From Anaerolineae bacterium (lineage in GTDB: Bacteria > Chloroflexota > Anaerolineae > Aggregatilineales > Aggregatilineaceae), in NCBI GenBank assembly GCA_018432315.1, contig JAHDLB010000027.1, positions 124,001 to 188,000 on the forward strand: 64,000 nt of DNA, written 5' to 3'. Below the pieces are notes generated by a model. That model ran no database searches and was not told the DNA's origin. It saw only the letters and a list, made by a program, of their open reading frames with translations. The position numbers were made by a program, and so were the translations under genes. This document shows, one piece after another, positions 1-64,000 of this stretch; position 1 is the first letter of the stretch; every line of letters begins with the position of its first letter.

Positions 1-52
1 GTACCTGATGCGGGAACCGCGCCTGATGCCCGATCAGCAGGACGTGGTGTAG
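1..52 (+). CDS. 3' end of an unidentified protein (cut by window edge)
   Basis: A reading frame starting at base 2 runs to a TAG at 50-52 and encodes about 16 residues ending in Gln-Gln-Asp-Val-Val. The next gene starts 37 bp downstream on the same strand with its own ribosome site, so this is plausibly the tail of an upstream gene. It is too short to assign to any family. Confidence 0.35.
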   Translation, partial: YLMREPRLMPDQQDVV

Positions 53-89
53 GCTGGGCGCGATTGCCCAACAAGAGAGGGTAGGCACT

Positions 90-1070
90 GTGTCGAGTCG
101 GATTTGGCGCTGGATCGTTCCGTTAGGGGTGCTCGCCACGACGCTCGTGGCGACGCTGGCCTATGCCGGATCGAGGATCGAGACGGATGGCTTCAGCCTG
201 CGGCGGGATTATACGCTCACCAACGGCAACCAGCGCAGCGGTGATCAGGTGATCGTTGCCATCGAGAACGCCTATCTCGAGGCGCAGAGCGTGGTGGACG
301 GCAAGGCAACGATCATCGGCAGCGACGTGCTGATCGGCGGCGAGATCACCGATGACGTGGTCGTGCTGGCCGACCGATTGGTCGTGGGTGAATCCGCGCA
401 TATCCAGGGCGACCTGGTCGCCTGTGTCAATTCGCTCGTCCGGCAGCCCGGCGCACGGATCGACGGGGAACTCAAGGAAGAATGCAGCGACGGTCACGGT
501 GTGAGCGTCGCCAGTCTGTTCGAGTCCGGGATGGACGGCTGGCGCGACAACGTCGTGCTGCGCTTCAGTGGTATGGTGGTAGGCGCCTTGCTGTTTGGGG
601 CGGTGGCGTCGCTGGTCACGCTGATCATGCCCCGCCCGCTCATTCGCATGTCGAATTCCATGCGGCGCTCGCCCGCCACGACCGGCGTTTTTGGGTGCCT
701 GACGATCCTGGTGGCGCTCGGCCTGACGATGATTTACCTCGTCTCGCTGCTGCTGGTGCTGCCGCTGGTGCTGCTGCCCTTCTTCGTATTGGTGTGGGTG
801 GCGCTGGGGCTGTTGAGCCTGCTGGGCTGGATCGCGCTGGCCGAGCCGTTCGGGAATCGCGTACTCAACTGGCTGGACATCGACGAGCAGCCACGCATGA
901 TCAGCGCCGCGGTGGGCGGCATCGCGCTGACACTGGCCGTGCGCATCTGGGGACTCTTCTGGTTCACGTCGTGGATCGGGCTGCTGTTGACGGCGGTACT
1001 CGGCTCGATAGGGCTGGGCGCCGTGGTGCTGACCCGGTTGGGCACGCGCCCCTTTCCGCGCCCCAGCTAG
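90..1070 (+). CDS. Exported bactofilin-like beta-solenoid domain fused to membrane segments
   Basis: GTG start preceded by a purine-rich AAGAGAGG. Residues 1-27 form a signal peptide or signal anchor ending AYAGS. Residues about 50-130 resemble the short right-handed beta-helix of polymer-forming (bactofilin) proteins, with a repeating pattern of glycine and hydrophobic residues (IIGSDVLIGGEIT, LVVGESAHIQGDL). The C-terminal half has about four hydrophobic segments (roughly 158-180, 200-220, 222-250, 270-316). Cytosolic bactofilins lack such segments, so the solenoid here is probably outside the membrane. The function is not known. It ends 10 bp from a convergent gene. A second, ordinary bactofilin lies at 17937-18500. 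Confidence 0.75.
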   Translation: MSSRIWRWIVPLGVLATTLVATLAYAGSRIETDGFSLRRDYTLTNGNQRSGDQVIVAIENAYLEAQSVVDGKATIIGSDVLIGGEITDDVVVLADRLVVGESAHIQGDLVACVNSLVRQPGARIDGELKEECSDGHGVSVASLFESGMDGWRDNVVLRFSGMVVGALLFGAVASLVTLIMPRPLIRMSNSMRRSPATTGVFGCLTILVALGLTMIYLVSLLLVLPLVLLPFFVLVWVALGLLSLLGWIALAEPFGNRVLNWLDIDEQPRMISAAVGGIALTLAVRIWGLFWFTSWIGLLLTAVLGSIGLGAVVLTRLGTRPFPRPS

Positions 1071-1080
1071 TCCCTGCCGC

Positions 1081-1701
1081 CTAACCCTCCTCGTAGACGG
1101 TGATCATAGCGAGCAGCGTCTCGCGCGTGAACTGGTGCACCTGGCGCAGGACGGCGCCCCAGTCCAGCGTGGGGCGTGCCGTGCTCGTCTCCGATAGCTG
1201 GATGACTGCATCCAGCAAAAAATCCGCGAAGTAAAAATACCCGTGCAGCGCCTGGGTGAGCGACAGGCCCTCGTGTTTGAGCAGCCGCCCGTACAGCTCC
1301 CCGATCTGGTGGGACGAATCAAGCTCGCTGTCCAGCTCCGGATTGGTCAGGTACCGGATCAGCGAATCCATGAGGCGCAGCCCCTGCTGGCGCATGGTTT
1401 CGCGCGCGTCGGACGACAGGCGCTCGTACCAGTCCTGCTGCGAGAGGCCCCGCTTGTCGCCGATCTCCAGGCGCGCCCGTCCCAGGGCGCTCTGCACGAC
1501 GACCTGGGCCTCGCTTGGGCGCGTGACGCGGTGCGACGCCAACCACTGCTTGAGATCGGCCCGGCGAAACCGGCGGTGGCCGCCCGGCGTGCGGCGGAAT
1601 GGGAGTTCACCACGCTCGGCCCAATTGCGGATGGTGGCCGGGTGCACCCCGATGATCTCCGCGGCTTCCCCCAGGCTCACCCATTCTGACGACTGGCTCA
1701 T
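1081..1701 (-). CDS. MerR/excisionase-type regulator with RsbR-like helical C-terminal domain
   Basis: 206 aa. Residues 8-55 are a winged helix-turn-helix of the MerR/excisionase type (VSLGEAAEIIGVHPATIRNW, then the wing GELPFRRTPGGHRRFR). Residues about 90-200 are all-helical and resemble the non-heme globin-like N-terminal domain of RsbRD stress-response proteins (LMDSLIRYL, then SLTQALHGYFYFADFLLDAVIQL). The combination suggests a DNA-binding protein with an input domain, but the ligand is unknown. The gene has its own promoter (1734-1762) and a Shine-Dalgarno AGAGG 8 bp before the ATG. Confidence 0.75.
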   Translation of the reverse strand: MSQSSEWVSLGEAAEIIGVHPATIRNWAERGELPFRRTPGGHRRFRRADLKQWLASHRVTRPSEAQVVVQSALGRARLEIGDKRGLSQQDWYERLSSDARETMRQQGLRLMDSLIRYLTNPELDSELDSSHQIGELYGRLLKHEGLSLTQALHGYFYFADFLLDAVIQLSETSTARPTLDWGAVLRQVHQFTRETLLAMITVYEEG

Positions 1702-1733
1702 GCTGCGTGCCTCTGCTCTGAGTCGATAGACTG

Positions 1734-1762
1734 ATTGTAGTGTGCGCGTGACGTGCCGGCAA
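1734..1762 (-). promoter_or_regulatory. Sigma-70-like promoter for the MerR-like gene
   Basis: On the minus strand TTGCCG (1762-1757), a 17-bp spacer, then TACAAT (1739-1734). It lies about 33 bp before the start codon at 1701, in the gap downstream of priA. Confidence 0.6.
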
Positions 1763-1774
1763 CACCGCGCCCGC

Positions 1775-4708
1775 CTAGAGCATATCCACCGGGTCGATGT
1801 CCACGTACCAGCCCTCGGCCACGTCCAGGTGGGCGAGAATGGCGGCGGGGTCCGGGCTGCGGACGATCAGGTGCCAGCGGAACAGGTTGTTGCGCTTGGC
1901 GAAAAAGCACGGCGTGGGGCCGATGATCTCGCTGGCGGTGAACTGGCCCCGATCGATCCGGTCCTGCAAAACGCTCGCGGCGCGCTGGGCTTCCTGCTCG
2001 GCCTGTTTGGGCGTGGAATACTGGAACAGGACGCGTCCCAGCCGCCGGAACGGGGGATAGCGCTGGTCCTGGCGGTAGGCCAGCTCCTGGCGGTAGAACG
2101 TGGCATAGTCGTGCTCGCGGGCGGCCTGGATCGCGTAGTGCTCCGGCAGATAGCTTTGCAGGATCACGCGCCCGCCCAACGCGCCGCGCCCCGCGCGCCC
2201 GGCCACCTGGGTGAGCAGTTGGAACGTCCGCTCGCCGGCGCGGTAGTCCGGCAGGCCGAGCGCCGTGTCAGCAGAGATGATCCCGACCAGCGTGACGTGC
2301 GGCAGGTCCAGCCCCTTGGCGATCATCTGCGTGCCGATCAGGATGTTGGCTTTGCCCGCGCTGAAGTGCCCCAGGATGATCTCGTGAGCTTCGCGCCCGG
2401 TGGCGGTGTCGCGGTCCCAGCGAATCGTCCGCGCGGTGGGAAACGCCGCCTGAACCGCCGATTCGATCAGCTCGGTGCCCTGGCCGAAGTGCTTGATCCG
2501 GCTGCTGCCGCAGTCGGGGCAGGTGGTGATGTGGTCGCGCCGGTAGCCGCAGTAGTGGCAGATCAGCGATTGGTTCGGCCCGTGATACGTCAGCGGCGTG
2601 TTGCAGCGCGGGCAGTTGGCGATGTACCCGCAGTCGCGGCACATCACGAAGGTGGCGGTGCCGCGCCGGTTCAGGAACAGGATCGCCTGCTCGTCGCGGG
2701 CCAGCACCTCGTTCAGTGCCGTGTGCAGCGGGCGGCTGAAGATGCTGCGATTGCCGGCGCGCAACTCCTGGCGCATGTCCACGACGTGCACATCGGGCAG
2801 ATCGGCGCTCACCGCGTCGCTGGCGTCGGTGGGGTGATAGCGGGCGCGGGGCGCGTTCAGGCGCCGGACCTGCTCGGCGATGCGCTCGCGGTGGGCGATG
2901 ATCCGGTCTGGCAGGCTCAGCAGGTGGTAGGTGCCCTGGTCGGCGCGGAAATAGGTCACCAGGTCCGGCGTGGCGCTGCCGAGCAGCACGGTGCCCCGGT
3001 TGAGCCGCATCATCTCGATGGCGACGTCGCGCGCGTGGTAATAGGGCGGGGCGATGGGCGGTGACTGCTTGTAGCTGTCGTCGTGCTCCTCGTCCAGGAT
3101 GACCAGCCCGACGTCGGGCAGCGGCGTGAACAGCGCCGAACGCGCGCCGACGACGACGTGAATGTCACCCGCTCGCGCGCGCCGCCACGTGTCGTAGCGC
3201 TCGCCGGCGCTCAGCCCGCTGTGGACAATCGACACGCGGCCAGGGAAGCGCGACGCAAACCGGCGCACCGTCTGCGGGGTCAGCGAGATCTCCGGGACCA
3301 GCACGATCGCCTGCCGTCCCTGGGCCAGCACGCGCTCGACGGCCCGCAGGTAAATCTCGGTCTTGCCGGAGCCGGTCACGCCGTGCAGCACGAACACGCC
3401 GGAGACGTCCGGCGGCGGCGAGATTTCGCCCCAATGCACTGTGTCCATGTACTGCCGGACGGTCGTCCAGGCGCGGTCTTGCTCGGCGGTGAGCGGCGGC
3501 GCGACGGTCGGGACGAATTCGCGGTCGGTCAGCGGATCGCGCCAGGTTTCCGCCTCGCCGAGGAGGATCAGCCCGTCGTCGGCCAGCCGCTGCAGCCGGG
3601 CGAGGTCGGTCCCGGTGCGCTCGTAGACGTCGCGCACGTCCACCGCTTCGCCGGCCTGCGCCAGGAAGTGCAGAATGTCGAGATAGGGCTGGCCGCCGCG
3701 CAGCTCGATGATGCGCCGCTGGGCTTCCTCGTCGGGCAGCCGCAGCTCGACGGTAGCCGCTTCGGTCCAGCGCCGGACCGTCCCCGCCGATTCCAGCGTG
3801 CGGACCGTATTGGTGTTGAGGTCTTCGACCGGCAGCGGCCCGCTGGCGGATACGAGTTGTTCGAGCGCCTCTTTCTGGGCGGGGGCGCGGTCGTAGCTCC
3901 CACCGGTGAGGCGCGCAGCGATCTCGGCATCCGATACCGCCATCTCCACCCAGGTCTGCTTGGGCGAGATCGCGACGTCGCCGCTTTCGGCCAGCGTGCG
4001 CACCGGCGCTTCGGTGCAGCCGACGGACATCAGCAGCGTGCTCATGCTCATGCGCCGCTCCGGCGCGGCGAGCAGAACTTCCAGCACGTTGGCGCGGCGC
4101 GATTCGCGGCCCAGGCGCGGCGCGAAATGCGGGATGCGCTCCGGGGCGAGCACCAGCTCGGCGGTGCGGATGGTCTTGGGCTTGATGTCAGGCGCTTCGA
4201 GGATCGCTTCCCGGTCCACCACGCCGCGCTCGGCCAGCCCGCGGATCGCGCTCTGCCAGCGGGTGCGGGGCAGGGCGTGATCGAGCTGGCGCCCGCGCAG
4301 CGGTCCGCGCCGCTGAAGCAGGCTCACGATCCGCTGCTGGATGGCGGACAGGCTGCCGGGCGCGTCATCGCGCAGGGTGTAGAGCGTGTCGCCGCGCTTG
4401 GCGAGGCCGGGCGGCAGCATCAGCCACAGGCACATCCCCAGCGGCGCGAGCGTCGTTTCGGCCATCCAGCGCGCGAGGGCGAGCTGCACCGGCGTGACGA
4501 CGGGATGCGGATCGAGCCGCTCGAGGACGGGTTTGGTCTGGGGGATCGGCGTCGTGTCGGACAGGGCCACGACGATCCCGCTGGTGAAGCCGGTCCCGAA
4601 GCTGACCTTCACCAGGTGGCCCGGCTCGATGCGCCCGCTCAGCGGGGCCGGGATGTGGTAGTGGAAGGTGCTGGTCACCCGGCGGTTGACGGCGATTTCG
4701 GCGTACAT
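1775..4708 (-). CDS. priA: Primosomal protein N' (PriA), replication restart helicase, enlarged
   Basis: 977 aa, against roughly 730-800 for most PriA. Residues 1-102 match the 3'-DNA-binding domain. The superfamily 2 helicase has Walker A GVTGSGKT at 443-450, DEEH at 539-542 and LGSATP near 576-581. The two-zinc cluster has eight cysteines (690, 693, 699, 702, 717, 720, 730, 733). The C-terminal domain follows. PriA reloads the replicative helicase at collapsed forks. The extra length lies between the DNA-binding domain and the helicase (about 103-410), where four winged-helix-like stretches can be discerned instead of one. The start ATG lies 9 bp after the amrB stop, with no clear Shine-Dalgarno site, which suggests translational coupling. 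Confidence 0.97.
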   Translation of the reverse strand: MYAEIAVNRRVTSTFHYHIPAPLSGRIEPGHLVKVSFGTGFTSGIVVALSDTTPIPQTKPVLERLDPHPVVTPVQLALARWMAETTLAPLGMCLWLMLPPGLAKRGDTLYTLRDDAPGSLSAIQQRIVSLLQRRGPLRGRQLDHALPRTRWQSAIRGLAERGVVDREAILEAPDIKPKTIRTAELVLAPERIPHFAPRLGRESRRANVLEVLLAAPERRMSMSTLLMSVGCTEAPVRTLAESGDVAISPKQTWVEMAVSDAEIAARLTGGSYDRAPAQKEALEQLVSASGPLPVEDLNTNTVRTLESAGTVRRWTEAATVELRLPDEEAQRRIIELRGGQPYLDILHFLAQAGEAVDVRDVYERTGTDLARLQRLADDGLILLGEAETWRDPLTDREFVPTVAPPLTAEQDRAWTTVRQYMDTVHWGEISPPPDVSGVFVLHGVTGSGKTEIYLRAVERVLAQGRQAIVLVPEISLTPQTVRRFASRFPGRVSIVHSGLSAGERYDTWRRARAGDIHVVVGARSALFTPLPDVGLVILDEEHDDSYKQSPPIAPPYYHARDVAIEMMRLNRGTVLLGSATPDLVTYFRADQGTYHLLSLPDRIIAHRERIAEQVRRLNAPRARYHPTDASDAVSADLPDVHVVDMRQELRAGNRSIFSRPLHTALNEVLARDEQAILFLNRRGTATFVMCRDCGYIANCPRCNTPLTYHGPNQSLICHYCGYRRDHITTCPDCGSSRIKHFGQGTELIESAVQAAFPTARTIRWDRDTATGREAHEIILGHFSAGKANILIGTQMIAKGLDLPHVTLVGIISADTALGLPDYRAGERTFQLLTQVAGRAGRGALGGRVILQSYLPEHYAIQAAREHDYATFYRQELAYRQDQRYPPFRRLGRVLFQYSTPKQAEQEAQRAASVLQDRIDRGQFTASEIIGPTPCFFAKRNNLFRWHLIVRSPDPAAILAHLDVAEGWYVDIDPVDML

Positions 4709-4717
4709 CGAGCAGGG

Positions 4718-5554
4718 TTATTCGGACCGAAAGAAGACAGCCGCGCCATAGCCCACGACCTGGTCGTAGTCGTGGGTGACGTCGCCGGAGGTGGCATAGT
4801 CGACGATCTGGGCCGTGTCCGCGCCGAGGTCGCGGGCGGCGATCATCACGGTGGCGATCGCGCCGCGCCCGCACGCGAACCCCTCGCCTTGAGTTTCCAG
4901 GTGGAGCACGCGCACCGGGTCGAACGCCCCGACGGCGTCGAGCATGGCCCGGTCGAGCGCGTTAGCGGTGCTCTGCGGGTAAAAGTGCGAGAGGTCCGAG
5001 CTGGCGACGAGCAGCGCCTTGCGCCCGGCCAGAATATTCGCCAGCGCGTGACCGAGCATTTCGGCGGTATGCAGCGACTGGTCGATCAGCGCCAGCGGGA
5101 TCAGGGCGAAGTTGCCCAGGACGCGCTGCAAGAAGGGAAGCTCGATCTCCAGCGCGTGTTCCGCATCCCACCGGACCGGCTCGACCGGCACTGTCTCGCG
5201 CAGCGCCTCCAGCGCCGCGTGATCGACCGGGACGTCGCCCAGCGGCGTCCGGTAGGCAGCGTGGCCGGTCGTCAGGATATCCGCCTGATAGCGGTGGTGC
5301 GAGGGGCCGATCACGGCTACCGTGTCGACGTCCATGCCCTGCACCAGCTTGAACGCGTGCCCGGCAACCGGGCCGGAGTAGCGGTGCCCGGCGTGTGGCG
5401 CCAGCAGGCCGATGATCGCGCCCGGAATGGCGGGCACATCCGCCTGGGCGAGGTAATCGTCCACCGTGCTCGCCAGGTGCGCCGGGTCGCCAGGGTACCA
5501 GCGTCCGGCGATGGGAGATGGGCGAAAATCGCGCGCGGGTGTCGGGTGGGTCAT
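4718..5554 (-). CDS. amrB: AmmeMemoRadiSam system protein B (MEMO1 family)
   Basis: 278 aa. The N-terminus (R-P-S-P-I-A-G-R-W-Y-P) and the motif L-A-P-H-A-G-H-R-Y-S-G-P-V-A-G are typical of the MEMO1/DUF52 family, as are GPSHHRY and ASSDLSHFYP. The fold is related to extradiol dioxygenases, and the histidines are the expected metal ligands. The family name comes from its usual neighbours AMMECR1 and a radical SAM protein. Neither is in this window. It is co-transcribed with priA, 9 bp downstream. Its biochemical role in bacteria is unsettled. Confidence 0.9.
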   Translation of the reverse strand: MTHPTPARDFRPSPIAGRWYPGDPAHLASTVDDYLAQADVPAIPGAIIGLLAPHAGHRYSGPVAGHAFKLVQGMDVDTVAVIGPSHHRYQADILTTGHAAYRTPLGDVPVDHAALEALRETVPVEPVRWDAEHALEIELPFLQRVLGNFALIPLALIDQSLHTAEMLGHALANILAGRKALLVASSDLSHFYPQSTANALDRAMLDAVGAFDPVRVLHLETQGEGFACGRGAIATVMIAARDLGADTAQIVDYATSGDVTHDYDQVVGYGAAVFFRSE

Positions 5555-5596
5555 GGTGGGTCTTGTAAACCGTTTGTTGTGCGCTTCGTTGTGTCT

Positions 5597-5626
5597 ATTT
5601 TAACATGAGGCGTGGTATGCCGACAA
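5597..5626 (-). promoter_or_regulatory. Promoter for amrB-priA
   Basis: Minus strand TTGTCG (5626-5621), an 18-bp spacer, TAAAAT (5602-5597), about 43 bp before the amrB start. It overlaps the -35 region of the divergent hydrolase promoter, so the two directions may compete. Confidence 0.55.
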
Positions 5627-5646
5627 GCGTTCTGCCTGGGTATAAT
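5618..5646 (+). promoter_or_regulatory. Promoter for the alpha/beta hydrolase gene
   Basis: A consensus -10 TATAAT lies at 5641-5646. The best -35 at 17 bp is the weak TGCCGA (5618-5623). Transcription from about 5653 excludes the upstream in-frame ATG at 5612 and supports the start at 5684. Confidence 0.55.
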
Positions 5647-5683
5647 CTGGGGGACGGTGTCCAACAGGAAGACAGGGATCGGC

Positions 5684-6643
5684 ATGCTGCGAAAAACGTG
5701 GTGGGGATGGTGGGTGATCGCGCTGTTCGTGTTCGTGCTGCTGATCGTGCCCTATTTGCTGCCGCTGGGCGGCCCGCCGATCATCGCGCCGGCGGCGTTG
5801 ACCGACGAAAACGGCGCTTTCGCCGAGGTGGACGGCGAGACGCTGTATTACGTGCACGCGCCGGGCGGTGAGCGGGAGGTGGTGCTGCTGATTCACGGCT
5901 TTGGCGGTTCGACGGTCACCTGGCAGCAGACGATCCCGGCGCTGGCAGCGGCGGGTTATGATACGTACGCGGTAGACCTACCCGGCTTCGGCCTCAGCCA
6001 GAAAGGTTGGGATACCGACTACCGCCACGCAACCCAGGCGCGGCGGGTGATCGGCCTGATGGACCAGCTTGGCATCGACCGGGTGGTAGTGGTCGGGCAC
6101 TCGATGGGCGGCAGCGTGGCGGCTCATCTGGCGCTCAGCGCCCCGGATCGCATCAGCCGGTTGGTGCTCGTCGATGCGGCGATCCTGAACGCGGACTCGG
6201 GACCGTATTCCGTGCCGGCGTTCGCGCTGGAGGTGTCGGTGGTGCGCCGTTGGGCGCAGTTTGGGCTGCGGCGGGGCATCGATTCGTTGTTTGGCGATCT
6301 GCTTTTCGATGCGGCGTATCAGGACGACGCGATCACGCCCGCGCTGGAGGAAGGGTACCGGCGGGCGCTGCATACCCCCGGCTGGGATACCGGCTTGCTG
6401 GGCATTCTGCGCGACGCGAGGGACAATAACCTGCCCGCGCCGGTCAGCGACATCCAGGTTCCGACGCTGATCCTGTGGGGAGCGGAGGATACGTGGGTGG
6501 CGCCTGAGGACGGCGCGCGTCTGGAGAACCTGATCGATGGAGCACAGCGGGTCGTCTTTTCGGGGGTGGGCCATCTGCCGATGCACGAGGCGCCGGAGGA
6601 CTTCAACGCCGCTTTGCTCGACTTCCTGAACCCGGCTGATTGA
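5684..6643 (+). CDS. Membrane-anchored alpha/beta hydrolase
   Basis: 319 aa from ATG 5684, which follows AGGGA at a usable distance. An earlier in-frame ATG at 5612 lies upstream of the likely transcription start. Residues about 6-28 form one transmembrane anchor (WWVIALFVFVLLIVPYLLP). The hydrolase fold shows the oxyanion motif LLIHGFGGS, the nucleophile elbow GHSMGGS, a late acidic residue in ILWGAEDTWV and the catalytic His in GHLPMHEAPEDF. It resembles the broad family of esterases, lipases and C-C hydrolases. The substrate cannot be told from sequence. Confidence 0.9.
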   Translation: MLRKTWWGWWVIALFVFVLLIVPYLLPLGGPPIIAPAALTDENGAFAEVDGETLYYVHAPGGEREVVLLIHGFGGSTVTWQQTIPALAAAGYDTYAVDLPGFGLSQKGWDTDYRHATQARRVIGLMDQLGIDRVVVVGHSMGGSVAAHLALSAPDRISRLVLVDAAILNADSGPYSVPAFALEVSVVRRWAQFGLRRGIDSLFGDLLFDAAYQDDAITPALEEGYRRALHTPGWDTGLLGILRDARDNNLPAPVSDIQVPTLILWGAEDTWVAPEDGARLENLIDGAQRVVFSGVGHLPMHEAPEDFNAALLDFLNPAD

Positions 6644-6648
6644 AACAC

Positions 6649-6683
6649 AAGCCGGGGCTGCGTTCGGAACGCTCCCCGGCTTT
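6649..6683. terminator. Hairpin terminator between convergent hydrolase and groES
   Basis: AAGCCGGGG (6649-6657) pairs with CCCCGGCTT (6674-6682), and an inner GCGTT/AACGC stem extends the helix. Short T tracts flank it on both strands, so it may serve both convergent genes. Confidence 0.7.
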
Positions 6684-6703
6684 GCTGTGCGTGGCGGGCG
6701 GCT

Positions 6704-6985
6704 TTATTTGATCCGCGCCAACACGTCGTCTTCGTTCATCAGCAAGTAGGTCTTGCCTTCGTACTTGATCTCGTTGCCGGTGTACTTGGGGAACAGCACG
6801 CGGTCGCCCACCTTGAGATCGGTCATCATCTCTTCAGAGCTGCCCACAGCTTCGATGGTGCCCTGCTGCGGTTTCTCTTTGGCCGTCTCGGGCAGCAGGA
6901 CGCCGCCGGGAGACTGCGCCTCGCCTTCGATCGGCAGAACCAACACGCGAGCGCCAAGCGGTTCAATGTTGATCGTATCGGCCAT
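6704..6985 (-). CDS. groES: Co-chaperonin GroES
   Basis: 93 aa, the normal length for the Hsp10 family. It has the N-terminal beta strand (LGARVLVLPIE), the mobile-loop region SPGGVLLPETAKEKPQQGTI, the conserved VGDRVLFPKYTG and the C-terminal EDDVLARI. GroES caps GroEL during protein folding in the cytosol. A strong AAGGAG precedes the ATG. No groEL lies beside it in this window, and I see no CIRCE inverted repeat upstream. It follows the disulfide oxidoreductase gene by 68 bp. Confidence 0.97.
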   Translation of the reverse strand: MADTINIEPLGARVLVLPIEGEAQSPGGVLLPETAKEKPQQGTIEAVGSSEEMMTDLKVGDRVLFPKYTGNEIKYEGKTYLLMNEDDVLARIK

Positions 6986-7027
6986 TTATGTTTCTCCTTA
7001 CGCGTAGTGTAGATAATGTCTTTGAAA

Positions 7028-7053
7028 CCCGGTGGTTGTCTTCGTCACCAGGG
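7028..7053 (-). terminator. Possible weak terminator after the disulfide oxidoreductase gene
   Basis: CCCGGTG and CACCAGGG pair with a single bulged A around a short loop, directly after the stop codon at 7054. Only a three-base T tract follows on the minus strand, so read-through into groES is likely. Confidence 0.35.
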
Positions 7054-7710
7054 CTAGGACGGCTGCCCGGCTGCGGCTTTGAGCTTCTCCAGCAGCATCG
7101 ATTCCGGCACTGCACCTTCGATGTACGTGTCCTCGTTGATCACGGTGCGCGGCACGCCCATGACATTGTAGCGGTTGCCCAGGTGGGGGAACTCGGTCAC
7201 TTCCACCATATCCGCCGTCACTTTGTCCGACGCCATCGCCAGGCGGTGGGCCAGGACGACCGCGTTGGGGCAGTAAGGGCAGGTGGGCGTCACGAAAACC
7301 TGCAGATGCAGCGGTTCGGTGAGCGTGTCCAGGAAGGCCAGCGTCGACTTGTCGAGGTCGTTCGCGCCGGTGCCCATGGCGATGATCGCTTCGAGCAGCG
7401 AGGTGAACTCGTAGCCCGAGGGAATGCCGTAGAACCGGATGCCGTAATCCTGGTCGTTAGCGCCCATCACCGCGATGGCGGGGATCTTATCGACCTGCAG
7501 CGACTCGGCCAGCGCGCTGTCGTCGACGAAGTCGTGCACGTGCAGAGTCACCTGGTCGGACAGCTCCGCGACTTCTTCCGCAATCTGCCGGGTTTCTTTG
7601 CAGTAACCGCATTCATATTCCTGGGTGAACAGGTGCAGATTGACCGGCGAGGTCACCACGGCCAGCAGGTCGCGCACCTGGTTTTGTGTGTCCTGATCCA
7701 TCAATGGCAT
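7054..7710 (-). CDS. Protein disulfide oxidoreductase with two thioredoxin/glutaredoxin folds
   Basis: 218 aa with two redox motifs: CGYC at 34-37 and CPYC at 144-147, each at the N-terminus of a thioredoxin-like unit. The cis-Pro motifs (KIPAIAV and GVPRTVI) are also present. This two-domain layout matches the PDO / glutaredoxin-like family of thermophiles and anaerobes, which reduces or forms cytosolic disulfides. AAGGA lies about 10 bp before the first ATG, and a second ATG is three codons later. It is grouped with groES and osmC, which suggests a redox and protein-quality role. Confidence 0.9.
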   Translation of the reverse strand: MPLMDQDTQNQVRDLLAVVTSPVNLHLFTQEYECGYCKETRQIAEEVAELSDQVTLHVHDFVDDSALAESLQVDKIPAIAVMGANDQDYGIRFYGIPSGYEFTSLLEAIIAMGTGANDLDKSTLAFLDTLTEPLHLQVFVTPTCPYCPNAVVLAHRLAMASDKVTADMVEVTEFPHLGNRYNVMGVPRTVINEDTYIEGAVPESMLLEKLKAAAGQPS

Positions 7711-7832
7711 GAGGGTCTATCCTTTATGTGATTGACGTGAACCGTTACACCCATTTAGATGCAGTTTTCTGCTGCTGGTTGCGCCGTCCGCAAGACATCA
7801 TACCGTGAAACAAGCCGTGTTTCTAACAGAAA

Positions 7833-7862
7833 TTCGTTAGAGGTCGCGCCTGCCGGTATAAT
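7833..7862 (+). promoter_or_regulatory. Promoter for the osmC-like gene
   Basis: A -10 TATAAT lies at 7857-7862. The -35 at 18 bp (TTCGTT, 7833-7838) is weak. The start codon at 7899 lies about 37 bp further on. Confidence 0.5.
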
Positions 7863-7898
7863 GCGAACTGGCATCGCATGGTCTGGCAAAGGATGAGT

Positions 7899-8324
7899 AT
7901 GGGTACGGTAACCTGGTTACAAAAGCTGCAATTCGTCGCCACGGACAGCAGCAAACACTCGGTTGTGGTATCGTCACAGGATGAAGCCAACGGCGTGGGC
8001 ATGAAGCCCAGCGAATTACTGCTGCTCTCGCTGGCGTCCTGCACGGCGTATGACGTGGCGAACATCCTCCAGAAGAAGCGCAAGCGGCTGACCGAGCTGC
8101 GCGTCGACGTACAAGGCGAGCAGCAAAGCGAAGCGCCGTGGGCATTCCGCAAAATTCACCTGCATTACGTGGTGGACGGCGATGGCATCTCCGAGCGCGA
8201 CGTTGCCAAGGCGATTCACCTGTCGCACGAGAAATACTGCTCGGTGTCGGCTACGCTGCGCCCGGTTGTGGAGCTTACGCACGATTACGAGATCGTCAGT
8301 GATTCGGATGGCGGGGCAGGGTAA
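7899..8324 (+). CDS. OsmC family peroxiredoxin-like protein
   Basis: 141 aa from ATG 7899. The AAAGGA at 7888-7893 suits this start better than the earlier in-frame ATGs, and MGTVTWLQKLQFVATD is the usual family N-terminus. The two conserved thiols are Cys48 (LASCTAYDV) and Cys114 (EKYCSVSATL). These reduce organic hydroperoxides in Ohr/OsmC enzymes. The sequence is closer to the YhfA/OsmC-like branch than to Ohr. A small membrane-protein gene follows 46 bp downstream and may be co-transcribed. Confidence 0.92.
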   Translation: MGTVTWLQKLQFVATDSSKHSVVVSSQDEANGVGMKPSELLLLSLASCTAYDVANILQKKRKRLTELRVDVQGEQQSEAPWAFRKIHLHYVVDGDGISERDVAKAIHLSHEKYCSVSATLRPVVELTHDYEIVSDSDGGAG

Positions 8325-8370
8325 ACCGGCGTGAGCACGACCGCCCGGTGTCCAGTAAAGGATAGGGCTC

Positions 8371-8610
8371 GTGGATTTCCTCGAAGGCTTGTTTGGTCGT
8401 GATCGGGGCCGCGACAACGTCAGCGGTTTCATCCGGTCGTTTTCCCGGTGGATAATCGGGTGTGGCTGCTTGCTGGTGCTGGTGATCGTGGGCGCGATCG
8501 CGGCGTTGGTGGGCGGCATCATCAGCTTCGGCGAATCGGCGGTGACGGTGATCATCGTGGTCGTGATGATCATTGTTGCGATCGCGTCGCTGATCCGCAG
8601 CAACCTGTAA
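8371..8610 (+). CDS. Small two-helix membrane protein
   Basis: 79 aa, GTG start after AAAGGATAGG. Two adjacent hydrophobic segments (about 27-50 and 55-75) follow a charged N-terminus (FGRDRGRDN). No family is recognised. It is in the same direction as the osmC-like gene. Confidence 0.6.
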   Translation: MDFLEGLFGRDRGRDNVSGFIRSFSRWIIGCGCLLVLVIVGAIAALVGGIISFGESAVTVIIVVVMIIVAIASLIRSNL

Positions 8611-8630
8611 GCCGCCGGGCCGGGCGCCGG

Positions 8631-8864
8631 TCAGGTATCGCGCTCGCCGCCGCGCGGCAGGGTGGTGGCCTCCAGCATATCCAGGATCGCCTGCCCGGTG
8701 ATGAAGACGCGGCGCAGCCCTGGCGGCTGGCTGGCCCGGAGCTGGCCCGACGCCAGCAGCCGCTTGACGGTGCTCAGGCTCACGTCGAGGACCTCGGCGA
8801 CTTCGGCCCGCGAGTAGACGCGAGTCGGGTGAATCGGCGGGCGCTCGGTGTGGTGCGGAGCCAT
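8631..8864 (-). CDS. Small excisionase-type helix-turn-helix protein
   Basis: 77 aa. Residues about 17-65 form a MerR/excisionase winged helix (YSRAEVAEVLDVSLSTVKRLLASGQL, wing with LRRVFITG). It has no other domain. It is the last gene of the envelope operon, 19 bp after the LysM-M23 gene. The HTH is like that of small DNA-binding proteins annotated as excisionase family, but there is no integrase or attachment site here, so a regulatory role is more likely than excision. Confidence 0.75.
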   Translation of the reverse strand: MAPHHTERPPIHPTRVYSRAEVAEVLDVSLSTVKRLLASGQLRASQPPGLRRVFITGQAILDMLEATTLPRGGERDT

Positions 8865-8883
8865 CGCTGGTCGGCGCTCCGGG

Positions 8884-10305
8884 CTAGGGGAACGCCTGCT
8901 GGACCCACTGCATCGGGTTGACCTGGGTGCCGCCCACCCACATCTCCCAGTGCAGGTGCGGGCCGGTCGAGCGGCCCGTCGAGCCGATCGTGCCGATTTT
9001 CTGCCCCGCGCGGACGACTTCCCCCACCGAAACCAGGATCTCCGTCTGGTGCCAGTAGCCGGTATAGACTCCCCAGCCGTGATCGATCACGGTCGCGTTG
9101 CCCCGCACGGGCACGTGCTCGGCCAGCACGACGACGCCCGCCGCCGGTGCGAGGACGGGCGAGCCCGGCCCGCCGCCGAAATCCGTCCCGCTGTGAAACG
9201 TGTTCAGGCTGCCGCCGTTGTAATCGCGGCGCGTGCCGAACTGGGACGTGATGGCCCCGGTCGAGGGGAGGCCCATCAGGCCGTCGAAATAGCGTTGGTC
9301 TGTGAAGCCGCTCATCACGGTGGCGATGCGCTGCCATTCCGGCTCGGTCACGTCGTTTTGCAGCAGGTTCAACTGTCCAGCGTCGAGCGAAATGGTCTCG
9401 CTGCCATACCCGCCGCTGTCCACGCGGACGCGCAGCGCCAGCGCGGTTTGTGCGCCATCGGGCGTGGTCACGACGAGGTTGAGCGGGTAGATGCCCGGCT
9501 CGGTGAACGGGTGAATGCCGAACAGCGCGTCGTGCTGGTTGGCGTCGTGCGTCGCGACCTGGATCGGGTAGCCCATGAAGTCGCCGGTGAGAGTGGCTGG
9601 GCCGGCTGTCGTAACGTGGATGCCGGTGGTCTGGCCCTGGATGGCCGGGGTCGGCTTGACCACTACCGCGCTGAAGGGCAGCGGCAGGTCGACCAGCGCG
9701 CCGGGATCGCTTTCGCCGGGAATCCACAGGCGCTGGCCGGTGAAGACCGGCGTAGGGAAGGCCAGGTCGTTGGCGCGCAGCAGATCAACCAGCGGCACAC
9801 CCGCTGCCAGCGCGATCCGGGCGAGGTTTTCCCCGGCGGCCACGCGGTGAATCTGGCGCGCGGCAGCCGGCGCGCTGCCATCCGCGCCCTGGCTGATCGT
9901 CAGTTCCTGGCCGACGTACAGCCGGGCCGGGTTGGTCAGGCGGTTGGCTTCCGCCAGGCTGCTGGCAGTCGTGTGGTAGGTGCGGACGAGCGTCTCCAGC
10001 GAATCGCCGGGCCGGACGACGTGCGTCACCACGGCGCCCGGCGTGTCGGCGCGGGCGTTGGGGATCAGCAGGCGCTGGCCGACGGCGATGTAGCGCGGGT
10101 AGGTGATGCCGTTGGCCTCGCTGATGGCCTCGACCGTGGTGCCGTATTTCATCGCGATGCGGAAGAGATTCTCGTCGCGCTGCACGACGTGAATCGTCGT
10201 CGAGCCGACCGGGGCGGCGGTGCTGCCGTCCTGGGCGGTGGCGACCGGGCCGCGCGGCAGAACGAGCGCGACGACGATCAACCCGATGCCAAGTGTCCGT
10301 CTCAT
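8884..10305 (-). CDS. Secreted LysM / M23 peptidoglycan endopeptidase
   Basis: 473 aa. Signal peptide at 1-24 (ends VATAQ). Three LysM peptidoglycan-binding modules lie at about 38-83, 94-138 and 152-197. A beta-rich linker of about 130 residues follows, then a LytM/M23 metallopeptidase at about 345-460 with zinc ligands His371 and Asp375 (HSGTDF) and the HLHW motif (His450, His452). It probably cleaves peptide bridges in the cell wall or, if inactive, activates amidases, but the catalytic residues are intact. It starts 3 bp after the HEAT-protein stop, so the two are tightly coupled. Confidence 0.93.
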   Translation of the reverse strand: MRRTLGIGLIVVALVLPRGPVATAQDGSTAAPVGSTTIHVVQRDENLFRIAMKYGTTVEAISEANGITYPRYIAVGQRLLIPNARADTPGAVVTHVVRPGDSLETLVRTYHTTASSLAEANRLTNPARLYVGQELTISQGADGSAPAAARQIHRVAAGENLARIALAAGVPLVDLLRANDLAFPTPVFTGQRLWIPGESDPGALVDLPLPFSAVVVKPTPAIQGQTTGIHVTTAGPATLTGDFMGYPIQVATHDANQHDALFGIHPFTEPGIYPLNLVVTTPDGAQTALALRVRVDSGGYGSETISLDAGQLNLLQNDVTEPEWQRIATVMSGFTDQRYFDGLMGLPSTGAITSQFGTRRDYNGGSLNTFHSGTDFGGGPGSPVLAPAAGVVVLAEHVPVRGNATVIDHGWGVYTGYWHQTEILVSVGEVVRAGQKIGTIGSTGRSTGPHLHWEMWVGGTQVNPMQWVQQAFP

Positions 10306-10308
10306 GGC

Positions 10309-11661
10309 CTAGGGACGCCTCCGGATGGTGTCGACCAACTGCTGGGCCTCGCGGAGCTTGATGACGGCGTTTTCGCCCAGCGCGATGCCCTGCGCGGCGG
10401 TCTGATCCAGCGTCTGGGCAGCGCACGATGGCTCGAACAGCGCGCGGGCCTGGTAGGCGAGATCGATGCCGTCGATCACCAGCCGGACGGCCTCTTCGAG
10501 CTGCGGATCGGCCACGCCGGGGCGCTGAATTTCCGCCTGCTGCGCCTCAGTGAGCGCGAACGGGGCGGGCCATTCGTCGAAGGTGCAGAAGCTGGCCGAG
10601 GGTTGCTGGCCTTCGCGCGCCTGCTGCCAGCGGTTGATCATGCCGGTTTCGTAAGGATTTTGCAGGTCGCCCAACACCAGGAACTGTTCGTCCAGCGCGC
10701 GGATGATCGCGCGGTAGTCCAGGTTGGGGAACGGCAGCGTCGCGGTGGGTGAGGGCGTCTCGGTTGGCGTGATGGTCGGTGTGGGCGTGGCTGTCGGCGC
10801 GCCGGTGAGCGTTGGCTCCGGCGTCTCGCTCGGCGGTGACGTCGGCGTGCCGGGCTGGGGCGTCTGCGAGGCGGTGGGCACCGGCGTCACGGTGGGACCC
10901 ATTGTCGGCGCGGGGTTGGTGATGGCCTTCTGCAGCAGTCCCTCGATCTCGTCCAGCTCGCCCGCCACCTGGTCCAACCGGCTCGACGCCTCCAGAATCG
11001 ACTGCATCTCGGGCGTGTTTGTCTCACAGATCCGGCCCCAGCGCAGTTGGGCGATCTGGAGCGCGGGCAGCACGCCGTCGAGTTTGCTGCCGATCAGCGC
11101 GAGGTCGCGGTAGGTCTGCTGATCGATGGGCGCCAGCGCGGCGGGCTCGGGCACCGCCTGGGACGTGTCGCACGCGATCTCGCCGGTCGCGTTGTAATGG
11201 TCGACCTCACCGCGCAGGCCGGACGCGATCCCCTCGATCTCCTGGAATTTGTCCTGCAGCCGGGTGACGAGCACGTCCCGGTCGAGGGGGTCGGTCTGCG
11301 CGACGGGGACGGGGTCCGGGTCTTCGTCGTCTTCGAGCGCGCCAATCACCAGCGTCACACCGTGCAGGACCACCGACACGGCGAGCAGAATCGCCAGCCC
11401 GGCGGCGATGCGGGTCAGCAGCGCCTCGCCGACCGGCAGGCGGCGCCCCGGCTGGCCGGTTTGCATCGCTTTGTACGCGGCCAGGGCGACATGCGCGGCC
11501 TGGCGCACGCGCTCGTCATCTTCTTGCAGGTAGGCGGTTCGTAGAAACGGGATCGCCTTCGGATCGCCCAGGCGGGCCAACTGCTGGCACGCTCGCCGGC
11601 GCGCCTTCGGATCGGGATCCTTCAACTGCTCGACCAGCGCGTCCCATTGTGGCTTGCTCAT
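10309..11661 (-). CDS. HEAT-repeat membrane protein with Thr-Pro-rich region
   Basis: 450 aa. Residues about 5-70 contain HEAT-like helical repeats (DPKARRRACQQLARLGDPKAIPFL). One transmembrane helix lies near 84-112. An exported region follows with a long Thr-Pro-Ser-rich stretch (about 245-315) and a helical C-terminal part. The HEAT end should be cytosolic and the remainder outside. No enzymatic motif is seen. It lies between the SH3b lipoprotein and the LysM-M23 peptidase in one operon, so a role in envelope organisation is possible. Confidence 0.7.
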   Translation of the reverse strand: MSKPQWDALVEQLKDPDPKARRRACQQLARLGDPKAIPFLRTAYLQEDDERVRQAAHVALAAYKAMQTGQPGRRLPVGEALLTRIAAGLAILLAVSVVLHGVTLVIGALEDDEDPDPVPVAQTDPLDRDVLVTRLQDKFQEIEGIASGLRGEVDHYNATGEIACDTSQAVPEPAALAPIDQQTYRDLALIGSKLDGVLPALQIAQLRWGRICETNTPEMQSILEASSRLDQVAGELDEIEGLLQKAITNPAPTMGPTVTPVPTASQTPQPGTPTSPPSETPEPTLTGAPTATPTPTITPTETPSPTATLPFPNLDYRAIIRALDEQFLVLGDLQNPYETGMINRWQQAREGQQPSASFCTFDEWPAPFALTEAQQAEIQRPGVADPQLEEAVRLVIDGIDLAYQARALFEPSCAAQTLDQTAAQGIALGENAVIKLREAQQLVDTIRRRP

Positions 11662-11702
11662 CCAATCCCCTCAAGCGTGGCTCGTCATCCAGTCACCCAC
11701 CT

Positions 11703-11731
11703 ATGATACGCCAAGTCGGTGCGCTTCGAAA
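11703..11731 (-). promoter_or_regulatory. Possible internal promoter before the HEAT-protein gene
   Basis: Minus strand TTTCGA (11731-11726), 17 bp, TATCAT (11708-11703), about 42 bp before the ATG at 11661. It lies in the 86-bp gap after the SH3b lipoprotein gene. Confidence 0.4.
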
Positions 11732-11747
11732 GCGTGGGTGCAGGCGC

Positions 11748-12725
11748 TCACGGCTCGGTTACGGTGAAGGTGCAGTCGCCCTGATCGATCTCGTTGGGGG
11801 TGCCGGGGCCGAACTGCTCGTAGCCGTCGGTGATGGCTTCGTCCCAGGTCACCTGGAAATCGACGTTGTGCTCGCCCGCGTCGAGCTTGCCGACCGGGTA
11901 ATACCAGTAGGTGATCCACACGCCTTGTTCCAACCGCATGTCGGTGGCGTATTGTTCCCAGTCATCAAGCAGCTCGCCGTCCAGGCGCACCTCGTAGGTG
12001 CTGTTTTCGAGATGCTGGTCCATCAAGTCCTGGCGGGCGACGTACCAGCTCCACTCGATGTACACGTTGTCATTCGTGGTCGGGCTGGCGGGGCGGACGT
12101 TCTTCTGGCGACAGTAGGCCAGGATCTCGACGCGGTTCGGTTCCGTGGTGGGGCCCGGCGTGCGCGTGACGGCGGGGTCTTCGGTTTCGGCAGGGCTGGC
12201 CTCGCCCGCGCCGGCGATCCGTTGGTCGTAGTCGGTTTCGAGCAGGCTCCCGCTCACCCACAGCCGCTGTGGGTTGCCGTCCTCGTCGTCGAACGCCACT
12301 TTGTACCACGTGACGCCGCGATCGTCGGTGACGCTGCCGATCACGCCCAGGCGCGTGCCCGGCGACAGGCTGAGCACCACGGGGTTGTTGAAGCCCGGTC
12401 CCGACCGCAGATTCACGTTCTCGGTGGAGCGGATGACGCCCTCGACGGTGGGCGTGGGCGACGGCGTCGGGGTCAGCGTGGCCGTCGGCGGCAGAGTCGT
12501 GTCGGTGGGCAGCGGCGTGTCGGAGGGGGTCAGCGTCATGCTGGGAATGGGCGTGGCCGTGAAGCGCGGCGTGAAACTCACGATGGGCTTGACCGTGCGC
12601 GTGGGCACGCTCATCACTTCGGCATCCGGGGATTCGCCTGACGAATCGTTGGCCGGGACTTCATCACAGGCGGCCATCAAAATGGTCAGGCCCACCAATA
12701 ACCCACACACGAACCACTTACGCAT
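11748..12725 (-). CDS. SH3b-domain lipoprotein
   Basis: 325 aa. Lipoprotein signal MRKWFVCGLLVGLTILMAAC, with the lipidated Cys at 20. A Thr-Pro-rich spacer lies at about 45-95. A bacterial SH3 domain follows at about 98-165 (STENVNLRSGPGFNNPVVLSL, ending LWVSGSLL), then a C-terminal domain of about 150 residues that is not recognised. SH3b domains usually bind cell-wall peptides. It heads the operon that continues with the HEAT protein and the LysM-M23 peptidase. AGGTAGGG precedes the ATG. Confidence 0.85.
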   Translation of the reverse strand: MRKWFVCGLLVGLTILMAACDEVPANDSSGESPDAEVMSVPTRTVKPIVSFTPRFTATPIPSMTLTPSDTPLPTDTTLPPTATLTPTPSPTPTVEGVIRSTENVNLRSGPGFNNPVVLSLSPGTRLGVIGSVTDDRGVTWYKVAFDDEDGNPQRLWVSGSLLETDYDQRIAGAGEASPAETEDPAVTRTPGPTTEPNRVEILAYCRQKNVRPASPTTNDNVYIEWSWYVARQDLMDQHLENSTYEVRLDGELLDDWEQYATDMRLEQGVWITYWYYPVGKLDAGEHNVDFQVTWDEAITDGYEQFGPGTPNEIDQGDCTFTVTEP

Positions 12726-12937
12726 ACGACCCTACCTCTCCAGGCACATCCCGTTGGCTCACCGGGTGCGTTCAGCTTAACAATAATCGTGTTCCAGCAC
12801 AACCTCGCGCCAGCTATGCAACCAACAACCCGCCGCGCCTGTGCGGGCTGGGCCGGTCCGCCGGCATGGCTCACCTCGCTATCGTGGGAATCCTTTTTTG
12901 TCGGATCGGTCCGCCAGGTGTTATGCTCATGATGGTC

Positions 12938-12967
12938 ATTATAGTATGGTTGCGGGCTTCGTGTCCG
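12938..12967 (-). promoter_or_regulatory. Promoter candidate for the SH3b-HEAT-LysM operon
   Basis: Minus strand CGGACA (12967-12962), 18 bp, consensus TATAAT (12943-12938). If used, the leader would be about 205 nt. Confidence 0.45.
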
Positions 12968-13043
12968 GCACCATGCCATAGCGTGTAATGTTTTACCCTT
13001 GCCCTGTTCTGCGATCAAATTTCCAGCGGGTTAGGCGCGTATC

Positions 13044-13071
13044 TTGTTAGGGGAATTGGTGTTGTTATCAA
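13044..13071 (+). promoter_or_regulatory. Promoter candidate for plsY
   Basis: TTGTTA (13044-13049), 16 bp, TATCAA (13066-13071), about 25 bp before the Shine-Dalgarno site. Confidence 0.4.
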
Positions 13072-13102
13072 TGCGACGTGTGGAACAGGAAGGGACCCCG
13101 CA

Positions 13103-13732
13103 ATGCAGTTATCATCGGTGATTCTCATCATCGCCATCGGTTATATCATCGGCTCATTCCCGACTGCCTACCTGGTCGCGCGGGCGCGCGGTGTGGACAT
13201 CTTCAAGGTCGGCAGCGGCAACATGGGCGCGACGAATGTGATTCGCGCATGCGGCCTTCGCTACGGGCTGATCGTGTGGGCCTGGGATGTTTTCAAGGGC
13301 ATCCTGGCGATTCTGATCGCGCGCTGGCTCGTCCCCGACAGCCAGACGGCGGCGAGCGTGCTCGCGGCGGTGGCGGCGGTGGCCGGGCACAACTGGTCTT
13401 TCCTGGCGACGGTGCTCACGGGCAGCATTCGCGGCGGCAAGGGCGCGGCGACGGCCATGGGCACGTTCGTGCTGCTGGCGCCTACCGTGCTGGTCGCCGT
13501 CATCCTGGCGCTGGGCGCGGCGATCGTGCTGCTGACGCGCTACGTCTCGCTGGGCGTGCTGATCGGCACGGCGGCGGCGGGCGCTGCGATCGCGCTGCTC
13601 GTCGGGCTGGGCCAGATGGACCCGATGTACAGCGTGTACCTGCTGGTGTGTTACATGATTTTCTGGCGCCACCGCAACAACATTTACAGCCTGTTGGCGG
13701 GCAAGGAACGGCGCCTGGGCGAGCGCGCCTGA
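13103..13732 (+). CDS. plsY: Acyl-phosphate:glycerol-3-phosphate acyltransferase PlsY
   Basis: 209 aa integral membrane enzyme. It transfers an acyl group from acyl-phosphate to glycerol-3-phosphate, the first step of phospholipid synthesis. The family signatures are present: GSGNMGATN near 34-42, the conserved GHN in the next segment, and [10 protein letters not shown]. About six hydrophobic segments are visible. The ATG at 13103 follows AGGAAGGG. An overlapping longer open frame is a shadow. PlsX is not in the window. Confidence 0.95.
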
Positions 13733-13761
13733 ACGCGTTCGCTCTCCATCCTGGAATCAAC

Positions 13762-13794
13762 AGCGCCCGGTGAACACTGACGTCGCCGGGCGCT
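13762..13794. terminator. Hairpin between convergent plsY and the loader gene
   Basis: AGCGCCCGG (13762-13770) pairs with CCGGGCGCT (13786-13794). Neither side has a long T tract, so termination may be partial. Confidence 0.5.
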
Positions 13795-13813
13795 TGACGT
13801 GTTCGCGGGGCGC

Positions 13814-15202
13814 TTAGCGCGGACGCGCGGGACGCCGCCCCGGGGGTTTGCCGCCCTGGTAGTCCGGCACGATCATGGCGAAGACCAGGCACCGGCGCCC
13901 GTCCGACAGGCGGCTGCGGATCAGCGGGTCCATCTCTTCGAGCGCCTGAGTCGTGGTGAAGAACGTCGGGAGGTTTGCCAGATAGCGATAGTCCACGATC
14001 TGGCGGATCTTCTCCAGCGCCCACGGCGTGGCGTTCGTCAGGTCGAGCTGGTCGATGATCAGCAGGGGCGCGGTCCGGATCTCGTGAAAACGCCGGTCGA
14101 AGGTGGTGCCCGACGATTGGTTGTACGCCGCGCGCAGATAGTCCAGCAGGTCGGGCGTCGTCACGAAGACCACGGCCTCCCCCATCCGTTTCCGGTAATT
14201 GGCGATGGCCGCCGCCAGGTGGGTTTTGCCGCAGCCGTGCTCGCCTATCAGCACGATCCAGTTGTGCGGCGATTCGGCGTATTTCTGCGCCATTTCGAGC
14301 GCCTGCCGCAGGTTGCGCCGTTCCTGGTCCGGCAGGATGTGCTCGCGCAGGTCGAACGTCTCGAACAACATTTCCCCGTAGATTTCCAGGTTCGTCAGCA
14401 CGCTCGGCTCTTTGGGGGCGTCCGCCCGCCGGAAGTCCGGCACGGACATCGACACGCTGTACGTCAGCGTCTTGTCGACCAGGCGGCTGCGGATGCGCGG
14501 ATCGATCCGGTTGAGGTCGCTGTTGGTGGTGATCACGGTGGGCAGCCGGTGCAAATAACGATGGTTGAGAAGCTGGTACAGCTTTTCCTGCGCCCAGGGC
14601 GTGGCGCTCTCGGTGCCCAGGTCGTCCAGAATGAGCAGTGGTATCGTCCGGATGCGTTCGAACAGCTCGTCGTACTCGACCGGGGCTTCGGGGCTGAAGG
14701 TCGCCCGCAGGTGGTCGAGCAGGTCCGGCGCGGTCATGAACAGGACCGGGTCGCCGAGGTCCAGCCGGTAGTTGGCGATCGCGATCGCCAGGTGCGTCTT
14801 GCCGGACCCGTAGGTCCCCTGAAGGAACAGCCAGCCCTGCGGATCTTCGGCGAATGCCACGGCTTGCCCGTAGGCCGAATGGAGACTGCTCAGCTCCCGT
14901 TCGTCGAGGTGGGGCCGGTCGACGATGAAGCTGTCGAACGTCTTGTCGGCGACGACGTCCAGGTTGCCCAACGCGCGGAGGCGCACCGCCCGTTGGGCCG
15001 CGAGAATCTCGTGCTGGCAGGCGCACGGGAAGGCCCGGCCAAAGTCCGGATGGTCGATGGGCACGTCGCGCGTGACGAAACCCATGCCCCCGCAGATCGG
15101 GCAGACGTCCCGTTCGCCGCGATCAGTAGTCGATGAGGTCGGAGAGTTCTCCCTGGATATACCGGTAGCGATCCGCTTGAGATGGTTGTTTAGAGAGTCC
15201 AC
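13814..15202 (-). CDS. Tandem DnaC/DnaI-like AAA+ helicase loader
   Basis: 462 aa from the GTG at 15202, which follows GGAAGGAAA at ideal spacing. The ATG at 15346 would overlap the upstream gene by over 220 bp. Residues 34-62 hold a CxxC...CxC zinc motif (Cys34, 37, 60, 62). Two consecutive DnaC-type AAA+ modules follow. Module one has Walker A GTYGSGKT at 129-136 and Walker B LLILDD ending 194. Module two has GEHGCGKT at 320-327, but its Walker B ends Asp384-Gln385 instead of Asp-Asp/Glu. Both have an IRSR arginine motif. Such proteins load DnaB onto DNA. The internal duplication is unusual. It overlaps the dnaD-like gene by 80 bp. Confidence 0.85.
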   Translation of the reverse strand: MDSLNNHLKRIATGISRENSPTSSTTDRGERDVCPICGGMGFVTRDVPIDHPDFGRAFPCACQHEILAAQRAVRLRALGNLDVVADKTFDSFIVDRPHLDERELSSLHSAYGQAVAFAEDPQGWLFLQGTYGSGKTHLAIAIANYRLDLGDPVLFMTAPDLLDHLRATFSPEAPVEYDELFERIRTIPLLILDDLGTESATPWAQEKLYQLLNHRYLHRLPTVITTNSDLNRIDPRIRSRLVDKTLTYSVSMSVPDFRRADAPKEPSVLTNLEIYGEMLFETFDLREHILPDQERRNLRQALEMAQKYAESPHNWIVLIGEHGCGKTHLAAAIANYRKRMGEAVVFVTTPDLLDYLRAAYNQSSGTTFDRRFHEIRTAPLLIIDQLDLTNATPWALEKIRQIVDYRYLANLPTFFTTTQALEEMDPLIRSRLSDGRRCLVFAMIVPDYQGGKPPGRRPARPR

Positions 15203-15827
15203 GATCGTTTCCTTCCGTCTCCCACCGCTTGAGGATGCCCAGCACGTAGCGCCAGTTGCGGGCGTTGCGCTCCACCGCGAGCTGGATTGCCTGGGCAATC
15301 CATTCTGCCGGGTACTCTTTTTCTGCTTCGCGTAGTTGATCGCCAATCATCGGCGTCAGGGGGCCGATGTTCTGCTCGTAGAGCGTGAAAATATTGGGGC
15401 GCTCGACGACCAGGGCCACCGGGCAATCCCGATCGCTCACCTCGAACTGGCCGGCCTCGATGGCGCGCACGGCGTTTCGCCCGCGCACCGTGTTCATGAA
15501 GTACAGGTCTTCCGGCCCGCCGACGCCTTCCACCGTCACGTGGAGCAGGGTGCCGCGCGTGGTGGCGCGCTCGAAAGCGTCCAGCACTTTCTGCGCGGCC
15601 TTTGCCGGGTCGCTGTCGATGCCCTTGAGAAACAGGTCGTCGTTCAGCACCTCGCGGCGCAGCAGGTAACGAAACTCGCCCTCCTGCTGTTGCAGCGCCC
15701 AGAAGCAGTACACCGTCAGCTTGAGCTCGGCCAGATCATCGATCGCCGGGAGCAGCTCGCTGAAAAACAGGTTGGGGACCGTCGTGGTGTGCAGTTTGCC
15801 CGGCGGAAATCCGTTGAAGCCTTGCAT
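15123..15827 (-). CDS. DnaD-domain replication initiation protein
   Basis: 234 aa from ATG 15827, which lies 8 bp after AGGG. A TTG two codons earlier overlaps the dnaB stop. The N-terminal part (to about 125) is winged-helix-like. Residues about 150-215 match the DnaD/DnaB_2 C-terminal domain (NIGPLTPMIGDQLREAEKEYP, then AVERNARNWRYVLGILKRW). In Firmicutes, DnaD recruits the helicase and loader during initiation and restart. Its position between dnaB and the DnaC-like loader supports that role here. Confidence 0.85.
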   Translation of the reverse strand: MQGFNGFPPGKLHTTTVPNLFFSELLPAIDDLAELKLTVYCFWALQQQEGEFRYLLRREVLNDDLFLKGIDSDPAKAAQKVLDAFERATTRGTLLHVTVEGVGGPEDLYFMNTVRGRNAVRAIEAGQFEVSDRDCPVALVVERPNIFTLYEQNIGPLTPMIGDQLREAEKEYPAEWIAQAIQLAVERNARNWRYVLGILKRWETEGNDRGLSKQPSQADRYRYIQGELSDLIDY

Positions 15828-15829
15828 AC

Positions 15830-17197
15830 TCAAAACCCTGCCAGATCAATCGCGTCTTTGCGCATGTTCGCGAACTGAGTGAGTTCTTTGCGGAAGTAGA
15901 GCGTCACGGTGCCGGTGGGGCCGTTGCGGTGCTTGGCGACGATCACGTCGGCCTGGTTTTTGCGCTCGGTTTCCTCGTTGTAGACCTCGTCGCGATAGAT
16001 GAACATCACGACGTCGGCGTCCTGCTCGATCGACCCGGACTCGCGCAGGTCCGAAAGCTGGGGGCGTTTGTCCTGCCGCTGTTCGACCGCGCGCGAAAGC
16101 TGCGCCGCCGCCAGCACGGGCACGTTCAACTCGCGGGCGATCTGCTTGAGGTGGCGCGAGATGAAGCTGATCTCCTGCACGCGGTTTTCCTGGCGCCCGG
16201 TGCCGGAGGTCATCAATTGCAGGTAATCGACCATGATCAGGTCCAGGCCGTATTCGTTGTACAACCGCCGGCACTTGGTCCGCATCTGCACGGGCGAGAG
16301 GGCGGGGGTGTCGTCCAGGTAAATACGCAGGCCGCTCAGGCTGCCGGTCGCCTGGACGAACAGCGTCCAGTCGCGCTCCTGAAGCTGGCCCTGGCGCAGG
16401 ACGTGCGTGCTGATGCCCGTCTCCGACGATACCAGGCGCTGGACGATCTGCTCGTTGCTCATCTCCATGCTGAAGATCGCGATCCGGCCCTTGATGGCGC
16501 GGGCGGCGTTGAGCGCCACGCTCAACAGCCAGGACGTCTTGCCCATGCCGGGGCGCCCGGCCACGATGCACAGGTCCGATTTTTGCAGCCCGCCCAACAG
16601 CCGGTCGAGGTCCGTGAAGCCGGTCGGCACGCCGCGCGGCACGTCCGGCTGCTGGTAGAGGTACTCGATCCGGTCGAAATAGTCGCTGATGGCGAGCCGG
16701 ATCGGGACCAGCTCCTTGTTGAGCCGCCGCTCGGTCACTTCGAACAGCGACTGCTCGGCCCGGTCGATGACCTCGTTGATGTCGGCGTCTTCTTCGTGCG
16801 CCAGCCGCGCGATCTCACTCGCCGCGGACAGCATCTTGCGGCGCAGCGACGCGCGCTCGACGATGCGGCCATACGCCTCAGCGTAAATGCTGGACGGCGT
16901 GTGGTTGATCAGGTAGGTGATGTAGGCCGGGCCGCCGATTTCCTGGAGCCGCGCCTGCTGGCGAAGCTCCTCGACCACGGTGAGGTAGTCGATCTCTTCG
17001 TTGCGCTCCTGGATGCGCAGAATCGCTTCCCACACCCAACTGTTCTTGACGATGAAGAAATCGTCCGGCTGGAGGAACGCGGCCACATCGTGGAGCGCCT
17101 CGGGGTTGATCAGGATCGAGCCGAGAACCGCTTCTTCAGCCTCGACGCTGTGGGGCGCCATGCGGTCGGGACGTACCGGAGAAGTGTCTTGAGTCAT
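15830..17197 (-). CDS. dnaB: Replicative DNA helicase DnaB
   Basis: 455 aa from ATG 17197, which is 6 bp after AGGG. A TTG 18 codons upstream lies inside the terminator of the preceding gene. The N-terminal collar domain has the family signature PHSVEAEEAVLGSIL. The RecA-like motor has Walker A GRPGMGKT at 214-221 and Walker B in MVDYLQLM. The C-terminal motif is the DLRESGSIEQDADVVMFIYRD type. It unwinds DNA at the replication fork as a hexamer. No intein is present. It is the first gene of the dnaB / dnaD-like / loader operon. Confidence 0.97.
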   Translation of the reverse strand: MTQDTSPVRPDRMAPHSVEAEEAVLGSILINPEALHDVAAFLQPDDFFIVKNSWVWEAILRIQERNEEIDYLTVVEELRQQARLQEIGGPAYITYLINHTPSSIYAEAYGRIVERASLRRKMLSAASEIARLAHEEDADINEVIDRAEQSLFEVTERRLNKELVPIRLAISDYFDRIEYLYQQPDVPRGVPTGFTDLDRLLGGLQKSDLCIVAGRPGMGKTSWLLSVALNAARAIKGRIAIFSMEMSNEQIVQRLVSSETGISTHVLRQGQLQERDWTLFVQATGSLSGLRIYLDDTPALSPVQMRTKCRRLYNEYGLDLIMVDYLQLMTSGTGRQENRVQEISFISRHLKQIARELNVPVLAAAQLSRAVEQRQDKRPQLSDLRESGSIEQDADVVMFIYRDEVYNEETERKNQADVIVAKHRNGPTGTVTLYFRKELTQFANMRKDAIDLAGF

Positions 17198-17248
17198 CAT
17201 TTGCCCTGGCGTGAGATCATCTGCGCGCGCACCCTGCACATTTTGTGT

Positions 17249-17284
17249 CAAAAACGGGGCCGCTCACGTCCTAGCAGCCCCGTT
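17249..17284 (-). terminator. Rho-independent terminator after the DUF151 gene
   Basis: On the minus strand AACGGGGC (17284-17277) pairs with GCCCCGTT (17260-17253) and is followed by TTTTT. It separates the DUF151 gene from dnaB and overlaps the TTG that would extend DnaB. Confidence 0.75.
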
Positions 17285-17315
17285 GAACCGATCACGACGA
17301 CAGCTCGCGCCGGTC

Positions 17316-17849
17316 TTACTCGTCTTCGTCTTCTTCCGAGTCGAGATCGTCCAGATCGAGCGACTCGACGAAATCTTCGAACAGGCTCAGCCGTTCGGAC
17401 GGGGGCGCCTCGCCATCGACCTCGCCCGCCGCTTCGGCGTCCACTTCCTCATCCGGCGTGATCGACGCGCGCTCCATGACGCTCTCGTCCACGAAGATAT
17501 CCACTTCCAGCCGCACGGCGAGCGCGATCGCATCGCTCGGGCGGGAGTCGATCGTCCGGGTTTGCCCGTCCTGGTCGACGACGATCTGGGCGTAGAAAGT
17601 GTCCTGCCGCAGGTCGTTGACGATGATATGGCGGACTTGTCCGCCAAGCTCGCTGATGACGGATTTGAGCAGGTCGTGTGTGAGCGGGCGCTCGACCGAC
17701 ATGCCCTGTAGTTTGACGGCAATCGCTTCGGCCTCGCAGGGGCCGATGAAGATCGGAAGGTATCTGCCGCTGTCAGGATCCTTCAGAATCACGACCCGCA
17801 GTTGCGACATGAGGCTGACGCGTATGCTATCAATAAGGACCTTAATCAT
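17316..17849 (-). CDS. Bifunctional nuclease (DUF151) family protein
   Basis: 177 aa from ATG 17849, placed 7 bp after AGGAA. An ATG 17 codons earlier has no ribosome site. Residues about 1-130 match the BFN/DUF151 fold (LPIFIGPCEAEAIAV, RPSDAIALAVR). The C-terminal 50 residues are very acidic and end in a run of Glu and Asp. Plant members show nuclease activity; the bacterial function is not established. It has its own -10 TATAAT and terminator, so it is probably a single-gene unit. Confidence 0.88.
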   Translation of the reverse strand: MIKVLIDSIRVSLMSQLRVVILKDPDSGRYLPIFIGPCEAEAIAVKLQGMSVERPLTHDLLKSVISELGGQVRHIIVNDLRQDTFYAQIVVDQDGQTRTIDSRPSDAIALAVRLEVDIFVDESVMERASITPDEEVDAEAAGEVDGEAPPSERLSLFEDFVESLDLDDLDSEEDEDE

Positions 17850-17910
17850 AAACGTGTTCCTGAGCTTCCAGTGTGCCGGACAATTGGAGACTGTGGGCAA
17901 ATCTAGCCCG

Positions 17911-17939
17911 ATTATAGCATCAAATGGCGACGATACCTA
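17911..17939 (-). promoter_or_regulatory. Promoter for the DUF151 gene
   Basis: Consensus TATAAT on the minus strand (17916-17911). The -35 at 17 bp is a weak TAGGTA (17939-17934) that overlaps the end of the bactofilin gene. Confidence 0.5.
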
Positions 17940-18500
17940 AACCCGCTCGTCCGAATCGTCGGGCGATTCGACCTCGGTTTCCTCAGGCGATTCCTGGGGC
18001 GACTCAGCCGGGGAAAGGTCTTCGTCAGCGAGCGGTTCCAGCTCGTCGGGCAGCGGCAGCGACGCCAGATCGAACGCGCTGGCGGCCTCGTGGCTGACCA
18101 TCGTGATTTTGCCGTCGATGAACGCGCCGTCCTCGGTGGCAATCGAGACAGCCGCGATATCCCCCCACACGCGCCCCGTCCGGAGAATTTGCACCTTCTT
18201 CCCGCTGACGTTGCCGCGCACGGCGCCCGCAATGGACACGTTCTTGGCGTGGATGTCGGCGGTGATCTTGGCCGTCTCGCCGACCAGCACATTCCCATCG
18301 ATCTCGAGCGTGCCCTCGAACGTGCCATCGAGCCGGACGTTGGCCTGGCATTTCAGGTCGCCGCGCAGGGTGGCGCTGGGGCCGAGCACGGTTTCGAATC
18401 CGACCGGGCTTCGTCCAGGGTTGCCGGAATGGGGATCGAGCGAGAATTCCTCAGGGCTTTCGGTAGACGATGGGTGTCTGCGTCCGCCAAAGATCGACAT
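17937..18500 (-). CDS. Bactofilin (polymer-forming cytoskeletal protein)
   Basis: 187 aa. A short, polar N-terminal tail is followed at about 38-145 by the bactofilin beta-helix (ATLRGDLKCQANVRLDGTFEG, GNVLVGETAKITADI, then GRVWGDI). The C-terminal tail is Pro/Glu/Ser-rich and acidic. Bactofilins self-assemble into filaments without nucleotide and often act as scaffolds at the membrane or for cell-wall enzymes. Transcribed from a near-consensus promoter (18542-18570), with AAAGGA ahead of the ATG. Confidence 0.9.
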   Translation of the reverse strand: MSIFGGRRHPSSTESPEEFSLDPHSGNPGRSPVGFETVLGPSATLRGDLKCQANVRLDGTFEGTLEIDGNVLVGETAKITADIHAKNVSIAGAVRGNVSGKKVQILRTGRVWGDIAAVSIATEDGAFIDGKITMVSHEAASAFDLASLPLPDELEPLADEDLSPAESPQESPEETEVESPDDSDERV

Positions 18501-18541
18501 GACCGTTTTGTCCTTTTGAGGGCTGCCGAACCGTTGATCGG

Positions 18542-18570
18542 ACTATACACAGCTTGCGCCGGTTCGTCAA
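18542..18570 (-). promoter_or_regulatory. Promoter for the bactofilin gene
   Basis: Minus strand TTGACG (18570-18565), 17-bp spacer, TATAGT (18547-18542). One of the best sigma-70 matches in the window. Confidence 0.7.
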
Positions 18571-18580
18571 TTGACAGCCG

Positions 18581-18615
18581 CTGGCAGGGCCGGGGCACGC
18601 GTCCCGTCCTGCCAG
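18581..18615 (-). terminator. Hairpin after dedA
   Basis: CTGGCAGG (18581-18588) pairs with CCTGCCAG (18608-18615) just downstream of the dedA stop. No T run follows on the minus strand, so it is a weak or Rho-assisted site. Confidence 0.4.
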
Positions 18616-18628
18616 CCGCGCAGAGTGC

Positions 18629-19291
18629 TTAGTTGACCTTGGACGGGGAATCGGTTTTCACGTCGGCCAACTGCCGGGCGGCGCGCCGTTCGGCCAGCAT
18701 GTCTTGCAGCACATGAATGGCCGGGGGCAGCACCGAGATCACGATGATCAGGAAGACGATCGGCAGCAGGTAGCGGTCGACGTCCGGGATCGCGCTGCCG
18801 AGGAAATAGCCCGCGCTCGACACGCCCACCGCCCACAACAGACCGCCGATCAGATTATACGAGATGAACCGCCGGTAATGCATCGTCCCGACACCGGCCA
18901 CGATGGGCGCGAAGGTCCGCACGATGGGCATGAACCGGGCGATCACGATGATCTTGCCGCCGTGTTTTTCGTAGAGCCCCTCGGCCCGGAAGAGGTGCTT
19001 CTTCTTGAACAGCAGCGAGTCTTCGCGCTGGAAGAGGCGGCGCCCGACCCGGTTGCCGAACCAGTAGCCCACGCTGTCACCGGCCACGGCGGCGACGAAA
19101 CAGCCAACGGCCAGGAAGGGGAAGTTGAAGTAGTCCTGCGAGGCGAGGAAGCCAGCCGTGAACAACAGGCTGTCGCCCGGCAGGAAAAAGCCCACCAACA
19201 GGCCGGACTCGGCGAAAATGATCCCGAAAACGCCAATGTAACCGACGGTGCGAATGAATTCCTCAAGATCGATCGGGATGAACTGTTCCAT
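18629..19291 (-). CDS. DedA/VTT-domain membrane protein
   Basis: 220 aa. It carries the DedA (SNARE-associated/VTT) core: FAESGLLVGFFLPGDSLLFTAG at the N-terminus and the conserved FMPIVRTFAPIVAGVG. It has about five hydrophobic segments and a charged C-terminus. DedA proteins act in membrane lipid translocation and proton-dependent homeostasis, and recent work links several to undecaprenyl-phosphate or phospholipid flipping. The ATG at 19291 has no clear Shine-Dalgarno site. A perfect 16-bp palindrome lies 37 bp upstream. Confidence 0.92.
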   Translation of the reverse strand: MEQFIPIDLEEFIRTVGYIGVFGIIFAESGLLVGFFLPGDSLLFTAGFLASQDYFNFPFLAVGCFVAAVAGDSVGYWFGNRVGRRLFQREDSLLFKKKHLFRAEGLYEKHGGKIIVIARFMPIVRTFAPIVAGVGTMHYRRFISYNLIGGLLWAVGVSSAGYFLGSAIPDVDRYLLPIVFLIIVISVLPPAIHVLQDMLAERRAARQLADVKTDSPSKVN

Positions 19292-19327
19292 GCTGAATTG
19301 GGACGCTCGTTCAAGGCGTGCACGACG

Positions 19328-19343
19328 GTGAACGCGCGTTCAC
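19328..19343. promoter_or_regulatory. Perfect 16-bp palindrome upstream of dedA, possible operator
   Basis: GTGAACGC followed directly by GCGTTCAC. It is centred about 44 bp before the dedA start codon. The length and perfect two-fold symmetry fit a dimeric repressor site, but no second copy was noticed and the regulator is unknown. Confidence 0.45.
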
Positions 19344-19572
19344 GCTCCTTTCGTCATTTGAACGATGTGCGAGTTGTGCGACAGCTCGCGCCTTGCGATA
19401 CAGACGACGATCGTCACCTGGATCGGAGCGTCCGGCGCTGATCGGGGTTCCAGCGATTCCCATGGCGGCAGGTCCGGTCACGATCGCTTCGACCGGGCAG
19501 CGGGATATCGCCCGATCGGGAACATGATAACGCCGGACGCGGTGACAGGCAACGGATTGATCAAACGCGCGA

Positions 19573-19605
19573 CGACCGGCACAAGAAAGCATCTTGCGCC
19601 GGTCG
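19573..19605 (-). terminator. Long hairpin after the DUF368 gene
   Basis: CGACCGGC (19573-19580) pairs with GCCGGTCG (19598-19605), and an inner CAAGA/TCTTG stem (19582-19586, 19592-19596) closes a five-base loop, with one mismatch between the two stems. Only three T follow on the minus strand. Confidence 0.5.
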
Positions 19606-19650
19606 GGAAATGAACCGGGGGATCGTCGTTGTTGGGAGTGGCAGGCGAGC

Positions 19651-20598
19651 CTAGAGGCTGTCCGGCACGTCGAGCCGCTCCGGGCCGATGGGCTGCTGCT
19701 CGCGGGTAGCTTGCAGGCTCTCCAGGTACAGGATGAGCACGATCGCCAGCCCGGCCAGAAAGACCGCCAGCAGCACCGTTTCGTCCCAGGCCGGGGGCAG
19801 GATGTTGACTTCGTGCAACGGCACCTCGTCGCCATGGCGGTTGATGCGCGTTGACATCACTTCTTTCCACGGCCAGATCTTGCGCAGCGAGCCGAGCATG
19901 AAGCCCGTCAGCACGGCGATGGCGAGGTCGTGATGTTTGGCGAACAGCCAGGACAATATGCGCGAGAACAACGCCAGCCCGATCGCCGCACCGGCGATGA
20001 TCAGCAGCAGGGTGAGGATGTCACGGTCGGTCACGGCGGCCAGCACCTGCTCGTACTTGCCGAGCAGCACCAGGATGAACGAGCCGGAAACACCCGGCAG
20101 GATCATGGCGACGATTGCGATCGATCCGGACAGGAAGAAAGCCAGCGCGGTTTCCGGTGTCTCGACCGGGACCGCACCCACCAGCACGTACGCGCCCAGG
20201 GCGGCAGCCAGCAGCAGGGCGATCTTGGGCGGGGTCCAGTGGGTGACGCGCTTGCGCACCACCAGGACCGACGCCAGCACCAGCCCGAAGAAGAAGGACC
20301 ACACATAGACAGGGTGATCTTCCAACAGCCGTGACAGCAAGTTCGCCAGCGTGATCACGGCGGCGCCGATGCCAAGCACCAGCGGCACGAGGAACGCGAA
20401 CGGGACGCCCGCAATCGCCTGCCGGACCTGGCCTTTCAGCAGCAGGGCCAGCGTTTCGCCGCTCACGTGTTTGATGCTGTTGACGAGATCCTTGTAGATT
20501 CCGAAGATGAAGGCGATGGTGCCGCCGGATACACCGGGCACGATGTCCGCCGATCCCATCGCGAACCCTGTGAAGAAAAGGTGCAACATTCTTTTCAT
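19651..20598 (-). CDS. DUF368 family integral membrane protein
   Basis: 315 aa from ATG 20598. The longer open frame upstream is antisense to parA. About eight to nine transmembrane helices and the two pseudo-repeat signatures of DUF368 are visible: ADIVPGVSGGTIAFIFGIY near the N-terminus and AMILPGVSGSFILVLLGKY in the middle. Some members of this family have been linked to polyprenyl-phosphate recycling in bacteria, and other roles are possible. The gene is divergent from parA and followed by a hairpin at 19573-19605. Confidence 0.9.
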   Translation of the reverse strand: MKRMLHLFFTGFAMGSADIVPGVSGGTIAFIFGIYKDLVNSIKHVSGETLALLLKGQVRQAIAGVPFAFLVPLVLGIGAAVITLANLLSRLLEDHPVYVWSFFFGLVLASVLVVRKRVTHWTPPKIALLLAAALGAYVLVGAVPVETPETALAFFLSGSIAIVAMILPGVSGSFILVLLGKYEQVLAAVTDRDILTLLLIIAGAAIGLALFSRILSWLFAKHHDLAIAVLTGFMLGSLRKIWPWKEVMSTRINRHGDEVPLHEVNILPPAWDETVLLAVFLAGLAIVLILYLESLQATREQQPIGPERLDVPDSL

Positions 20599-20759
20599 AG
20601 TGTGATCAGATGCCTCAGGACATGACGTGTTCGAAGCCGCCGCCGTGGCATGGATGCTCGCCGGCGTTGCGGTGGGGAAGTGTACCATAAGTTTGTGCGC
20701 TCGCCTAGCGCGGGCTTGCAGACGGGGCGGAGGCAATATCCACACAAGGGGCCATATGC

Positions 20760-20765
20760 TATAAT
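20760..20765 (+). promoter_or_regulatory. -10 element for parA
   Basis: Consensus TATAAT 34 bp before the ATG at 20800. No good -35 is present at 16-18 bp, so an activator or an alternative contact may be used. Confidence 0.5.
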
Positions 20766-20799
20766 GCATCCAGCGCGGGTTCACCAGGATTTGGGCTGC

Positions 20800-21570
20800 A
20801 TGGCACGAACGCTCGTAATTGCCAACCAGAAGGGCGGCGTTGGGAAATCGACCTCGGTGATGAACCTGGGCGTAGCCCTGGCCGAACGGGGCCTGCGGGT
20901 GTTGATGATCGACCTCGATCCGCAGGGGGGATTGACGGCTGCGTTTGGGATCGACTCGTACGACATCCGGCGCAGCGCGTTCTCGCTGATCATGTACAGC
21001 CACGTCTCGCTGGCGCGTGTCATGCGCCCGGTCCGGGCGCGGCTGGCGCTGGTGCCGGCCAGCATCGATCTGGCGTCGTCCGAGATCCAACTGGCCGGGG
21101 TGGCCGACCGCGCGCACCGGCTGAGCCAGTCGCTGCAGCGCAGCCGGATTCCGTTCGATTTCGTGTTGATCGATACGCCGCCTGGGCTGGGGATTCTGAC
21201 GGCCAACGGCCTGGTCGCTGCCGACGAGGTATTGATCCCCGTCCAGTGCCAGTACCTGGCGATGCGCGGCGTGCGCGCGCTGATGGATACGGTCGTGCGC
21301 GTCAAGAACAACCTCAACGAATCGCTCAAGCTGGCGGGCCTGTTTGGGACCATGTACCGGCCTGGGTCCAAGCATGCCCAGGAGGTCGTCGACGAACTGC
21401 GGGCGGTGTTCGGCCCGAAGATGTTCCCGACGCTGATTCATTTCGATGACGTGGTGGCCGAAGCGCCGGTCGTGGGGCTGTCGGTCCTGGAATACATCCC
21501 CAGCCATCCGATCGCGCAGGATTACCGCAAGCTGGCAGAGGAGATCGCAGGTGGGCGAGACGAAGCGTGA
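20800..21570 (+). CDS. ParA-family ATPase (orphan)
   Basis: 256 aa from ATG 20800, because the open frame upstream of it precedes the promoter. Deviant Walker A KGGVGKST at 11-18, Walker A' in LMIDLDPQGG, Walker B in FVLIDTPPG. The sequence is of the Soj/ParA chromosomal or cargo-positioning type. There is no parB and no parS-like site beside it. Instead a membrane-protein gene overlaps its end by 20 bp. ParA proteins position DNA or protein cargo by ATP-dependent surface gradients, and here the partner may be the membrane protein. Confidence 0.9.
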   Translation: MARTLVIANQKGGVGKSTSVMNLGVALAERGLRVLMIDLDPQGGLTAAFGIDSYDIRRSAFSLIMYSHVSLARVMRPVRARLALVPASIDLASSEIQLAGVADRAHRLSQSLQRSRIPFDFVLIDTPPGLGILTANGLVAADEVLIPVQCQYLAMRGVRALMDTVVRVKNNLNESLKLAGLFGTMYRPGSKHAQEVVDELRAVFGPKMFPTLIHFDDVVAEAPVVGLSVLEYIPSHPIAQDYRKLAEEIAGGRDEA

Positions 21571-22726
21571 CTCCCGGCCCAGGGCGTCGCTGCGCGGCAA
21601 AGGGCGCGAGATCCTGCTGGGCGAGCGCTCCGCGAGCCGGGCCGAGCCGGCGCCGGAGGAGATTTCGCCGGAGCCGGGCGCGCCCGACGCCGAGCGGGTG
21701 GACCCTGGCGCGCTGGACCTGACGCCCGAGGAAGCCGAGGCGCTGCTCGATTTTTCGCCCGCGTCGCCGGTCTACCAGCCCTCGCCATCGTTCGACCTGG
21801 ATGGTTTTACCCTGCCGGAAGCGGGCGCAGATGAGCCGCTCCCCGAAACGGGCGGGCTGCTGCACCCTGCGTCGCCGCGTGACGAGGCCGGTCTGGGCGC
21901 CAGGGGCGGCGGCCTTGCGGTGCCTGAGAGCGCTGCGCTCGAGTCGACGAAGAGCGACGCGGAGCCGCGCAGCCCGGTGCCCGTCCGCCAGCCGCCGATG
22001 AGCCTGTACCCCGGCGCGATGCCGCCCGACCCGGACCTGCTCGACCGGCTGGTGGACGACGAGCGCCTCAACCGGCTGTGGGACCAGATCGACATCGTGC
22101 AGGAGGAACTGATCCACCTGGTCGGAGGCGACCGCGGCCCGACGGATGTCTACCAGCAGGAGCTGCTGCAAGCCAGCTCGATGCTGCTCGAGTCGCGCGC
22201 GAATTTCGACGATGCGCGCGCGATCGTCTACCGCATCCGGTCCGACCTGAACCGCCAGCGCAAAGTCACGGCGGACATCATCCGCTACCGGCCCCTGCTG
22301 CTCAACTATTACGTGGGCTGCGCCATCGCGTGGGTCGTGCTGATGGCGCTCAAGCAGTTGTTCGCGGGCGTGGCGGAGGCGGTCGGGGTCGAGATCGTCG
22401 GGGCGCTGTACTACCCAACGTTGTTCGGCGTGGCCGGCGCGCTGATCTCCGGCTACGTCACGCTCGATCGCCACACGACCAGGCTGCGCGACTTCGACCC
22501 GATCCACATTAGCTGGTATCTGTTCAACCCGCTGTTGGGCGGCGTGATGGGGCTGTTCACGTTCTTGCTGGTGTCCGTCGCCAACGAGGACCTGCTGCAC
22601 GACACGGCCAGCACCGCCGAGCTGGCGATTGCGTGGCTGTTGTGCATGGTGGCGGGGATGAATCAGAACAGCGTGCTGGGCCGCCTCAACGATCTGCTGC
22701 GGCGGGGCCGGGGCAGCGGGGCGTAA
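21551..22726 (+). CDS. Membrane protein coupled to ParA, unknown function
   Basis: 391 aa from GTG 21551, with GAGGAG 7 bp upstream inside parA. The start overlaps the parA stop, so translation is coupled. Residues 1-155 are low in order and rich in Pro, Glu, Ala and Ser. Residues about 160-250 are helical (LLDRLVDDERLNRLWDQIDI, IIRYRPLLLNYY). About four transmembrane helices follow (from about 255 to 380), and the end is basic (RLNDLLRRGRG). I do not recognise the family. The disordered acidic N-terminus is a reasonable docking region for the ATPase, but that is inference. Confidence 0.75.
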   Translation: MGETKRDSRPRASLRGKGREILLGERSASRAEPAPEEISPEPGAPDAERVDPGALDLTPEEAEALLDFSPASPVYQPSPSFDLDGFTLPEAGADEPLPETGGLLHPASPRDEAGLGARGGGLAVPESAALESTKSDAEPRSPVPVRQPPMSLYPGAMPPDPDLLDRLVDDERLNRLWDQIDIVQEELIHLVGGDRGPTDVYQQELLQASSMLLESRANFDDARAIVYRIRSDLNRQRKVTADIIRYRPLLLNYYVGCAIAWVVLMALKQLFAGVAEAVGVEIVGALYYPTLFGVAGALISGYVTLDRHTTRLRDFDPIHISWYLFNPLLGGVMGLFTFLLVSVANEDLLHDTASTAELAIAWLLCMVAGMNQNSVLGRLNDLLRRGRGSGA

Positions 22727-22743
22727 CCGGCACGTGACGGTGG

Positions 22744-22768
22744 CGGGCTGCCGAAGCAGCCCGTTTTT
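22744..22768 (+). terminator. Rho-independent terminator of the parA operon
   Basis: CGGGCTGC, a CGAA tetraloop, GCAGCCCG, then TTTTT. Ideal geometry, 17 bp after the stop. Confidence 0.9.
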
Positions 22769-22771
22769 GAT

Positions 22772-23134
22772 TCAGTCGAGGTACACGCTGTTGTCCGGCG
22801 TCCACGGCGGGACGCACACCGCGAGCAGCACCAGGTCCTCGTCGCCCACGTTCCATAGCTGGTGGACCTGGTTGGGCAGGATGATGGCGCTGTCGCCCGG
22901 CCCCACGTGGCTCGTTTTGCCGTCCACTTCCAACCGGCCCGTGCCGGACAGGATGACGTAGCTCTCTTCGGCGGCGGGATGATAGTGTTTGAGCGAGGCT
23001 TTGCCCGGCGGGATCACGATCTGGGCGAGGCTGTGCGCCTGGCTCCCGCCGGCGGCAGCGCCGAACAGCTCGTAGACGACTTCCCCGTGAGGGCTTGCCA
23101 CACCGGCCAGAGATCGCGCGTTTTTGACGTGCAT
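22772..23134 (-). CDS. Cupin-domain protein
   Basis: 120 aa single-domain cupin. Motif 1 is HYHPAAEESYVILSGTGRLEV, with the metal-binding His, His and Glu. Motif 2 is PNQVHQLWNVG. Small cupins are often metal-dependent dioxygenases, isomerases or sugar sensors, and the substrate here cannot be told. It is the last gene of a run that includes the SBP (15 bp upstream) and the GH-A protein. Confidence 0.88.
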   Translation of the reverse strand: MHVKNARSLAGVASPHGEVVYELFGAAAGGSQAHSLAQIVIPPGKASLKHYHPAAEESYVILSGTGRLEVDGKTSHVGPGDSAIILPNQVHQLWNVGDEDLVLLAVCVPPWTPDNSVYLD

Positions 23135-23149
23135 GGGTTTTCCTATCGC

Positions 23150-23986
23150 TTACAGCCACCGTTCGATGATCGCGTTCAGGGTGCCGTCGTCGATCATATC
23201 CGCCAGCGCCCGGTCGATTTCTTCGGCCAGCCGGAAGTTCTTCTTGCGCAGCGCGATGACGTACCCGTCGGGGACGGTCGTCTCCCCGGCCATCCGCAGG
23301 TCGGGATGCTCCTCGATGTACAGCCGGGCGCTCACCGTGTCGACCAGGGCCGCGGCGGCGGCGCCGTTCTGGACGGCGCGCATCGCCTCGTCCGGCAGCA
23401 TGAAACGCTCGATGGTCAGCGCGCCCAGGCGGCGGCTCCAGCGCTGCGCGGCCATGTCCCCTGCCGAGGCGACCTCGACGGCGACGGTCTTGCCGTCGAG
23501 CTGGCGCATCGAGTCGATGGGCGCGCCGGACGGTGAGACCAGGACCTGGCCGGCGTCGAAATACGGCTGCGTATAGTGTACCCAACTCGTCTGGGCGGGA
23601 TCAACCTTTAGCCCGGCGATGACCAGGTCCACGCTGCCGGTGTACAGCGCGGAGTACAACCCGTCGAAGCCCATGATCTGGATGTGGGCGGTCGTGTCGA
23701 TGCGCCGGGCGATCTCGCGGGCGATGTCCGCTTCCAGGCCGATGATGCCGTCGGGCGTCCACTCGGCGAACGGGGGATAGCTGGGGTCGATCCCCACGTA
23801 GAGATCGCCGTTGATCTGGCTGCGCCGCCAGGTGATGTCCTGAGGGCCGAACCACGCGCCGGGCCGCGTGACGACGTCGTACGCGATCAGCAGCGCGGCC
23901 ACGTTCAGCCCCACCAGCGCGATCCGTGGATGGCGGCGCAGCCAGCGCAGCGCCCGCGATACGGTGTCGAACAGCGAGGATGTCAT
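23150..23986 (-). CDS. Membrane-anchored family 3 solute-binding protein (orphan)
   Basis: 278 aa. The ATG at 23986 overlaps the preceding stop as ATGA. Residues about 20-40 form an N-terminal transmembrane anchor (IALVGLNVAALLIAYDVV) with no lipobox. Residues about 60-275 match the bacterial extracellular solute-binding family 3 (LYVGIDPSYPPFAEW, GLEADIAREIARRI, GFDGLYSALYTGSVDLVIAGL), which in ABC systems binds polar amino acids. No permease or ATPase gene is nearby, so it may be a sensor or scavenging protein. It lies between the GH-A protein and the cupin. Confidence 0.85.
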   Translation of the reverse strand: MTSSLFDTVSRALRWLRRHPRIALVGLNVAALLIAYDVVTRPGAWFGPQDITWRRSQINGDLYVGIDPSYPPFAEWTPDGIIGLEADIAREIARRIDTTAHIQIMGFDGLYSALYTGSVDLVIAGLKVDPAQTSWVHYTQPYFDAGQVLVSPSGAPIDSMRQLDGKTVAVEVASAGDMAAQRWSRRLGALTIERFMLPDEAMRAVQNGAAAAALVDTVSARLYIEEHPDLRMAGETTVPDGYVIALRKKNFRLAEEIDRALADMIDDGTLNAIIERWL

Positions 23987-25134
23987 GGTGCGTAGGGGTT
24001 TTCCCACCCGCGAGCGTAGGCCTGGATCGCCTCGTAGATCGGCCTGGCGTAGAAATCGGACGACACCAGCGCGTAGTACGCATCGCGGCGGTTGTGCAGG
24101 TCCAGCGGCTGGCGGAAGATCCAGATGCAGAGCTGTTCGGCCCAGGGCCACGCCGCGACCATATCGAAGGCGTCCAGCGTGTAGGCGATCCGCTGGCCGG
24201 GACGGACGGCGCGCGTCCAGCGCGGATCGTCGTTCCACCCGCTCTCGGTGATGACGATGGACTTGTCGCCGTCGCCGTAGCGCTCCATCACCGCGCGCAG
24301 CAGTTCTACGCGGCGGAAGTTGATGACGTCGGGATCGGGCTCGTCCTGGGGCGGGAGGGTGAAGCCGTAGGTGTGAACGGCCAGCGCGTCGAACGCCTCG
24401 GCGGCGCCCGCCTCGTACATCCGCTCCAGGTACCGGATGTCGCTCATGCCGTATAGGCTGTCCTCCGCCTCGGTGGTGGGCGCCAGCGCCCCGCCCAGGA
24501 CGGTGACGTCCGGGTTACCTTCGTGGGCGGCGGCGTAAGCGAAGCGCAGCAGCCACGTGTACGCTTCCGGATCGACCTGCCGGTCGCCCCATTCGATGCT
24601 GAGATTCGGCTCGTTCCAGATGATGATCGTATCCACGCGCCCCCGGTAGCGCGCGGCGAAGGCCCGCACGAAATCCGCGAACGCCTCGAAGTGCTCGTCG
24701 GTCAGGTAGGTGAAGGTGGTCACCTTTTCGTGGACGGGCGGGCGGGCCCAGTGGGGGACCAACCCCAGGCGAGCGATCACGTCGAGCCCCTGGTTTTCGG
24801 CGTGGCGGATGATGCGATCGGGATGGCTCCAATCGAATTCGCCGCGCTCCCCTTCGACGTAGGGCCAGGGGAAAAACTCGACGATGGTCGGGGCGCCCAT
24901 CTCGCGCACCATGCTCAGCGTGCGCTGGATCTTCCACTCCTCCACTTCGTCGGTGAGCCGGGTATGGACGCAGATCGCGGGCTGTTCGGTGTGGACGGTT
25001 TGCGGCGGCCCCAGGCGCACGATGGGCGGGGCGGGCGCGATCGCCTTGAGAACCCACACCAGGATCAACAGCCGGGCGACTAACCCGGCTGCGCGCAGCA
25101 GTTTCTTGGTAGGAAGGGGAGCCGTCAAATCCAT
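23983..25134 (-). CDS. Membrane-anchored glycoside hydrolase-like protein (clan GH-A)
   Basis: 383 aa. N-terminal transmembrane anchor at about 12-33. The (beta/alpha)8 barrel follows. WNEPN carries the expected acid/base Glu, and the late VITESGW carries the expected nucleophile Glu, as in clan GH-A (GH5/GH39-like) retaining glycosidases. Other conserved positions are VEFFPWPYVEGERGEFDW and VHTYGF. The substrate is unknown. It may act on exopolysaccharide at the cell surface. It overlaps the next gene by 4 bp and comes 70 bp after a set of three very small membrane proteins. Confidence 0.85.
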   Translation of the reverse strand: MDLTAPLPTKKLLRAAGLVARLLILVWVLKAIAPAPPIVRLGPPQTVHTEQPAICVHTRLTDEVEEWKIQRTLSMVREMGAPTIVEFFPWPYVEGERGEFDWSHPDRIIRHAENQGLDVIARLGLVPHWARPPVHEKVTTFTYLTDEHFEAFADFVRAFAARYRGRVDTIIIWNEPNLSIEWGDRQVDPEAYTWLLRFAYAAAHEGNPDVTVLGGALAPTTEAEDSLYGMSDIRYLERMYEAGAAEAFDALAVHTYGFTLPPQDEPDPDVINFRRVELLRAVMERYGDGDKSIVITESGWNDDPRWTRAVRPGQRIAYTLDAFDMVAAWPWAEQLCIWIFRQPLDLHNRRDAYYALVSSDFYARPIYEAIQAYARGWENPYAP

Positions 25135-25204
25135 GAGGGGACCGGCGCGCCGGCAGCAGGGACGAACGCCCGAACGCGGCGCGCCACACAGCTATCTGAT
25201 GCGG

Positions 25205-25441
25205 TTATTTGCCGTCACCCGCGCCCAAGTCCGTGACCTGGCGCACGATAGCCAGCAGGGCCACGGCGAGCTTGAGCGCATCCATCGTCTTGATTCCCCG
25301 CGGCTCGATGGCGCCGTGTTCCTCAGAGGCACGGGCGTATAAGTAGGCGGCCAGGAAGCCCAGGACCAGGCCGGTGACGCCACCAACCATGTAGATCCGG
25401 GTCTTCCAATTGACCTCAGGGACCGGTAAATCGCTGGTCAT
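25205..25441 (-). CDS. Small membrane protein, unknown
   Basis: 78 aa. One clear transmembrane helix (about 17-36, MVGGVTGLVLGFLAAYLYA) and a second weakly hydrophobic segment at about 55-70. Its ATG overlaps the previous stop by 4 bp. It resembles its upstream neighbour in size and in the GLxAAYxYA pattern, so the two may be paralogues. Confidence 0.6.
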   Translation of the reverse strand: MTSDLPVPEVNWKTRIYMVGGVTGLVLGFLAAYLYARASEEHGAIEPRGIKTMDALKLAVALLAIVRQVTDLGAGDGK

Positions 25442-25656
25442 AAACTAATGCCTCCACGCAGGGTTTCCTTGATGCGTTCCAGCCGGCTCTTGCGCTTCTC
25501 CCGGATGGACTGAGCGTAAAAATAGGCCGCGATCAGGCCGACCAGCAGCGCCACGACGCCGCCGATCAGGTAGGCCCACACCTGGGCATCTTGCTCTTCG
25601 ATCACATCGATCAGTTCGCTGACTTGGTCTTCGGCTTTCTTAGCTATGTCGCTCAT
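25438..25656 (-). CDS. Small membrane protein, unknown
   Basis: 72 aa from the ATG at 25656, which is 8-9 bp after AAGG. An ATG three codons earlier abuts that ribosome site. It has an acidic amphipathic N-terminus (DQVSELIDVIEEQDAQ), one transmembrane helix (about 30-48, GGVVALLVGLIAAYFYA) and a basic C-terminus (REKRKSRLERIKETLRGG). It overlaps its upstream neighbour by 17 bp. Confidence 0.6.
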   Translation of the reverse strand: MSDIAKKAEDQVSELIDVIEEQDAQVWAYLIGGVVALLVGLIAAYFYAQSIREKRKSRLERIKETLRGGISL

Positions 25657-26098
25657 CACTTGCATCCTTTCCTTGCCAGCCGCGAATAGTATATTCCCAG
25701 CGCGTGATTCGCGTGTTGAGACCGACGAATGGCCGGGCGATTTTGGGCGCGAATCGATCGGTCTGGACCGCCGCTTTCCCGGTCAGGCGGCGCACTGCTT
25801 GCAGCGGCCCGGTCGTGACCCGGTACAGACGTCCGGCGCCGACCGCGGCGACTGCCAGGACCGCATAGGGTACGATGCACAGCAGGGCCAGCGGGAGCGC
25901 GATGAATGCGGTGGCGACGATACCCATCACGACACCGATCTGGGTGCCCTCGATCGCGTCGCTGGCAGCGGCCACCACCAGGATCACACAGAGCGCCACC
26001 AGCAGCAGCGCCGGAATGGCGACCGGGGCTACGATCCGCAGCCAGATGTCGCGCCGGTGCCGCCGGACCGGGTTGGTGGTCGTGTGTGATGCGCTCAT
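25640..26098 (-). CDS. Membrane protein with two to three helices, unknown
   Basis: 152 aa from ATG 26098, with GGGAG upstream. The adjacent ATG at 26101 is an alternative. It has hydrophobic segments at about 20-43, 55-80 and perhaps 80-90, then a basic C-terminal region of about 60 residues. First gene of the small membrane operon, with a promoter at 26115-26143. No family recognised. Confidence 0.6.
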   Translation of the reverse strand: MSASHTTTNPVRRHRRDIWLRIVAPVAIPALLLVALCVILVVAAASDAIEGTQIGVVMGIVATAFIALPLALLCIVPYAVLAVAAVGAGRLYRVTTGPLQAVRRLTGKAAVQTDRFAPKIARPFVGLNTRITRWEYTIRGWQGKDASDERHS

Positions 26099-26114
26099 CA
26101 TCTCTCCCAAGCCC

Positions 26115-26143
26115 ATTCTAGCACGGAACAGGTGATCTACCAA
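26115..26143 (-). promoter_or_regulatory. Promoter for the small membrane-protein operon
   Basis: Minus strand TTGGTA (26143-26138), 17 bp, TAGAAT (26120-26115), 17 bp before the start codon at 26098. It could drive transcription through to the GH-A, SBP and cupin genes. Confidence 0.6.
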
Positions 26144-26152
26144 CGGCTGGCG

Positions 26153-26190
26153 CGGCGCAGGGACGATGGTGCGGTGGCGTCCCTGCGCCG
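26153..26190. terminator. Perfect 12-bp stem-loop after the Thr-Pro lipoprotein gene
   Basis: CGGCGCAGGGAC (26153-26164) pairs exactly with GTCCCTGCGCCG (26179-26190). It has no T run on either side. It sits between the lipoprotein stop and the promoter of the next operon, so a terminator or insulator role is likely. Confidence 0.5.
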
Positions 26191-26213
26191 TGAGAATGGC
26201 CGCCCAGCCGGTG

Positions 26214-27917
26214 TCAGTTGCTCACCGTGATGCGGAAGAAATAGGTCGCGTGGCGGGTGCCCCACGCGAGCCGGATCGACATGATGTAGTCGCCCGTTTC
26301 TGGCGTGATGGTGAACAGCGTCCGGTTGTCGCCGCGCCGCGTTTCGGGCTGGCCGGTGGCGACGCCGGAGTCAGTCAGGTATTCGATCCGGACCTCCTGG
26401 GGCCGCTCGCCGGACGACATCAACTGGGCGTCGGTCCCGCGCAGCAGGTGCAGCCGGTCCTGCGTGACGCCGGTAACCGGCTGTTCGACGCATCGATCGT
26501 CGTCTTCGGCGGCGGTCGCGCAGAGCTGGTAGCCCACAGGGCGGTAGACCCGGCCCCCGTAGACCAGCGTCAGGGCGGGGATCTCGTTCAGGGTGGGGGC
26601 CTCTGCTGCTGGCGCTTCCGGCGCGGCAGGTTGAGCCTCGACCTGGGGCGCAGCGGTGCCCGGCTGGCGGGCCAGCGCCGTGTCGAAGATGCCGCCGCTG
26701 GCCGCCGTCTCGACGCCGGTGCGCTCGATGAGCTGGCCTTCGTAGCCGCGCATGTCCACGCGTACCGCGATCTCGTCCGTGTCGTGAATCGGGACCGGCG
26801 CGAAGCTGAACTGGCCCCGCGCATTCGTCACGGTCGTGCCGAAGCGGCTGTTGGCCGGGCTGGCAGTCGATACCAGCGTGAAGCTGACCTGCGCGCCCGC
26901 TACCGGCACCGGGTTTCCGGCGACGTCGGTCGTCACCGTGCCCGCGATGGCGATATCGCCCAGGCTGCCGGTCACTGCCGCGGCGGGCCCTTCCGTGGTG
27001 GGTTCGAGCGCGCTCTCCCCAGGCGGGGCCTCGACCGCTTCGGTGGCCGCCGGCTCGCCGGCCACCTCAGGCGCTTCTTCTGTCGGCAGGGCGGCGGTTT
27101 CGGCGGGCTCTTCGGTCATAGCCTCACCCGGCTGTCCGGCTGATTCCTGCGTGGGCGCGCCTACCGCCGCTTCCGCGGGTTCTTCTGTTGGGACGTCGCC
27201 GGGCTGTTCGGCTGATTCCTCCGTCGGGACGCCGCCCGCCTCGGTGGTGGGCGCGGTGATCGCGGCTTCGGCGGGCTCCTCGGTTGCCAGCTCAGCCGGT
27301 TCTTCGGTAGGTTCCGGGGTGGCGGTGGGCTCCGGCGTGTCGGTGGGGGGAATCTCGGTCGGGACCGGCGTCTCGGTGGGCGGCAGGGTGGGGGTGGCTG
27401 TTGGCTCCAGCGCCACCATGACCCCGCTCACGTCCAGGCCGAAGACGTAGGACACGTAGGGCGTGTCCTGGCTGTCGATCGTCACGTCCTCGACGTCGGC
27501 ATACTCCACGTTGACCCGGATCCGGTATCTGCCGTCGGCCAGCTCGGGGTTGTAGACGCCCTCGGTCCCGGTACCGAGATCCTGCACGCCGCCCTGGCCG
27601 TCCAGCAGCGTTGCCGTGAAGCTCTTGATCGTGCCGTTGCTGTCTTCGACGACGAACGTGACCTCGTCCCCGGCAGTCACCGCTGCCAGGGCGGGATTCT
27701 CCTGGGCGGCTTCGTTCACGTCGCATTCCCAGTTGTCTTCGGACCGGGGCCAGCAGTAACTATAGACGTCTTGATCAAAGACCTGGTCGCCAATTTTGAG
27801 GCGGACGGTGGGGTGGCCGGTACCCTCGTCGGCGTCGTCATCGCCGCCGCAAGCCGCCATCGCCAGCGCGAGCACTACAAGAAGCGTAAACAGCAAAATC
27901 CGTTTGTTCATGGTCAT
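26214..27917 (-). CDS. Large Thr/Pro/Glu-rich lipoprotein with carboxypeptidase-regulatory-like domain
   Basis: 567 aa. Lipoprotein signal MTMNKRILLF then VVLALAMAAC, with the Cys at 23. Residues about 35-165 form a beta-rich domain. A very long Thr-Pro-Glu-Ala repeat region (about 170-325) holds many copies of a TEEPAE-like unit. Residues about 330-420 resemble a CarboxypepD_reg/Big-like domain (VAGAQVSFTLVS, RGQFSFAPVPI). A C-terminal beta-rich domain follows. A second in-frame ATG lies two codons in. It is probably a cell-surface protein with a wall-spanning stalk. It is 27 bp downstream of the DUF84 NTPase gene. Confidence 0.8.
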   Translation of the reverse strand: MTMNKRILLFTLLVVLALAMAACGGDDDADEGTGHPTVRLKIGDQVFDQDVYSYCWPRSEDNWECDVNEAAQENPALAAVTAGDEVTFVVEDSNGTIKSFTATLLDGQGGVQDLGTGTEGVYNPELADGRYRIRVNVEYADVEDVTIDSQDTPYVSYVFGLDVSGVMVALEPTATPTLPPTETPVPTEIPPTDTPEPTATPEPTEEPAELATEEPAEAAITAPTTEAGGVPTEESAEQPGDVPTEEPAEAAVGAPTQESAGQPGEAMTEEPAETAALPTEEAPEVAGEPAATEAVEAPPGESALEPTTEGPAAAVTGSLGDIAIAGTVTTDVAGNPVPVAGAQVSFTLVSTASPANSRFGTTVTNARGQFSFAPVPIHDTDEIAVRVDMRGYEGQLIERTGVETAASGGIFDTALARQPGTAAPQVEAQPAAPEAPAAEAPTLNEIPALTLVYGGRVYRPVGYQLCATAAEDDDRCVEQPVTGVTQDRLHLLRGTDAQLMSSGERPQEVRIEYLTDSGVATGQPETRRGDNRTLFTITPETGDYIMSIRLAWGTRHATYFFRITVSN

Positions 27918-27944
27918 CGTTCCCCCATATGGTGGAAATGGCTC

Positions 27945-28481
27945 TTACTCCGACTCGGATACCGGGTACCAGGCTGGATTCTGGAATGGGGCCAGGGCCA
28001 GCCGCAGATTCGTCTCGTAAGCGCTCTGGCGCGTTTCGAGGTCGTTGGTCAGGATGCCGATCGCGCCGTTCTGGTGTCGGGTGTTCGGCGTATGGGTGAG
28101 CGCGTCCATCGCCGCGCCGAGTTCGCCGCCGCGCCGCACGTGGTCGGCCACGGCTGGCGGCAGCAGCATGCACGAATTCCCGCCGACGCCCACGCGGCCC
28201 GCCCGGTCGACGACGGCGCACCAGGCACACGTCATCAGTCCGAATTCCGTCTGTTGCACGCCCCCTTCGAGGCCCACCGCCAGATCGGCGCCGGTCGCAT
28301 CGAGCGCGGCGCGCGCCCGGTTGACCGCGCCCTGCCGCGTTGCCGGATCGCCCCAGGGCTGGCTCGCCACGCCGGACGGCACATCGACCGCGACGAATTC
28401 CGCGCCGGGATACAGTGGTCCCATAACGGCGCGGACTGCGTTACACTTAACGGGGTTGGTGGAGCCGGTGGCGATGCGCAT
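27945..28481 (-). CDS. Inosine/xanthosine triphosphatase (DUF84, YjjX family)
   Basis: 178 aa from ATG 28481, which fits the promoter at 28510-28538 and the GAGG just upstream. An ATG ten codons earlier lies at the likely transcription start. MRIATGSTNPVKCNAV and the VDVPSGVASQPWGDPATRQGAVNRA region are typical of this house-cleaning family, which hydrolyses ITP and XTP to keep deaminated purines out of nucleic acids. E-G-G-V follows as expected (LAVGLEGGV). Confidence 0.88.
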   Translation of the reverse strand: MRIATGSTNPVKCNAVRAVMGPLYPGAEFVAVDVPSGVASQPWGDPATRQGAVNRARAALDATGADLAVGLEGGVQQTEFGLMTCAWCAVVDRAGRVGVGGNSCMLLPPAVADHVRRGGELGAAMDALTHTPNTRHQNGAIGILTNDLETRQSAYETNLRLALAPFQNPAWYPVSESE

Positions 28482-28509
28482 AGCCTCACTCGTCGATAGG
28501 TGTGACCGC

Positions 28510-28538
28510 ATTGTAGCATTGCCGCCGTAAAATGACTA
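28510..28538 (-). promoter_or_regulatory. Promoter for the DUF84 NTPase gene
   Basis: Minus strand TAGTCA (28538-28533), 17 bp, TACAAT (28515-28510). Predicted start near 28503, giving a leader of about 22 nt. Confidence 0.55.
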
Positions 28539-28583
28539 ATCGGCCAATGCGGCATGGTGCCGCCATGAATTGAGGGGCGCGAG

Positions 28584-30290
28584 ATGTATTTCGATGCAGT
28601 GACGATCATGGCGCTGGTGGACGAACTCGACGCGGTTCTCGTGGGCGGGCGCGTGCAGGACTCCATCGAGATCGATCCGGAGACGATCGGGCTGGAGATC
28701 TACGCCAACCACCAGCGGCATTACCTGGTGTTGAGCGCGCACCAGCAGTTCGCGCGGGTCCACCTGGCGAGCGAGAAGCTGCGGCGCGGCGTGCAAAAAC
28801 CCTCGCCGCTGGGCCTGCTGCTGCGCCGCTACGTGGAGGGCGCGCGCGTCGAGGCGATCCGCCAGCCGGAATGGGAGCGTGTGATGATCCTCGACCTGGA
28901 CGGGCCGGAAGGCGTGTTCGAGCTGGTGATCGAGCCGATGGAGCGTCGGGCAAACATCCTGCTGGTGCGCGACGGCGGGACCATCGTGGACTGCCTCCGG
29001 CGCGTTGGCCCCCAGGAAAACCGCGTGCGGGTATCGCTGCCCGGCCAGCCGTATACGCCGCCGCCCCCGCAAAAGCTCAAGCGCGATCCCCACACGCTGA
29101 CGCTCGGATTGGCCGCCGACATGCTCGACAACGAGCCGGGCGAGCGCACGCGGCAGGTGCTCACGCGGCGCGTGTTGGGCTTCAGCCCGCAACTTGCCAA
29201 AGAAGTCGTCTTCCGCGCGACCGGCGCGATCAACACGAAAGCCGCCGACACCAGCGCCCGAACCCTGCTGAGCGTGATCGAGGAGGTGTTCGGCGCGTTT
29301 CAGGCCGGGCAGTGGGAGCCGGGCGTGGCGCTGGACGCCGAAACCCCGGCGGCATTTTCGGCCTACCGGCTGACTCACCTGGAGGGCTGGACGCCGCGCG
29401 CCGGCATGAGCGAGGCGCTGGAAACGTATTACGGCGTGATGGTGGGCGAGGGAGCCTACAGCGCCGCCAAGAAGCCGGTGCAGGCGATGATCGCGGAGGC
29501 CAGGACGCGCGTGCAGAAGAAGCTGGAGTCGCTGCAAAGCTCGCTGCGCGACGACGCGGACCTCGAACACCTGCGGCACAGCGGCGAGCTGCTGCTGGCC
29601 TACCAGTACGCGCTCAGCCCTGGGCAGACGATCCTCCGCGCGCAGTATGAAGTCGACGGGCCGGAGCTGGAGATCGCGATCGACCCGGCGCTGACGCCGC
29701 TGGAGAACGCCCAACGCTATTTCGAAAAGTACGAGAAGGCAAAACGCGCCCGCGCCGAAGTGCCAAAACTGGTCGAGGCCACCCGGCAGGAACTGGACTT
29801 TCTCAACCAGTTGGAGATCGACCTCGACCTGGCGAGCAACTGGCCGGAGATCGGTGAAGTGCAGGACGCGCTGCAGGCGAACGGGTACTGGCGTGGCACC
29901 AAAACGGCGCGCCCCGGCGGCGAGAAATCCGCGCCGCTGAAGGTGCCTGCCGGCGAGGGATTCGTCGTGTGGGTGGGGCGCAACTCGCGCCAGAACGACA
30001 CGGTCACCTTCGACCGCGGCGGGCCGGAGGATCTATGGCTGCACGCGCGCGGCGTGCCAGGCGCTCACGTGATCATCAAGTCCGGCGGGGCGCCGGTGCC
30101 AGAACACGTCATCGAGCGCGCGGCGGCGATCGCGGCCTACTACAGCCGGGCGCGAACCGAAACGCGCGCGCTGGTGGACGTCACCCGACGGAAATACGTG
30201 CGCAAGATCAAAGGCGGCAAGCCTGGCATGGTGACCTACCGCAACGAGACGACGGTCGAAGTGGTGCCCGCGCCCGAAGAGGCGGATTAG
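28584..30290 (+). CDS. rqcH: RqcH/NFACT family ribosome quality-control protein
   Basis: 568 aa, the usual length. The NFACT-N domain starts MYFDAVTIMALVDEL and includes the ERRANILLV strand. A central coiled coil at about 300-420 follows, and the NFACT-R domain at about 460-560 has the signature GRNSRQNDTVTF, then DLWLHARGVPGAHVII. RqcH binds obstructed 50S subunits carrying peptidyl-tRNA and directs alanine tailing of stalled chains. Older annotations call it fibronectin-binding protein A. GAGGGG precedes the ATG. Its stop codon overlaps that of the convergent ppk2 gene by 4 bp. Confidence 0.93.
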   Translation: MYFDAVTIMALVDELDAVLVGGRVQDSIEIDPETIGLEIYANHQRHYLVLSAHQQFARVHLASEKLRRGVQKPSPLGLLLRRYVEGARVEAIRQPEWERVMILDLDGPEGVFELVIEPMERRANILLVRDGGTIVDCLRRVGPQENRVRVSLPGQPYTPPPPQKLKRDPHTLTLGLAADMLDNEPGERTRQVLTRRVLGFSPQLAKEVVFRATGAINTKAADTSARTLLSVIEEVFGAFQAGQWEPGVALDAETPAAFSAYRLTHLEGWTPRAGMSEALETYYGVMVGEGAYSAAKKPVQAMIAEARTRVQKKLESLQSSLRDDADLEHLRHSGELLLAYQYALSPGQTILRAQYEVDGPELEIAIDPALTPLENAQRYFEKYEKAKRARAEVPKLVEATRQELDFLNQLEIDLDLASNWPEIGEVQDALQANGYWRGTKTARPGGEKSAPLKVPAGEGFVVWVGRNSRQNDTVTFDRGGPEDLWLHARGVPGAHVIIKSGGAPVPEHVIERAAAIAAYYSRARTETRALVDVTRRKYVRKIKGGKPGMVTYRNETTVEVVPAPEEAD

Positions 30291-31099
30291 TCGGGAATCA
30301 CGACCTTGTCCAGGTCCGGTTCCGGCGCCGGGTAGCGCATGTCGAGCCCTTCCAGCGCCTCGACGATGGCGCCCGACACGACCAGGTTGCGGTACCATTT
30401 CTTGTTGGCGGGCACGATGTGCCACGGTGCCCAGGGCGTGTGGCAGCGCGTCAGCGCGTCCTCATAGGCGGCCATGTAGGCGTCCCATTTCTCGCGCACG
30501 GCCAGGTCCCCGTGCGAGAATTTCCAATGCTTGTCGGGCTTGTCCAGCCTGTCCTGAAAGCGTTCCTTCTGCTCGTCTTTGGAGATGTGCAGGAAGAACT
30601 TGAGGATCGTCACGCCGCTGTCGGCCAGCAGGCGCTCGAAGGCGTTGATGTGCTCGTAGCGCGCCTGCCACACGTCCTCCGGCACCAGTTCATCGACGCG
30701 CACCACGAGCACATCCTCGTAATGCGACCGGTTGAAAATGCCGATCATGCCGCGCCCCGGCACGTGCTTGTGTATCCGCCACAGGAAGTCGTGATCGAGT
30801 TCTTCCTGGGTGGGCACCTTGAAACTGGCGACCTGCACCCCCTGGGGATTCGCGCCTTCCATGACGTGGCGGATGGTGCTGTCTTTGCCGCCCGCGTCCA
30901 TCGCCTGGAACACGATCAACAAGGCGTGCTTGTGCTCGGCGTAGAGCACCTCCTGCAACACGTCGATACGCTCCAGGTTGTGCTTGAGCGCGTCTTTGGC
31001 GTCGCCTTTGCTCTCGTATTCGCCGGTGTACCCGGGATCGTAGTCTTCCAGGTGCACGCGCTCGCCGAACTCAGGCCGGATCCGTTGCTTTTTGCTCAT
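30287..31099 (-). CDS. ppk2: Polyphosphate kinase 2 family protein
   Basis: 270 aa from ATG 31099, with GAGGAAA at good spacing. The ATG seven codons earlier lacks one. The PPK2 P-loop motif is FQAMDAGGKDSTIRH at about 64-78. The lid region includes NRSHYEDVLVVRV, and the late KKWYRNLVV is typical. The enzyme moves phosphate between polyphosphate and nucleotides. The length fits a single-domain PPK2, but the class (NDP or NMP phosphorylation) is not certain from sequence. Overlaps the glycosyltransferase gene upstream by 29 bp. Confidence 0.92.
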   Translation of the reverse strand: MSKKQRIRPEFGERVHLEDYDPGYTGEYESKGDAKDALKHNLERIDVLQEVLYAEHKHALLIVFQAMDAGGKDSTIRHVMEGANPQGVQVASFKVPTQEELDHDFLWRIHKHVPGRGMIGIFNRSHYEDVLVVRVDELVPEDVWQARYEHINAFERLLADSGVTILKFFLHISKDEQKERFQDRLDKPDKHWKFSHGDLAVREKWDAYMAAYEDALTRCHTPWAPWHIVPANKKWYRNLVVSGAIVEALEGLDMRYPAPEPDLDKVVIPD

Positions 31100-32339
31100 G
31101 TTCGGTTTCCTCGCTCTCAAGTGAACCGCCTAGCCGGTCGTAGACCGCCAGCAGTTTGGGGACGATCTTCGTCCAATCGTGATGGGTCCGGACGTATGCC
31201 GCGCCGGCCTCGCCCAGCGCGCGGCGTTTGTCCGGGTGGTTGAGCAGATCGACGACGGCCTCAACGAACACGCCGGCGGAATCGGCCAGCCGCAGCTCGA
31301 CGCCGTCCCGCACGTTCAGCCCCTGGGCGCCGATCGAGGTCGACACGATCGCCTGCCCGGCGGCCATCGCCTGCAGGAGTTTGAGCCGTGTCCCGCTGCC
31401 CATGCGCAGCGGGACGACGTACACCGCCGCCGTGTGCAGGAAGGGGTTGACATCCGGCACCCAGCCGGTGATCTCCACGTTGTCGGCGCCGCGCAGGGTG
31501 TCGAGGCGCGGGTGCGGCTCGCTGCCCACGATGAAAAACCGCGCGTCGGGGACGTGTGCGCGGATCGGCTGGAGCACCTGCTCGGCGAACCACAGCGCGG
31601 CGTCGACGTTGGGCCGGTAGCTCATCGAGCCGGTGAAGACCAGGGCATGCGGGCCGAGGTCCAGGCTGGTGTCGTGGTGGCTGTACTGCGCCACGTCGAT
31701 GCCGTTCGGGACGACGCTCACGGCGATGCCCGGCGCCAGTTTCCGGAACGCGTCCGCGTCCGCCTCGGAGACGGCGATGGTGTGTGTCACCGCCCGGCAT
31801 ACCGCCCGCTCGAACCGGGTGAGCCGCTGCCACTGGATAAACGAATAGACCGCGCCGGGCAGCCGCCGGAGATCGCGCTTTTCCGCCTCGTAGATGGTGC
31901 GCTGGAGGTCATACTCTGCATTGAACGAGTCGTAAATGACCGGCACGTGTGGGCGCGCGCCCCGGATGACGGGCAGGTAGGCGGCCATTTCGAGGCTCTC
32001 GATCTGGACGAGATCGAACGCCCGCGCCGCCAGGAGTTGCTCGAGCCGGGCGGCGAACTCCGGCGAGTAATACCGGCGCTGCATGTCGGCGTGTTGGGTG
32101 ACCAGCAGATCGTGCAGCCGGTGCAGGATGGCCCGGCGGGGCGGCGGCACGCCCTCGACCGAAGCGCAGAACTCGCTCAGCGCCGCCTGGCTGGCCGCCA
32201 GCCGCGCGGGATCGGCGAAGGTCATCAGGTGTACCTCGTGGCCCGCCGCGTGGACGCCGCGCATCAGGCCGTTGGTGCGCAGCGTGCCGCCGGCGTGGGG
32301 CGGTTCGGGCAGTTGGGCGGTCAGGAAGAGAATTCGCAT
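31071..32339 (-). CDS. GT4-type glycosyltransferase
   Basis: 422 aa from ATG 32339. GT-B fold: the N-terminal part has MRILFLTAQLPEPPHAGGTLR, and the C-terminal donor-binding part has LVFTGSMSYRPNVDAALWFAEQV and the acidic motif in VVPLRMGSGTRLKLLQAMAAGQAIVSTSIGA. This is the usual family 4 / sugar transferase pattern with nucleotide-sugar donors. The substrate is unknown. It is the second of two consecutive glycosyltransferases, 5 bp after the first, and overlaps the ppk2 start. Confidence 0.9.
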   Translation of the reverse strand: MRILFLTAQLPEPPHAGGTLRTNGLMRGVHAAGHEVHLMTFADPARLAASQAALSEFCASVEGVPPPRRAILHRLHDLLVTQHADMQRRYYSPEFAARLEQLLAARAFDLVQIESLEMAAYLPVIRGARPHVPVIYDSFNAEYDLQRTIYEAEKRDLRRLPGAVYSFIQWQRLTRFERAVCRAVTHTIAVSEADADAFRKLAPGIAVSVVPNGIDVAQYSHHDTSLDLGPHALVFTGSMSYRPNVDAALWFAEQVLQPIRAHVPDARFFIVGSEPHPRLDTLRGADNVEITGWVPDVNPFLHTAAVYVVPLRMGSGTRLKLLQAMAAGQAIVSTSIGAQGLNVRDGVELRLADSAGVFVEAVVDLLNHPDKRRALGEAGAAYVRTHHDWTKIVPKLLAVYDRLGGSLESEETEHEQKATDPA

Positions 32340-32344
32340 GGGCG

Positions 32345-33451
32345 TTATTCCAAACAGAGACGATACACATCGAGCGCAATCTCCGCAGTGCGGCGCCACG
32401 TGAAGGCTGCCGCCCGCGTCACGCCGGCGCGGCCCAGTTCCGCGCGCAGCGAATCGTCAACCAGCAGGGCCTGCAGCGCGCCGGAAATCGCCGCCGGATC
32501 GTCGGGATCGACCAGCAGCCCGGCGTCGCCCACGACTTCGGGCAGCGAGCTGCGGTTGGCGGCGACGGGTGGCGTGCCGCAGGCCATCGCTTCGAGGGCG
32601 GTCAGGCCGAACCCCTCGTAGTGGGAGGGCAGGGCGAGCACGTCCGCGCCGCTGTAAATCGCCGGGAGGTCGTCCCGCACGGCATTTTCGATCCAGATGA
32701 CATGGGGCGCCAGCCCCAGCGCGTTCACCTGCTGGAAGATGTCGTCGTAGAGCCAGCCGCGCCGCCCCACCAGCACCAGCGGGGGCGCGTCGGGCAGGTC
32801 CTGGCGCAGGGCCCGGTACGCGTCGAGCAGGCCGGGGATGTTCTTGCGCGGCTCGAACGTCCCCACGAACAGGATGTAGGACCCCGGCAGGCCCAGCCGC
32901 GCGCGGACCGGCTCGATTGCTGCCGGGGGCAGGGGCCGGAAGTCCGGATCGACGCCCAGCATGTGGACCGTCATCTTGTCGCCGGGAACGGACAGCAGGT
33001 TGCCCAGGTCGTCGCGCGTGGCCTGCGAATCGACCAGGATGTGATCGGCGTGGCGCACGGCCCAGGCGATCTGGTCGTTGTAGTAGCGGCGGCTGGCGGC
33101 GGTCATGAAGGCGGGGTAGTGCAGGAAGTGCAGGTCGTGGACCGTGATCACCTGGCGGCGGGCGCCGCCCTGGGGCGGGATCACGTCCGGGCTGTGGAGC
33201 AGGTCCAGGCGGTAGCGCCGCAGCTCCAGCGGCAGCGTCCAGCGTTCCAGGCGGTGATGGCTGGGGGTGATGGTATTGACGCGCTTTACGTTCGCGCCCG
33301 GTGCCAGCGTGTCGCGGGCGCGGAAGTGGTGGATCACGTAATAGGCGGTTTCGCGGTCCAGGGTCGCCAACTCGTCGACGAGATGGCGCGCATACTCCGC
33401 AATACCACCGGGACGGTAATAGTCCAGTCGGACATCGATTCCAACGCGCAT
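32345..33451 (-). CDS. GT4-type glycosyltransferase, probably leaderless
   Basis: 368 aa. Starts MRVGIDVRLDYYRPGGIAEYAR, with a glycine-rich acceptor site. The donor site has ILFVGTFEPRKNIPGLL and the E-x7-E motif (HYEGFGLTALEAMACGTPPVAA). These are typical of retaining family 4 transferases that use nucleotide sugars such as GDP-mannose. The -10 element lies 6 bp before the ATG, so the mRNA is likely leaderless. It heads a GT-GT-ppk2 operon. Surface glycan or glycolipid synthesis is the likely role. Confidence 0.9.
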   Translation of the reverse strand: MRVGIDVRLDYYRPGGIAEYARHLVDELATLDRETAYYVIHHFRARDTLAPGANVKRVNTITPSHHRLERWTLPLELRRYRLDLLHSPDVIPPQGGARRQVITVHDLHFLHYPAFMTAASRRYYNDQIAWAVRHADHILVDSQATRDDLGNLLSVPGDKMTVHMLGVDPDFRPLPPAAIEPVRARLGLPGSYILFVGTFEPRKNIPGLLDAYRALRQDLPDAPPLVLVGRRGWLYDDIFQQVNALGLAPHVIWIENAVRDDLPAIYSGADVLALPSHYEGFGLTALEAMACGTPPVAANRSSLPEVVGDAGLLVDPDDPAAISGALQALLVDDSLRAELGRAGVTRAAAFTWRRTAEIALDVYRLCLE

Positions 33452-33457
33452 GCGGCA

Positions 33458-33463
33458 AGTATA
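33458..33463 (-). promoter_or_regulatory. -10 element giving a leaderless glycosyltransferase mRNA
   Basis: TATACT on the minus strand (33463-33458), only 6 bp before the ATG at 33451. No Shine-Dalgarno site can fit between. The -35 at 17 bp is a weak CTGGCG. Confidence 0.5.
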
Positions 33464-33514
33464 GCGCAGGAAGATTCATCCGCCAGCGAGCCGACTCGCG
33501 GGCGTGGGATGTGT

Positions 33515-33520
33515 TATAAT
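33515..33520 (+). promoter_or_regulatory. -10 element for the coiled-coil gene
   Basis: Consensus TATAAT 41 bp before the ATG at 33562, with a weak -35 (CCGACT at 18 bp). Confidence 0.45.
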
Positions 33521-33561
33521 GCGTGCCACGGGGAACGCCAATAGTCGGTAGGAGTAATGGT

Positions 33562-34779
33562 ATGGATCTGCAACAAGCCGCACGCATGATCGAATGGCTC
33601 GATGAGGAGCGCCGCCGCGACAAGGGGACGATCGCGCTGTTGGAGGAACGCCTGGAACAGCAGTCCGAGCTGGTCACGCAGTTGCTGCGCCGGCTCGACG
33701 GGCTGGAGGGCGAACAGTCCACCATGCGCACGACGTTTTTACCCGCCGCGCGTGAAAACGAGATCGCTGAGCAACTGCGCACCGAGTTCCAGCAGTTGAT
33801 CGAGGGCACCGAGAGCAAGCGCCTGATGGCCGAGCGCGAGGCGGAACGCCGCGCCGAGATCGCTCGCGAGAGCGTGGCGCGCATGGTGCGCGACCTCGAA
33901 GAGCGGGCGGACAAGCTCGAACGCGCGATCGAAGAGCTGCCCGCCGCGCGCGTCGAGCGCGATCGTGTTGCCTCGGCGCTGGCCGCCGTCCAGCAGCGCG
34001 TCGAGGATCTCGCCAAGAAATTCGAGGAGCCGGAGCGCCGGATCACCTTCCTCGAAGAGCAGCGCCGCCAGGACTCGCGCCGCATTTCGGACATTCAGGC
34101 CGAGATCCCCGAAATGCAAAAGCTGGTGGACAGCCTGCGGCCCAAGCAGGAGGCGCTGGAGGCGATGGTCCTGCGCAACGAGCGCCGGATCCTGGAGGTG
34201 CAGTCCGCTGAGCGCGATCGCCGCGAGGAAATGCAGCAGTTCATCGAGCAGCAGACCCTGCTGATCCAGCAGCGCGACCAGCAGGTCGCCGAGCTTTCCA
34301 GGAGTTTCGGCGCCTACGACGAAGACATGCGCCGCTACATGGAGCGCTTCGAGAGCTGGGCCGAAACGCACCGCCAGATGAAAAAGATCATCGACGACTT
34401 CGAGCGTATCTCCGAGCGCCTGGGCCGCCGGATCAACGAGGTGGCCGAGATGCAGCGCCTGTCCGAGGAACGCTTCCGCCAGGAGTGGAACGACTGGATC
34501 GCCGATGACCAGAAGCGCTGGAAGCAGTTCACGCTCACCAACGACGAGGCATGGCGCAACCACGACAAGCAGCTCGACCAGTACCGCGAGGCTCTCGAAG
34601 CGGCGCAGGCCGCTATCGAGCCGCTCAAGAGCAGCATCGACCGCATGTGGCAGCTAGAGCGGGCGCGGGCCGACCTGTACCGCGAGCGTTACCAGGCGCT
34701 GCTGCTCGAATACGACCAGATCGAGCGGCCACCTGCCGCGCCGGCGCCCGCGGCGGCGGCGAACAACGGGCGGGAGTAA
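33562..34779 (+). CDS. Long coiled-coil protein, unknown
   Basis: 405 aa from ATG 33562, with TAGGAG 8 bp upstream. Almost the whole length (about 10-390) is Glu/Arg/Gln-rich heptad-like helix with no signal peptide or membrane segment. It ends in a short Pro/Ala-rich tail. Similar to SMC-like or filament-forming cytosolic coiled coils in composition, but no ATPase or other domain is present and I cannot name a family. It is divergent from the glycosyltransferase operon. A structural or scaffolding role is a guess. Confidence 0.75.
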   Translation: MDLQQAARMIEWLDEERRRDKGTIALLEERLEQQSELVTQLLRRLDGLEGEQSTMRTTFLPAARENEIAEQLRTEFQQLIEGTESKRLMAEREAERRAEIARESVARMVRDLEERADKLERAIEELPAARVERDRVASALAAVQQRVEDLAKKFEEPERRITFLEEQRRQDSRRISDIQAEIPEMQKLVDSLRPKQEALEAMVLRNERRILEVQSAERDRREEMQQFIEQQTLLIQQRDQQVAELSRSFGAYDEDMRRYMERFESWAETHRQMKKIIDDFERISERLGRRINEVAEMQRLSEERFRQEWNDWIADDQKRWKQFTLTNDEAWRNHDKQLDQYREALEAAQAAIEPLKSSIDRMWQLERARADLYRERYQALLLEYDQIERPPAAPAPAAAANNGRE

Positions 34780-34844
34780 CCTGCCCGCATAGAGGCGATC
34801 CCCGGCGTGTGAATGAACCGCTGCGAACGCCTGAGCTGGCGAGA

Positions 34845-34872
34845 TTGGCGTCTTGCCAAGATGTCCTATAAT
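34845..34872 (+). promoter_or_regulatory. Promoter for the malic enzyme operon
   Basis: TTGGCG (34845-34850), 16 bp, TATAAT (34867-34872). A second TATAGT lies at 34911-34916. The leader is about 75 nt. Confidence 0.6.
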
Positions 34873-34954
34873 GGGGTTAGGGCATGGCTCGGGGTTCCAG
34901 CGGTTTTTTCTATAGTGTTCTCATCAACGTATTTTTAGCTGAACGGAGAAATGT

Positions 34955-36325
34955 ATGGTTGATAGGACGGTTACAAAAGAAGAATTATTGGAGCGGGCGA
35001 AAAAACCCGCTGCCGAGGCGATGCGGCTGCACGCGTTCTATCATGGCAAGACTCAGACTGCGCTGCGCTGCCGGGTGCAGGACCTGGACGACTTCGCGAT
35101 CTGGTACACGCCGGGGGTGGCGGCGCCGTGCCGGGCCATCGAGCAGGACCCGGCGCTGGTATACGAGCTGACCAGCAAGTGGAACACCGTCGCGGTCATC
35201 TCGGACGGGACGCGCGTGCTTGGCCTGGGCGACATCGGCCCCAAAGCGGGTCTGCCGGTCATGGAAGGCAAGGCGCTGTTGTACAAGTACCTCGGTGGCG
35301 TGGACGCAGTGCCGATTATGTTGGACACCAAAGACCCGGACCGGATCATCGAGACGGTGCTCATGCTCCAGCCGTCGTTTGGCGGCGTGAACCTGGAAGA
35401 CATCGCCCAGCCGAAATGTTTTCGCATCCTCGACACGCTGCGCGAAAAAGCCGAGATCCCTGTGTGGCACGACGACCAGCAGGGGACGGCCAGCGTGGCG
35501 CTGGCGGCTATGATCAACGCGGCCAAAATTGTCAACAAGCCGCTGGAGACGATGCGCATCGCGTTCGTGGGCACCGGGGCGTCGAACGTGGCGTGCTCGC
35601 GCCTGCTGTTTTCGTATGGCGTCGATCCGTCGAACTGCGTCATGGTCGACAGCACCGGCATCCTGGGCAAGCACCGGCGCGACATTTACCTGAAACGGGC
35701 CGATCTGGTCCAGCGCTGGCACCTCTGCCAGATCACGAACGCCGAAGAGCTTCAGGGCGATATGGAAACGGCGCTGCGCGGGGCCGACGCGGTCGTCGCT
35801 TTCTCACAGCCGGGGCCGGGCATCATCAAGCCGGAATGGATCAAGGGCATGGCGAAGGATGCGATCGTGCTGGCCGGGGCCAACCCGATCCCGGAGATCT
35901 GGCCCTGGGAGGCGCAGGAAGCCGGCGCGGCGATCGTGGCGACGGGCCGGTCGGACTTCCCCAACCAGGTGAACAATTCGCTGGGCTTCCCTGGCATTTT
36001 CCGCGGGACGCTGGATGTCCGCGCCTCGACCATCACGGACGAGATGGCGATCGCCGCGTCGAAAACGCTGGCGGATATGGTGGCCGAGAAGGGGCTGGCG
36101 CCGGATCACCTGCTGCCCACCATGGACGAATGGGAGATCTTCCCGCGAATCGCGGCGGCAGTTGCCATGAAAGCGCAGGAGCAGGGCGTGGCCCGCCGGA
36201 CGACCACGTATGACGAGGAATTCGAGCGCGCATCCGAGATCATTCGGAGCGCTCGCCAGATGACGGAAACTTTGATGCGCGAGGGATTCATCCCGGCGGC
36301 GCCCTCCGCGGACGACGAGGCATAG
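34955..36325 (+). CDS. NAD(P)-dependent malic enzyme
   Basis: 456 aa, the size of the short bacterial type. It decarboxylates malate to pyruvate with reduction of NAD(P). The catalytic Tyr is in WYTPGVAAPC and the Lys in KAGLPVMEGKALLYK. The metal-site region is near NLEDIAQP and VWHDDQQGTA. The nucleotide-binding loop is FVGTGASNVA. There is no fused phosphotransacetylase domain. CGGAGA precedes the ATG. It is coupled to the flavoprotein gene 13 bp downstream, which may use the NADPH or exchange electrons. Confidence 0.95.
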   Translation: MVDRTVTKEELLERAKKPAAEAMRLHAFYHGKTQTALRCRVQDLDDFAIWYTPGVAAPCRAIEQDPALVYELTSKWNTVAVISDGTRVLGLGDIGPKAGLPVMEGKALLYKYLGGVDAVPIMLDTKDPDRIIETVLMLQPSFGGVNLEDIAQPKCFRILDTLREKAEIPVWHDDQQGTASVALAAMINAAKIVNKPLETMRIAFVGTGASNVACSRLLFSYGVDPSNCVMVDSTGILGKHRRDIYLKRADLVQRWHLCQITNAEELQGDMETALRGADAVVAFSQPGPGIIKPEWIKGMAKDAIVLAGANPIPEIWPWEAQEAGAAIVATGRSDFPNQVNNSLGFPGIFRGTLDVRASTITDEMAIAASKTLADMVAEKGLAPDHLLPTMDEWEIFPRIAAAVAMKAQEQGVARRTTTYDEEFERASEIIRSARQMTETLMREGFIPAAPSADDEA

Positions 36326-36338
36326 AGGAGGACACACC

Positions 36339-37265
36339 ATGCACGAGACGATCATCATTGGCGGTGGTCCAGCAGGGCTGGCTGCGGCGGCGTATGCGGT
36401 CCGCAAACGCATGGATGCCTTGTTCATCTCCAAGGGGCTGGGCGGGCGCACGCAGCGCCGCCTGCTGCTGCCCTGGGTGGAAGATTACCAGGTGATGGTG
36501 GGCGCCGAGACTATCGGGCGCTTCCAGACGCAGCTCGACTACCTCGACTTCATGCGCGTGCGGGCGACCGTCTCGCAGATCGAGCGGCTGGACGAGGGCT
36601 TCCGCGTGACGGTGGCCGATGGCAAGCAGCACGACGCGCAGACGCTGATCATCGCGACCGGCGCAGTGGGCGAACGCCTCAACGTGCCGGGCGAGCGCGA
36701 ATTCGAGATGAAAGGCTTATGTTACAGCGCCATGACGTACGCGCCGCTGATGGTTGACCGGCGCGTGGTCGTCGTGGGCAACGAACTGCTGGCGCTGCGC
36801 GGCGTCGCCGAGTTGAGCCGTATCGCGACGCACGTGACGCTGGTGGCCGATTCGGATGGCGATCTCGATACCGCTGCCGGGCAGTACGTGCTGTCGCACG
36901 ACAACGTGACCGTCAGGCGGCGGGCGCGGGTCGTGGAGATCACCGGCGACGATTACGCGCGGAGTGTGACGATCGAGCACGACGGCCAGCGCGAGGAGAT
37001 CCCGGCGGATGCCGTGTTCATCGAGAAGCAGCTCATCCCCAATTCGCGGCTGGTCGAAAACCTGGTCGATCTCGACGCGTGCGGCTTCATCCAGGTCGAT
37101 TCGCGCAACCGGACCAGTATGCCGGGCATCTTCGCCGCGGGTGACGTGACCGATGCGATGGCGTTCCAGGTGTTGATGGGCCTGGGCGACGGCGAGAAAG
37201 CCGCGCTCAGCGCGTTCGATTACATCCTGGGCCTGGGCGGCGCGCCCTTCGGCTGCGAGAAATAG
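36339..37265 (+). CDS. Thioredoxin-reductase-like FAD protein lacking the CxxC motif
   Basis: 308 aa. FAD-binding GGGPAGLAA at 8-16, ATGAV near 106-110 and the late GIFAAGDV, all as in the low-molecular-weight thioredoxin reductase family. The redox CxxC is absent: the equivalent stretch is GLCYSAMTYAP, with one Cys at 128. The second dinucleotide-binding loop is degenerate (VVVVGNELLALRG instead of GGGxxA). It therefore cannot be an ordinary thioredoxin reductase. It may resemble ferredoxin-NADP reductase-like or regulatory members. A strong GAGGAGG precedes the ATG. Confidence 0.85.
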   Translation: MHETIIIGGGPAGLAAAAYAVRKRMDALFISKGLGGRTQRRLLLPWVEDYQVMVGAETIGRFQTQLDYLDFMRVRATVSQIERLDEGFRVTVADGKQHDAQTLIIATGAVGERLNVPGEREFEMKGLCYSAMTYAPLMVDRRVVVVGNELLALRGVAELSRIATHVTLVADSDGDLDTAAGQYVLSHDNVTVRRRARVVEITGDDYARSVTIEHDGQREEIPADAVFIEKQLIPNSRLVENLVDLDACGFIQVDSRNRTSMPGIFAAGDVTDAMAFQVLMGLGDGEKAALSAFDYILGLGGAPFGCEK

Positions 37266-37292
37266 AGTCTTGGGGCGGGGTGGCGGCTGGCG

Positions 37293-38609
37293 TCATCCCG
37301 CCTCGGCAGGCGGCTGGCCGTTGACCGGCTCGCGCCGGATGTTTGCCCCCAACTCGCGCAGTTTTTCGTCGACGCGCTCGTATCCCCGGTCGATCTGCCC
37401 GATGTTGCGGATCGTCGTCGTGCCGCGCGCGCACAGCGCCGCCAGCAGCAGCGACATGCCCGCCCGAATGTCCGGGCTGCTGATGTTGGGCAGCGCGTGG
37501 AGCACGGTCGGGCCGTGAACGACCGCCCGGTGCGGGTCGCACAGGAAGATGCGGGCGCCCATGTTCACCAGCTTGTCGGTGAAGAAGAAGCGGCTGTCGT
37601 ACATCCACTCGTGAAACAGCACCGCGCCCGCCGACTGGGTTGCCACGGTGAGGGCGATGCTCATCAGGTCGGAGGGGAAGGCGGGCCACGGCTGCGCCTT
37701 GATCTCGGGGATCTGGTTGCCCAGGTCGCGCTCGATCACCAGCGACTGGCTGCGCGGCACCAGGAGATCGTTGCCTTCCACCTGCCAGGTGACGCCCAGC
37801 TTGCGGAAGACCAGCGCGGCCATGTTCAGGTACTGCGGGTCGGCCTCGCGGACGCGGATCTCGCTGCCGGTGACGGCTGCCGCCCCCACGAAGCTCACCG
37901 CCTCCAGGTAATCCGCTTCGACGCGAAACTCGCCGCCGTGCAACCGCTCGACGCCGTGCACGGTCAGGCAGTTGGTGCCGACGCCTTCGATCTGCGCGCC
38001 CATCCCGCTGAGCATGTGGCACAGGTTCTGCACGTGCGGCTCTGAGGCGGCGTTGCGGATGATCGTCGTACCGTCGGCCAGGGCCGCGGCCATGAGCGTA
38101 TTCTCCGTCGCCGTGACGCTCGCCTCGTCGAGCAGAATGTCGGCGCCGCGCAGTTTGTCCGCGGTCATGTGGAACGTGCCGTTGAAGGTGATCGTCGCGC
38201 CGAGCTTCTCGAGCGCCAGCACGTGCGTGTCCAGGCGGCGGCGCCCGATGACGTCCCCGCCCGGCGGATACAGCTCCAGCGTCCCCATCCGGGCCAGCAT
38301 CGGCCCGGCGAAGACGATGGACGCGCGCGTTTGCTGGGTGAGAGCGCGGTCGAGCCGGCTGGTCGTGATGTCTTTGGCGTGGACGCGGACGCGATGATCG
38401 TCCAGCACGTCGACGCTCGCGCCCAGGCTGCGCATCAGGTCGAACGTCACGCGCACGTCGGCGATGTCCGGCACGTTGCACAGCACGACCGGCTCATCGG
38501 TGAGCAGACACGCGGGCAGCATTTTGAGGGCCGCGTTTTTGTTCCCGCTGACGGTGACGCTGCCCTGCAGCTTGTGGTTGCCTTCGATGACGAATTGTTC
38601 GCGGGTCAA
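37293..38609 (-). CDS. murA: UDP-N-acetylglucosamine 1-carboxyvinyltransferase MurA, Asp variant
   Basis: 438 aa. It adds enolpyruvyl from PEP to UDP-GlcNAc, the first committed step of peptidoglycan synthesis. The N-terminal SGNKNAALK carries the conserved Lys and Asn. The catalytic loop reads PPGGDVIGRRRLDTH, with Asp119 where most enzymes have the Cys that fosfomycin alkylates. Asp at this site is known in naturally fosfomycin-resistant MurA (Mycobacterium, Chlamydia). Start is TTG 38609, with AGAGGA upstream and no nearby in-frame ATG. It follows the SAM hydroxide adenosyltransferase gene by 34 bp. Confidence 0.96.
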   Translation of the reverse strand: MTREQFVIEGNHKLQGSVTVSGNKNAALKMLPACLLTDEPVVLCNVPDIADVRVTFDLMRSLGASVDVLDDHRVRVHAKDITTSRLDRALTQQTRASIVFAGPMLARMGTLELYPPGGDVIGRRRLDTHVLALEKLGATITFNGTFHMTADKLRGADILLDEASVTATENTLMAAALADGTTIIRNAASEPHVQNLCHMLSGMGAQIEGVGTNCLTVHGVERLHGGEFRVEADYLEAVSFVGAAAVTGSEIRVREADPQYLNMAALVFRKLGVTWQVEGNDLLVPRSQSLVIERDLGNQIPEIKAQPWPAFPSDLMSIALTVATQSAGAVLFHEWMYDSRFFFTDKLVNMGARIFLCDPHRAVVHGPTVLHALPNISSPDIRAGMSLLLAALCARGTTTIRNIGQIDRGYERVDEKLRELGANIRREPVNGQPPAEAG

Positions 38610-38643
38610 AATCAGTATCCTCTAGCAGCACAAAAAAATCTGT

Positions 38644-39495
38644 TCACGAGTCGAATTCCAATATCACCGGGTCGCCCAGCGCGGCGCCCAACGCCTGGGC
38701 GGCGCTGCCCTGGTTGACGCCGATTTCGAGCTGGCCCGAACTGCCGACGAGCGGCGTGAGGGCGCCGGGAGCCACCGCGCCATAGGTCCGCCGGATCGCG
38801 TCCAGGGATGCGTCATGGATGCGCACCCGGCAGCGATTGGGATGGAGCCGCACGGTTTCGGAGCGTTGGTCCCCGAACTGCGGATCGAGCTCCAGCGCGT
38901 CGTCGCCGGCCCAGGCCAGATGGCCGATGCTGGTGATGACGTTGCCGAAATGGTCGATGTGCAGCACCTCGCCCCGGACGCGCCCCGGAGCGATCTCCAG
39001 CGCCGGATCGGGCAGCTTGGCCAGCTCCGGCAGGGGCGAGCCCAGCTCGGTGATCGGGACGCCGCCGGCGAGGTGGGCCGCCGCCGGGCTGAAGATGTCG
39101 CGCCCGTGGAAGGTCTGGCTGACGCCCGGCAGGTGATACGCCGGGTTGTCCAGCGCGACAGCGTGCCGGACGGTGGTATGCGGCAGCACGTAGCTCAGAA
39201 CGCCGTTGTTGGGCGCGACGTAGGTGCCCACCGTCGTTTCGACGGCCACCGGCTCGCGGGCAGTGCCCACGCCGGGATCCACCACAACCAGGAAGACGGT
39301 GTGCCGTGGAAAGTGGCGGAATGCCGTCAGCAGCACGTAAGCCGCCTGGCGCACGTTTTGGGGCTGGATCGCGTGCGTCAGGTCCACGAGGCGCGCCTGC
39401 GGGCAGATCGACAGCGCGACACCCTTCATCGTGCCCACGTAGGCATCGGCAAGGCCAAAATCGGTCAACAGCGCGATCAACGGTTGGGTGCTCAT
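38644..39495 (-). CDS. SAM hydroxide adenosyltransferase (DUF62 family)
   Basis: 283 aa. The family motifs are clear: LLTDFGLADAYVGTMKGV, VVVDPGVGTAREPVAV, APNNGVLSYV and TFHGRDIFSPAAAHLA. These enzymes use a hydroxide ion to split S-adenosylmethionine into adenosine and methionine, and are relatives of fluorinase and chlorinase. The C-terminal domain includes HIDHFGNVITSI. A -10 element lies 7 bp before the ATG, so translation is probably leaderless. It is co-transcribed with murA and divergent from gyrB. Confidence 0.92.
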   Translation of the reverse strand: MSTQPLIALLTDFGLADAYVGTMKGVALSICPQARLVDLTHAIQPQNVRQAAYVLLTAFRHFPRHTVFLVVVDPGVGTAREPVAVETTVGTYVAPNNGVLSYVLPHTTVRHAVALDNPAYHLPGVSQTFHGRDIFSPAAAHLAGGVPITELGSPLPELAKLPDPALEIAPGRVRGEVLHIDHFGNVITSIGHLAWAGDDALELDPQFGDQRSETVRLHPNRCRVRIHDASLDAIRRTYGAVAPGALTPLVGSSGQLEIGVNQGSAAQALGAALGDPVILEFDS

Positions 39496-39502
39496 GGCCC
39501 CG

Positions 39503-39530
39503 ATTGTATCAGGTAAAACGGCTTCGGCAA
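39503..39530 (-). promoter_or_regulatory. Leaderless promoter for the SAM hydroxide adenosyltransferase-murA operon
   Basis: Minus strand TTGCCG (39530-39525), 16 bp, TACAAT (39508-39503), then only 7 bp to the ATG at 39495. Confidence 0.55.
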
Positions 39531-39551
39531 CTGGAGAAACGCGTCGAGTCT

Positions 39552-39622
39552 TTGCTCAAAACCCCCGCCTGAGCTATAATTCAACGGGAAAACTGGCCGT
39601 TCTCGGAGTATGATTCTATAAT
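39552..39622 (+). promoter_or_regulatory. gyrB promoters
   Basis: P1 is TTGCTC (39552-39557), 17 bp, TATAAT (39575-39580). A second TATAAT lies at 39617-39622 with a poor -35. The predicted leader is about 200-240 nt. Confidence 0.6.
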
Positions 39623-41781
<2,159 letters not shown>

Positions 41782-41811
41782 CGGCTGGCGGTTGCCGAGA
41801 ATCGGAAACGG

Positions 41812-41849
41812 ACGCCGGGCCTGTTGGATGAAACAGGCCCGGCGTTTTT
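41812..41849 (+). terminator. Rho-independent terminator of gyrB
   Basis: Fourteen-base perfect stem: ACGCCGGGCCTGTT (41812-41825) and its complement (41832-41845), six-base loop, then TTTTT. Confidence 0.92.
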
Positions 41850-41853
41850 GCGT

Positions 41854-42933
41854 CTAGCGGAGCTGCACGAGGCTGTTCTCGGCCAGCACGAAACGGTGAG
41901 TCAGGGGCTTTGACGTGCTGCGCATGACGCAGACGTTATCGGCGATCAGGCTGTCGTCGATCCGCCCCTCGATGTTCTTGATCGTGCAGTTCGACATCAC
42001 GATGCTGTGTTCGATCTCGCTGCCTTCGATGAGCACGTCATCCCCGATCGACGTGTACGGGCCAACGTACGCGTTTTTGATGGTGACGTTATCGCCAATG
42101 ATCACCGGCCCGCGAATCACGCTGTCCACGACCTGGCTGTTCTGGCCGATCACGACGCGATGCGATACCTGGGACTGGCCCTGGATGCGTGGATCGTCCG
42201 TGTCGTTGGCCGTGTAGGGCAGCTCCTCGAGCACGAGTTGGTTTGCCAGCACGATGGCGTCGGGCTTGCCCGCGTCGATCCACCAACCTTCGACCACGTA
42301 GGGGACGACGCTGTGCCCCTGTTCGAGCAGCCACTGGATCGCGTCGGTGATCTCCAGCTCGTTGCGCCACGACGGCTTGATATGGTTGATCGCCTCGAAG
42401 ATCTCCGGCCTGAAGACGTACACTCCGGCGATGGCGAGGTTCGAGGGCGGGTCTTTGGGCTTCTCGACCAGCCGCTTGATATGGTCGCCCTCGAGTTCCG
42501 CGATGCCGAACGCGGTGGGGTTGGGCACCTCGGTGAGCGCGATCGCCGCCCCGGCGCCGGTCTGGTCGAACTTGGTATAGAGCGCCTTCATGCGGTCCTG
42601 GAAGATGTTGTCGCCCAGGTACACGATGAACGGCTCGTTGCCGACGAACGGCTCGCACAGCTTCACGGCGTGTGCCAGACCCTTGGGGTTCTCCTGGGCA
42701 ATGTACGTCAGCGGCACGCCCACCGTGTCCAGCCCGTCACCAAGACGGTCGCGGATCGGGGAATCCAGGCTGTTGACCACCAGGCCGATCTCAGTCGCTC
42801 CCATCATGGTCAGCGTTTCGATGGCATAGGTCAGCAGCGCCTTGTTCGCCACAGGGACCAGGGGTTTGGGCATGGTCAGGGTGACCGGGAACAAGCGGGT
42901 TCCCTTCCCGGCACACAGGATGACAGCTTTCAT
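41854..42933 (-). CDS. Long-form sugar-1-phosphate nucleotidylyltransferase (RmlA-like)
   Basis: 359 aa. The N-terminal Rossmann-like domain has AVILCAGKGTRLFPVTLTMPKPLVPVANK, VYLGDNIF and VEGWWIDAGKPDAIVLANQ. The C-terminal third is a left-handed beta-helix with hexapeptide repeats (VVIGQNSQVVDSVIRGPVII). This long form is typical of glucose-1-phosphate thymidylyltransferases of Gram-positive, chloroflexal and archaeal genomes, which make dTDP-glucose. The nucleotide and sugar are not proven by sequence. A paralogue lies at 56582-57652. This copy stands apart from the polysaccharide cluster. Confidence 0.88.
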   Translation of the reverse strand: MKAVILCAGKGTRLFPVTLTMPKPLVPVANKALLTYAIETLTMMGATEIGLVVNSLDSPIRDRLGDGLDTVGVPLTYIAQENPKGLAHAVKLCEPFVGNEPFIVYLGDNIFQDRMKALYTKFDQTGAGAAIALTEVPNPTAFGIAELEGDHIKRLVEKPKDPPSNLAIAGVYVFRPEIFEAINHIKPSWRNELEITDAIQWLLEQGHSVVPYVVEGWWIDAGKPDAIVLANQLVLEELPYTANDTDDPRIQGQSQVSHRVVIGQNSQVVDSVIRGPVIIGDNVTIKNAYVGPYTSIGDDVLIEGSEIEHSIVMSNCTIKNIEGRIDDSLIADNVCVMRSTSKPLTHRFVLAENSLVQLR

Positions 42934-43026
42934 GGGGTGTTCTACCTACTTTCTCTTCGCTTTCGTTGATCGTTGGGCGCGTGTAGATGCTAGCGCACCC
43001 GCCCGGTCGCCGCAACTGGCGCGCGC

Positions 43027-43536
43027 TCACCGGCGGAAGATGGCGAGCCAGTCGTTGGCCTGTTTGCGCTGTTTGGTGTCGCCTGGGTCCAGCAAGGTCA
43101 GCGCGAATTCCATATCTTTGATCGCTTCGGCGGCGTTGTCCAGCATGAAAAACGCGACCGCGCGATGCATGTAGACTTCGGGCCGGTTGACGGCGATGTG
43201 CTGCGCGCGCGAGAAATGATCGATCGCCTCCGTGTACTGGCCCGACTGAAAGGCGCGCATTCCCCGGCCATAGTGGGCCAGCCATTGGCGGCGGTCCAGC
43301 GACAGCCCCGCGGCGAAGTCGTCTTCGGCCTCGTCGAGCGCATTGTTGCGCAGCAGGATGAGTCCGCGCGTGACGTAATACTCGCCGCGCTTCGGCTCAA
43401 GCAGGATCGCCTCGTCCAGATCGGCCAGCGCAAGGTCGAGCTTGCCCCGTTCCAGGTGGGCCAGCCCGCGCTCGTAGTAGCGCTCGGCGAGACTCAACCG
43501 CTGGCCGCGGCGTGCAACGCGAGTCGGTCGTGGCAT
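43027..43536 (-). CDS. Tetratricopeptide-repeat protein
   Basis: 169 aa from ATG 43536, which follows AGGG by about 6 bp. An ATG four codons earlier is an alternative. About four TPR units span 17-155 (YYERGLAHLERGKLDLALADLDEAI, YYVTRGLILLRNNALDEAEDD, HYGRGMRAFQSGQYTEAIDHF, YMHRAVAFFMLDNAAEAIKDM). There is a basic N-terminal tail and no signal peptide. A cytosolic protein-protein adaptor is likely. It is divergent from the FHA gene. Confidence 0.88.
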   Translation of the reverse strand: MPRPTRVARRGQRLSLAERYYERGLAHLERGKLDLALADLDEAILLEPKRGEYYVTRGLILLRNNALDEAEDDFAAGLSLDRRQWLAHYGRGMRAFQSGQYTEAIDHFSRAQHIAVNRPEVYMHRAVAFFMLDNAAEAIKDMEFALTLLDPGDTKQRKQANDWLAIFRR

Positions 43537-43609
43537 TGGGTCCCTCATCTCTCGTGCGTCAAGGTTGAGTATAACCCATTCTACGCGAAGATATGGGGAC
43601 GATTCGCAA

Positions 43610-43637
43610 TTGTCAAGATTGGTGCATCAGGTATACT
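43610..43637 (+). promoter_or_regulatory. Promoter for the FHA gene
   Basis: TTGTCA (43610-43615), 16 bp, TATACT (43632-43637). Predicted transcription start near 43644, downstream of the ATG at 43593. Confidence 0.6.
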
Positions 43638-43676
43638 GGTGCTACCGAATACGTGCGCGCTGAGGGGTGCTCTATC

Positions 43677-44168
43677 GTGGTCCAGTGTCCAAACTGCGGG
43701 TACGAGAACCCGGATCATGAAATACTCTGTATCAGGTGTGGGCTGCCGCTGGAGATCACACGGGATGGGACGACGCGCCGGCTGGAGTCCGCCGCCGATG
43801 CGGCCAATTTCCCGCGCTGGGGAACGGCCCGGCTGGGCAAAGAGCGGAAGCTGCTGCTGCACATCCGGGGCCATGACAAGCCACTGGTCGTCCACATCTC
43901 CGACACGCTGATTCTGGGGCGGCGGGATGCGGATACGGGCGAAGCGCCTGAGATCGACCTGGCCGATTATGGGGCCCAGGAGCTTGGCGTGTCGCGCCGC
44001 CATGCTGCGATCCTGGTGGAGGATGACGCGCTCAAGGTGATGGACCTGGGGAGCGCCAATTCGACATTCATGAACGGACAAAAACTCATCGCACACCAGG
44101 CGCGCATTCTTCGGGACGGGGATGAGTTGCGACTGGCCCGGCTGGTCATTCGCATCAACTTCGCTTGA
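43677..44168 (+). CDS. Zinc-ribbon FHA-domain protein
   Basis: 163 aa from GTG 43677, with GAGGGG upstream. The longer open frame starts before the promoter. Residues 4-21 form a zinc ribbon (CPNCGYENPDHEILCIRCG). The FHA domain, about 70-155, has the conserved LILGRRD, SRRHAAI and GSANSTFMNG. FHA domains bind phosphothreonine peptides, so this is a candidate reader of Ser/Thr kinase signalling. No kinase is nearby. Confidence 0.9.
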   Translation: MVQCPNCGYENPDHEILCIRCGLPLEITRDGTTRRLESAADAANFPRWGTARLGKERKLLLHIRGHDKPLVVHISDTLILGRRDADTGEAPEIDLADYGAQELGVSRRHAAILVEDDALKVMDLGSANSTFMNGQKLIAHQARILRDGDELRLARLVIRINFA

Positions 44169-44313
44169 CCAGCAGTCCCGGTGTCGATGATCTGCCCGCC
44201 AATCAAATGTGGCAGACGCTGAATCTTGCCTTATCATAGTGCGGTTGTCTGCTGCGGCTGTGGGGGGCCGCCCCGGCAGACGGGGATATCACACGGCTGG
44301 TTGGAAGGGGTGT

Positions 44314-45966
44314 ATGTCCGTTTACAAGAATCCCACCTGGTACAAGGATGCTGTTTTTTACGAGTTGTATATCCGGGCCTTCAAGGACGGGTCCGGCGAC
44401 GGGCATGGGGATTTGCGCGGGCTGCTCGACCGCCTCGACTACCTGCAAGAACTGGGCGTGGACTGCGTGTGGCTGCTGCCGATGTATCCCTCGCCCCTGT
44501 TCGACGACGGTTACGACGTCGCGGACTATCGCAACATTCACGAGGACTTCGGCACGCTCGAAGACTTCAAAGCGATTGTGGATGGCGTGCACGAGCGCGG
44601 GATGTGCATTATCGTCGATATCGTGCTCAACCACACGTCGGATCAGCATCCCTGGTTCATCGAGTCGCGCCAGTCGAAGGATTCGCCCAAGCGCGATTGG
44701 TACGTGTGGAGCGAAACCGACCAGCGCTACCAGGACGCGCGCATCATCTTTCTGGACACCGAGGTCTCGAACTGGACCTATGATGAGTTGACCGGTGAAT
44801 ATTACTGGCACCGGTTCTACAGCCAGCAGCCCGACCTGAACTACGACAACCCGGAGGTCCAGCAGGAAATGCTGGACATCGTTGATTTCTGGATGGAGAT
44901 GGGCATCGACGGTTTTCGGGTGGACGCCGTGCCCTACCTGTTCGAGCGCGAGAACACCAACTGCGAGAACCTGCCGGAAACGCACGACTACGTCAAGCGG
45001 CTGCGGGCGCATGTCGAGGCGAAATGGCCGGGGCGCATCCTGCTGGCCGAGGCCAACCAGTGGCCGCACGACGTGCGCGAGTATTTCGGCGACGCTGACG
45101 AGTTCCACATGGCGTTTCACTTCCCGCTGATGCCGCGCCTGTTCATGTCGCTCAAACAGCGCAGCCGCCGGAGCATTGTGGACATCATGAACCGCACGCC
45201 GGACATTCCCCCGATGGCCCAGTGGTGCATCTTCCTGCGCAACCACGACGAGCTGACGCTGGAAATGGTGACGGAAGAGGAGCGCCAGTTCATGTGGGAG
45301 CAGTACGCGCCCGAACCGCGTATGCGGCTCAACCTGGGCATTCGCCGCCGGCTGGCGCCCCTGCTGAACAACGACCGGCGCCGGATCGAACTGCTCAACG
45401 CGATGCTGTTCACGCTGCCCGGCTCGCCGATCATCTACTATGGCGACGAGATCGGCATGGGGGACGACATCTGGCGCGACGATCGCAACGGCGTGCGCAC
45501 GCCCATGCAGTGGGATACGTCTAAGAACGCCGGGTTTTCGAGCGCCGACGAGCTGTACGAGGCGATGATCGACGATCGCATCTTCGGCTTCCAGGGGGTC
45601 AACGTGGCCCAGCAACAGGCCGATCCGGAGTCGCTGTGGCACAAAGTGGTCCACATGCTCACCGTTCGCAAGCAGTACCGCGCTTTTGGGCGCGGGTCGT
45701 TCGAATTCGAGCTGCCGGAAAACGACGGGGTGCTGGGCTACTGGCGGGTGTACGCGCACGAAGACGCGCCGGAAATCGAGCCGGAGCGCTTCCTCGTGCT
45801 TGTCAACCTGACCGATGAGTTGCAGACCGTGACGCTCGACCTGGGCGCCCACCAGGGGAAAACGCCCGTCGACGTGCTGACGAGCGAAAGCTGGCCGGAG
45901 ATCACCGCTGAGCCGTACACGGCCACCCTGGCGCCGTATGAGTATGTGTGGCTGAAGTTACCCTGA
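44314..45966 (+). CDS. treS: Trehalose synthase (maltose alpha-D-glucosyltransferase)
   Basis: 550 aa from ATG 44314, with GAAGGGG upstream. GH13 barrel with the N-terminal WYKDAVFYELYIRAFKDGSGDGHGDL typical of TreS. Catalytic Asp204 in GFRVDAVPYL, Glu246 in ILLAEANQW, and Asp312 in FLRNHDEL. It interconverts maltose and trehalose. No maltokinase domain is fused, and none is in the window. The terminator lies just after it. TreS supplies trehalose for stress protection or feeds the glycogen pathway in reverse. Confidence 0.93.
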   Translation: MSVYKNPTWYKDAVFYELYIRAFKDGSGDGHGDLRGLLDRLDYLQELGVDCVWLLPMYPSPLFDDGYDVADYRNIHEDFGTLEDFKAIVDGVHERGMCIIVDIVLNHTSDQHPWFIESRQSKDSPKRDWYVWSETDQRYQDARIIFLDTEVSNWTYDELTGEYYWHRFYSQQPDLNYDNPEVQQEMLDIVDFWMEMGIDGFRVDAVPYLFERENTNCENLPETHDYVKRLRAHVEAKWPGRILLAEANQWPHDVREYFGDADEFHMAFHFPLMPRLFMSLKQRSRRSIVDIMNRTPDIPPMAQWCIFLRNHDELTLEMVTEEERQFMWEQYAPEPRMRLNLGIRRRLAPLLNNDRRRIELLNAMLFTLPGSPIIYYGDEIGMGDDIWRDDRNGVRTPMQWDTSKNAGFSSADELYEAMIDDRIFGFQGVNVAQQQADPESLWHKVVHMLTVRKQYRAFGRGSFEFELPENDGVLGYWRVYAHEDAPEIEPERFLVLVNLTDELQTVTLDLGAHQGKTPVDVLTSESWPEITAEPYTATLAPYEYVWLKLP

Positions 45967-45976
45967 TCGATGCGCG

Positions 45977-46003
45977 AGAGCCGGTCGTGCTCAGGCCGGC
46001 TCT
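45977..46003. terminator. Terminator between treS and the convergent unknown gene
   Basis: AGAGCCGG (45977-45984) pairs with CCGGCTCT (45996-46003), followed by TCTTCTT. It overlaps the 3' end of the convergent gene. Confidence 0.7.
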
Positions 46004-47103
46004 TCTTCCACCTGCGTCTTGACTACGTGCACTTCGAGCGCGTTGGCGATCACAATCGCCACCGTCCACGCGAAGTTTTCCGCCGCTTCGTAGGCTTCCT
46101 GGTCGGCTTTGTGCTGCCGCAGGTATTCGATGCCCTCTTTGCTGTTCACCGAGAATTTGTCGCCGACCGTGGCGCGCTTGCGCGACAGCTCGCTGCTGGT
46201 GGCGTGCGTCGTTTGGGCCAGCAGCAGGGACTCGTCCGCCAGGGTGAGGTACACGCCCCACGTGTAGGTGGTATAGGTGATTTCGGTGATCAGGTCTTTT
46301 TCTTCCTGCTGCGGCACGTACTCCCGCGCGATGGTGTGGCGCAGCTCGATGTTGCGCACGCTGTCGAAGGCGATCTCGCGGCCCTTCTGACCGCCCAGGA
46401 ACGTGCCGAGCAGTCCGGTCGGCGGGATCAGCCGGATGCGCTCTTGTTTCGGGTCCAGCGCGACCTGGTTGAAAGCGGGCGCGACATCGCCGTGCTTGGC
46501 ATGGGCCGCGTCTTTCGCCAGCCGGAGCGTGATCCCGCCGCGCCCGCGCCCGAGCCAGATGTTCGGGTGCTGGGTCGGCAGGTTGACCGACTGGGCGAAC
46601 AGCCTGACGCGCTGGGGATCGATGTCTTCGCGCTGGTGGGGCACCAGCGGGCCGGTGACGCCGCTGCGCACCGATCCCGGCGGCTGGTGGCGCGGCAGTT
46701 TCTTGGCGCCGAAAACCTTGAGCGGGCAGCCGATGTGCTCGGCCAGTTCGCGCCCGGCCTGTTGGGCGGACGCGGCGTAAATTGCGTTGACCCCGGCGGG
46801 CCAGCGCACCAGCTCCAGCCAGCGCGCTTTGTCCTCCTTGTTGCGCGCCACGTGGAATCCCAACACCCAACAGCGCGCCTTGTCATCGTAGCCGATGACC
46901 ACCGCCTGCACGTACTCCAACGATAGGACCGTGCCCGGCAGTTTGTGCGCTTCACCGAAGGCGGGAGTGTATTCCATGACGCCGCCGCCGCGCGTGATCT
47001 CGAAAACGGGCAGCGAAGAAAGCACCTCGTCGCCGGTAGGAATCAACCCCCACGTGCCGTCCTCAACGAAAATCTCGTAGTTCAGGGCTGCAATGCGGAC
47101 CAT
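45991..47103 (-). CDS. Conserved-looking protein of unknown function
   Basis: 370 aa, soluble, no signal peptide. The N-terminal part (about 1-120) is beta-rich (MVRIAALNYEIFVEDGTWGLIP). The middle part (about 165-290) contains NIWLGRGRGGITLRL and FDSVRNIELRHTIAREY, which could be a PH-like or beta-barrel fold. The C-terminal helix-rich part ends in an acidic tail. I recognise no family. It has a very strong AGGAGGGG and its own promoter (47136-47164), so it is likely well expressed. It is convergent with treS. Confidence 0.7.
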   Translation of the reverse strand: MVRIAALNYEIFVEDGTWGLIPTGDEVLSSLPVFEITRGGGVMEYTPAFGEAHKLPGTVLSLEYVQAVVIGYDDKARCWVLGFHVARNKEDKARWLELVRWPAGVNAIYAASAQQAGRELAEHIGCPLKVFGAKKLPRHQPPGSVRSGVTGPLVPHQREDIDPQRVRLFAQSVNLPTQHPNIWLGRGRGGITLRLAKDAAHAKHGDVAPAFNQVALDPKQERIRLIPPTGLLGTFLGGQKGREIAFDSVRNIELRHTIAREYVPQQEEKDLITEITYTTYTWGVYLTLADESLLLAQTTHATSSELSRKRATVGDKFSVNSKEGIEYLRQHKADQEAYEAAENFAWTVAIVIANALEVHVVKTQVEEEPA

Positions 47104-47135
47104 CCGCCCCTCCTGTCAGTAAGCCTTTATGGTCT

Positions 47136-47164
47136 AGTGTAAGAAAAAATCCGCCCGGCGTCTA
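47136..47164 (-). promoter_or_regulatory. Promoter for the unknown 370-aa gene
   Basis: Minus strand TAGACG (47164-47159), 17 bp, TACACT (47141-47136), about 33 bp before the start codon. Confidence 0.55.
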
Positions 47165-47196
47165 GCACCTGAAAGTCACATTGTTCGTCCCGCCGC

Positions 47197-47224
47197 TTGA
47201 CAGCGCCCCAGACTTGAGTAGACT
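47197..47224 (+). promoter_or_regulatory. Promoter for the 222-aa membrane protein gene
   Basis: Perfect TTGACA (47197-47202), 16 bp, TAGACT (47219-47224). Predicted leader about 70 nt. Confidence 0.6.
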
Positions 47225-47300
47225 GCCAGATAGTGCGCACACCTGTTGGCGAGGCTGGCCCAGGCGCGAGCATCCGGACCGGCGAACGAAGGAGGGGACC

Positions 47301-47969
47301 ATGGCACGACGCAAAGAGGGTAAAAGTCGCCGGGCGAGGGCGGCAGGGAAGGCGACGCGTCATCCGTTGTTGGTGTACTACAACCTGAGCCGGCGCTACC
47401 GCCCCAGCGCGCTTCTGTTCGTGCTGCTCGGCTTGATCTTGCTGCTGCCGAGCGTGTTCGAGGGTCTGCAGAGCGACGTCATCGCGCCGGAGCTGCTGGG
47501 CGTGATCGGGATCGTGGTGCTCCTGGTGGGGCTGGCGCTGTGGCTGTTCTCCATCCTGGTGAAACGCCGCTCGTACGTGGAGTGCACGCCGGAGATCCTG
47601 GTCGTTCGCACCCCGTTCTACCGCGTGCTGGTAAGCTACCGCCGGGTGAAACAGGCGCAGCCGGTCCAGGTGTCGCACATCTTCCCACGCGAAAGCCTCA
47701 AGGGGATGGGCAAGCCGCTCGTCAAGCCGCTGCTGGGCATGACGGCGGTCGAGCTGCACGTCAAGTCGTGGCCGGCGCCCAAGCGGCGCTTGCAGCGGTT
47801 CATCAGCCCGTACCTGTTTTCGTCGCGGTCCGAGGCGTGGCTGTTCATCGTGCCGAACTACAGCCTGCTGATTCGCCAGCTCGACGCGGCGACCAGCGAG
47901 AAGATCGACGCGTCGCGGCAGCCGGCATCGACTTACCAGGACCCTATCGAGCGGCTGCGGCACGGTTAG
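47301..47969 (+). CDS. Two-helix membrane protein with PH-like domain, unknown
   Basis: 222 aa from ATG 47301, with GGAGGGG upstream. A basic N-terminus of about 30 residues (RRKEGKSRRARAAGKATR) is followed by two transmembrane helices (about 37-55 and 65-90). The soluble part starts RRSYVECTPEILVVRTPFYRVLVSYRRV, the pattern of bacterial PH-like domains. The remainder is mixed. No family is named. It is divergent from the unknown 370-aa gene. Confidence 0.65.
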   Translation: MARRKEGKSRRARAAGKATRHPLLVYYNLSRRYRPSALLFVLLGLILLLPSVFEGLQSDVIAPELLGVIGIVVLLVGLALWLFSILVKRRSYVECTPEILVVRTPFYRVLVSYRRVKQAQPVQVSHIFPRESLKGMGKPLVKPLLGMTAVELHVKSWPAPKRRLQRFISPYLFSSRSEAWLFIVPNYSLLIRQLDAATSEKIDASRQPASTYQDPIERLRHG

Positions 47970-47991
47970 CAGGGCGAGCGGTTGGAATCAA

Positions 47992-48021
47992 AACAGGCGG
48001 CCCCGTGTGAAGCCGCCTGTT
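47992..48021 (-). terminator. Terminator of the rplJ-rplL operon
   Basis: AACAGGCGGC (47992-48001) pairs with GCCGCCTGTT (48012-48021). On the minus strand it is followed by TTTT, so it serves rplL. It may also stop the convergent gene. Confidence 0.85.
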
Positions 48022-48048
48022 GGTGTGTCGGAAAGCTGCGAGGCGAGG

Positions 48049-48441
48049 TTACTTGACCTCGATGGCAGCGCCGGCCTCTTCGAGCTTGGCCTTCGCGTCG
48101 TTGGCCGCTTCTTTGCTCACGGCTTCCATGACGTTGCTGGGCACGCCCTCGACGAGTTCCTTGGCTTCCTTCAGACCCAGGTTGGTCAGGGCGCGAACGA
48201 CCTTGATGACCTCGATCTTCTTGGGGCCGATGTCCTTGAGGACGACGTCGAACTCCGTCTTCTCTTCTTCTTCCTCACCCGCTGCGGCAACCGCGCCACC
48301 AGCCATCATCGGCATAGCGCCCATCGCCATCGGGGCCGCCGCCTCGACGCCCCACGCCTCTTCGAGCATCGTCTTCAGCTCAGCGGCTTCCATCACGGTC
48401 AGCGCGCTCAGTTCTTCAACCAGTTTCTGCAGATCCGCCAT
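48049..48441 (-). CDS. rplL: Ribosomal protein bL12 (L7/L12)
   Basis: 130 aa. N-terminal dimerisation helices ([23 protein letters not shown]), a flexible Ala/Gly/Met-rich hinge with an acidic [12 protein letters not shown], and the globular C-terminal domain with [27 protein letters not shown], the factor-binding site. It forms the ribosome stalk that recruits translation GTPases. AAAGGAA precedes the ATG. It is translated after rplJ from the same mRNA. Confidence 0.98.
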
Positions 48442-48530
48442 TGTGAGTTTTTCCTTTCGTATGGTCAGCCAGTTTCAGCTTGCTTTGTTGACAATTTGAC
48501 GTTCGATCGATCTTGACGAGCCGGGCCGCG

Positions 48531-49088
48531 CTAGGCGGCTTCTTTCTGGGAATAGGCAGCCAGGACGTTGACGAGCCCATCGGTTGCCGCCTGGATGACG
48601 GCCACCACCTGGCGGCCAGGTTCTTCGATCAGACCCACGAACTGCGTGAGCGGCATCGTTGTCATGCCGATCAACTGCGCCCGCAGGACTTCGAGCGGTG
48701 GCAGTTCGGAGATAGCGTCCAACTGCTTCGCATCGACGACGCTCTCGCCGAGAATGCCGCCCTTGACGACCATGATTTCGCTGTCGTCCGCATAATCGAG
48801 GACGGCTTTGATGGTGGCGGGCAGGTCTTCGAACGCGACAGCCAGGGCCACCGGCCCGCTGAGCAGATCTTCCGGGACCCCCATACCGACCCTGTCCAGG
48901 GCGATCTTCAACAGGGTGTTCTTGGTAATGGTGAAGTGTGCGCCCTTTTCGCGCAGTTTTCCGCGCAGGTCATCGAGTTGCTTCATGGTCATGCCCCGGT
49001 ATTCCGTGATCACCACACCGCGGGCACGTTCCAGTATGTCGACGTATCCGGCGACAAGTTCCTCTTTACGCTGTTTAGTGAGAGCCAA
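48531..49088 (-). CDS. rplJ: Ribosomal protein uL10
   Basis: 185 aa from TTG 49088. The encoded start MALTKQRKEELV is the usual L10 N-terminus, and GGAGG lies 9 bp upstream. An ATG 12 codons earlier (49124) would give a non-family extension and no ribosome site. The core includes VVITEYRGMTMKQLDDLRGKLREKGAHFTITKNTL. The protein anchors L7/L12 to the 50S subunit and represses its own operon by binding the leader RNA. L11 and L1 genes are not adjacent here. Confidence 0.97.
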   Translation of the reverse strand: MALTKQRKEELVAGYVDILERARGVVITEYRGMTMKQLDDLRGKLREKGAHFTITKNTLLKIALDRVGMGVPEDLLSGPVALAVAFEDLPATIKAVLDYADDSEIMVVKGGILGESVVDAKQLDAISELPPLEVLRAQLIGMTTMPLTQFVGLIEEPGRQVVAVIQAATDGLVNVLAAYSQKEAA

Positions 49089-49138
49089 GCGCGCTTTCCT
49101 CCTTTCCTCAAGAGTTTTGGACATCCGCAGAGAAGACC

Positions 49139-49171
49139 AAAAAACGGTCTCCGCACACAAGACGAAGACCG
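49139..49171 (-). terminator. Attenuator terminator in the rplJ leader
   Basis: On the minus strand CGGTCT (49150-49145 complement, paired with 49166-49171) forms a stem, followed by TTTTTT at 49144-49139. It lies inside the leader, before the rplJ start, which suits attenuation control. Confidence 0.7.
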
Positions 49172-49296
49172 CGATACGCACTGGCGTTCCGGTGGGGGTC
49201 TTCACCTCGGCAGGTAGGAACGTCCCGTTATGCCCGGTCGGGCACCTGCTGTCTGCGGTAAAGGACCAGCCTGGGCTGGTAACCTATCCAGATGAT
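49172..49296 (-). ncRNA. Ribosomal protein L10 leader RNA
   Basis: The minus-strand transcript contains the conserved L10-leader blocks CCGCAGACAGCAGGTG (49258-49243) and CCTGCCGAGGTGAA (49214-49201), which face each other in the known L10-binding structure. The location upstream of rplJ and downstream of a near-consensus promoter fits. Exact ends are estimated. Confidence 0.8.
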
Positions 49297-49302
49297 GCGG
49301 AC

Positions 49303-49331
49303 ATGATACCAGCCGGGGCAGGGCGCGTCAA
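49303..49331 (-). promoter_or_regulatory. Promoter of the rplJ-rplL operon
   Basis: Minus strand TTGACG (49331-49326), 17-bp spacer, TATCAT (49308-49303). Leader to rplJ of about 208 nt. Confidence 0.7.
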
Positions 49332-49353
49332 GAGTATATCTGCGGGGCGTGGC

Positions 49354-51894
49354 CTAATGGCCGTTGGGATCGCGGCCCAGCCAGCGCGTCACCTTGCGCC
49401 GCACGAACGCCCAGCGCGCGTCTCGCCACGCGTCCTGAGCGCGATCCTGGTAGGCCGGGTCGGTCTGCCAGCGATCGGGCGCAGCGTAGCGGCTTTCGAT
49501 ATAAGCCCGCGTGATGGTGTTGATCGGCATCTCGCCTTCCGGCACCTCGTCGATCAGGTAGCGGCGGCGCTCGTCGGGCGTGGACGACTGCTCGAAGCGC
49601 AGGCCCAGCCAGCGCCCGTAGATGATCATGCGGGCGTAGGCGCGTTGGACCACGTTCAGGCCGCCCAGGCCGCGATACTCGATATACCAGATCGCGAACA
49701 GCACGAGCAGCACCAGCAGGGCCACGACCAGCAGCACGATGCCGAACGCCGTCAGGATGATGCGCAGCAGGCTCGGCCCCTCGTCGCCGCCGATGCGGGT
49801 GATGTCCGGGGGCAGGGGCGTGGACGTCGGCGCAGTGGTCGGCGTCGGTGTCGGCGTCAGCGTGGGCGGAATGACCGGCCCACCGGCGGGATCGGTCGGC
49901 GTGGTGTCCCCCGCGCCGCCGGGCGTGGGCGTCATGCTCGGCATGGGGGTCGGGGTGGCGGTCGGCGTCGGCTGGGGCGTCAGCGTCGGCAGGATGGCCT
50001 GCGGGACCTGATCGTCCTGGCGATCCAACGGGGCCTCGTCCGCTGTCGGCTCGAACTCTACCCAGCCGTAACCGGGGAAATAGACCTCGACCCAGGTATG
50101 GGCGTCGCGCTCGCGCACGAGAAAGGTGTTCTGATCGGGCAGCCACGTGCCCTGGGCGAACCCGGCGGCCATGCGCGCGGGGATGCCCTGCGAGCGCAGC
50201 ATCAGGACCATGGCCGTCGAGTAGTAGTTGCAGTAGCCTTCGCGCCGCTGGAAGAGAAACCATTCCATCGGGTCGGCGCCGCTCGGCGGGGCGGGGATCG
50301 ATTCGTTGTACTGGATATTCGTGCGCAGCCAGCGCTCGATGGCCTTGGCTTTGTCGTAGGGCGTCTGGGCGCCCGCCTCGGCGATGATGCGATAGGCGAG
50401 GTCGCTCACCATTGGCGACACGTCGCTGCCGCCTTGCAGATAGCGCCGCAGGACCCATTCCGGGTAGGTCTGGTCGGCGGCGCGCAGCATGGTCGCGGTC
50501 GCCGTGCTAATCGACGACGTGACCGTGTAAGTGTCGTTGGCGCGCAGCGCCCGCCGCGCCCGGATGATGGCGACATCCGACGGGTTGTTTTCGTTGACAC
50601 AGCTCCGCTGCTCGATGTTGTCGATGCAGTCCAGCTCCGCCTCGACCGGCAGGCCCATCAGCACTGGCTGCGGCGCAGCGTGCACCAGCCGGGTGGCGCG
50701 GATCAGCATGGTCACGGTCTGCTGGACCTCGCGCCGGGCGCCGTTGATACCGTCACCGATGTTTAGCCGCAAACCGGACTCGTCCGTGTAGGCGCGCACC
50801 GTGCGGTAGTGCTTCCACGTCCACGAATTGAGGTCGTAAGTGTCGAACACAGTCGAGCGCCAGTAATAGCGCGGCCCGAAGGGGGCCTCGATCGACATCA
50901 CCGGTTTGTCGCCCAACTGCACGGCCCCGCTGAGCTGCAACTCTTCGCCGCCGTAATAATCGGCAGTGGCGATGCCCTGTCCCTCCAGCGACGAGAACAG
51001 GCGGCTCCACAGGTCGGCCAGCTCCAGGAAGATGTCGCCGGACATCAGGTCCTCGATCCGGTCCAGGCTCTTGTCGTCCTGCCCGGCAGGCGCTACCCAC
51101 GCGACCAGCACGATCACGATGGCGAGGATCGCGCCCGCCTGGAAGAACGTGCGCCGCACGTAGTTGGGGAAGCTGACGCGGTGCATGTACCAATCGAACT
51201 CGCGGGCGTCGATGTGCGAGCGGATCAGCAGGAGCAGCGAGAGGATCACGAACGCGATCAGGTACAGATCGAGCGAGGCGTCGCCCTGGTAATAAAACTG
51301 GTTGGTGACGAGAACCAGCCCGGTCGGGATGATCACGCGCCACACGCGATCGACGCGGAAGACGTGCCAGGCCGCGTTGTGTCCCAGGAACCAGAACAGG
51401 ATCGACAGGAAGAGCACGAACGCCGTTTCGTCGTTTTCAGGCTCGCGCCCGGCCAGCGATTGGTCGACCCAGATGGCGAACTCGGTGGCGACGGTGTGCA
51501 GCCGCGCCGCCCACGAGGTGCCGTCGCTCAGCATCAGCGCGTTGATGCCCAGCACCGCTCCCAGCCCGTAGAGCGTGCTCAGGATGAGGGCGAGCAGCTC
51601 GGAATAGTGGCTGCGCGCCAACAGAAACCCCAGGACGACCGACACCACGCTGACCGGCACCAGCGCGCCCAGGCCGCCGGTCCAGTCGGCGGCGTCGAGG
51701 GCGAGCGCGGTCACGACCAGCAGGCCGCACGTCATGAGCAGGCTGCTGAGGTCGCCGCGCGCGAAGACGGCGCGCAGGTTGTTACGGATGCGCCGTCGCC
51801 ACCGGCCCGGCGTCCGGTGCGAACGGGCGCGGCGCCGCTCGGCGACGGGCTGCATGTGTTGGGTTGTCGTCATGGGCTGTGCAAGCGCTTCCAA
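49354..51894 (-). CDS. TgpA-type membrane transglutaminase-like protein
   Basis: 846 aa from TTG 51894 (GAGG 4 bp upstream); the ATG seven codons later at 51873 is an alternative start. N-terminal part with about six to seven transmembrane helices (40-270) of the TgpA N-terminal type. A periplasmic or exterior transglutaminase core contains the catalytic Cys in REGYCNYYSTAMVLM, His in DAHTWVEVYFPGYGW and Asp in EFEPTADE. A Thr-Pro-rich linker (about 630-700) is followed by one more helix and a DUF4129-like tail. Family members act in envelope protein processing. The usual MoxR and DUF58 neighbours are missing here. Confidence 0.88.
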   Translation of the reverse strand: MEALAQPMTTTQHMQPVAERRRARSHRTPGRWRRRIRNNLRAVFARGDLSSLLMTCGLLVVTALALDAADWTGGLGALVPVSVVSVVLGFLLARSHYSELLALILSTLYGLGAVLGINALMLSDGTSWAARLHTVATEFAIWVDQSLAGREPENDETAFVLFLSILFWFLGHNAAWHVFRVDRVWRVIIPTGLVLVTNQFYYQGDASLDLYLIAFVILSLLLLIRSHIDAREFDWYMHRVSFPNYVRRTFFQAGAILAIVIVLVAWVAPAGQDDKSLDRIEDLMSGDIFLELADLWSRLFSSLEGQGIATADYYGGEELQLSGAVQLGDKPVMSIEAPFGPRYYWRSTVFDTYDLNSWTWKHYRTVRAYTDESGLRLNIGDGINGARREVQQTVTMLIRATRLVHAAPQPVLMGLPVEAELDCIDNIEQRSCVNENNPSDVAIIRARRALRANDTYTVTSSISTATATMLRAADQTYPEWVLRRYLQGGSDVSPMVSDLAYRIIAEAGAQTPYDKAKAIERWLRTNIQYNESIPAPPSGADPMEWFLFQRREGYCNYYSTAMVLMLRSQGIPARMAAGFAQGTWLPDQNTFLVRERDAHTWVEVYFPGYGWVEFEPTADEAPLDRQDDQVPQAILPTLTPQPTPTATPTPMPSMTPTPGGAGDTTPTDPAGGPVIPPTLTPTPTPTTAPTSTPLPPDITRIGGDEGPSLLRIILTAFGIVLLVVALLVLLVLFAIWYIEYRGLGGLNVVQRAYARMIIYGRWLGLRFEQSSTPDERRRYLIDEVPEGEMPINTITRAYIESRYAAPDRWQTDPAYQDRAQDAWRDARWAFVRRKVTRWLGRDPNGH

Positions 51895-51914
51895 TACACC
51901 TCAGAATATGGACA

Positions 51915-51943
51915 ATTGTAGGGCACTGATCCGGCTCCGCCAA
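51915..51943 (-). promoter_or_regulatory. Promoter for the transglutaminase gene
   Basis: Minus strand TTGGCG (51943-51938), 17 bp, TACAAT (51920-51915), about 20 bp before the TTG. Confidence 0.55.
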
Positions 51944-51954
51944 AAAGACGCGGG

Positions 51955-51983
51955 TTGTATGGCGCCGGTTTCGTGCATATAAT
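51955..51983 (+). promoter_or_regulatory. Leaderless promoter for the esterase lipoprotein operon
   Basis: TTGTAT (51955-51960), 17 bp, TATAAT (51978-51983), then only 7 bp to the ATG at 51991. Confidence 0.6.
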
Positions 51984-51990
51984 TCGGTCC

Positions 51991-53061
51991 ATGATAGCCA
52001 ATAAACGCCTCCTATTCCTGTTCGCTTGCCTGACGTTTGCACTGCTGGCAGCCTGCGAGCCGCTGGCGCCGGAACAAACGCCGCGCTACATCGTGGTCAC
52101 CGGGGAAACGCCCGATACCGGTGCGCCGACGCCGACTTTTTTGCTGGGCAGCGCGCCCGAATCATCGCCAGTGGCGCCCGGTGCAGAGACGAGCGTACCC
52201 GCCGTCGCCGCCGGGACGGTGAACACGCCGGTTCCCTCCGAGACGCCCACGCTGCCGCCGGTCACGCCTACCGAGGCGTCGTTTGCCTGCGCGGAGACTG
52301 CCGGGCGCGTGATCGAAGCGTCATTTTTCAGCGCCGTCGCGGGGACCGACGTATCCTACCGGATGTACCAGCCGCCCTGTTTTTACGACACGCTCCAGCG
52401 CTATCCCTACGTGATCCTGCTGCACGGCACCGGTTATGACGACGCGATGTGGATCGACCTGAACGTGCCGGAGATCATGGACCGGGGCATCGCGGACGGG
52501 ACGCTGCCGCCGATGGTGCTGGTCATGCCGGACGGCGGCTTCCTCTCTGAGCTGAACGACCAGCCGGACGGGAACTCGTACGAGAGCCTGATTCTGGACG
52601 AGCTGATGCCTGCTGTGGAGGCGGATTTTTGCCTGTGGGGCAGCCGCCAGGGGCGGGCAATTGGTGGCATCTCGCGCGGCGGATTCTGGGCGTTCAGCAT
52701 CGCGCTGCGGCACCCGGACCTGTTCGGCGCGGTGGGGGGGCACAGCCCGCACTTCGAGGACGACAACGCCCTGCCCGAAAACAACCCGCTCAGCCTGGCG
52801 GGGCGGGTGAATCTGGACGCGTATCCGCTGCGCATCTATCTCGATCACGCGGCGGAGGACTACGTGAGCACCAACGTCATCCGCATGTCCGAGATTCTGC
52901 GGGCGGGCGGGGTCGAGCACGAGTACCTGATCAACCCGACGGGCAACCACGACATGGATTACTGGGGCGCGCACGTGGCGGAGTACCTGTCGTTTTACGG
53001 GGAGCCCTGGCCGAACGACGCGATGGCGCTGCCATCGTGCCTGGAGCCCAGCCCGGAGTGA
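51991..53061 (+). CDS. Esterase lipoprotein (putative esterase / antigen 85-like fold)
   Basis: 356 aa from ATG 51991, the start set by the promoter. Lipobox LLAAC. A Thr-Pro-rich stretch of about 60 residues precedes an alpha/beta hydrolase of the putative-esterase (esterase D / Fes) type: VILLHGTGYDD, nucleophile in GGISRGGFWAF, acid in LDHAAED, and His in NPTGNHDMDYW. It probably acts at the cell surface on an unknown ester. A second lipoprotein gene follows 17 bp downstream. Confidence 0.88.
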   Translation: MIANKRLLFLFACLTFALLAACEPLAPEQTPRYIVVTGETPDTGAPTPTFLLGSAPESSPVAPGAETSVPAVAAGTVNTPVPSETPTLPPVTPTEASFACAETAGRVIEASFFSAVAGTDVSYRMYQPPCFYDTLQRYPYVILLHGTGYDDAMWIDLNVPEIMDRGIADGTLPPMVLVMPDGGFLSELNDQPDGNSYESLILDELMPAVEADFCLWGSRQGRAIGGISRGGFWAFSIALRHPDLFGAVGGHSPHFEDDNALPENNPLSLAGRVNLDAYPLRIYLDHAAEDYVSTNVIRMSEILRAGGVEHEYLINPTGNHDMDYWGAHVAEYLSFYGEPWPNDAMALPSCLEPSPE

Positions 53062-53078
53062 GTCGGGCGGGGGCCAAC

Positions 53079-53900
53079 ATGCGGCGCGGCTGGCTGTTGA
53101 TCGTTGGGTGCGTGATGCTGGCGGCGTGTTCCGGTGAGGGCGCGCCGCGGGTTTCATCCCCGGCTGCATCACCTGCACCGGCGTCACCAACGCCCCGCGA
53201 AACCATCACCTTCGAGCCGCCGCAGGCCGCGCTGCCCGCGGTGGAAGACCGCGCCGTCGAGATCGACCGCGCCATCGAGGGCGTTTTCATCCCCGACGAG
53301 CACGAAGAACGGTATATCTTCACCAGCGAGCGCGCCCGCCGGATCAGCGTGCGGCTGGAGCCGGTCGATAGCCTGGGGCCGCTCCGGTTCGGCATTCGCG
53401 TGATCGACGAGGAAGGACAGATCGTGCCGCGCATCGACGCGCCCGTGGGCCAGCCGCTGCTGCGCGACGAGTGGGACCTGCCGGGGCCGGGCGAATACAC
53501 GATCCAGCTTTTCGGGGCGGAGACGCGCGAGCGGGCGTTCTCGCTGCGGGTGAGTGGCGTCCCGGCGGCGGAGGTGGGCGGCGGGAGCATCACGTACGGC
53601 GAGACGCGGTCCGGCGCGATCACCGTTCGCGGGCAGCGTGACCGCTGGGCGCTGGCCGGTGCGGAAGGCGACCGGGCGCTGATCACGATGGTATCCGATG
53701 GGGCCGATCCGCACCTGGCCGTTTATGACATGGCCGGGCGGCTGCTGGCCGAGGACGACGACAGCGCGCCGGGCCGCAACGCGGCGGTCGAGGTCACGCT
53801 GCCGGAAGGCGGGCGGGTGGAAATCGTGGCGCGGATGGCCGGCGACGATCAAACCGGCGCGTACCAGATCATGGCCGAGCGCCGCGCGTCAGAGGAGTGA
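53079..53900 (+). CDS. Lipoprotein with pre-peptidase C-terminal-like beta domains
   Basis: 273 aa from ATG 53079 in the frame following the esterase. Lipobox MLAAC. After a Pro/Ala/Ser-rich stretch there are two beta-sandwich-like units (about 60-155 and 165-265). Each has the pattern seen in PPC-type domains (ERYIFTSERARRISVRLEPVD; GQRDRWALAGAEGDRALITMVSDGADPHLAVYD). These may be carbohydrate or surface interaction modules. The 3' end overlaps a convergent gene by 12 bp. Confidence 0.75.
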   Translation: MRRGWLLIVGCVMLAACSGEGAPRVSSPAASPAPASPTPRETITFEPPQAALPAVEDRAVEIDRAIEGVFIPDEHEERYIFTSERARRISVRLEPVDSLGPLRFGIRVIDEEGQIVPRIDAPVGQPLLRDEWDLPGPGEYTIQLFGAETRERAFSLRVSGVPAAEVGGGSITYGETRSGAITVRGQRDRWALAGAEGDRALITMVSDGADPHLAVYDMAGRLLAEDDDSAPGRNAAVEVTLPEGGRVEIVARMAGDDQTGAYQIMAERRASEE

Positions 53901-54257
53901 GTCGAACAGGCGCGAGAGCGCCCAGAACACGGTCACGGCGCCGATCGACGTGAGCACGATGATCGCCAGGCAGCCGATGCGCCCGGCGCGGCTGCGCAGC
54001 AGAAACCGCAGCACGGTCAGGAAAGTGACAGACCCGCCGCCGGCCAGGATGGCGGCCAGGTCGTCGACCTGCCCGGCGACCGGGATCACGTCCGGCAGGG
54101 CATCCACCGGCGAGAGGGCATACAGCGCGGTGAGGATGACGATCGCCAGAATGCTCCCGTTGATTCCCCAATCCACGGCCCGCTGGGCGAGCGGTCGGGC
54201 GAGAGCGAGATCGTCGTCGGAATATGTGTCCTGGTCGTATGCGTCGCGGCGTTTCAT
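53889..54257 (-). CDS. YkvA-type DUF1232 membrane protein
   Basis: 122 aa from ATG 54257, with GAGG upstream. The DUF1232 signature is YALSPVDALPDVIPVAGQVDDLAAI, flanked by hydrophobic segments (about 30-48, 65-85 and 95-118). The role of this family is not settled. The gene is in the opposite direction to its neighbours. Confidence 0.85.
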   Translation of the reverse strand: MKRRDAYDQDTYSDDDLALARPLAQRAVDWGINGSILAIVILTALYALSPVDALPDVIPVAGQVDDLAAILAGGGSVTFLTVLRFLLRSRAGRIGCLAIIVLTSIGAVTVFWALSRLFDSLL

Positions 54258-54371
54258 CGTCACCTCACGCGGTCTGAAGGATGATGCGCTGATTGTAGCG
54301 CACCTCGCCAACTGCCGCACACCCGGTCGAAGACCGCGCCCGCCCGAATCACACTTTGGAGCGCGATCCGG

Positions 54372-54377
54372 TATAAT
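54372..54377 (+). promoter_or_regulatory. -10 element before the first Wzz-like gene
   Basis: Consensus TATAAT 38 bp before the ATG at 54416. No good -35. Confidence 0.45.
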
Positions 54378-54415
54378 CGCTGCCGGAATGGGAAACCTGC
54401 ATCCGCGAGGTGCGC

Positions 54416-55117
54416 ATGGAACTGTACGCGATCTGGAACCTGATCCGGCGGCGCTGGTGGCTGATCCTGCTGCCGGGACTGGCCGCCCTGTTGGTGACCG
54501 CTCCCCAGTTGAAGAACGTGATCTCCCCGCCGGTGACGTATTCGGTCGCGCTCCGGCTGACGGCGGCGGCCCCGCCGGATGCCGAGATCGAAGGCGTGAC
54601 GACGCCCTACGAGGACACGGTTTACGTCCCGCTGCTGGCCTCGGAATACGTCGTGGTCAATATGCCGCACTGGATCGCCAGCGACCGGTTTGCCGCCGAG
54701 GTGAGCGACGTCCTGGGCGAAGCGGGCATGGCGATCCCGGCTGGTGACCTGCAGGGCGCGTTCGCCGCCGACAGCTTCCGCAGCATCCTGGTGCTGTACG
54801 TGGGGTGGGACGATCCGGATGAGATCCGGGCGATGGCGCAGGCTGCCGTGACGGTGCTCCAGACGCGCAACCAGGACTACTTCCCGATGTTCGCCGCCGC
54901 GCCGGTCGAGGTGATCCCGCTGGATGACGTCGAGGTGACCCAGGCCGCGCCGCCGATCACCGCCCGCCTCGACCCGCTGATCCGCGTGGCGATTGGGTTC
55001 GCCGCCGGGATGGGGCTGGCCGTGCTGGCCGAATACCTCGACGTGACGGTGCGCTCGCGCCGCGAGGTCGAGGCGCTGGGGCTGCGCGTGCTCGGCGAGA
55101 TTCCGCGCGAGCGCTGA
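54416..55117 (+). CDS. Wzz/chain-length determinant-like membrane protein
   Basis: 233 aa from ATG 54416, with GAGG 5 bp upstream. N-terminal helix (about 15-32, WWLILLPGLAALLVTAP) and C-terminal helix (about 182-202) enclose an exterior alpha/beta domain. This is the topology of polysaccharide co-polymerases (Wzz/CapA). The short cytosolic tail ends RRVEALGLRVLGEIPRER-like, where many such proteins contact the tyrosine kinase. It heads a cluster with a second Wzz-like protein and CpsD-type kinase. Confidence 0.8.
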   Translation: MELYAIWNLIRRRWWLILLPGLAALLVTAPQLKNVISPPVTYSVALRLTAAAPPDAEIEGVTTPYEDTVYVPLLASEYVVVNMPHWIASDRFAAEVSDVLGEAGMAIPAGDLQGAFAADSFRSILVLYVGWDDPDEIRAMAQAAVTVLQTRNQDYFPMFAAAPVEVIPLDDVEVTQAAPPITARLDPLIRVAIGFAAGMGLAVLAEYLDVTVRSRREVEALGLRVLGEIPRER

Positions 55118-55178
55118 CGGCAAACCACCTGTTTCCACGCGGCAGCCTTACACGGTCCCATTGAGGGACTCCGTATGC

Positions 55179-55184
55179 TATAAT
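55179..55184 (+). promoter_or_regulatory. -10 element before the second Wzz-like gene
   Basis: Consensus TATAAT 35 bp before the ATG at 55220, with no matching -35 at normal distance. Confidence 0.45.
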
Positions 55185-55219
55185 AGCGCGGCGCATGGGA
55201 TTGATTCGAGGGGACATCC

Positions 55220-55882
55220 ATGAACCTGACCTATTACGTGCGTATACTGCTCCGGCGCGGCTGGATTATCGCGCTGGCGGTCGTGATCACTGCCGGGGCG
55301 GCCTTCGGATTCAGCAAGCTCCAGACCCCAACCTACCGGGCGACGCAATACGTTTTGCTGCAACCGGCGCGCAACGATTTCGGGCTGACCGAAACGCTGC
55401 GGTACCTGCTGCGGAGCTACGTCGTGTTTCTGAACACCGACGAGCAGGCCGCCAACGCGATCGAGCGCCTGCAGCTCGACATGACGCCGGGCGAGGTGCG
55501 AAGCCACACCACCATCAGCTCGGACCCGACGCAGCTCACCGTCCAGATCGACGTGACGATGGAAGATGGCCCCACGGCGGCGCGCATCGCGACCGAGCTA
55601 GGGCGGCTGTTGGTCGAGGAGCGCACTGAGGACAACCGCGATCTGCCGCGCGAGGACCGCATCGAGGCGCGGCTGGTCGATACCGCCACCTACGGCCAGC
55701 ACACGCCGCGAACCATGATCAACACGATCGCCGGGGCGATGCTGGGATTGCTGGTGGGCGGGGCGGTGGTGTTCGTGCTGGAATACCTGGAGTCGAACAT
55801 CGTCCGGCGCCGCGAGGACGTCGAGCGGTTCCTTGATTTGCCGGTGCTGGCGGCCATTCCCGCCGACGACACCCGTTCGTGA
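55220..55882 (+). CDS. Wzz/CapA-like co-polymerase
   Basis: 220 aa, GAGGGG upstream. N-terminal YYVRILLRRGWIIALAVVITAGAAFGFSKLQTPTYRATQ is typical of Wzz/CapA proteins, with helix one at about 14-33. The second helix is at about 174-193 and is followed by EYLESNIVRRREDVERFLDLPVLAAIP, the conserved cytosolic tail that activates BY-kinases. It regulates the chain length or export of surface polysaccharide together with the kinase encoded 9 bp downstream. Confidence 0.88.
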   Translation: MNLTYYVRILLRRGWIIALAVVITAGAAFGFSKLQTPTYRATQYVLLQPARNDFGLTETLRYLLRSYVVFLNTDEQAANAIERLQLDMTPGEVRSHTTISSDPTQLTVQIDVTMEDGPTAARIATELGRLLVEERTEDNRDLPREDRIEARLVDTATYGQHTPRTMINTIAGAMLGLLVGGAVVFVLEYLESNIVRRREDVERFLDLPVLAAIPADDTRS

Positions 55883-55891
55883 GGTGCAGCC

Positions 55892-56557
55892 ATGCCTGAG
55901 ACTAACCTGATTACCCTGACCGATCCGCGCTCGCCCGCGTCCGAAGCGTACCGGGCGCTGCGCACCAACCTGATGTTCTACAGCCTGGACGAACCGCTGC
56001 GTTCGCTGGCGGTGACGTCCCCGGCGGCGCACGAGGGCAAGAGCACGGTCGTCGCCAACCTGGCGGTGACGCTGGCCCAGGGCGGCAACCGGACGATCCT
56101 GGTCGACTGCGATCTGCGCAGGCCGGGGCAGCATACGCTGTGGGGGCTGCCCAACGATCGCGGCCTGACGACGATGCTGCTGGACAGTGAGGCCATGCAG
56201 AGTCCGGCGCTGCAAAGCGTGGGCGTGGACAATCTACACGTGCTGACCAGCGGCCCGCTGCCGCCCAACCCGGCGGACGTGATCGGCTCGCGGCGCATGG
56301 ACGACATGCTCGACGCGCTCAAAGCCAAAGCGGATTACGTCGTCTTCGATTCGCCGCCGATCCTGGCGGTGACAGACGCGGCCCTGCTGGGGCACAAGGT
56401 GGACGGGATCGTGCTCGTGCTGCGGGCGGGATCGTCCCGGCGCGATCACGCGGCGCGCGCCAAGGAAGAGCTTGAGCGCGTCAAGGTGCCGATTGTGGGC
56501 ACGGTCCTGGTCAACGCGCCGCGCGATGTTGCGGTGGGCAATTATTACACGGCGTGA
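55892..56557 (+). CDS. CpsD/CapB-type bacterial tyrosine kinase
   Basis: 221 aa. N-terminal SEAYRALRTNLMF motif, Walker A variant in TSPAAHEGKSTV at about 42-53, Walker A' ILVDCDLRRP at 69-78, and Walker B YVVFDSPPIL. The C-terminal tyrosine cluster is reduced to one YY pair near the end (GNYYTA). It works with the Wzz-like partner and controls polysaccharide assembly by cyclic autophosphorylation. The short Tyr tail may limit regulation. Confidence 0.9.
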   Translation: MPETNLITLTDPRSPASEAYRALRTNLMFYSLDEPLRSLAVTSPAAHEGKSTVVANLAVTLAQGGNRTILVDCDLRRPGQHTLWGLPNDRGLTTMLLDSEAMQSPALQSVGVDNLHVLTSGPLPPNPADVIGSRRMDDMLDALKAKADYVVFDSPPILAVTDAALLGHKVDGIVLVLRAGSSRRDHAARAKEELERVKVPIVGTVLVNAPRDVAVGNYYTA

Positions 56558-56581
56558 AGCGGAGTAGGGGGTAAGCGACGA

Positions 56582-57652
56582 GTGAAGGGCTTGATTCTGA
56601 GCGGCGGCAAGGGCACGCGCCTGTACCCGCTGACGTATACTCGCGCCAAGCAGCTCATCCCGGTGGCGAACAAGCCGGTGCTGTTCCGCGTGATCGAGGC
56701 GATCCGCGACGCGGGGATCGACGAAATCGGTATCGTGATCGGCGACACCGGGCCGGAGATCCGGCAGGCGGTGGGCGACGGCGCGCAGTTCGGCGTGGCG
56801 GTGACGTACATCCCGCAGGAAGCCCCGCTGGGGCTGGCGCACGCCGTCAAGATCTCGCGCGAGTTCCTGGGCGATGACCGCTTCGTGATGTTCCTGGGCG
56901 ACAACGTGCTGCAGGGCGGCATCAGCCCGCTGATCGCGGACTTCGCCCATCACGACGACTGGAACAGCCAGATCGTGCTGACCGCCGTCGAGCACCCGGA
57001 GCAGTACGGCGTGGCCCAGCTCAACGCCGAGGGGCGCATCGCCCGCCTGATCGAGAAGCCGAAGGACCCGCCGAGCAACCTCGCGCTGGTCGGCATTTAC
57101 ATGTTCGACCACCACATCTTCGAGGCCACCGACGAGATCGCGCCCTCGTTTCGCGGCGAGCTGGAGATCACCGACGCGATCCAGTGGCTGGTCGATCACG
57201 GCTACAGCGTCTACCCGCACATTCATCGCGGCTGGTGGATCGACACCGGGCGCCCGGACGACATGCTGACCGCCAACAGCCTCGTGCTCGAAGAACTCAC
57301 GCCGGCGGTCGCCGGCTACGTCGATCGCGATTCCGAGGTGGACACGCGCGTGACGATCGAGCAGGGCGCGGAGATCATCAACAGCGTGGTGCGCGGCCCG
57401 GCGATCATCGGGCGCAACACGCGGATCGTGAACAGCTACGTCGGCCCGTTCACCAGCATCTACCACGACGTGCTGATCGAGAACAGCGAGATCGAGCGCA
57501 GCATCGTGCTGGAGCACAGCGCCATCCGCGACATCCCCGCGCGCATTCAGGACAGCCTGATCGGTCGCCACGCGGCGGTGGACATCAGCGCCCTGCGGCC
57601 ACGCGCGATCAAGATGCAGCTTGGCGACCACAGCCACCTGGAATTGTTGTAA
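56582..57652 (+). CDS. rmlA: Glucose-1-phosphate thymidylyltransferase, long RmlA
   Basis: 356 aa, GTG start. LILSGGKGTRLYPLTYTRAKQLIPVANKPVLF is the dTTP-binding signature. FLGDNVLQGG and RGWWIDTGRPDDMLTANSLVLEE follow. The C-terminal part is a left-handed beta-helix (VVRGPAIIGRNTRI). It makes dTDP-glucose from glucose-1-phosphate and dTTP. rmlB lies two genes downstream, which supports the assignment. A second long RmlA-like gene is at 41854-42933. Confidence 0.93.
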   Translation: MKGLILSGGKGTRLYPLTYTRAKQLIPVANKPVLFRVIEAIRDAGIDEIGIVIGDTGPEIRQAVGDGAQFGVAVTYIPQEAPLGLAHAVKISREFLGDDRFVMFLGDNVLQGGISPLIADFAHHDDWNSQIVLTAVEHPEQYGVAQLNAEGRIARLIEKPKDPPSNLALVGIYMFDHHIFEATDEIAPSFRGELEITDAIQWLVDHGYSVYPHIHRGWWIDTGRPDDMLTANSLVLEELTPAVAGYVDRDSEVDTRVTIEQGAEIINSVVRGPAIIGRNTRIVNSYVGPFTSIYHDVLIENSEIERSIVLEHSAIRDIPARIQDSLIGRHAAVDISALRPRAIKMQLGDHSHLELL

Positions 57653-57662
57653 GGAACGCAGG

Positions 57663-58508
57663 ATGCGAGATCACCCCACGATCCGGCTGATGGTGGCCGA
57701 CCTGGACGGCACGCTGTTGAACTCGGAGCACGCGATCACGCCCATGACCGAAGACGCGGTCCGGCAGGCGATGGCGCGCGGCGTGATGTTCACCGTTGCC
57801 ACCGGCAAGACCTACCCCTCGACGACCGAGTTGATCCAGCGGCTGGGGATCACGCTGCCCGTCATTTGCAGCAACGGCGTGCTCGTTCACGCGCCGGATG
57901 GAACCATCCTCAAGCGCACCCCGATCCGCCGGGAATACGCGCTCGAAGCGATGCGGCTGGCCGACGAGGCAGGCATGGTGACGGTCATCTATTCCGGGGC
58001 GAAGCTGGTCTGCCGCGTGTACGACCACAACCTGGCCGAATTGGTCGAGCACGGCGAGCCGGAGCCGGTGCTGGTCCAGGATTTGATCGGCGCCGTGGAG
58101 ACAGACATCGAGCCGGACAAGATCATCTTCATGAACGGCGACGACCTGGACGGTGTGATCCGGTTTCAGGCGCTGCTCGAGGAGCAGTTCGCCGGGCGGG
58201 CCCAGGCGATGCGGTCCGGGCTGGATTCGCTCGTCGAGCTGATCCCGCTGGGAGTCAGCAAGGGCACCGCGCTGGACACCATTCTGGATGCCGCCGGGGT
58301 GACCGCCGCCGAGACGATGTGCTTTGGCGACAACTGCAACGATCTGGACATGATCCGCCGCGCGGGGATCGGCGTGGCGATGGCAAATGCGCCGGCGGAT
58401 GTCCGCGAGGGGGCGAACTACGTGGCCCGCTCGAACGACGACGACGGAGTCGGGCACGCCATCCACAAGTTTGTGTTGAAGGACGCGCGCGAGGTAAGGA
58501 GAGCGTGA
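57663..58508 (+). CDS. Cof-type HAD-superfamily hydrolase
   Basis: 281 aa from ATG 57663, 10 bp after the rmlA stop, with AAGGAA upstream. HAD motif I is VADLDGTLLNS with the nucleophile Asp, and motif IV is CFGDNCNDLDMI. The C2-type cap domain lies between. Members dephosphorylate sugar phosphates or nucleotides. In this context a sugar-phosphate substrate in the polysaccharide pathway is likely, but the exact substrate is open. The stop codon overlaps the rmlB start (TGATG). Confidence 0.9.
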   Translation: MRDHPTIRLMVADLDGTLLNSEHAITPMTEDAVRQAMARGVMFTVATGKTYPSTTELIQRLGITLPVICSNGVLVHAPDGTILKRTPIRREYALEAMRLADEAGMVTVIYSGAKLVCRVYDHNLAELVEHGEPEPVLVQDLIGAVETDIEPDKIIFMNGDDLDGVIRFQALLEEQFAGRAQAMRSGLDSLVELIPLGVSKGTALDTILDAAGVTAAETMCFGDNCNDLDMIRRAGIGVAMANAPADVREGANYVARSNDDDGVGHAIHKFVLKDAREVRRA

Positions 58509-59539
58509 TGAAGAACATTCTGGTGACCGGTGGGGCGGGGTTCATTGGCAGCGCGTTCGTGCGCCGCATGGTCGAGAAATATCCGGACTACAACATCATC
58601 GTGCTGGACAAGCTGACCTATGCGGGCAATCTCGACAACCTGCTGCCCGTGCACGACGCGCCGAATTACACCTTCGAGCGCGGCGATATCGCCCACCGGG
58701 AGACGGTGCAGCGCGTGCTGGAGCACTACGCGATCGACGCGATCGTGAACTTCGCCGCCGAGTCGCACGTGGACCGCTCGATCCTCGACCCGGACGCGTT
58801 CATCCATACCGACGTGGTGGGGTTGTACATCCTGCTCGACGTGGCCCGCAAGCTGGGCATCCCGCGCCTGCACCACGTGAGCACCGACGAGGTCTACGGC
58901 TCGATTCCGGAGGGCTTCTTCCGCGAAGGCGATCCGCTGGAGCCGAACAGCCCCTATGCGGCGAGCAAGGCGGGCGGCGAATTGATGCTGCGCGCCTATC
59001 ACGTCACTTATGGGATGCACACGACCGTCACGCGGGGCAGCAACACGTTCGGCCCGTACCAGTACCCGGAGAAGATCGCGCCGTTCTTCATCACGGAGGC
59101 GATCGACGACCGGCCCCTGCCGCTGTACGGCGACGGGATGCAGGTGCGCGACTGGCTGTACGTGGACGATCACTGCGACGCGATCGATGCCGTGCTGCAC
59201 CGGGGCGCGCCCGGCGAGATTTACAACGTGGGCGGCGAGCACGAGATGCACAACATCGACGTCACGCGCTTTATCCTGCGCGCGCTGGGCAAGCCGGAGA
59301 GCCTGATCCGCTACGTGGAGGACCGGCCCGGCCACGACCGCCGCTACGCGCTCACCAACGACAAGATCCGCGCCGAGCTGGGATGGGATGCGGCTCACAA
59401 TTTCGAGGACGCGATGGCCGCCACCGTGCGCTGGTACCGGGAAAACGAGTGGTGGTGGCGCAAGATCAAAACCGGCGAATACCTGGAATTCTACAAGGCC
59501 CAGTACGGCGCGCGGCTGGCCGGGGCGTCCGGCGCGTGA
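58508..59539 (+). CDS. rmlB: dTDP-glucose 4,6-dehydratase
   Basis: 343 aa, AAGGAG upstream. Short-chain dehydrogenase fold: NAD-binding GGAGFIGS at 8-15, STDEVYG at 125-131 and the catalytic YAASK with Tyr150 and Lys154. It converts dTDP-glucose to dTDP-4-keto-6-deoxyglucose. RmlC and RmlD, needed for dTDP-rhamnose, are not in the window, so the end sugar may be another deoxysugar or the genes lie elsewhere. Last gene of the cluster, followed by a strong terminator. Confidence 0.96.
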   Translation: MKNILVTGGAGFIGSAFVRRMVEKYPDYNIIVLDKLTYAGNLDNLLPVHDAPNYTFERGDIAHRETVQRVLEHYAIDAIVNFAAESHVDRSILDPDAFIHTDVVGLYILLDVARKLGIPRLHHVSTDEVYGSIPEGFFREGDPLEPNSPYAASKAGGELMLRAYHVTYGMHTTVTRGSNTFGPYQYPEKIAPFFITEAIDDRPLPLYGDGMQVRDWLYVDDHCDAIDAVLHRGAPGEIYNVGGEHEMHNIDVTRFILRALGKPESLIRYVEDRPGHDRRYALTNDKIRAELGWDAAHNFEDAMAATVRWYRENEWWWRKIKTGEYLEFYKAQYGARLAGASGA

Positions 59540-59568
59540 CGCATCGCGCCGCCACGTGCACCACCCAC

Positions 59569-59594
59569 ACGCCGGGCGGTCCCGGCGTTTTTTA
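59569..59594 (+). terminator. Rho-independent terminator of the polysaccharide cluster
   Basis: ACGCCGGG (59569-59576), a CGGT loop, CCCGGCGT (59581-59588), then TTTTTT. It touches the stop of the convergent gene. Confidence 0.92.
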
Positions 59595-60713
59595 TCGCTG
59601 TGAAACCTGGATGATCAGCTCGCTGTTGTCGCGGATGGCGAGGCCGAGTATCGCGTCGTTAGGATAGAACGCGATGCCTGGAAACAACCCGATGACGAAT
59701 CCATCGTGCGACGAGCGCAGCAGGCCGTCGTCCGGGCCGGTGGGACGCCCGTAGATGTCCACCATGCGCGCCACCGGATCGCCCGCCTGCACCCGGTCGC
59801 CGGGCTGCACCAGGTGCTGGACGATGCACGCCTGGGGCACGCGCGGGTGCGTGGTGCGCCGCACCGGGTAGCCCAGGTCCAGCACCGGGACGCCGGTGAT
59901 CGTCTCGCGCGGGCCGGGTAGCATCCCCGCCCAGCGCATCACGTTCCGGATGCCGGTTACCACGGCGCGCACGTTGACCACGTTGACCATGCGCTGCCCG
60001 CCGATCTCGACCGTCACGGCGGGGATGCGCGCGGTGTTGAGCGCCGCGCCGCTCACCGAGCGGTGCAGGTTCATCTTCAGGTATTCGTCCGACACGTATT
60101 CGTTGACCACGGTCAGGCCCAGGGCGTCGAGCATGGCGCCGAGCGTCTGCTGGAGCTTCTGGGCCGCCGCTTTTTCGCGCGGGGCGCGGTAGATCACCGG
60201 GTCGCGAAAGGCGAACGGGATCGCGCTGATGCCGTAGTCGTGCAGGTCGATCAGGTAATCCGCCGTCGCGCGGATGTGCTCGAACAGGCGGGCATAGGCG
60301 ATCTCCAGCGCGGACGGGTGATGAGCGTTGCTCGCGCCGTCGAAATCCAGGCCGGGGAACAGCCGGTTGGGGTCTTTGCCGCGCAGGTAGTACGGACTGC
60401 GCTCGCCGGTGCGCAGGCCGGCAGGGCTGAGCGTGGGGATGGCGACCACGGTGCCCGAAAGCTGTTCGACGAGCTCCGGCGCCAGCAGTTGGTGGATGGC
60501 GGCCAGTCCGTCGTATTCGCCCCCGTGAATGTTCGCCGTCAGCCAGAGCACGGGACCGGGGCGGGTTCCCTGGGCGATGATCACCGGGAAGGCGTCCATT
60601 TCGCCGGTGGGCAGTCTGACCGCTTCGAACGTCCCGTAGGTGAGCTGTCCGGGCCGGCTGTGCGCGGTGCCGATCCGGATGGCGTCGGGGGCGGCGCGGC
60701 GTTGGCGGGTCAT
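59592..60713 (-). CDS. Succinylglutamate desuccinylase/aspartoacylase-type metallohydrolase
   Basis: 373 aa from ATG 60713. The M14-like zinc motif is NIHGGEYDG (His and Glu). The second His lies in LIDLHDYG. The remaining core includes NRLFPG, VTVEIGG and a C-terminal beta-barrel-like domain (GDPVARMVDIYGRP). The family cleaves amide-linked acyl groups from amino acids or related compounds. The substrate is not known. The start overlaps the previous stop as ATGA, coupling it to the GAF protein. Confidence 0.85.
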   Translation of the reverse strand: MTRQRRAAPDAIRIGTAHSRPGQLTYGTFEAVRLPTGEMDAFPVIIAQGTRPGPVLWLTANIHGGEYDGLAAIHQLLAPELVEQLSGTVVAIPTLSPAGLRTGERSPYYLRGKDPNRLFPGLDFDGASNAHHPSALEIAYARLFEHIRATADYLIDLHDYGISAIPFAFRDPVIYRAPREKAAAQKLQQTLGAMLDALGLTVVNEYVSDEYLKMNLHRSVSGAALNTARIPAVTVEIGGQRMVNVVNVRAVVTGIRNVMRWAGMLPGPRETITGVPVLDLGYPVRRTTHPRVPQACIVQHLVQPGDRVQAGDPVARMVDIYGRPTGPDDGLLRSSHDGFVIGLFPGIAFYPNDAILGLAIRDNSELIIQVSQR

Positions 60714-61564
60714 GAGCGCGCCTGCCGGGCGAGCGCGTGGGCCAGTTGGGCGCTGACAAGTTCGAGCATCATCACGTTCTGCTGGGTGATCGAGTTCGGC
60801 TGTTGGCGGCAGGCCAGGATCGCGCCGAAGCGCATGGTCGTGCCGACCGGCACGCACACGCCGGACCGGAACCGTCCCTGGCGGATGAACGGGTGGGTTG
60901 GCTCATCGCCGGAGGCGACGATGCGGCTCTGGCCGTTCTGCGCGACCCAGCCCACCAGCGAGGTGTGGATATCCTGCTGTTGGGGGGCGCTGACGGTCAG
61001 GGCTTCCGGGCCAACCTGCGCGCCGAGGCGCAGCGTGGGCGGGGTGGTCGGCATCAGGCTGAAGAAGGCGACGTAATCGTATCCCAGCTCCTGGATCGCT
61101 TCGACGGCGGCCTGCTGCCGGGCCTGGCCCGGCCCGGCGCGGCGCAGCGACTTGGCGAAGGCGCGCACCGGCGGCAGGGCGTCCGCGCGCAGCGTCTCCA
61201 GGCTGCGTTCCTCGGCCAGCCGCTTGATGCGGCGGAGCAGGTCGTCGTCCTCGAACGGCTCGACCGATACCTCGTCCGCCTGGCCCGGCAGGCTGAAATC
61301 GGCGCTCTCGTCGACCAGGACGATCAGCAGCCGGGGATAGCTCTGGCGCAGTTCCCTCACCAGCGCGTAGACATCGCCCAGGCCGCTGTCGATCACGAGG
61401 ACGCCGGTTTGCTTCTGCGAATCGGCGAGGATGGCGCGGGCGTCGGCCTCGGACGTGACGACCGTGAGCCGGATCTGCAGATCCGCCCCGAGATTCTCCA
61501 GGTACCGGTGGCGTGCGGCAACCGGCACAGCCGCCAGCACGTGAATCAGAGAATCGTGTGCCAT
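60710..61564 (-). CDS. Receiver-like / GAF-domain protein
   Basis: 284 aa. The N-terminal region (about 1-115) resembles a degenerate response-regulator fold (VLVIDSGLGDVYALVRELRQSYPRLLIVLVDE). A GAF domain follows at about 150-280 (ELGYDYVAFFSLM, then GVCVPVGTTMRFGAILA). There is no output domain. It may sense a small molecule and regulate the coupled metallohydrolase or other partners. It has its own promoter (61603-61631). Confidence 0.75.
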   Translation of the reverse strand: MAHDSLIHVLAAVPVAARHRYLENLGADLQIRLTVVTSEADARAILADSQKQTGVLVIDSGLGDVYALVRELRQSYPRLLIVLVDESADFSLPGQADEVSVEPFEDDDLLRRIKRLAEERSLETLRADALPPVRAFAKSLRRAGPGQARQQAAVEAIQELGYDYVAFFSLMPTTPPTLRLGAQVGPEALTVSAPQQQDIHTSLVGWVAQNGQSRIVASGDEPTHPFIRQGRFRSGVCVPVGTTMRFGAILACRQQPNSITQQNVMMLELVSAQLAHALARQARS

Positions 61565-61602
61565 AAGACGCTCGCTTGCGTGTGATTGGGCCCATGCTGT
61601 TG

Positions 61603-61631
61603 ATTATAAGAACGCGCGGTGGACCCCACAA
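61603..61631 (-). promoter_or_regulatory. Promoter for the GAF-metallohydrolase operon
   Basis: Minus strand TTGTGG (61631-61626), 17 bp, consensus TATAAT (61608-61603). About 38 bp before the start codon. Confidence 0.6.
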
Positions 61632-61654
61632 GTGCCCCCGCGCGCGATGGATTC

Positions 61655-63400
61655 TCAGTCGTCCGGGATCGCGCCGGACAGTTCCTGAGACGTGCGCTTG
61701 CCGCCGTGGTCGGGGCGCGAGGGGACGCTCTTCCCGCCGCGCAGCAGCAGCGCGATCCCGAAGCCCAGGCCGCTGATGGCCGCGCCGATGAATTGCAGCT
61801 CTTTGATCACGTCGACGGCGGCGGACAACGTCGCGTTGATCGCCGATTCGTCCGTCGTTTCGATCGTGTCCGGCTCGGGGTAATCGGTGTAGTTGTCGAT
61901 GTGCACGTCGAACCGGTCCAGCGCGAAGATGGTCAGCGACGAGATCGCCAGCGTCATGCCGACCAGCCGCAGGATCAGCACCAGGGCCGACGCCACGCCG
62001 CGATCCTCTTCCGGCACGTCGTTGAGCACGGCGGTGCCGATCGGCGAGATCGTCAGGCCCAGCCCCACGCCGATGATCGCCATCTGGCTGCCCATCAGCC
62101 AGTACGGCGTGTCCGTGTCCCAGAACAGCCCGGTGAGCAGGAAGCCGCCGGCGGCCAGGGCCAGCCCCAGCGTCGTGGGACGGCGATACCCGTGGCGGTC
62201 GCTGAGCCAGCCGCCGGGTACTGCGGCCAGGGCGATCGGGATCGTCAGGCCGGACAGCAGCACTCCGGCGATGTAGGCGGCGTTCTGGATCTCGTCGCTC
62301 GTCGGCGTCTCGACGCGGAAGTTCACGAGTAAGGGGGCGCTCACCAGGCCAATCGCCAGGCAGAAGCCGACCATCAGGTTGGTCACCGAGGCGGTCGCAA
62401 AGTTCCGGCTGCGAAACAACTTGAGCGGGATCAGCGGCGAATGGATGCGCGATTCGACCAGCAGGAACCCGATGAACGCCAGGGCCGCGACGATCAGGAA
62501 CAGGGTGCTGGCGGTTGCCGTCGAGCTTTGCAGGTCTTCGAAGCTGCTGGCGGTGGTCGCCGTTTCGGGGCTGGTGGTGCCCACGCCCAGGTTAAGCCCG
62601 ATCAGCGCGATGGAGATCAACACCATGCCCCAGATGTCGAAGCGCCCGGTGGTGTGCGGGCGGTCGATGTCGCGCAGCACCCACCACGCCCCGAGCAGCG
62701 CCACGAACGTGATCGGAATGTTGAGGATGAACAGCGTCTCCCACGAGGGCTTGGCGATGGTGATCCCCAGGTTGGCGAAGGCATTGACGAAGTGGTGCCC
62801 CTGCTCGCCGAAGAAGCGGACCATCACGCCGCCGTACAGGTGGCCGAGCACCCATCCGAGCGTATCGATCGCGCCGATGAACCCGATCGGCTGGGCGCGC
62901 CGGGCGGGCGGGAACAGATCGCCGGCCAGCGCGATCGTCACCGGGACCATCGCGCCCGCGCCCAGCGCCTGCACGATGCGCCCGGCGATGACCAGGTACA
63001 GGTAGCGCTCCTCCAGCCGGGGCGGGCGCTGGTCGAGCACGGTGTTGTAGAACCGCGCGATCCACCCGTTGATCAGCGAGCTGTCGTAGGCGGTGACCAT
63101 GTACGACCCGAACATGAACACGATCAGGCAACTGATGTACACGGCGCGCCGCCCCAACAGGTCCGACAGCCGCCCGGCGAAGGTCATGCTGATCGCGTAG
63201 GCGAGCAGATAGCCGGTGACGGCCCACGATGCCTGGTCGAGGTATTCCTTGACCGGCAGCTCGAGACTGGTGATCACCTCCGGCAACACCGCCGAGATGA
63301 TCGTCAGGTCCAGGGCGCCGATGAAAACCGGCAGGCTGACGATCGCCAACACGAACCATGGCGACGTCCGCCATGCCGGAACGCTGGACAGCCGGGTCAT
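61655..63400 (-). CDS. MFS exporter of the DHA2 / P55 type
   Basis: 581 aa from ATG 63400. About 14 transmembrane helices, with the early motif FVLAIVSLPVFIGALDLTIISAVLPEV and the loop 2-3 signature GRLSDLLGRRAVYI. A long exterior loop near the end (FDVHIDNYTDYPEPDTIETTDESAIN) sits before the last helix. The gene follows an LprG-type lipoprotein gene by 4 bp. In mycobacteria the homologous pair (LprG and P55/Rv1410c) exports triacylglycerides and affects drug resistance. The arrangement suggests a similar lipid or drug exporter. Confidence 0.9.
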   Translation of the reverse strand: MTRLSSVPAWRTSPWFVLAIVSLPVFIGALDLTIISAVLPEVITSLELPVKEYLDQASWAVTGYLLAYAISMTFAGRLSDLLGRRAVYISCLIVFMFGSYMVTAYDSSLINGWIARFYNTVLDQRPPRLEERYLYLVIAGRIVQALGAGAMVPVTIALAGDLFPPARRAQPIGFIGAIDTLGWVLGHLYGGVMVRFFGEQGHHFVNAFANLGITIAKPSWETLFILNIPITFVALLGAWWVLRDIDRPHTTGRFDIWGMVLISIALIGLNLGVGTTSPETATTASSFEDLQSSTATASTLFLIVAALAFIGFLLVESRIHSPLIPLKLFRSRNFATASVTNLMVGFCLAIGLVSAPLLVNFRVETPTSDEIQNAAYIAGVLLSGLTIPIALAAVPGGWLSDRHGYRRPTTLGLALAAGGFLLTGLFWDTDTPYWLMGSQMAIIGVGLGLTISPIGTAVLNDVPEEDRGVASALVLILRLVGMTLAISSLTIFALDRFDVHIDNYTDYPEPDTIETTDESAINATLSAAVDVIKELQFIGAAISGLGFGIALLLRGGKSVPSRPDHGGKRTSQELSGAIPDD

Positions 63401-63404
63401 TGGA

Positions 63405-64000
63405 TCAGTTCTCTTCCGTGACCGGTGTGGAGATTTCAACCGGTTCGTTATAGTTCATGATGTTGATGGTCCAGGTGGTCGGTTCCTCGTCCTGGACCTG
63501 CGGCGGCAGCGGCTCGCGCAGCACAACCTGCTCGACCTGGCGCTCGTCGGCCAGCACGTAGATCTCGATATCCAGCTCGCCGGTCTGCGTGTTGATGAGG
63601 CCGAAGGTGAACGCGTTGACGTCGGTGGCCTGGACCTTGCCCGTCAGGTGATACACATCCAGCCCGTCGAGGTCTTTCTTGCCGTCCATCGTCAGGCCGG
63701 ACACGTTGCGCAGCGCGTGGGGAATCCCGGTATCGGTGCTGAGCAACGACGAGGGGCTGAAGCCTGCGATCAGTTCCTGGTTCAGCCAGCGGCTGCCAGT
63801 CAGCAGGTTCATTTGCAAATACTGCTCGCGGCCAATCGCGATCAGCTCGGCGGCGGCTGTGACGTCGCCGACGCTGAATTCGATGCTGGCCTGCAAGCTG
63901 TCCGGCGCCGCGAAGACACCGGCGGCGTACTTGAAGGCGAGCGCGGTTTCTTCCGGCAGGCCCAGGCCATCGATCGCGATGATGACCGGGTAGCCGCTCA
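63405..64000 (-). CDS. LppX/LprAFG-type lipoprotein, 5' end cut by window edge
   Basis: The frame is open from 63405 to the window end, so the gene starts beyond 64000 and no signal peptide can be seen. The 198 visible residues show the LppX_LprAFG pattern: LQASIEFSVGDVTAAAELIAI, LDGLDVYHLTGKVQATDV, then a strand-rich end with TTWTINIMNYNEPVEISTPV. In LprG the fold forms a large hydrophobic pocket for acylated lipids. An in-frame TTG at 63896 is not a likely start because the homology extends upstream. It lies just before the MFS exporter gene, and the two probably function together. Confidence 0.75.
   Translation of the reverse strand, partial: SGYPVIIAIDGLGLPEETALAFKYAAGVFAAPDSLQASIEFSVGDVTAAAELIAIGREQYLQMNLLTGSRWLNQELIAGFSPSSLLSTDTGIPHALRNVSGLTMDGKKDLDGLDVYHLTGKVQATDVNAFTFGLINTQTGELDIEIYVLADERQVEQVVLREPLPPQVQDEEPTTWTINIMNYNEPVEISTPVTEEN

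Follow-up and report, generated by a model that had tools for sequence, protein, structure and literature searches.

A Probable Sister Variant of the Mycobacterial LprG-Rv1410 Lipid Exporter in a Chloroflexota Genome

One end of the window, the 64-kb stretch of DNA analysed here, encodes a lipoprotein and an MFS exporter. We consider it very likely that together they make up a lipid exporter, a sister variant of the LprG-Rv1410 pair that moves fats outward in mycobacteria; this judgment concerns the kind of machine and excludes its cargo. Gene order, a lipobox, predicted folds, kinship, linkage, and conservation of a carboxylate and an arginine are all observed for the pair. The original prediction proposed an LprG-P55-like lipid carrier and exporter outside the mycobacteria, and it is supported by fold, kinship, and conserved linkage.

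Both frames lie on the minus strand in the ORF reading of the window (Table 1). The stop codon of the lipoprotein frame, TGA, is at 63407-63405, and four bases (TCCA) separate it from the MFS ATG at 63400. An LppX/LprAFG-like frame ending 4 bp before an MFS gene had been predicted, and the frames and Pfam matches bear this out: PF07161 (LppX_LprAFG) scores 48.7 bits for the in-window part and 56.5 bits for the longer frame (curated cut-off, 24 bits), and the MFS protein matches PF07690 at 1.7e-44. The 5' end of the lipoprotein gene lies 178 bp past the window, with its start ATG there. A look beyond 64000 for a lipobox, proposed at the same time, recovers LIAGC, with Cys24, in the full gene on the same contig. 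The lipobox cysteine is invariant in all 29 rows of the lipoprotein alignment A2, in which many start codons were picked by the lipobox itself; alignments A1 and A2 cover 29 of 54 pairs (53 plus that of the window). A promoter scan 5' of the lipoprotein gene returned one weak sigma-70-like site, with 0.5 expected.

Table 1. Positions of the gene pair and its principal features in the window.
Feature	Position	Strand	Basis
LprG-like lipoprotein, C-terminal part	63405..64000	-	PF07161 1.1e-12; AlphaFold2 model; LprG Z 22.8
Full lipoprotein gene, 257 codons	to equivalent of 64178 (L002:2406-3179:-)	-	same contig
DHA2-type MFS exporter, Rv1410 (P55)-like, 581 aa	61655..63400	-	phmmer, profile, model versus 8PNL
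D179 and T180 codons, TM5, ion-lock carboxylate site	62861..62866	-	alignments
R478 codon, TM11, counterpart of ion-lock R426 of MHAS2168	61967..61969	-	alignments
TM11-TM12 periplasmic extension, approximately residues 490-528	61817..61933	-	model and alignment with 8PNL
Enlarged TM3-TM4 segment, approximately residues 103-133, helix 108-120; absent from 8PNL	63002..63094	-	alignment, model
Enlarged TM5-TM6 segment, approximately residues 196-219; absent from 8PNL	62744..62815	-	alignment

Structure prediction of the lipoprotein, which had also been suggested, yields an AlphaFold2 model (mean pLDDT 92.1) with an LprG-like fold. The match to LprG (Z 22.8) extends over 201 residues at 2.6 Å, with 20% identity over structurally aligned residues. 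LprF is tied with LprG (Z 22.1), followed by the LprG-triacylglyceride complex 4ZRA (Z 21.6) and LppX (Z 16.6), whereas the best fold outside the LprG family reaches Z 11.0 (LolA, LolB, and RseB entries, at 11.0 and less). A profile of the lipoprotein family likewise places LprG first (8e-31), ahead of LprF (2.6e-22) and LppX (1.6e-10). LppX, LprF, and LprA of mycobacteria thus resemble the window lipoprotein in fold and PF07161 membership; LppX differs in that the window-family profile prefers LprG and in that its partner is an MmpL transporter, according to a passage of PMC4709180. Two LprG residues with known roles, V91 and the lid residue Y130, both discussed in part of the same source, align with I99 and F140 in a pairwise alignment counted by hand.

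The MFS protein is most closely related to the mycobacterial exporter MHAS2168 (8PNL), a homologue of Rv1410 with a solved structure, by phmmer, by profile, by two structure comparisons, and in a tree, in each case ahead of DHA2 drug exporters. With the MFS protein as query, phmmer returns 8PNL at 4e-35 and, second, EfpA at 5.7e-12. The MFS family profile gives 398 bits (5.2e-118) for 8PNL, 168 for EmrB, and 165 for EfpA; because this profile was built from lipoprotein-linked sequences, with no Actinomycetota among them, bit scores, linkage, and the lock residue discussed below are not fully independent. The predicted model (mean pLDDT 88.8) matches 8PNL with Z 43.4 over 468 residues at 2.2 Å and 31% identity over structurally aligned residues, and the next folds, EfpA, NorC, and QacA, score approximately 35 (best 35.3). 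It contains 14 long helices, which we put in the membrane by analogy with 8PNL. TM11 (464-504) and TM12 (513-550) both far exceed one membrane span in this model. The original description of about 14 helices and a long late exterior loop therefore holds, the loop corresponding to the extended TM11 and TM12. The TM11-TM12 alignment stretch comprises 41 residues in the window MFS versus 48 in 8PNL, whose helical extension is held to pass lipid to LprG.

Other features are shared with LprG-Rv1410c (P27-P55) and 8PNL as well. They include the lipoprotein-then-MFS order in one unit, the LprG fold, the lipobox, a DHA2 fold with linker helices and long TM11-TM12 extensions, and a TM5 carboxylate. The TM1 Asp, TM4 Arg and Gln, TM6 Asn, motif-A Asp, and TM11 Arg are also present: D31, R141, Q144, N227, and D80 of the window MFS correspond to D35, R118, Q121, N184, and motif-A D83 of MHAS2168. 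D31, R141, Q144, and D80 are frequent in unlinked DHA2-like rows too, so the TM1, TM4, and motif-A residues do not discriminate. The window pair differs from the mycobacterial one in its low identity (20% for the lipoprotein and 31% for the MFS protein), in the position of the carboxylate, in the lack of Omp85 and WS/DGAT matches in its genome, and in two segment lengths. The TM3-4 segment has 31 residues versus 5 in 8PNL (26 longer), and the TM5-6 segment has 24 versus 4 (20 longer).

In the Rv1410 subfamily, as described for 17 mycobacterial species, a Glu at E157 (TM5) and an Arg at R426 (TM11) form an ion lock. The window MFS keeps the arginine (R478). The Rv1410 Glu position is occupied by T180, and an Asp lies one residue earlier, so that the window reads D179 followed by T-x-G-W where 8PNL has E in the 180 column. 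Since there is no Glu at the E157 position, we regard the window MFS as a sister variant rather than a member of the mycobacterial Rv1410 subfamily. An acidic residue at 179/180 is found in 134 of 134 readable lipoprotein-linked MFS proteins versus 0 of 26 unlinked low scorers; near-copies were removed from this set, which includes the Actinomycetota rows, and its unlinked low scorers comprise just the proteins that profile or pattern searches returned at 150 bits or more. Within the Actinomycetota, all 13 high scorers are acidic at the lock and 10 are linked, whereas none of the 13 low scorers is acidic or linked. The aligned EmrB and EfpA have no TM5 carboxylate. A carboxylate at window position 179/180 together with an Arg at 478 can accordingly be read as a signature, of which the carboxylate separated linked proteins from unlinked low scorers in the 134/26 set. 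With E157Q in MHAS2168, growth was lost fully only when vancomycin was increased (PMC10576003), so the carboxylate is not strictly needed in that protein. With its carboxylate at D179, the window MFS is in effect a natural "moved residue" test of this lock.

In a tree of 133 rows, the 101 linked rows and 8PNL form one clade with an SH-aLRT of 100, which also holds 15 unlinked rows that carry the carboxylate and three that lack it. These three (L216, L219, and L221), also without a lipoprotein, branch at its base. EmrB, EfpA, two paralogues from the window's own genome, and nine other rows fall outside; seven rows (one paralogue and six cut or split frames) were left out of the tree. The lipoprotein and MFS sequences also co-diverge, with r of 0.83 over 101 pairs and none of 2000 permutations as high. 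Near-copies were kept in for these pairs, for the segment-length comparison, and for the lock-site alignment that includes EmrB and EfpA.

The two genes are consistently found together. Of 29 loci drawn from the same family and order, 26 have an MFS frame next to the lipoprotein gene. Across the Chloroflexota, where a search for the pair had been suggested, linkage is conserved: of 60 loci chosen for spread across the phylum, 53 have the MFS gene downstream on the same strand, and one of the remaining seven has lipoprotein and MFS fused in a single open frame. Twelve further regions, selected because their open frames were unusual or because they belonged to one family (f2), and kept outside the 53/60 count, contributed 11 new loci, 9 of them with the MFS gene. 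In a set of 80 loci taken from named genomes across several phyla, the pair is linked in 51. This conserved linkage rules out chance adjacency. Pairs occur in Chloroflexota, including two genomes that we take to be Chloroflexus aurantiacus J-10-fl and Roseiflexus sp. RS-1, and in Acidimicrobiia, Gaiellales, and Thermoleophilia, the latter three of which are not known to make mycolates. Nineteen of 147 high-scoring transporters have no adjoining lipoprotein within the stretch examined, and among 15 genomes with an unlinked high-scoring transporter, PF07161 is found elsewhere in 10 (weakly in one) and in none of the other 5. The exporter occurs in four Ktedonobacteria, three of them lacking any PF07161 match and the fourth having a weak one; the protein downstream of the exporter gave no Pfam family above cut-off in the two that were scanned. 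A Nocardia locus (L244) has a strong PF07161 gene with no MFS neighbour in the 6.5 kb examined.

The cargo need not be that of mycobacteria. The window's genome, which is 99% complete, gave no match to Omp85 or to WS/DGAT, so delivery of triacylglyceride to a mycomembrane is unlikely, and its lineage is one without a mycolate envelope, as judged from taxonomy. Export of triacylglyceride exactly as in mycobacteria would be a narrower form of the lipid-exporter reading, with which its odds overlap, and we think it improbable. It would fit the conserved overall architecture and the binding of triacylglyceride by LprG, reported in part of PMC4709180. It would also fit the finding that 5 of 6 genomes hold WS/DGAT when their lock is of the Q-E type, to which 8PNL and its six sisters belong. 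However, WS/DGAT is found in only 1 of 22 genomes of other lock types, an association confounded by clade, and it has no match in the window's own genome, although another enzyme could still make triacylglyceride there. This comparison covers 28 of the 54 pairs, namely those whose genomes belonged to the phylum draw; that draw also included the fusion genome (G018), which was left untyped. The earlier suggestion that the cargo may differ is favoured by the missing WS/DGAT and Omp85 matches and the shifted ion lock. Given the sister branch, the moved carboxylate, the longer TM3-4 and TM5-6 segments, and the same missing matches, the cargo is probably not a WS/DGAT-made triacylglyceride and the goal probably not a mycomembrane. 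Our guess at the cargo is a glycolipid, triacylated or similar, destined for the cell surface or outer layer. A "neoderm" outer layer of unclear nature has been seen by cryo-tomography in this phylum, which is said to be without BAM and LPS genes (PMC13319060). It is conceivable, if unlikely, that the pair feeds a Chloroflexota lipid layer as a pre-mycomembrane machine, with the D179-type branch moving a lipid other than triacylglyceride to that layer.

The MFS protein might instead be a DHA2 multidrug exporter, with the lipoprotein as a sealing or stabilising helper and lipids not the main cargo. Most DHA2 relatives carry a drug-pump annotation, and EmrB, EfpA, QacA, and NorC, which share the 14-helix MFS fold, come next after 8PNL by profile and fold. 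None of these four is known to have an LprG-like partner. P55 itself entered the literature as a drug pump (PMC8829022). However, 8PNL leads these lower-scoring proteins by 230 bits and 8 Z units, and the linked MFS proteins carry the carboxylate missing from the aligned EmrB and EfpA. The predicted fold of the partner is that of a lipid-binding protein, and a section of PMC8829022 ascribes the mycobacterial drug phenotypes to envelope permeability, all of which makes a drug pump with a helper quite unlikely. Both an ordinary DHA2 drug pump and a LolA carrier were set aside as the best reading. LolA-LolCDE, an ABC transporter system of diderm cells with lipoprotein cargo, is alike in outline, with an inner-membrane extractor feeding a periplasmic carrier of related fold, and LolA, LolB, and RseB come after LprG in the fold list; but a LolA-like protein that carries lipoproteins and not free lipid is scarcely credible here, with LprG 12 Z units above, the lipoprotein itself anchored through its lipobox, an MFS protein rather than LolCDE as partner, and no Omp85 match in the genome to mark an outer membrane to serve.

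Our analysis allows us to propose a mechanism for the sister variant, modelled on the mycobacterial system (PMC10576003 and parts of PMC4709180), from which lipid cargo, proton coupling, and handover are carried over by analogy. The two genes would act as one unit that moves a strongly apolar, multi-acyl lipid from the cytoplasmic membrane to a tethered carrier outside. The MFS protein would be a proton-coupled lipid extractor of the Rv1410 type, whose central cavity the lipid would enter sideways from the membrane core. The TM5 carboxylate-TM11 arginine pair (D179-R478) would then shut the cavity floor and lift the cargo outward. The long TM11 and TM12 extensions may steer the lipid into the LprG-like lipoprotein's pocket, and the lipidated Cys24 would tether this carrier to the outer leaflet.

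The open-access literature searched contained nothing joining LprG with Chloroflexi or Chloroflexota, nothing on LppX lipoproteins joining Chloroflexi and Actinobacteria, nothing on LprG-homologue operons and triacylglyceride in actinobacteria, and nothing relevant by title on Chloroflexus wax esters and triacylglycerol. The literature searched likewise held no lipid binding, transport, expression, or phenotype for a Chloroflexota member. LprG, LprF, LprA, and LppX are named as PF07161 proteins in a passage of PMC3388012 that mentions no exporter partner, and sections of PMC4709180 and PMC8829022 treat LprG-Rv1410 as a mycobacterial envelope machine. The same pair in many bacteria outside the mycobacteria indicates that this lipid-export machine probably predates the mycobacterial coat. 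Its spread over Chloroflexota, Acidimicrobiia, Gaiellales, and Thermoleophilia suggests that the original task of the pair was not the sealing of a mycomembrane. In the Chloroflexota, the pair offers a genetic handle on whether the layered envelope contains exported lipid.

The window edge cuts the 5′ part of the lipoprotein frame. The complete protein, read from the same contig, has 257 aa, an ATG start, and the lipobox LIAGC, which the original prediction had proposed to look for beyond position 64000. As that prediction also described, the lipoprotein frame ends just ahead of the MFS gene, whose ATG lies 4 bases past the lipoprotein TGA. This ATG was taken as the MFS start (581 aa); an alternative TTG at 63439 falls within the lipoprotein gene. 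Because the 4-base spacing inside the pair compares with a 90 bp gap to the downstream GAF-domain gene and approximately 150 bp between the stop of the upstream frame and the lipoprotein start, the two genes appear to form a two-gene unit. No PF07161 gene other than the window lipoprotein was detected in this 5.69 Mb, 99% complete genome. By eye, adjoining frames upstream of the pair resemble methionine-synthase-type proteins, and a frame series in the window resembles surface-polysaccharide genes (tyrosine-kinase-like, sugar nucleotidyltransferase, HAD phosphatase, and dTDP-glucose dehydratase).

Coordinates of the pair, its neighbors, and related loci (window positions unless a locus handle is given; L002 is the window's contig reaching past 64000)
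Feature	Position	Strand	Remark
Lipoprotein stop TGA	63407-63405	-	
Complete lipoprotein gene	L002:2406-3179	-	
MFS gene	63400-61655	-	from ATG
GAF-domain gene	60710-61564		downstream of MFS gene
Methionine-synthase-type frames	L002:3329-5206; L002:5222-8878	-	upstream of pair
Surface-polysaccharide-like frames	55892-59539	+	
Fused lipoprotein-MFS frame	L107:1370-4036	-	genome G018, same order; 889 codons
Linker-like hairpin (example)	G000:C9:19415-19588	-	
Thermoflexus locus	L248:3985-8458	-	
Broken MFS gene	L006:2-1661	-	genome G028
Nocardia salmonicida PF07161 gene	L244:4073-4888	-	
Ktedonobacteria exporter	L193:5656-8232		others at L194, L196, L201
Transporters after MAM-domain protein	L170:3226-5361; L175:3148-5277		

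The lipoprotein scores above the PF07161 cut-off in a Pfam scan, and its best solved relative by single sequence is LprG (1e-4). A 29-sequence profile gives 8e-31 for LprG, 2.6e-22 for LprF, and 1.6e-10 for LppX. Its AlphaFold2 model (mean pLDDT 92.1) bears out the expected LprG-like structure: against LprG it scores Z 22.8 (201 residues, 2.6 Å), whereas the best match outside the LppX_LprAFG family reaches Z 11.0. LprF (Z 22.1) ties with LprG at less than one Z unit, followed by the LprG–triacylglyceride complex 4ZRA (21.6) and LppX (16.6). Foldseek also ranks LprG first.

The best solved relative of the MFS protein is 8PNL, the structure of the mycobacterial Rv1410 homologue MHAS2168 (single sequence, 4e-35; EfpA second at 5.7e-12). 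A 29-sequence MFS profile scores 8PNL at 398 bits, EmrB at 168, and EfpA at 165. For the MFS model (mean pLDDT 88.8), alignment of 468 residues to 8PNL gives Z 43.4 at 2.2 Å, versus approximately 35 each for EfpA, NorC, and QacA; 8PNL is also the top Foldseek rank. As in 8PNL, TM11 (464-504) and TM12 (513-550) of the model are overlong, much exceeding membrane span length; in 8PNL, these extensions are proposed to hand lipid to LprG (PMC10576003). However, the TM3-4 segment has 31 residues compared with 5 in 8PNL, and the TM5-6 segment has 24 compared with 4. By MFS topology, both enlarged segments would lie on the outer face, the carrier docking side.

A salt bridge between E157 (TM5) and R426 (TM11) is described for 8PNL, present in 17 mycobacterial homologues and in 0 of the 46 other characterized MFS proteins of that comparison (PMC10576003). 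According to the same source, mutating this lock abolishes Rv1410 function; in MHAS2168, R426A failed, and E157Q failed fully only at increased vancomycin. The window protein retains the arginine (R478), whereas the carboxylate is displaced: the glutamate column holds T180, and an aspartate occupies position 179. The lock was surveyed in 244 loci with an MFS protein of at least 150 bits, or 181 once near-copies were removed. Among 136 lipoprotein-linked transporters, two are cut at these columns, and all 134 readable ones carry an acidic residue at 179 or 180. The same holds for 147/147 transporters of at least 390 bits, 128 of which are linked, versus 0/26 unlinked transporters below 390 bits, including the window genome's next three DHA2-like proteins. 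EmrB and EfpA are also non-acidic here. Of the 142 readable high scorers, 140 have arginine at the R478 column, the exceptions being one Q and one K; unlinked low scorers frequently have arginine there as well, so the carboxylate alone discriminates. Lock types among the 147 are D-T or D-M (78), Q-E (20), other x-E (39), E-T (9), and D-D (1). Actinomycetota, where 26/149 genomes have a match at or below 1e-80, reproduce the carboxylate result: transporters of at least 396 bits are acidic in 13/13 and beside a lipoprotein in 10/13, versus 0/13 and 0/13 at or below 287 bits, in a set that contributed nothing to the profile, although its rows are also counted among the 181 loci.

In a midpoint-rooted MFS tree of 133 rows, whose deepest forks are weak, one clade (SH-aLRT 100) holds all 101 linked rows and 8PNL, together with 15 unlinked carboxylate rows and three basal unlinked rows without the carboxylate (L216, L219, L221). 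EmrB, EfpA, two own-genome paralogues, and nine other rows fall outside. The clade comprises an E180 half containing 8PNL (97) and a D179/E179 half containing the window protein (81, below the support threshold), whose closest kin are linked rows of the same family; the D-D row (L145) is placed in the E180 half. Six Chloroflexota proteins, all of Q-E type, form the sister group of 8PNL (100). Acidimicrobiia fall within the D179/E179 half, and Gaiellales, other Thermoleophilia, and a Gemmatimonadetes MAG (L225) fall in the E180 half. The split is therefore old, with some transfer between phyla likely.

Counting the window's own genome each time, PF07161 is present in 33/41 genomes of the relatives search, 46/248 of the class, and 122/301 of the phylum. 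Within the stretch examined, an MFS frame adjoins the lipoprotein gene in 26/29 loci of the same family and order. Across Chloroflexota, the linkage is conserved, with a downstream, same-strand MFS gene in 53 of 60 loci hand-chosen for family spread. The gap is at most 45 bp in 48 of the 53, including a 4-bp overlap in 12, and 642 bp in one, with start codons picked partly by nearness. In a wider set of 80 loci, drawn from named genomes in several phyla, 51 have a same-strand lipoprotein gene within 1.2 kb. Lipoprotein and MFS distances correlate (r 0.83; 101 pairs including near-copies; 0/2000 permutations as high), which shows joint inheritance rather than contact.

One of the seven remaining loci, L107, carries both proteins as a single frame consisting of lipobox, PF07161 domain, two hydrophobic segments, and MFS, with no good internal start visible by eye. 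The frame is natural-fusion evidence for joint action, but it comes from a single draft genome, and its two additional helices are at odds with MFS topology, as they would invert the MFS part. The linker is intact in 1/154 genomes of the order, and similar hairpins occur in other proteins. Linker-like hairpin matches were seen in 40/154 genomes of the order (G018 included), one to several per genome.

Nineteen high-scoring transporters lack an adjoining lipoprotein gene within the stretch examined; in 15 such genomes searched, PF07161 was found elsewhere in 10 (one weak match) and was absent from 5. Several loci show other arrangements. A Thermoflexus locus has the order MFS, 571-codon frame with a masked run, lipoprotein, and in L006, the MFS gene is broken into two frames by a frameshift or assembly error. 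The strongest PF07161 match seen (2e-61) is in Nocardia salmonicida, with no MFS gene within the 6.5 kb examined. Four Ktedonobacteria exporter frames span 813-859 codons, approximately 300 above a plain DHA2 protein, and three of these genomes gave no PF07161 match; directly downstream is an approximately 380-aa protein, conserved by eye, for which two scanned examples gave no Pfam family above cut-off. Same-clade transporters at L170 and L175, without a lipoprotein neighbor, follow an InhA-like MAM-domain protein, and a frame in L176 resembles the latter in size and place.

Bacteria usually make TAG and wax esters with synthases of the WS/DGAT family. In phylum draws at identical settings, this family occurs in 31/301 Chloroflexota genomes, 21/122 with PF07161 versus 10/179 without. 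By lock type, it occurs in 5/6 Q-E genomes versus 1/22 others, with clade and type confounded. The window's genome gave no match to WS/DGAT or to Omp85, the latter found in 7/14 control genomes; on these absences, it would have neither WS/DGAT-made TAG nor a classical outer membrane at hand. Known ligands of LprG are TAG and triacylated glycolipids (PMC4709180). The suggestion that the cargo may differ here is favored by the two absences, though short of proof. A 2026 report describes BAM and LPS genes as missing in Chloroflexota, some members as apparently diderm, and the outer layers of one member as of unclear identity (PMC13319060); the diderm question is called controversial elsewhere (PMC8871954).

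The original observation of an LprG-P55-like lipoprotein and exporter outside the mycobacteria is confirmed, and its reading is for the most part right; lipid-export function and cargo are inferred. The window pair is a sister variant of mycobacterial LprG-Rv1410, with a putative lipid-export function, and the pair is widespread in Chloroflexota and also present in Actinomycetota outside the mycobacteria.
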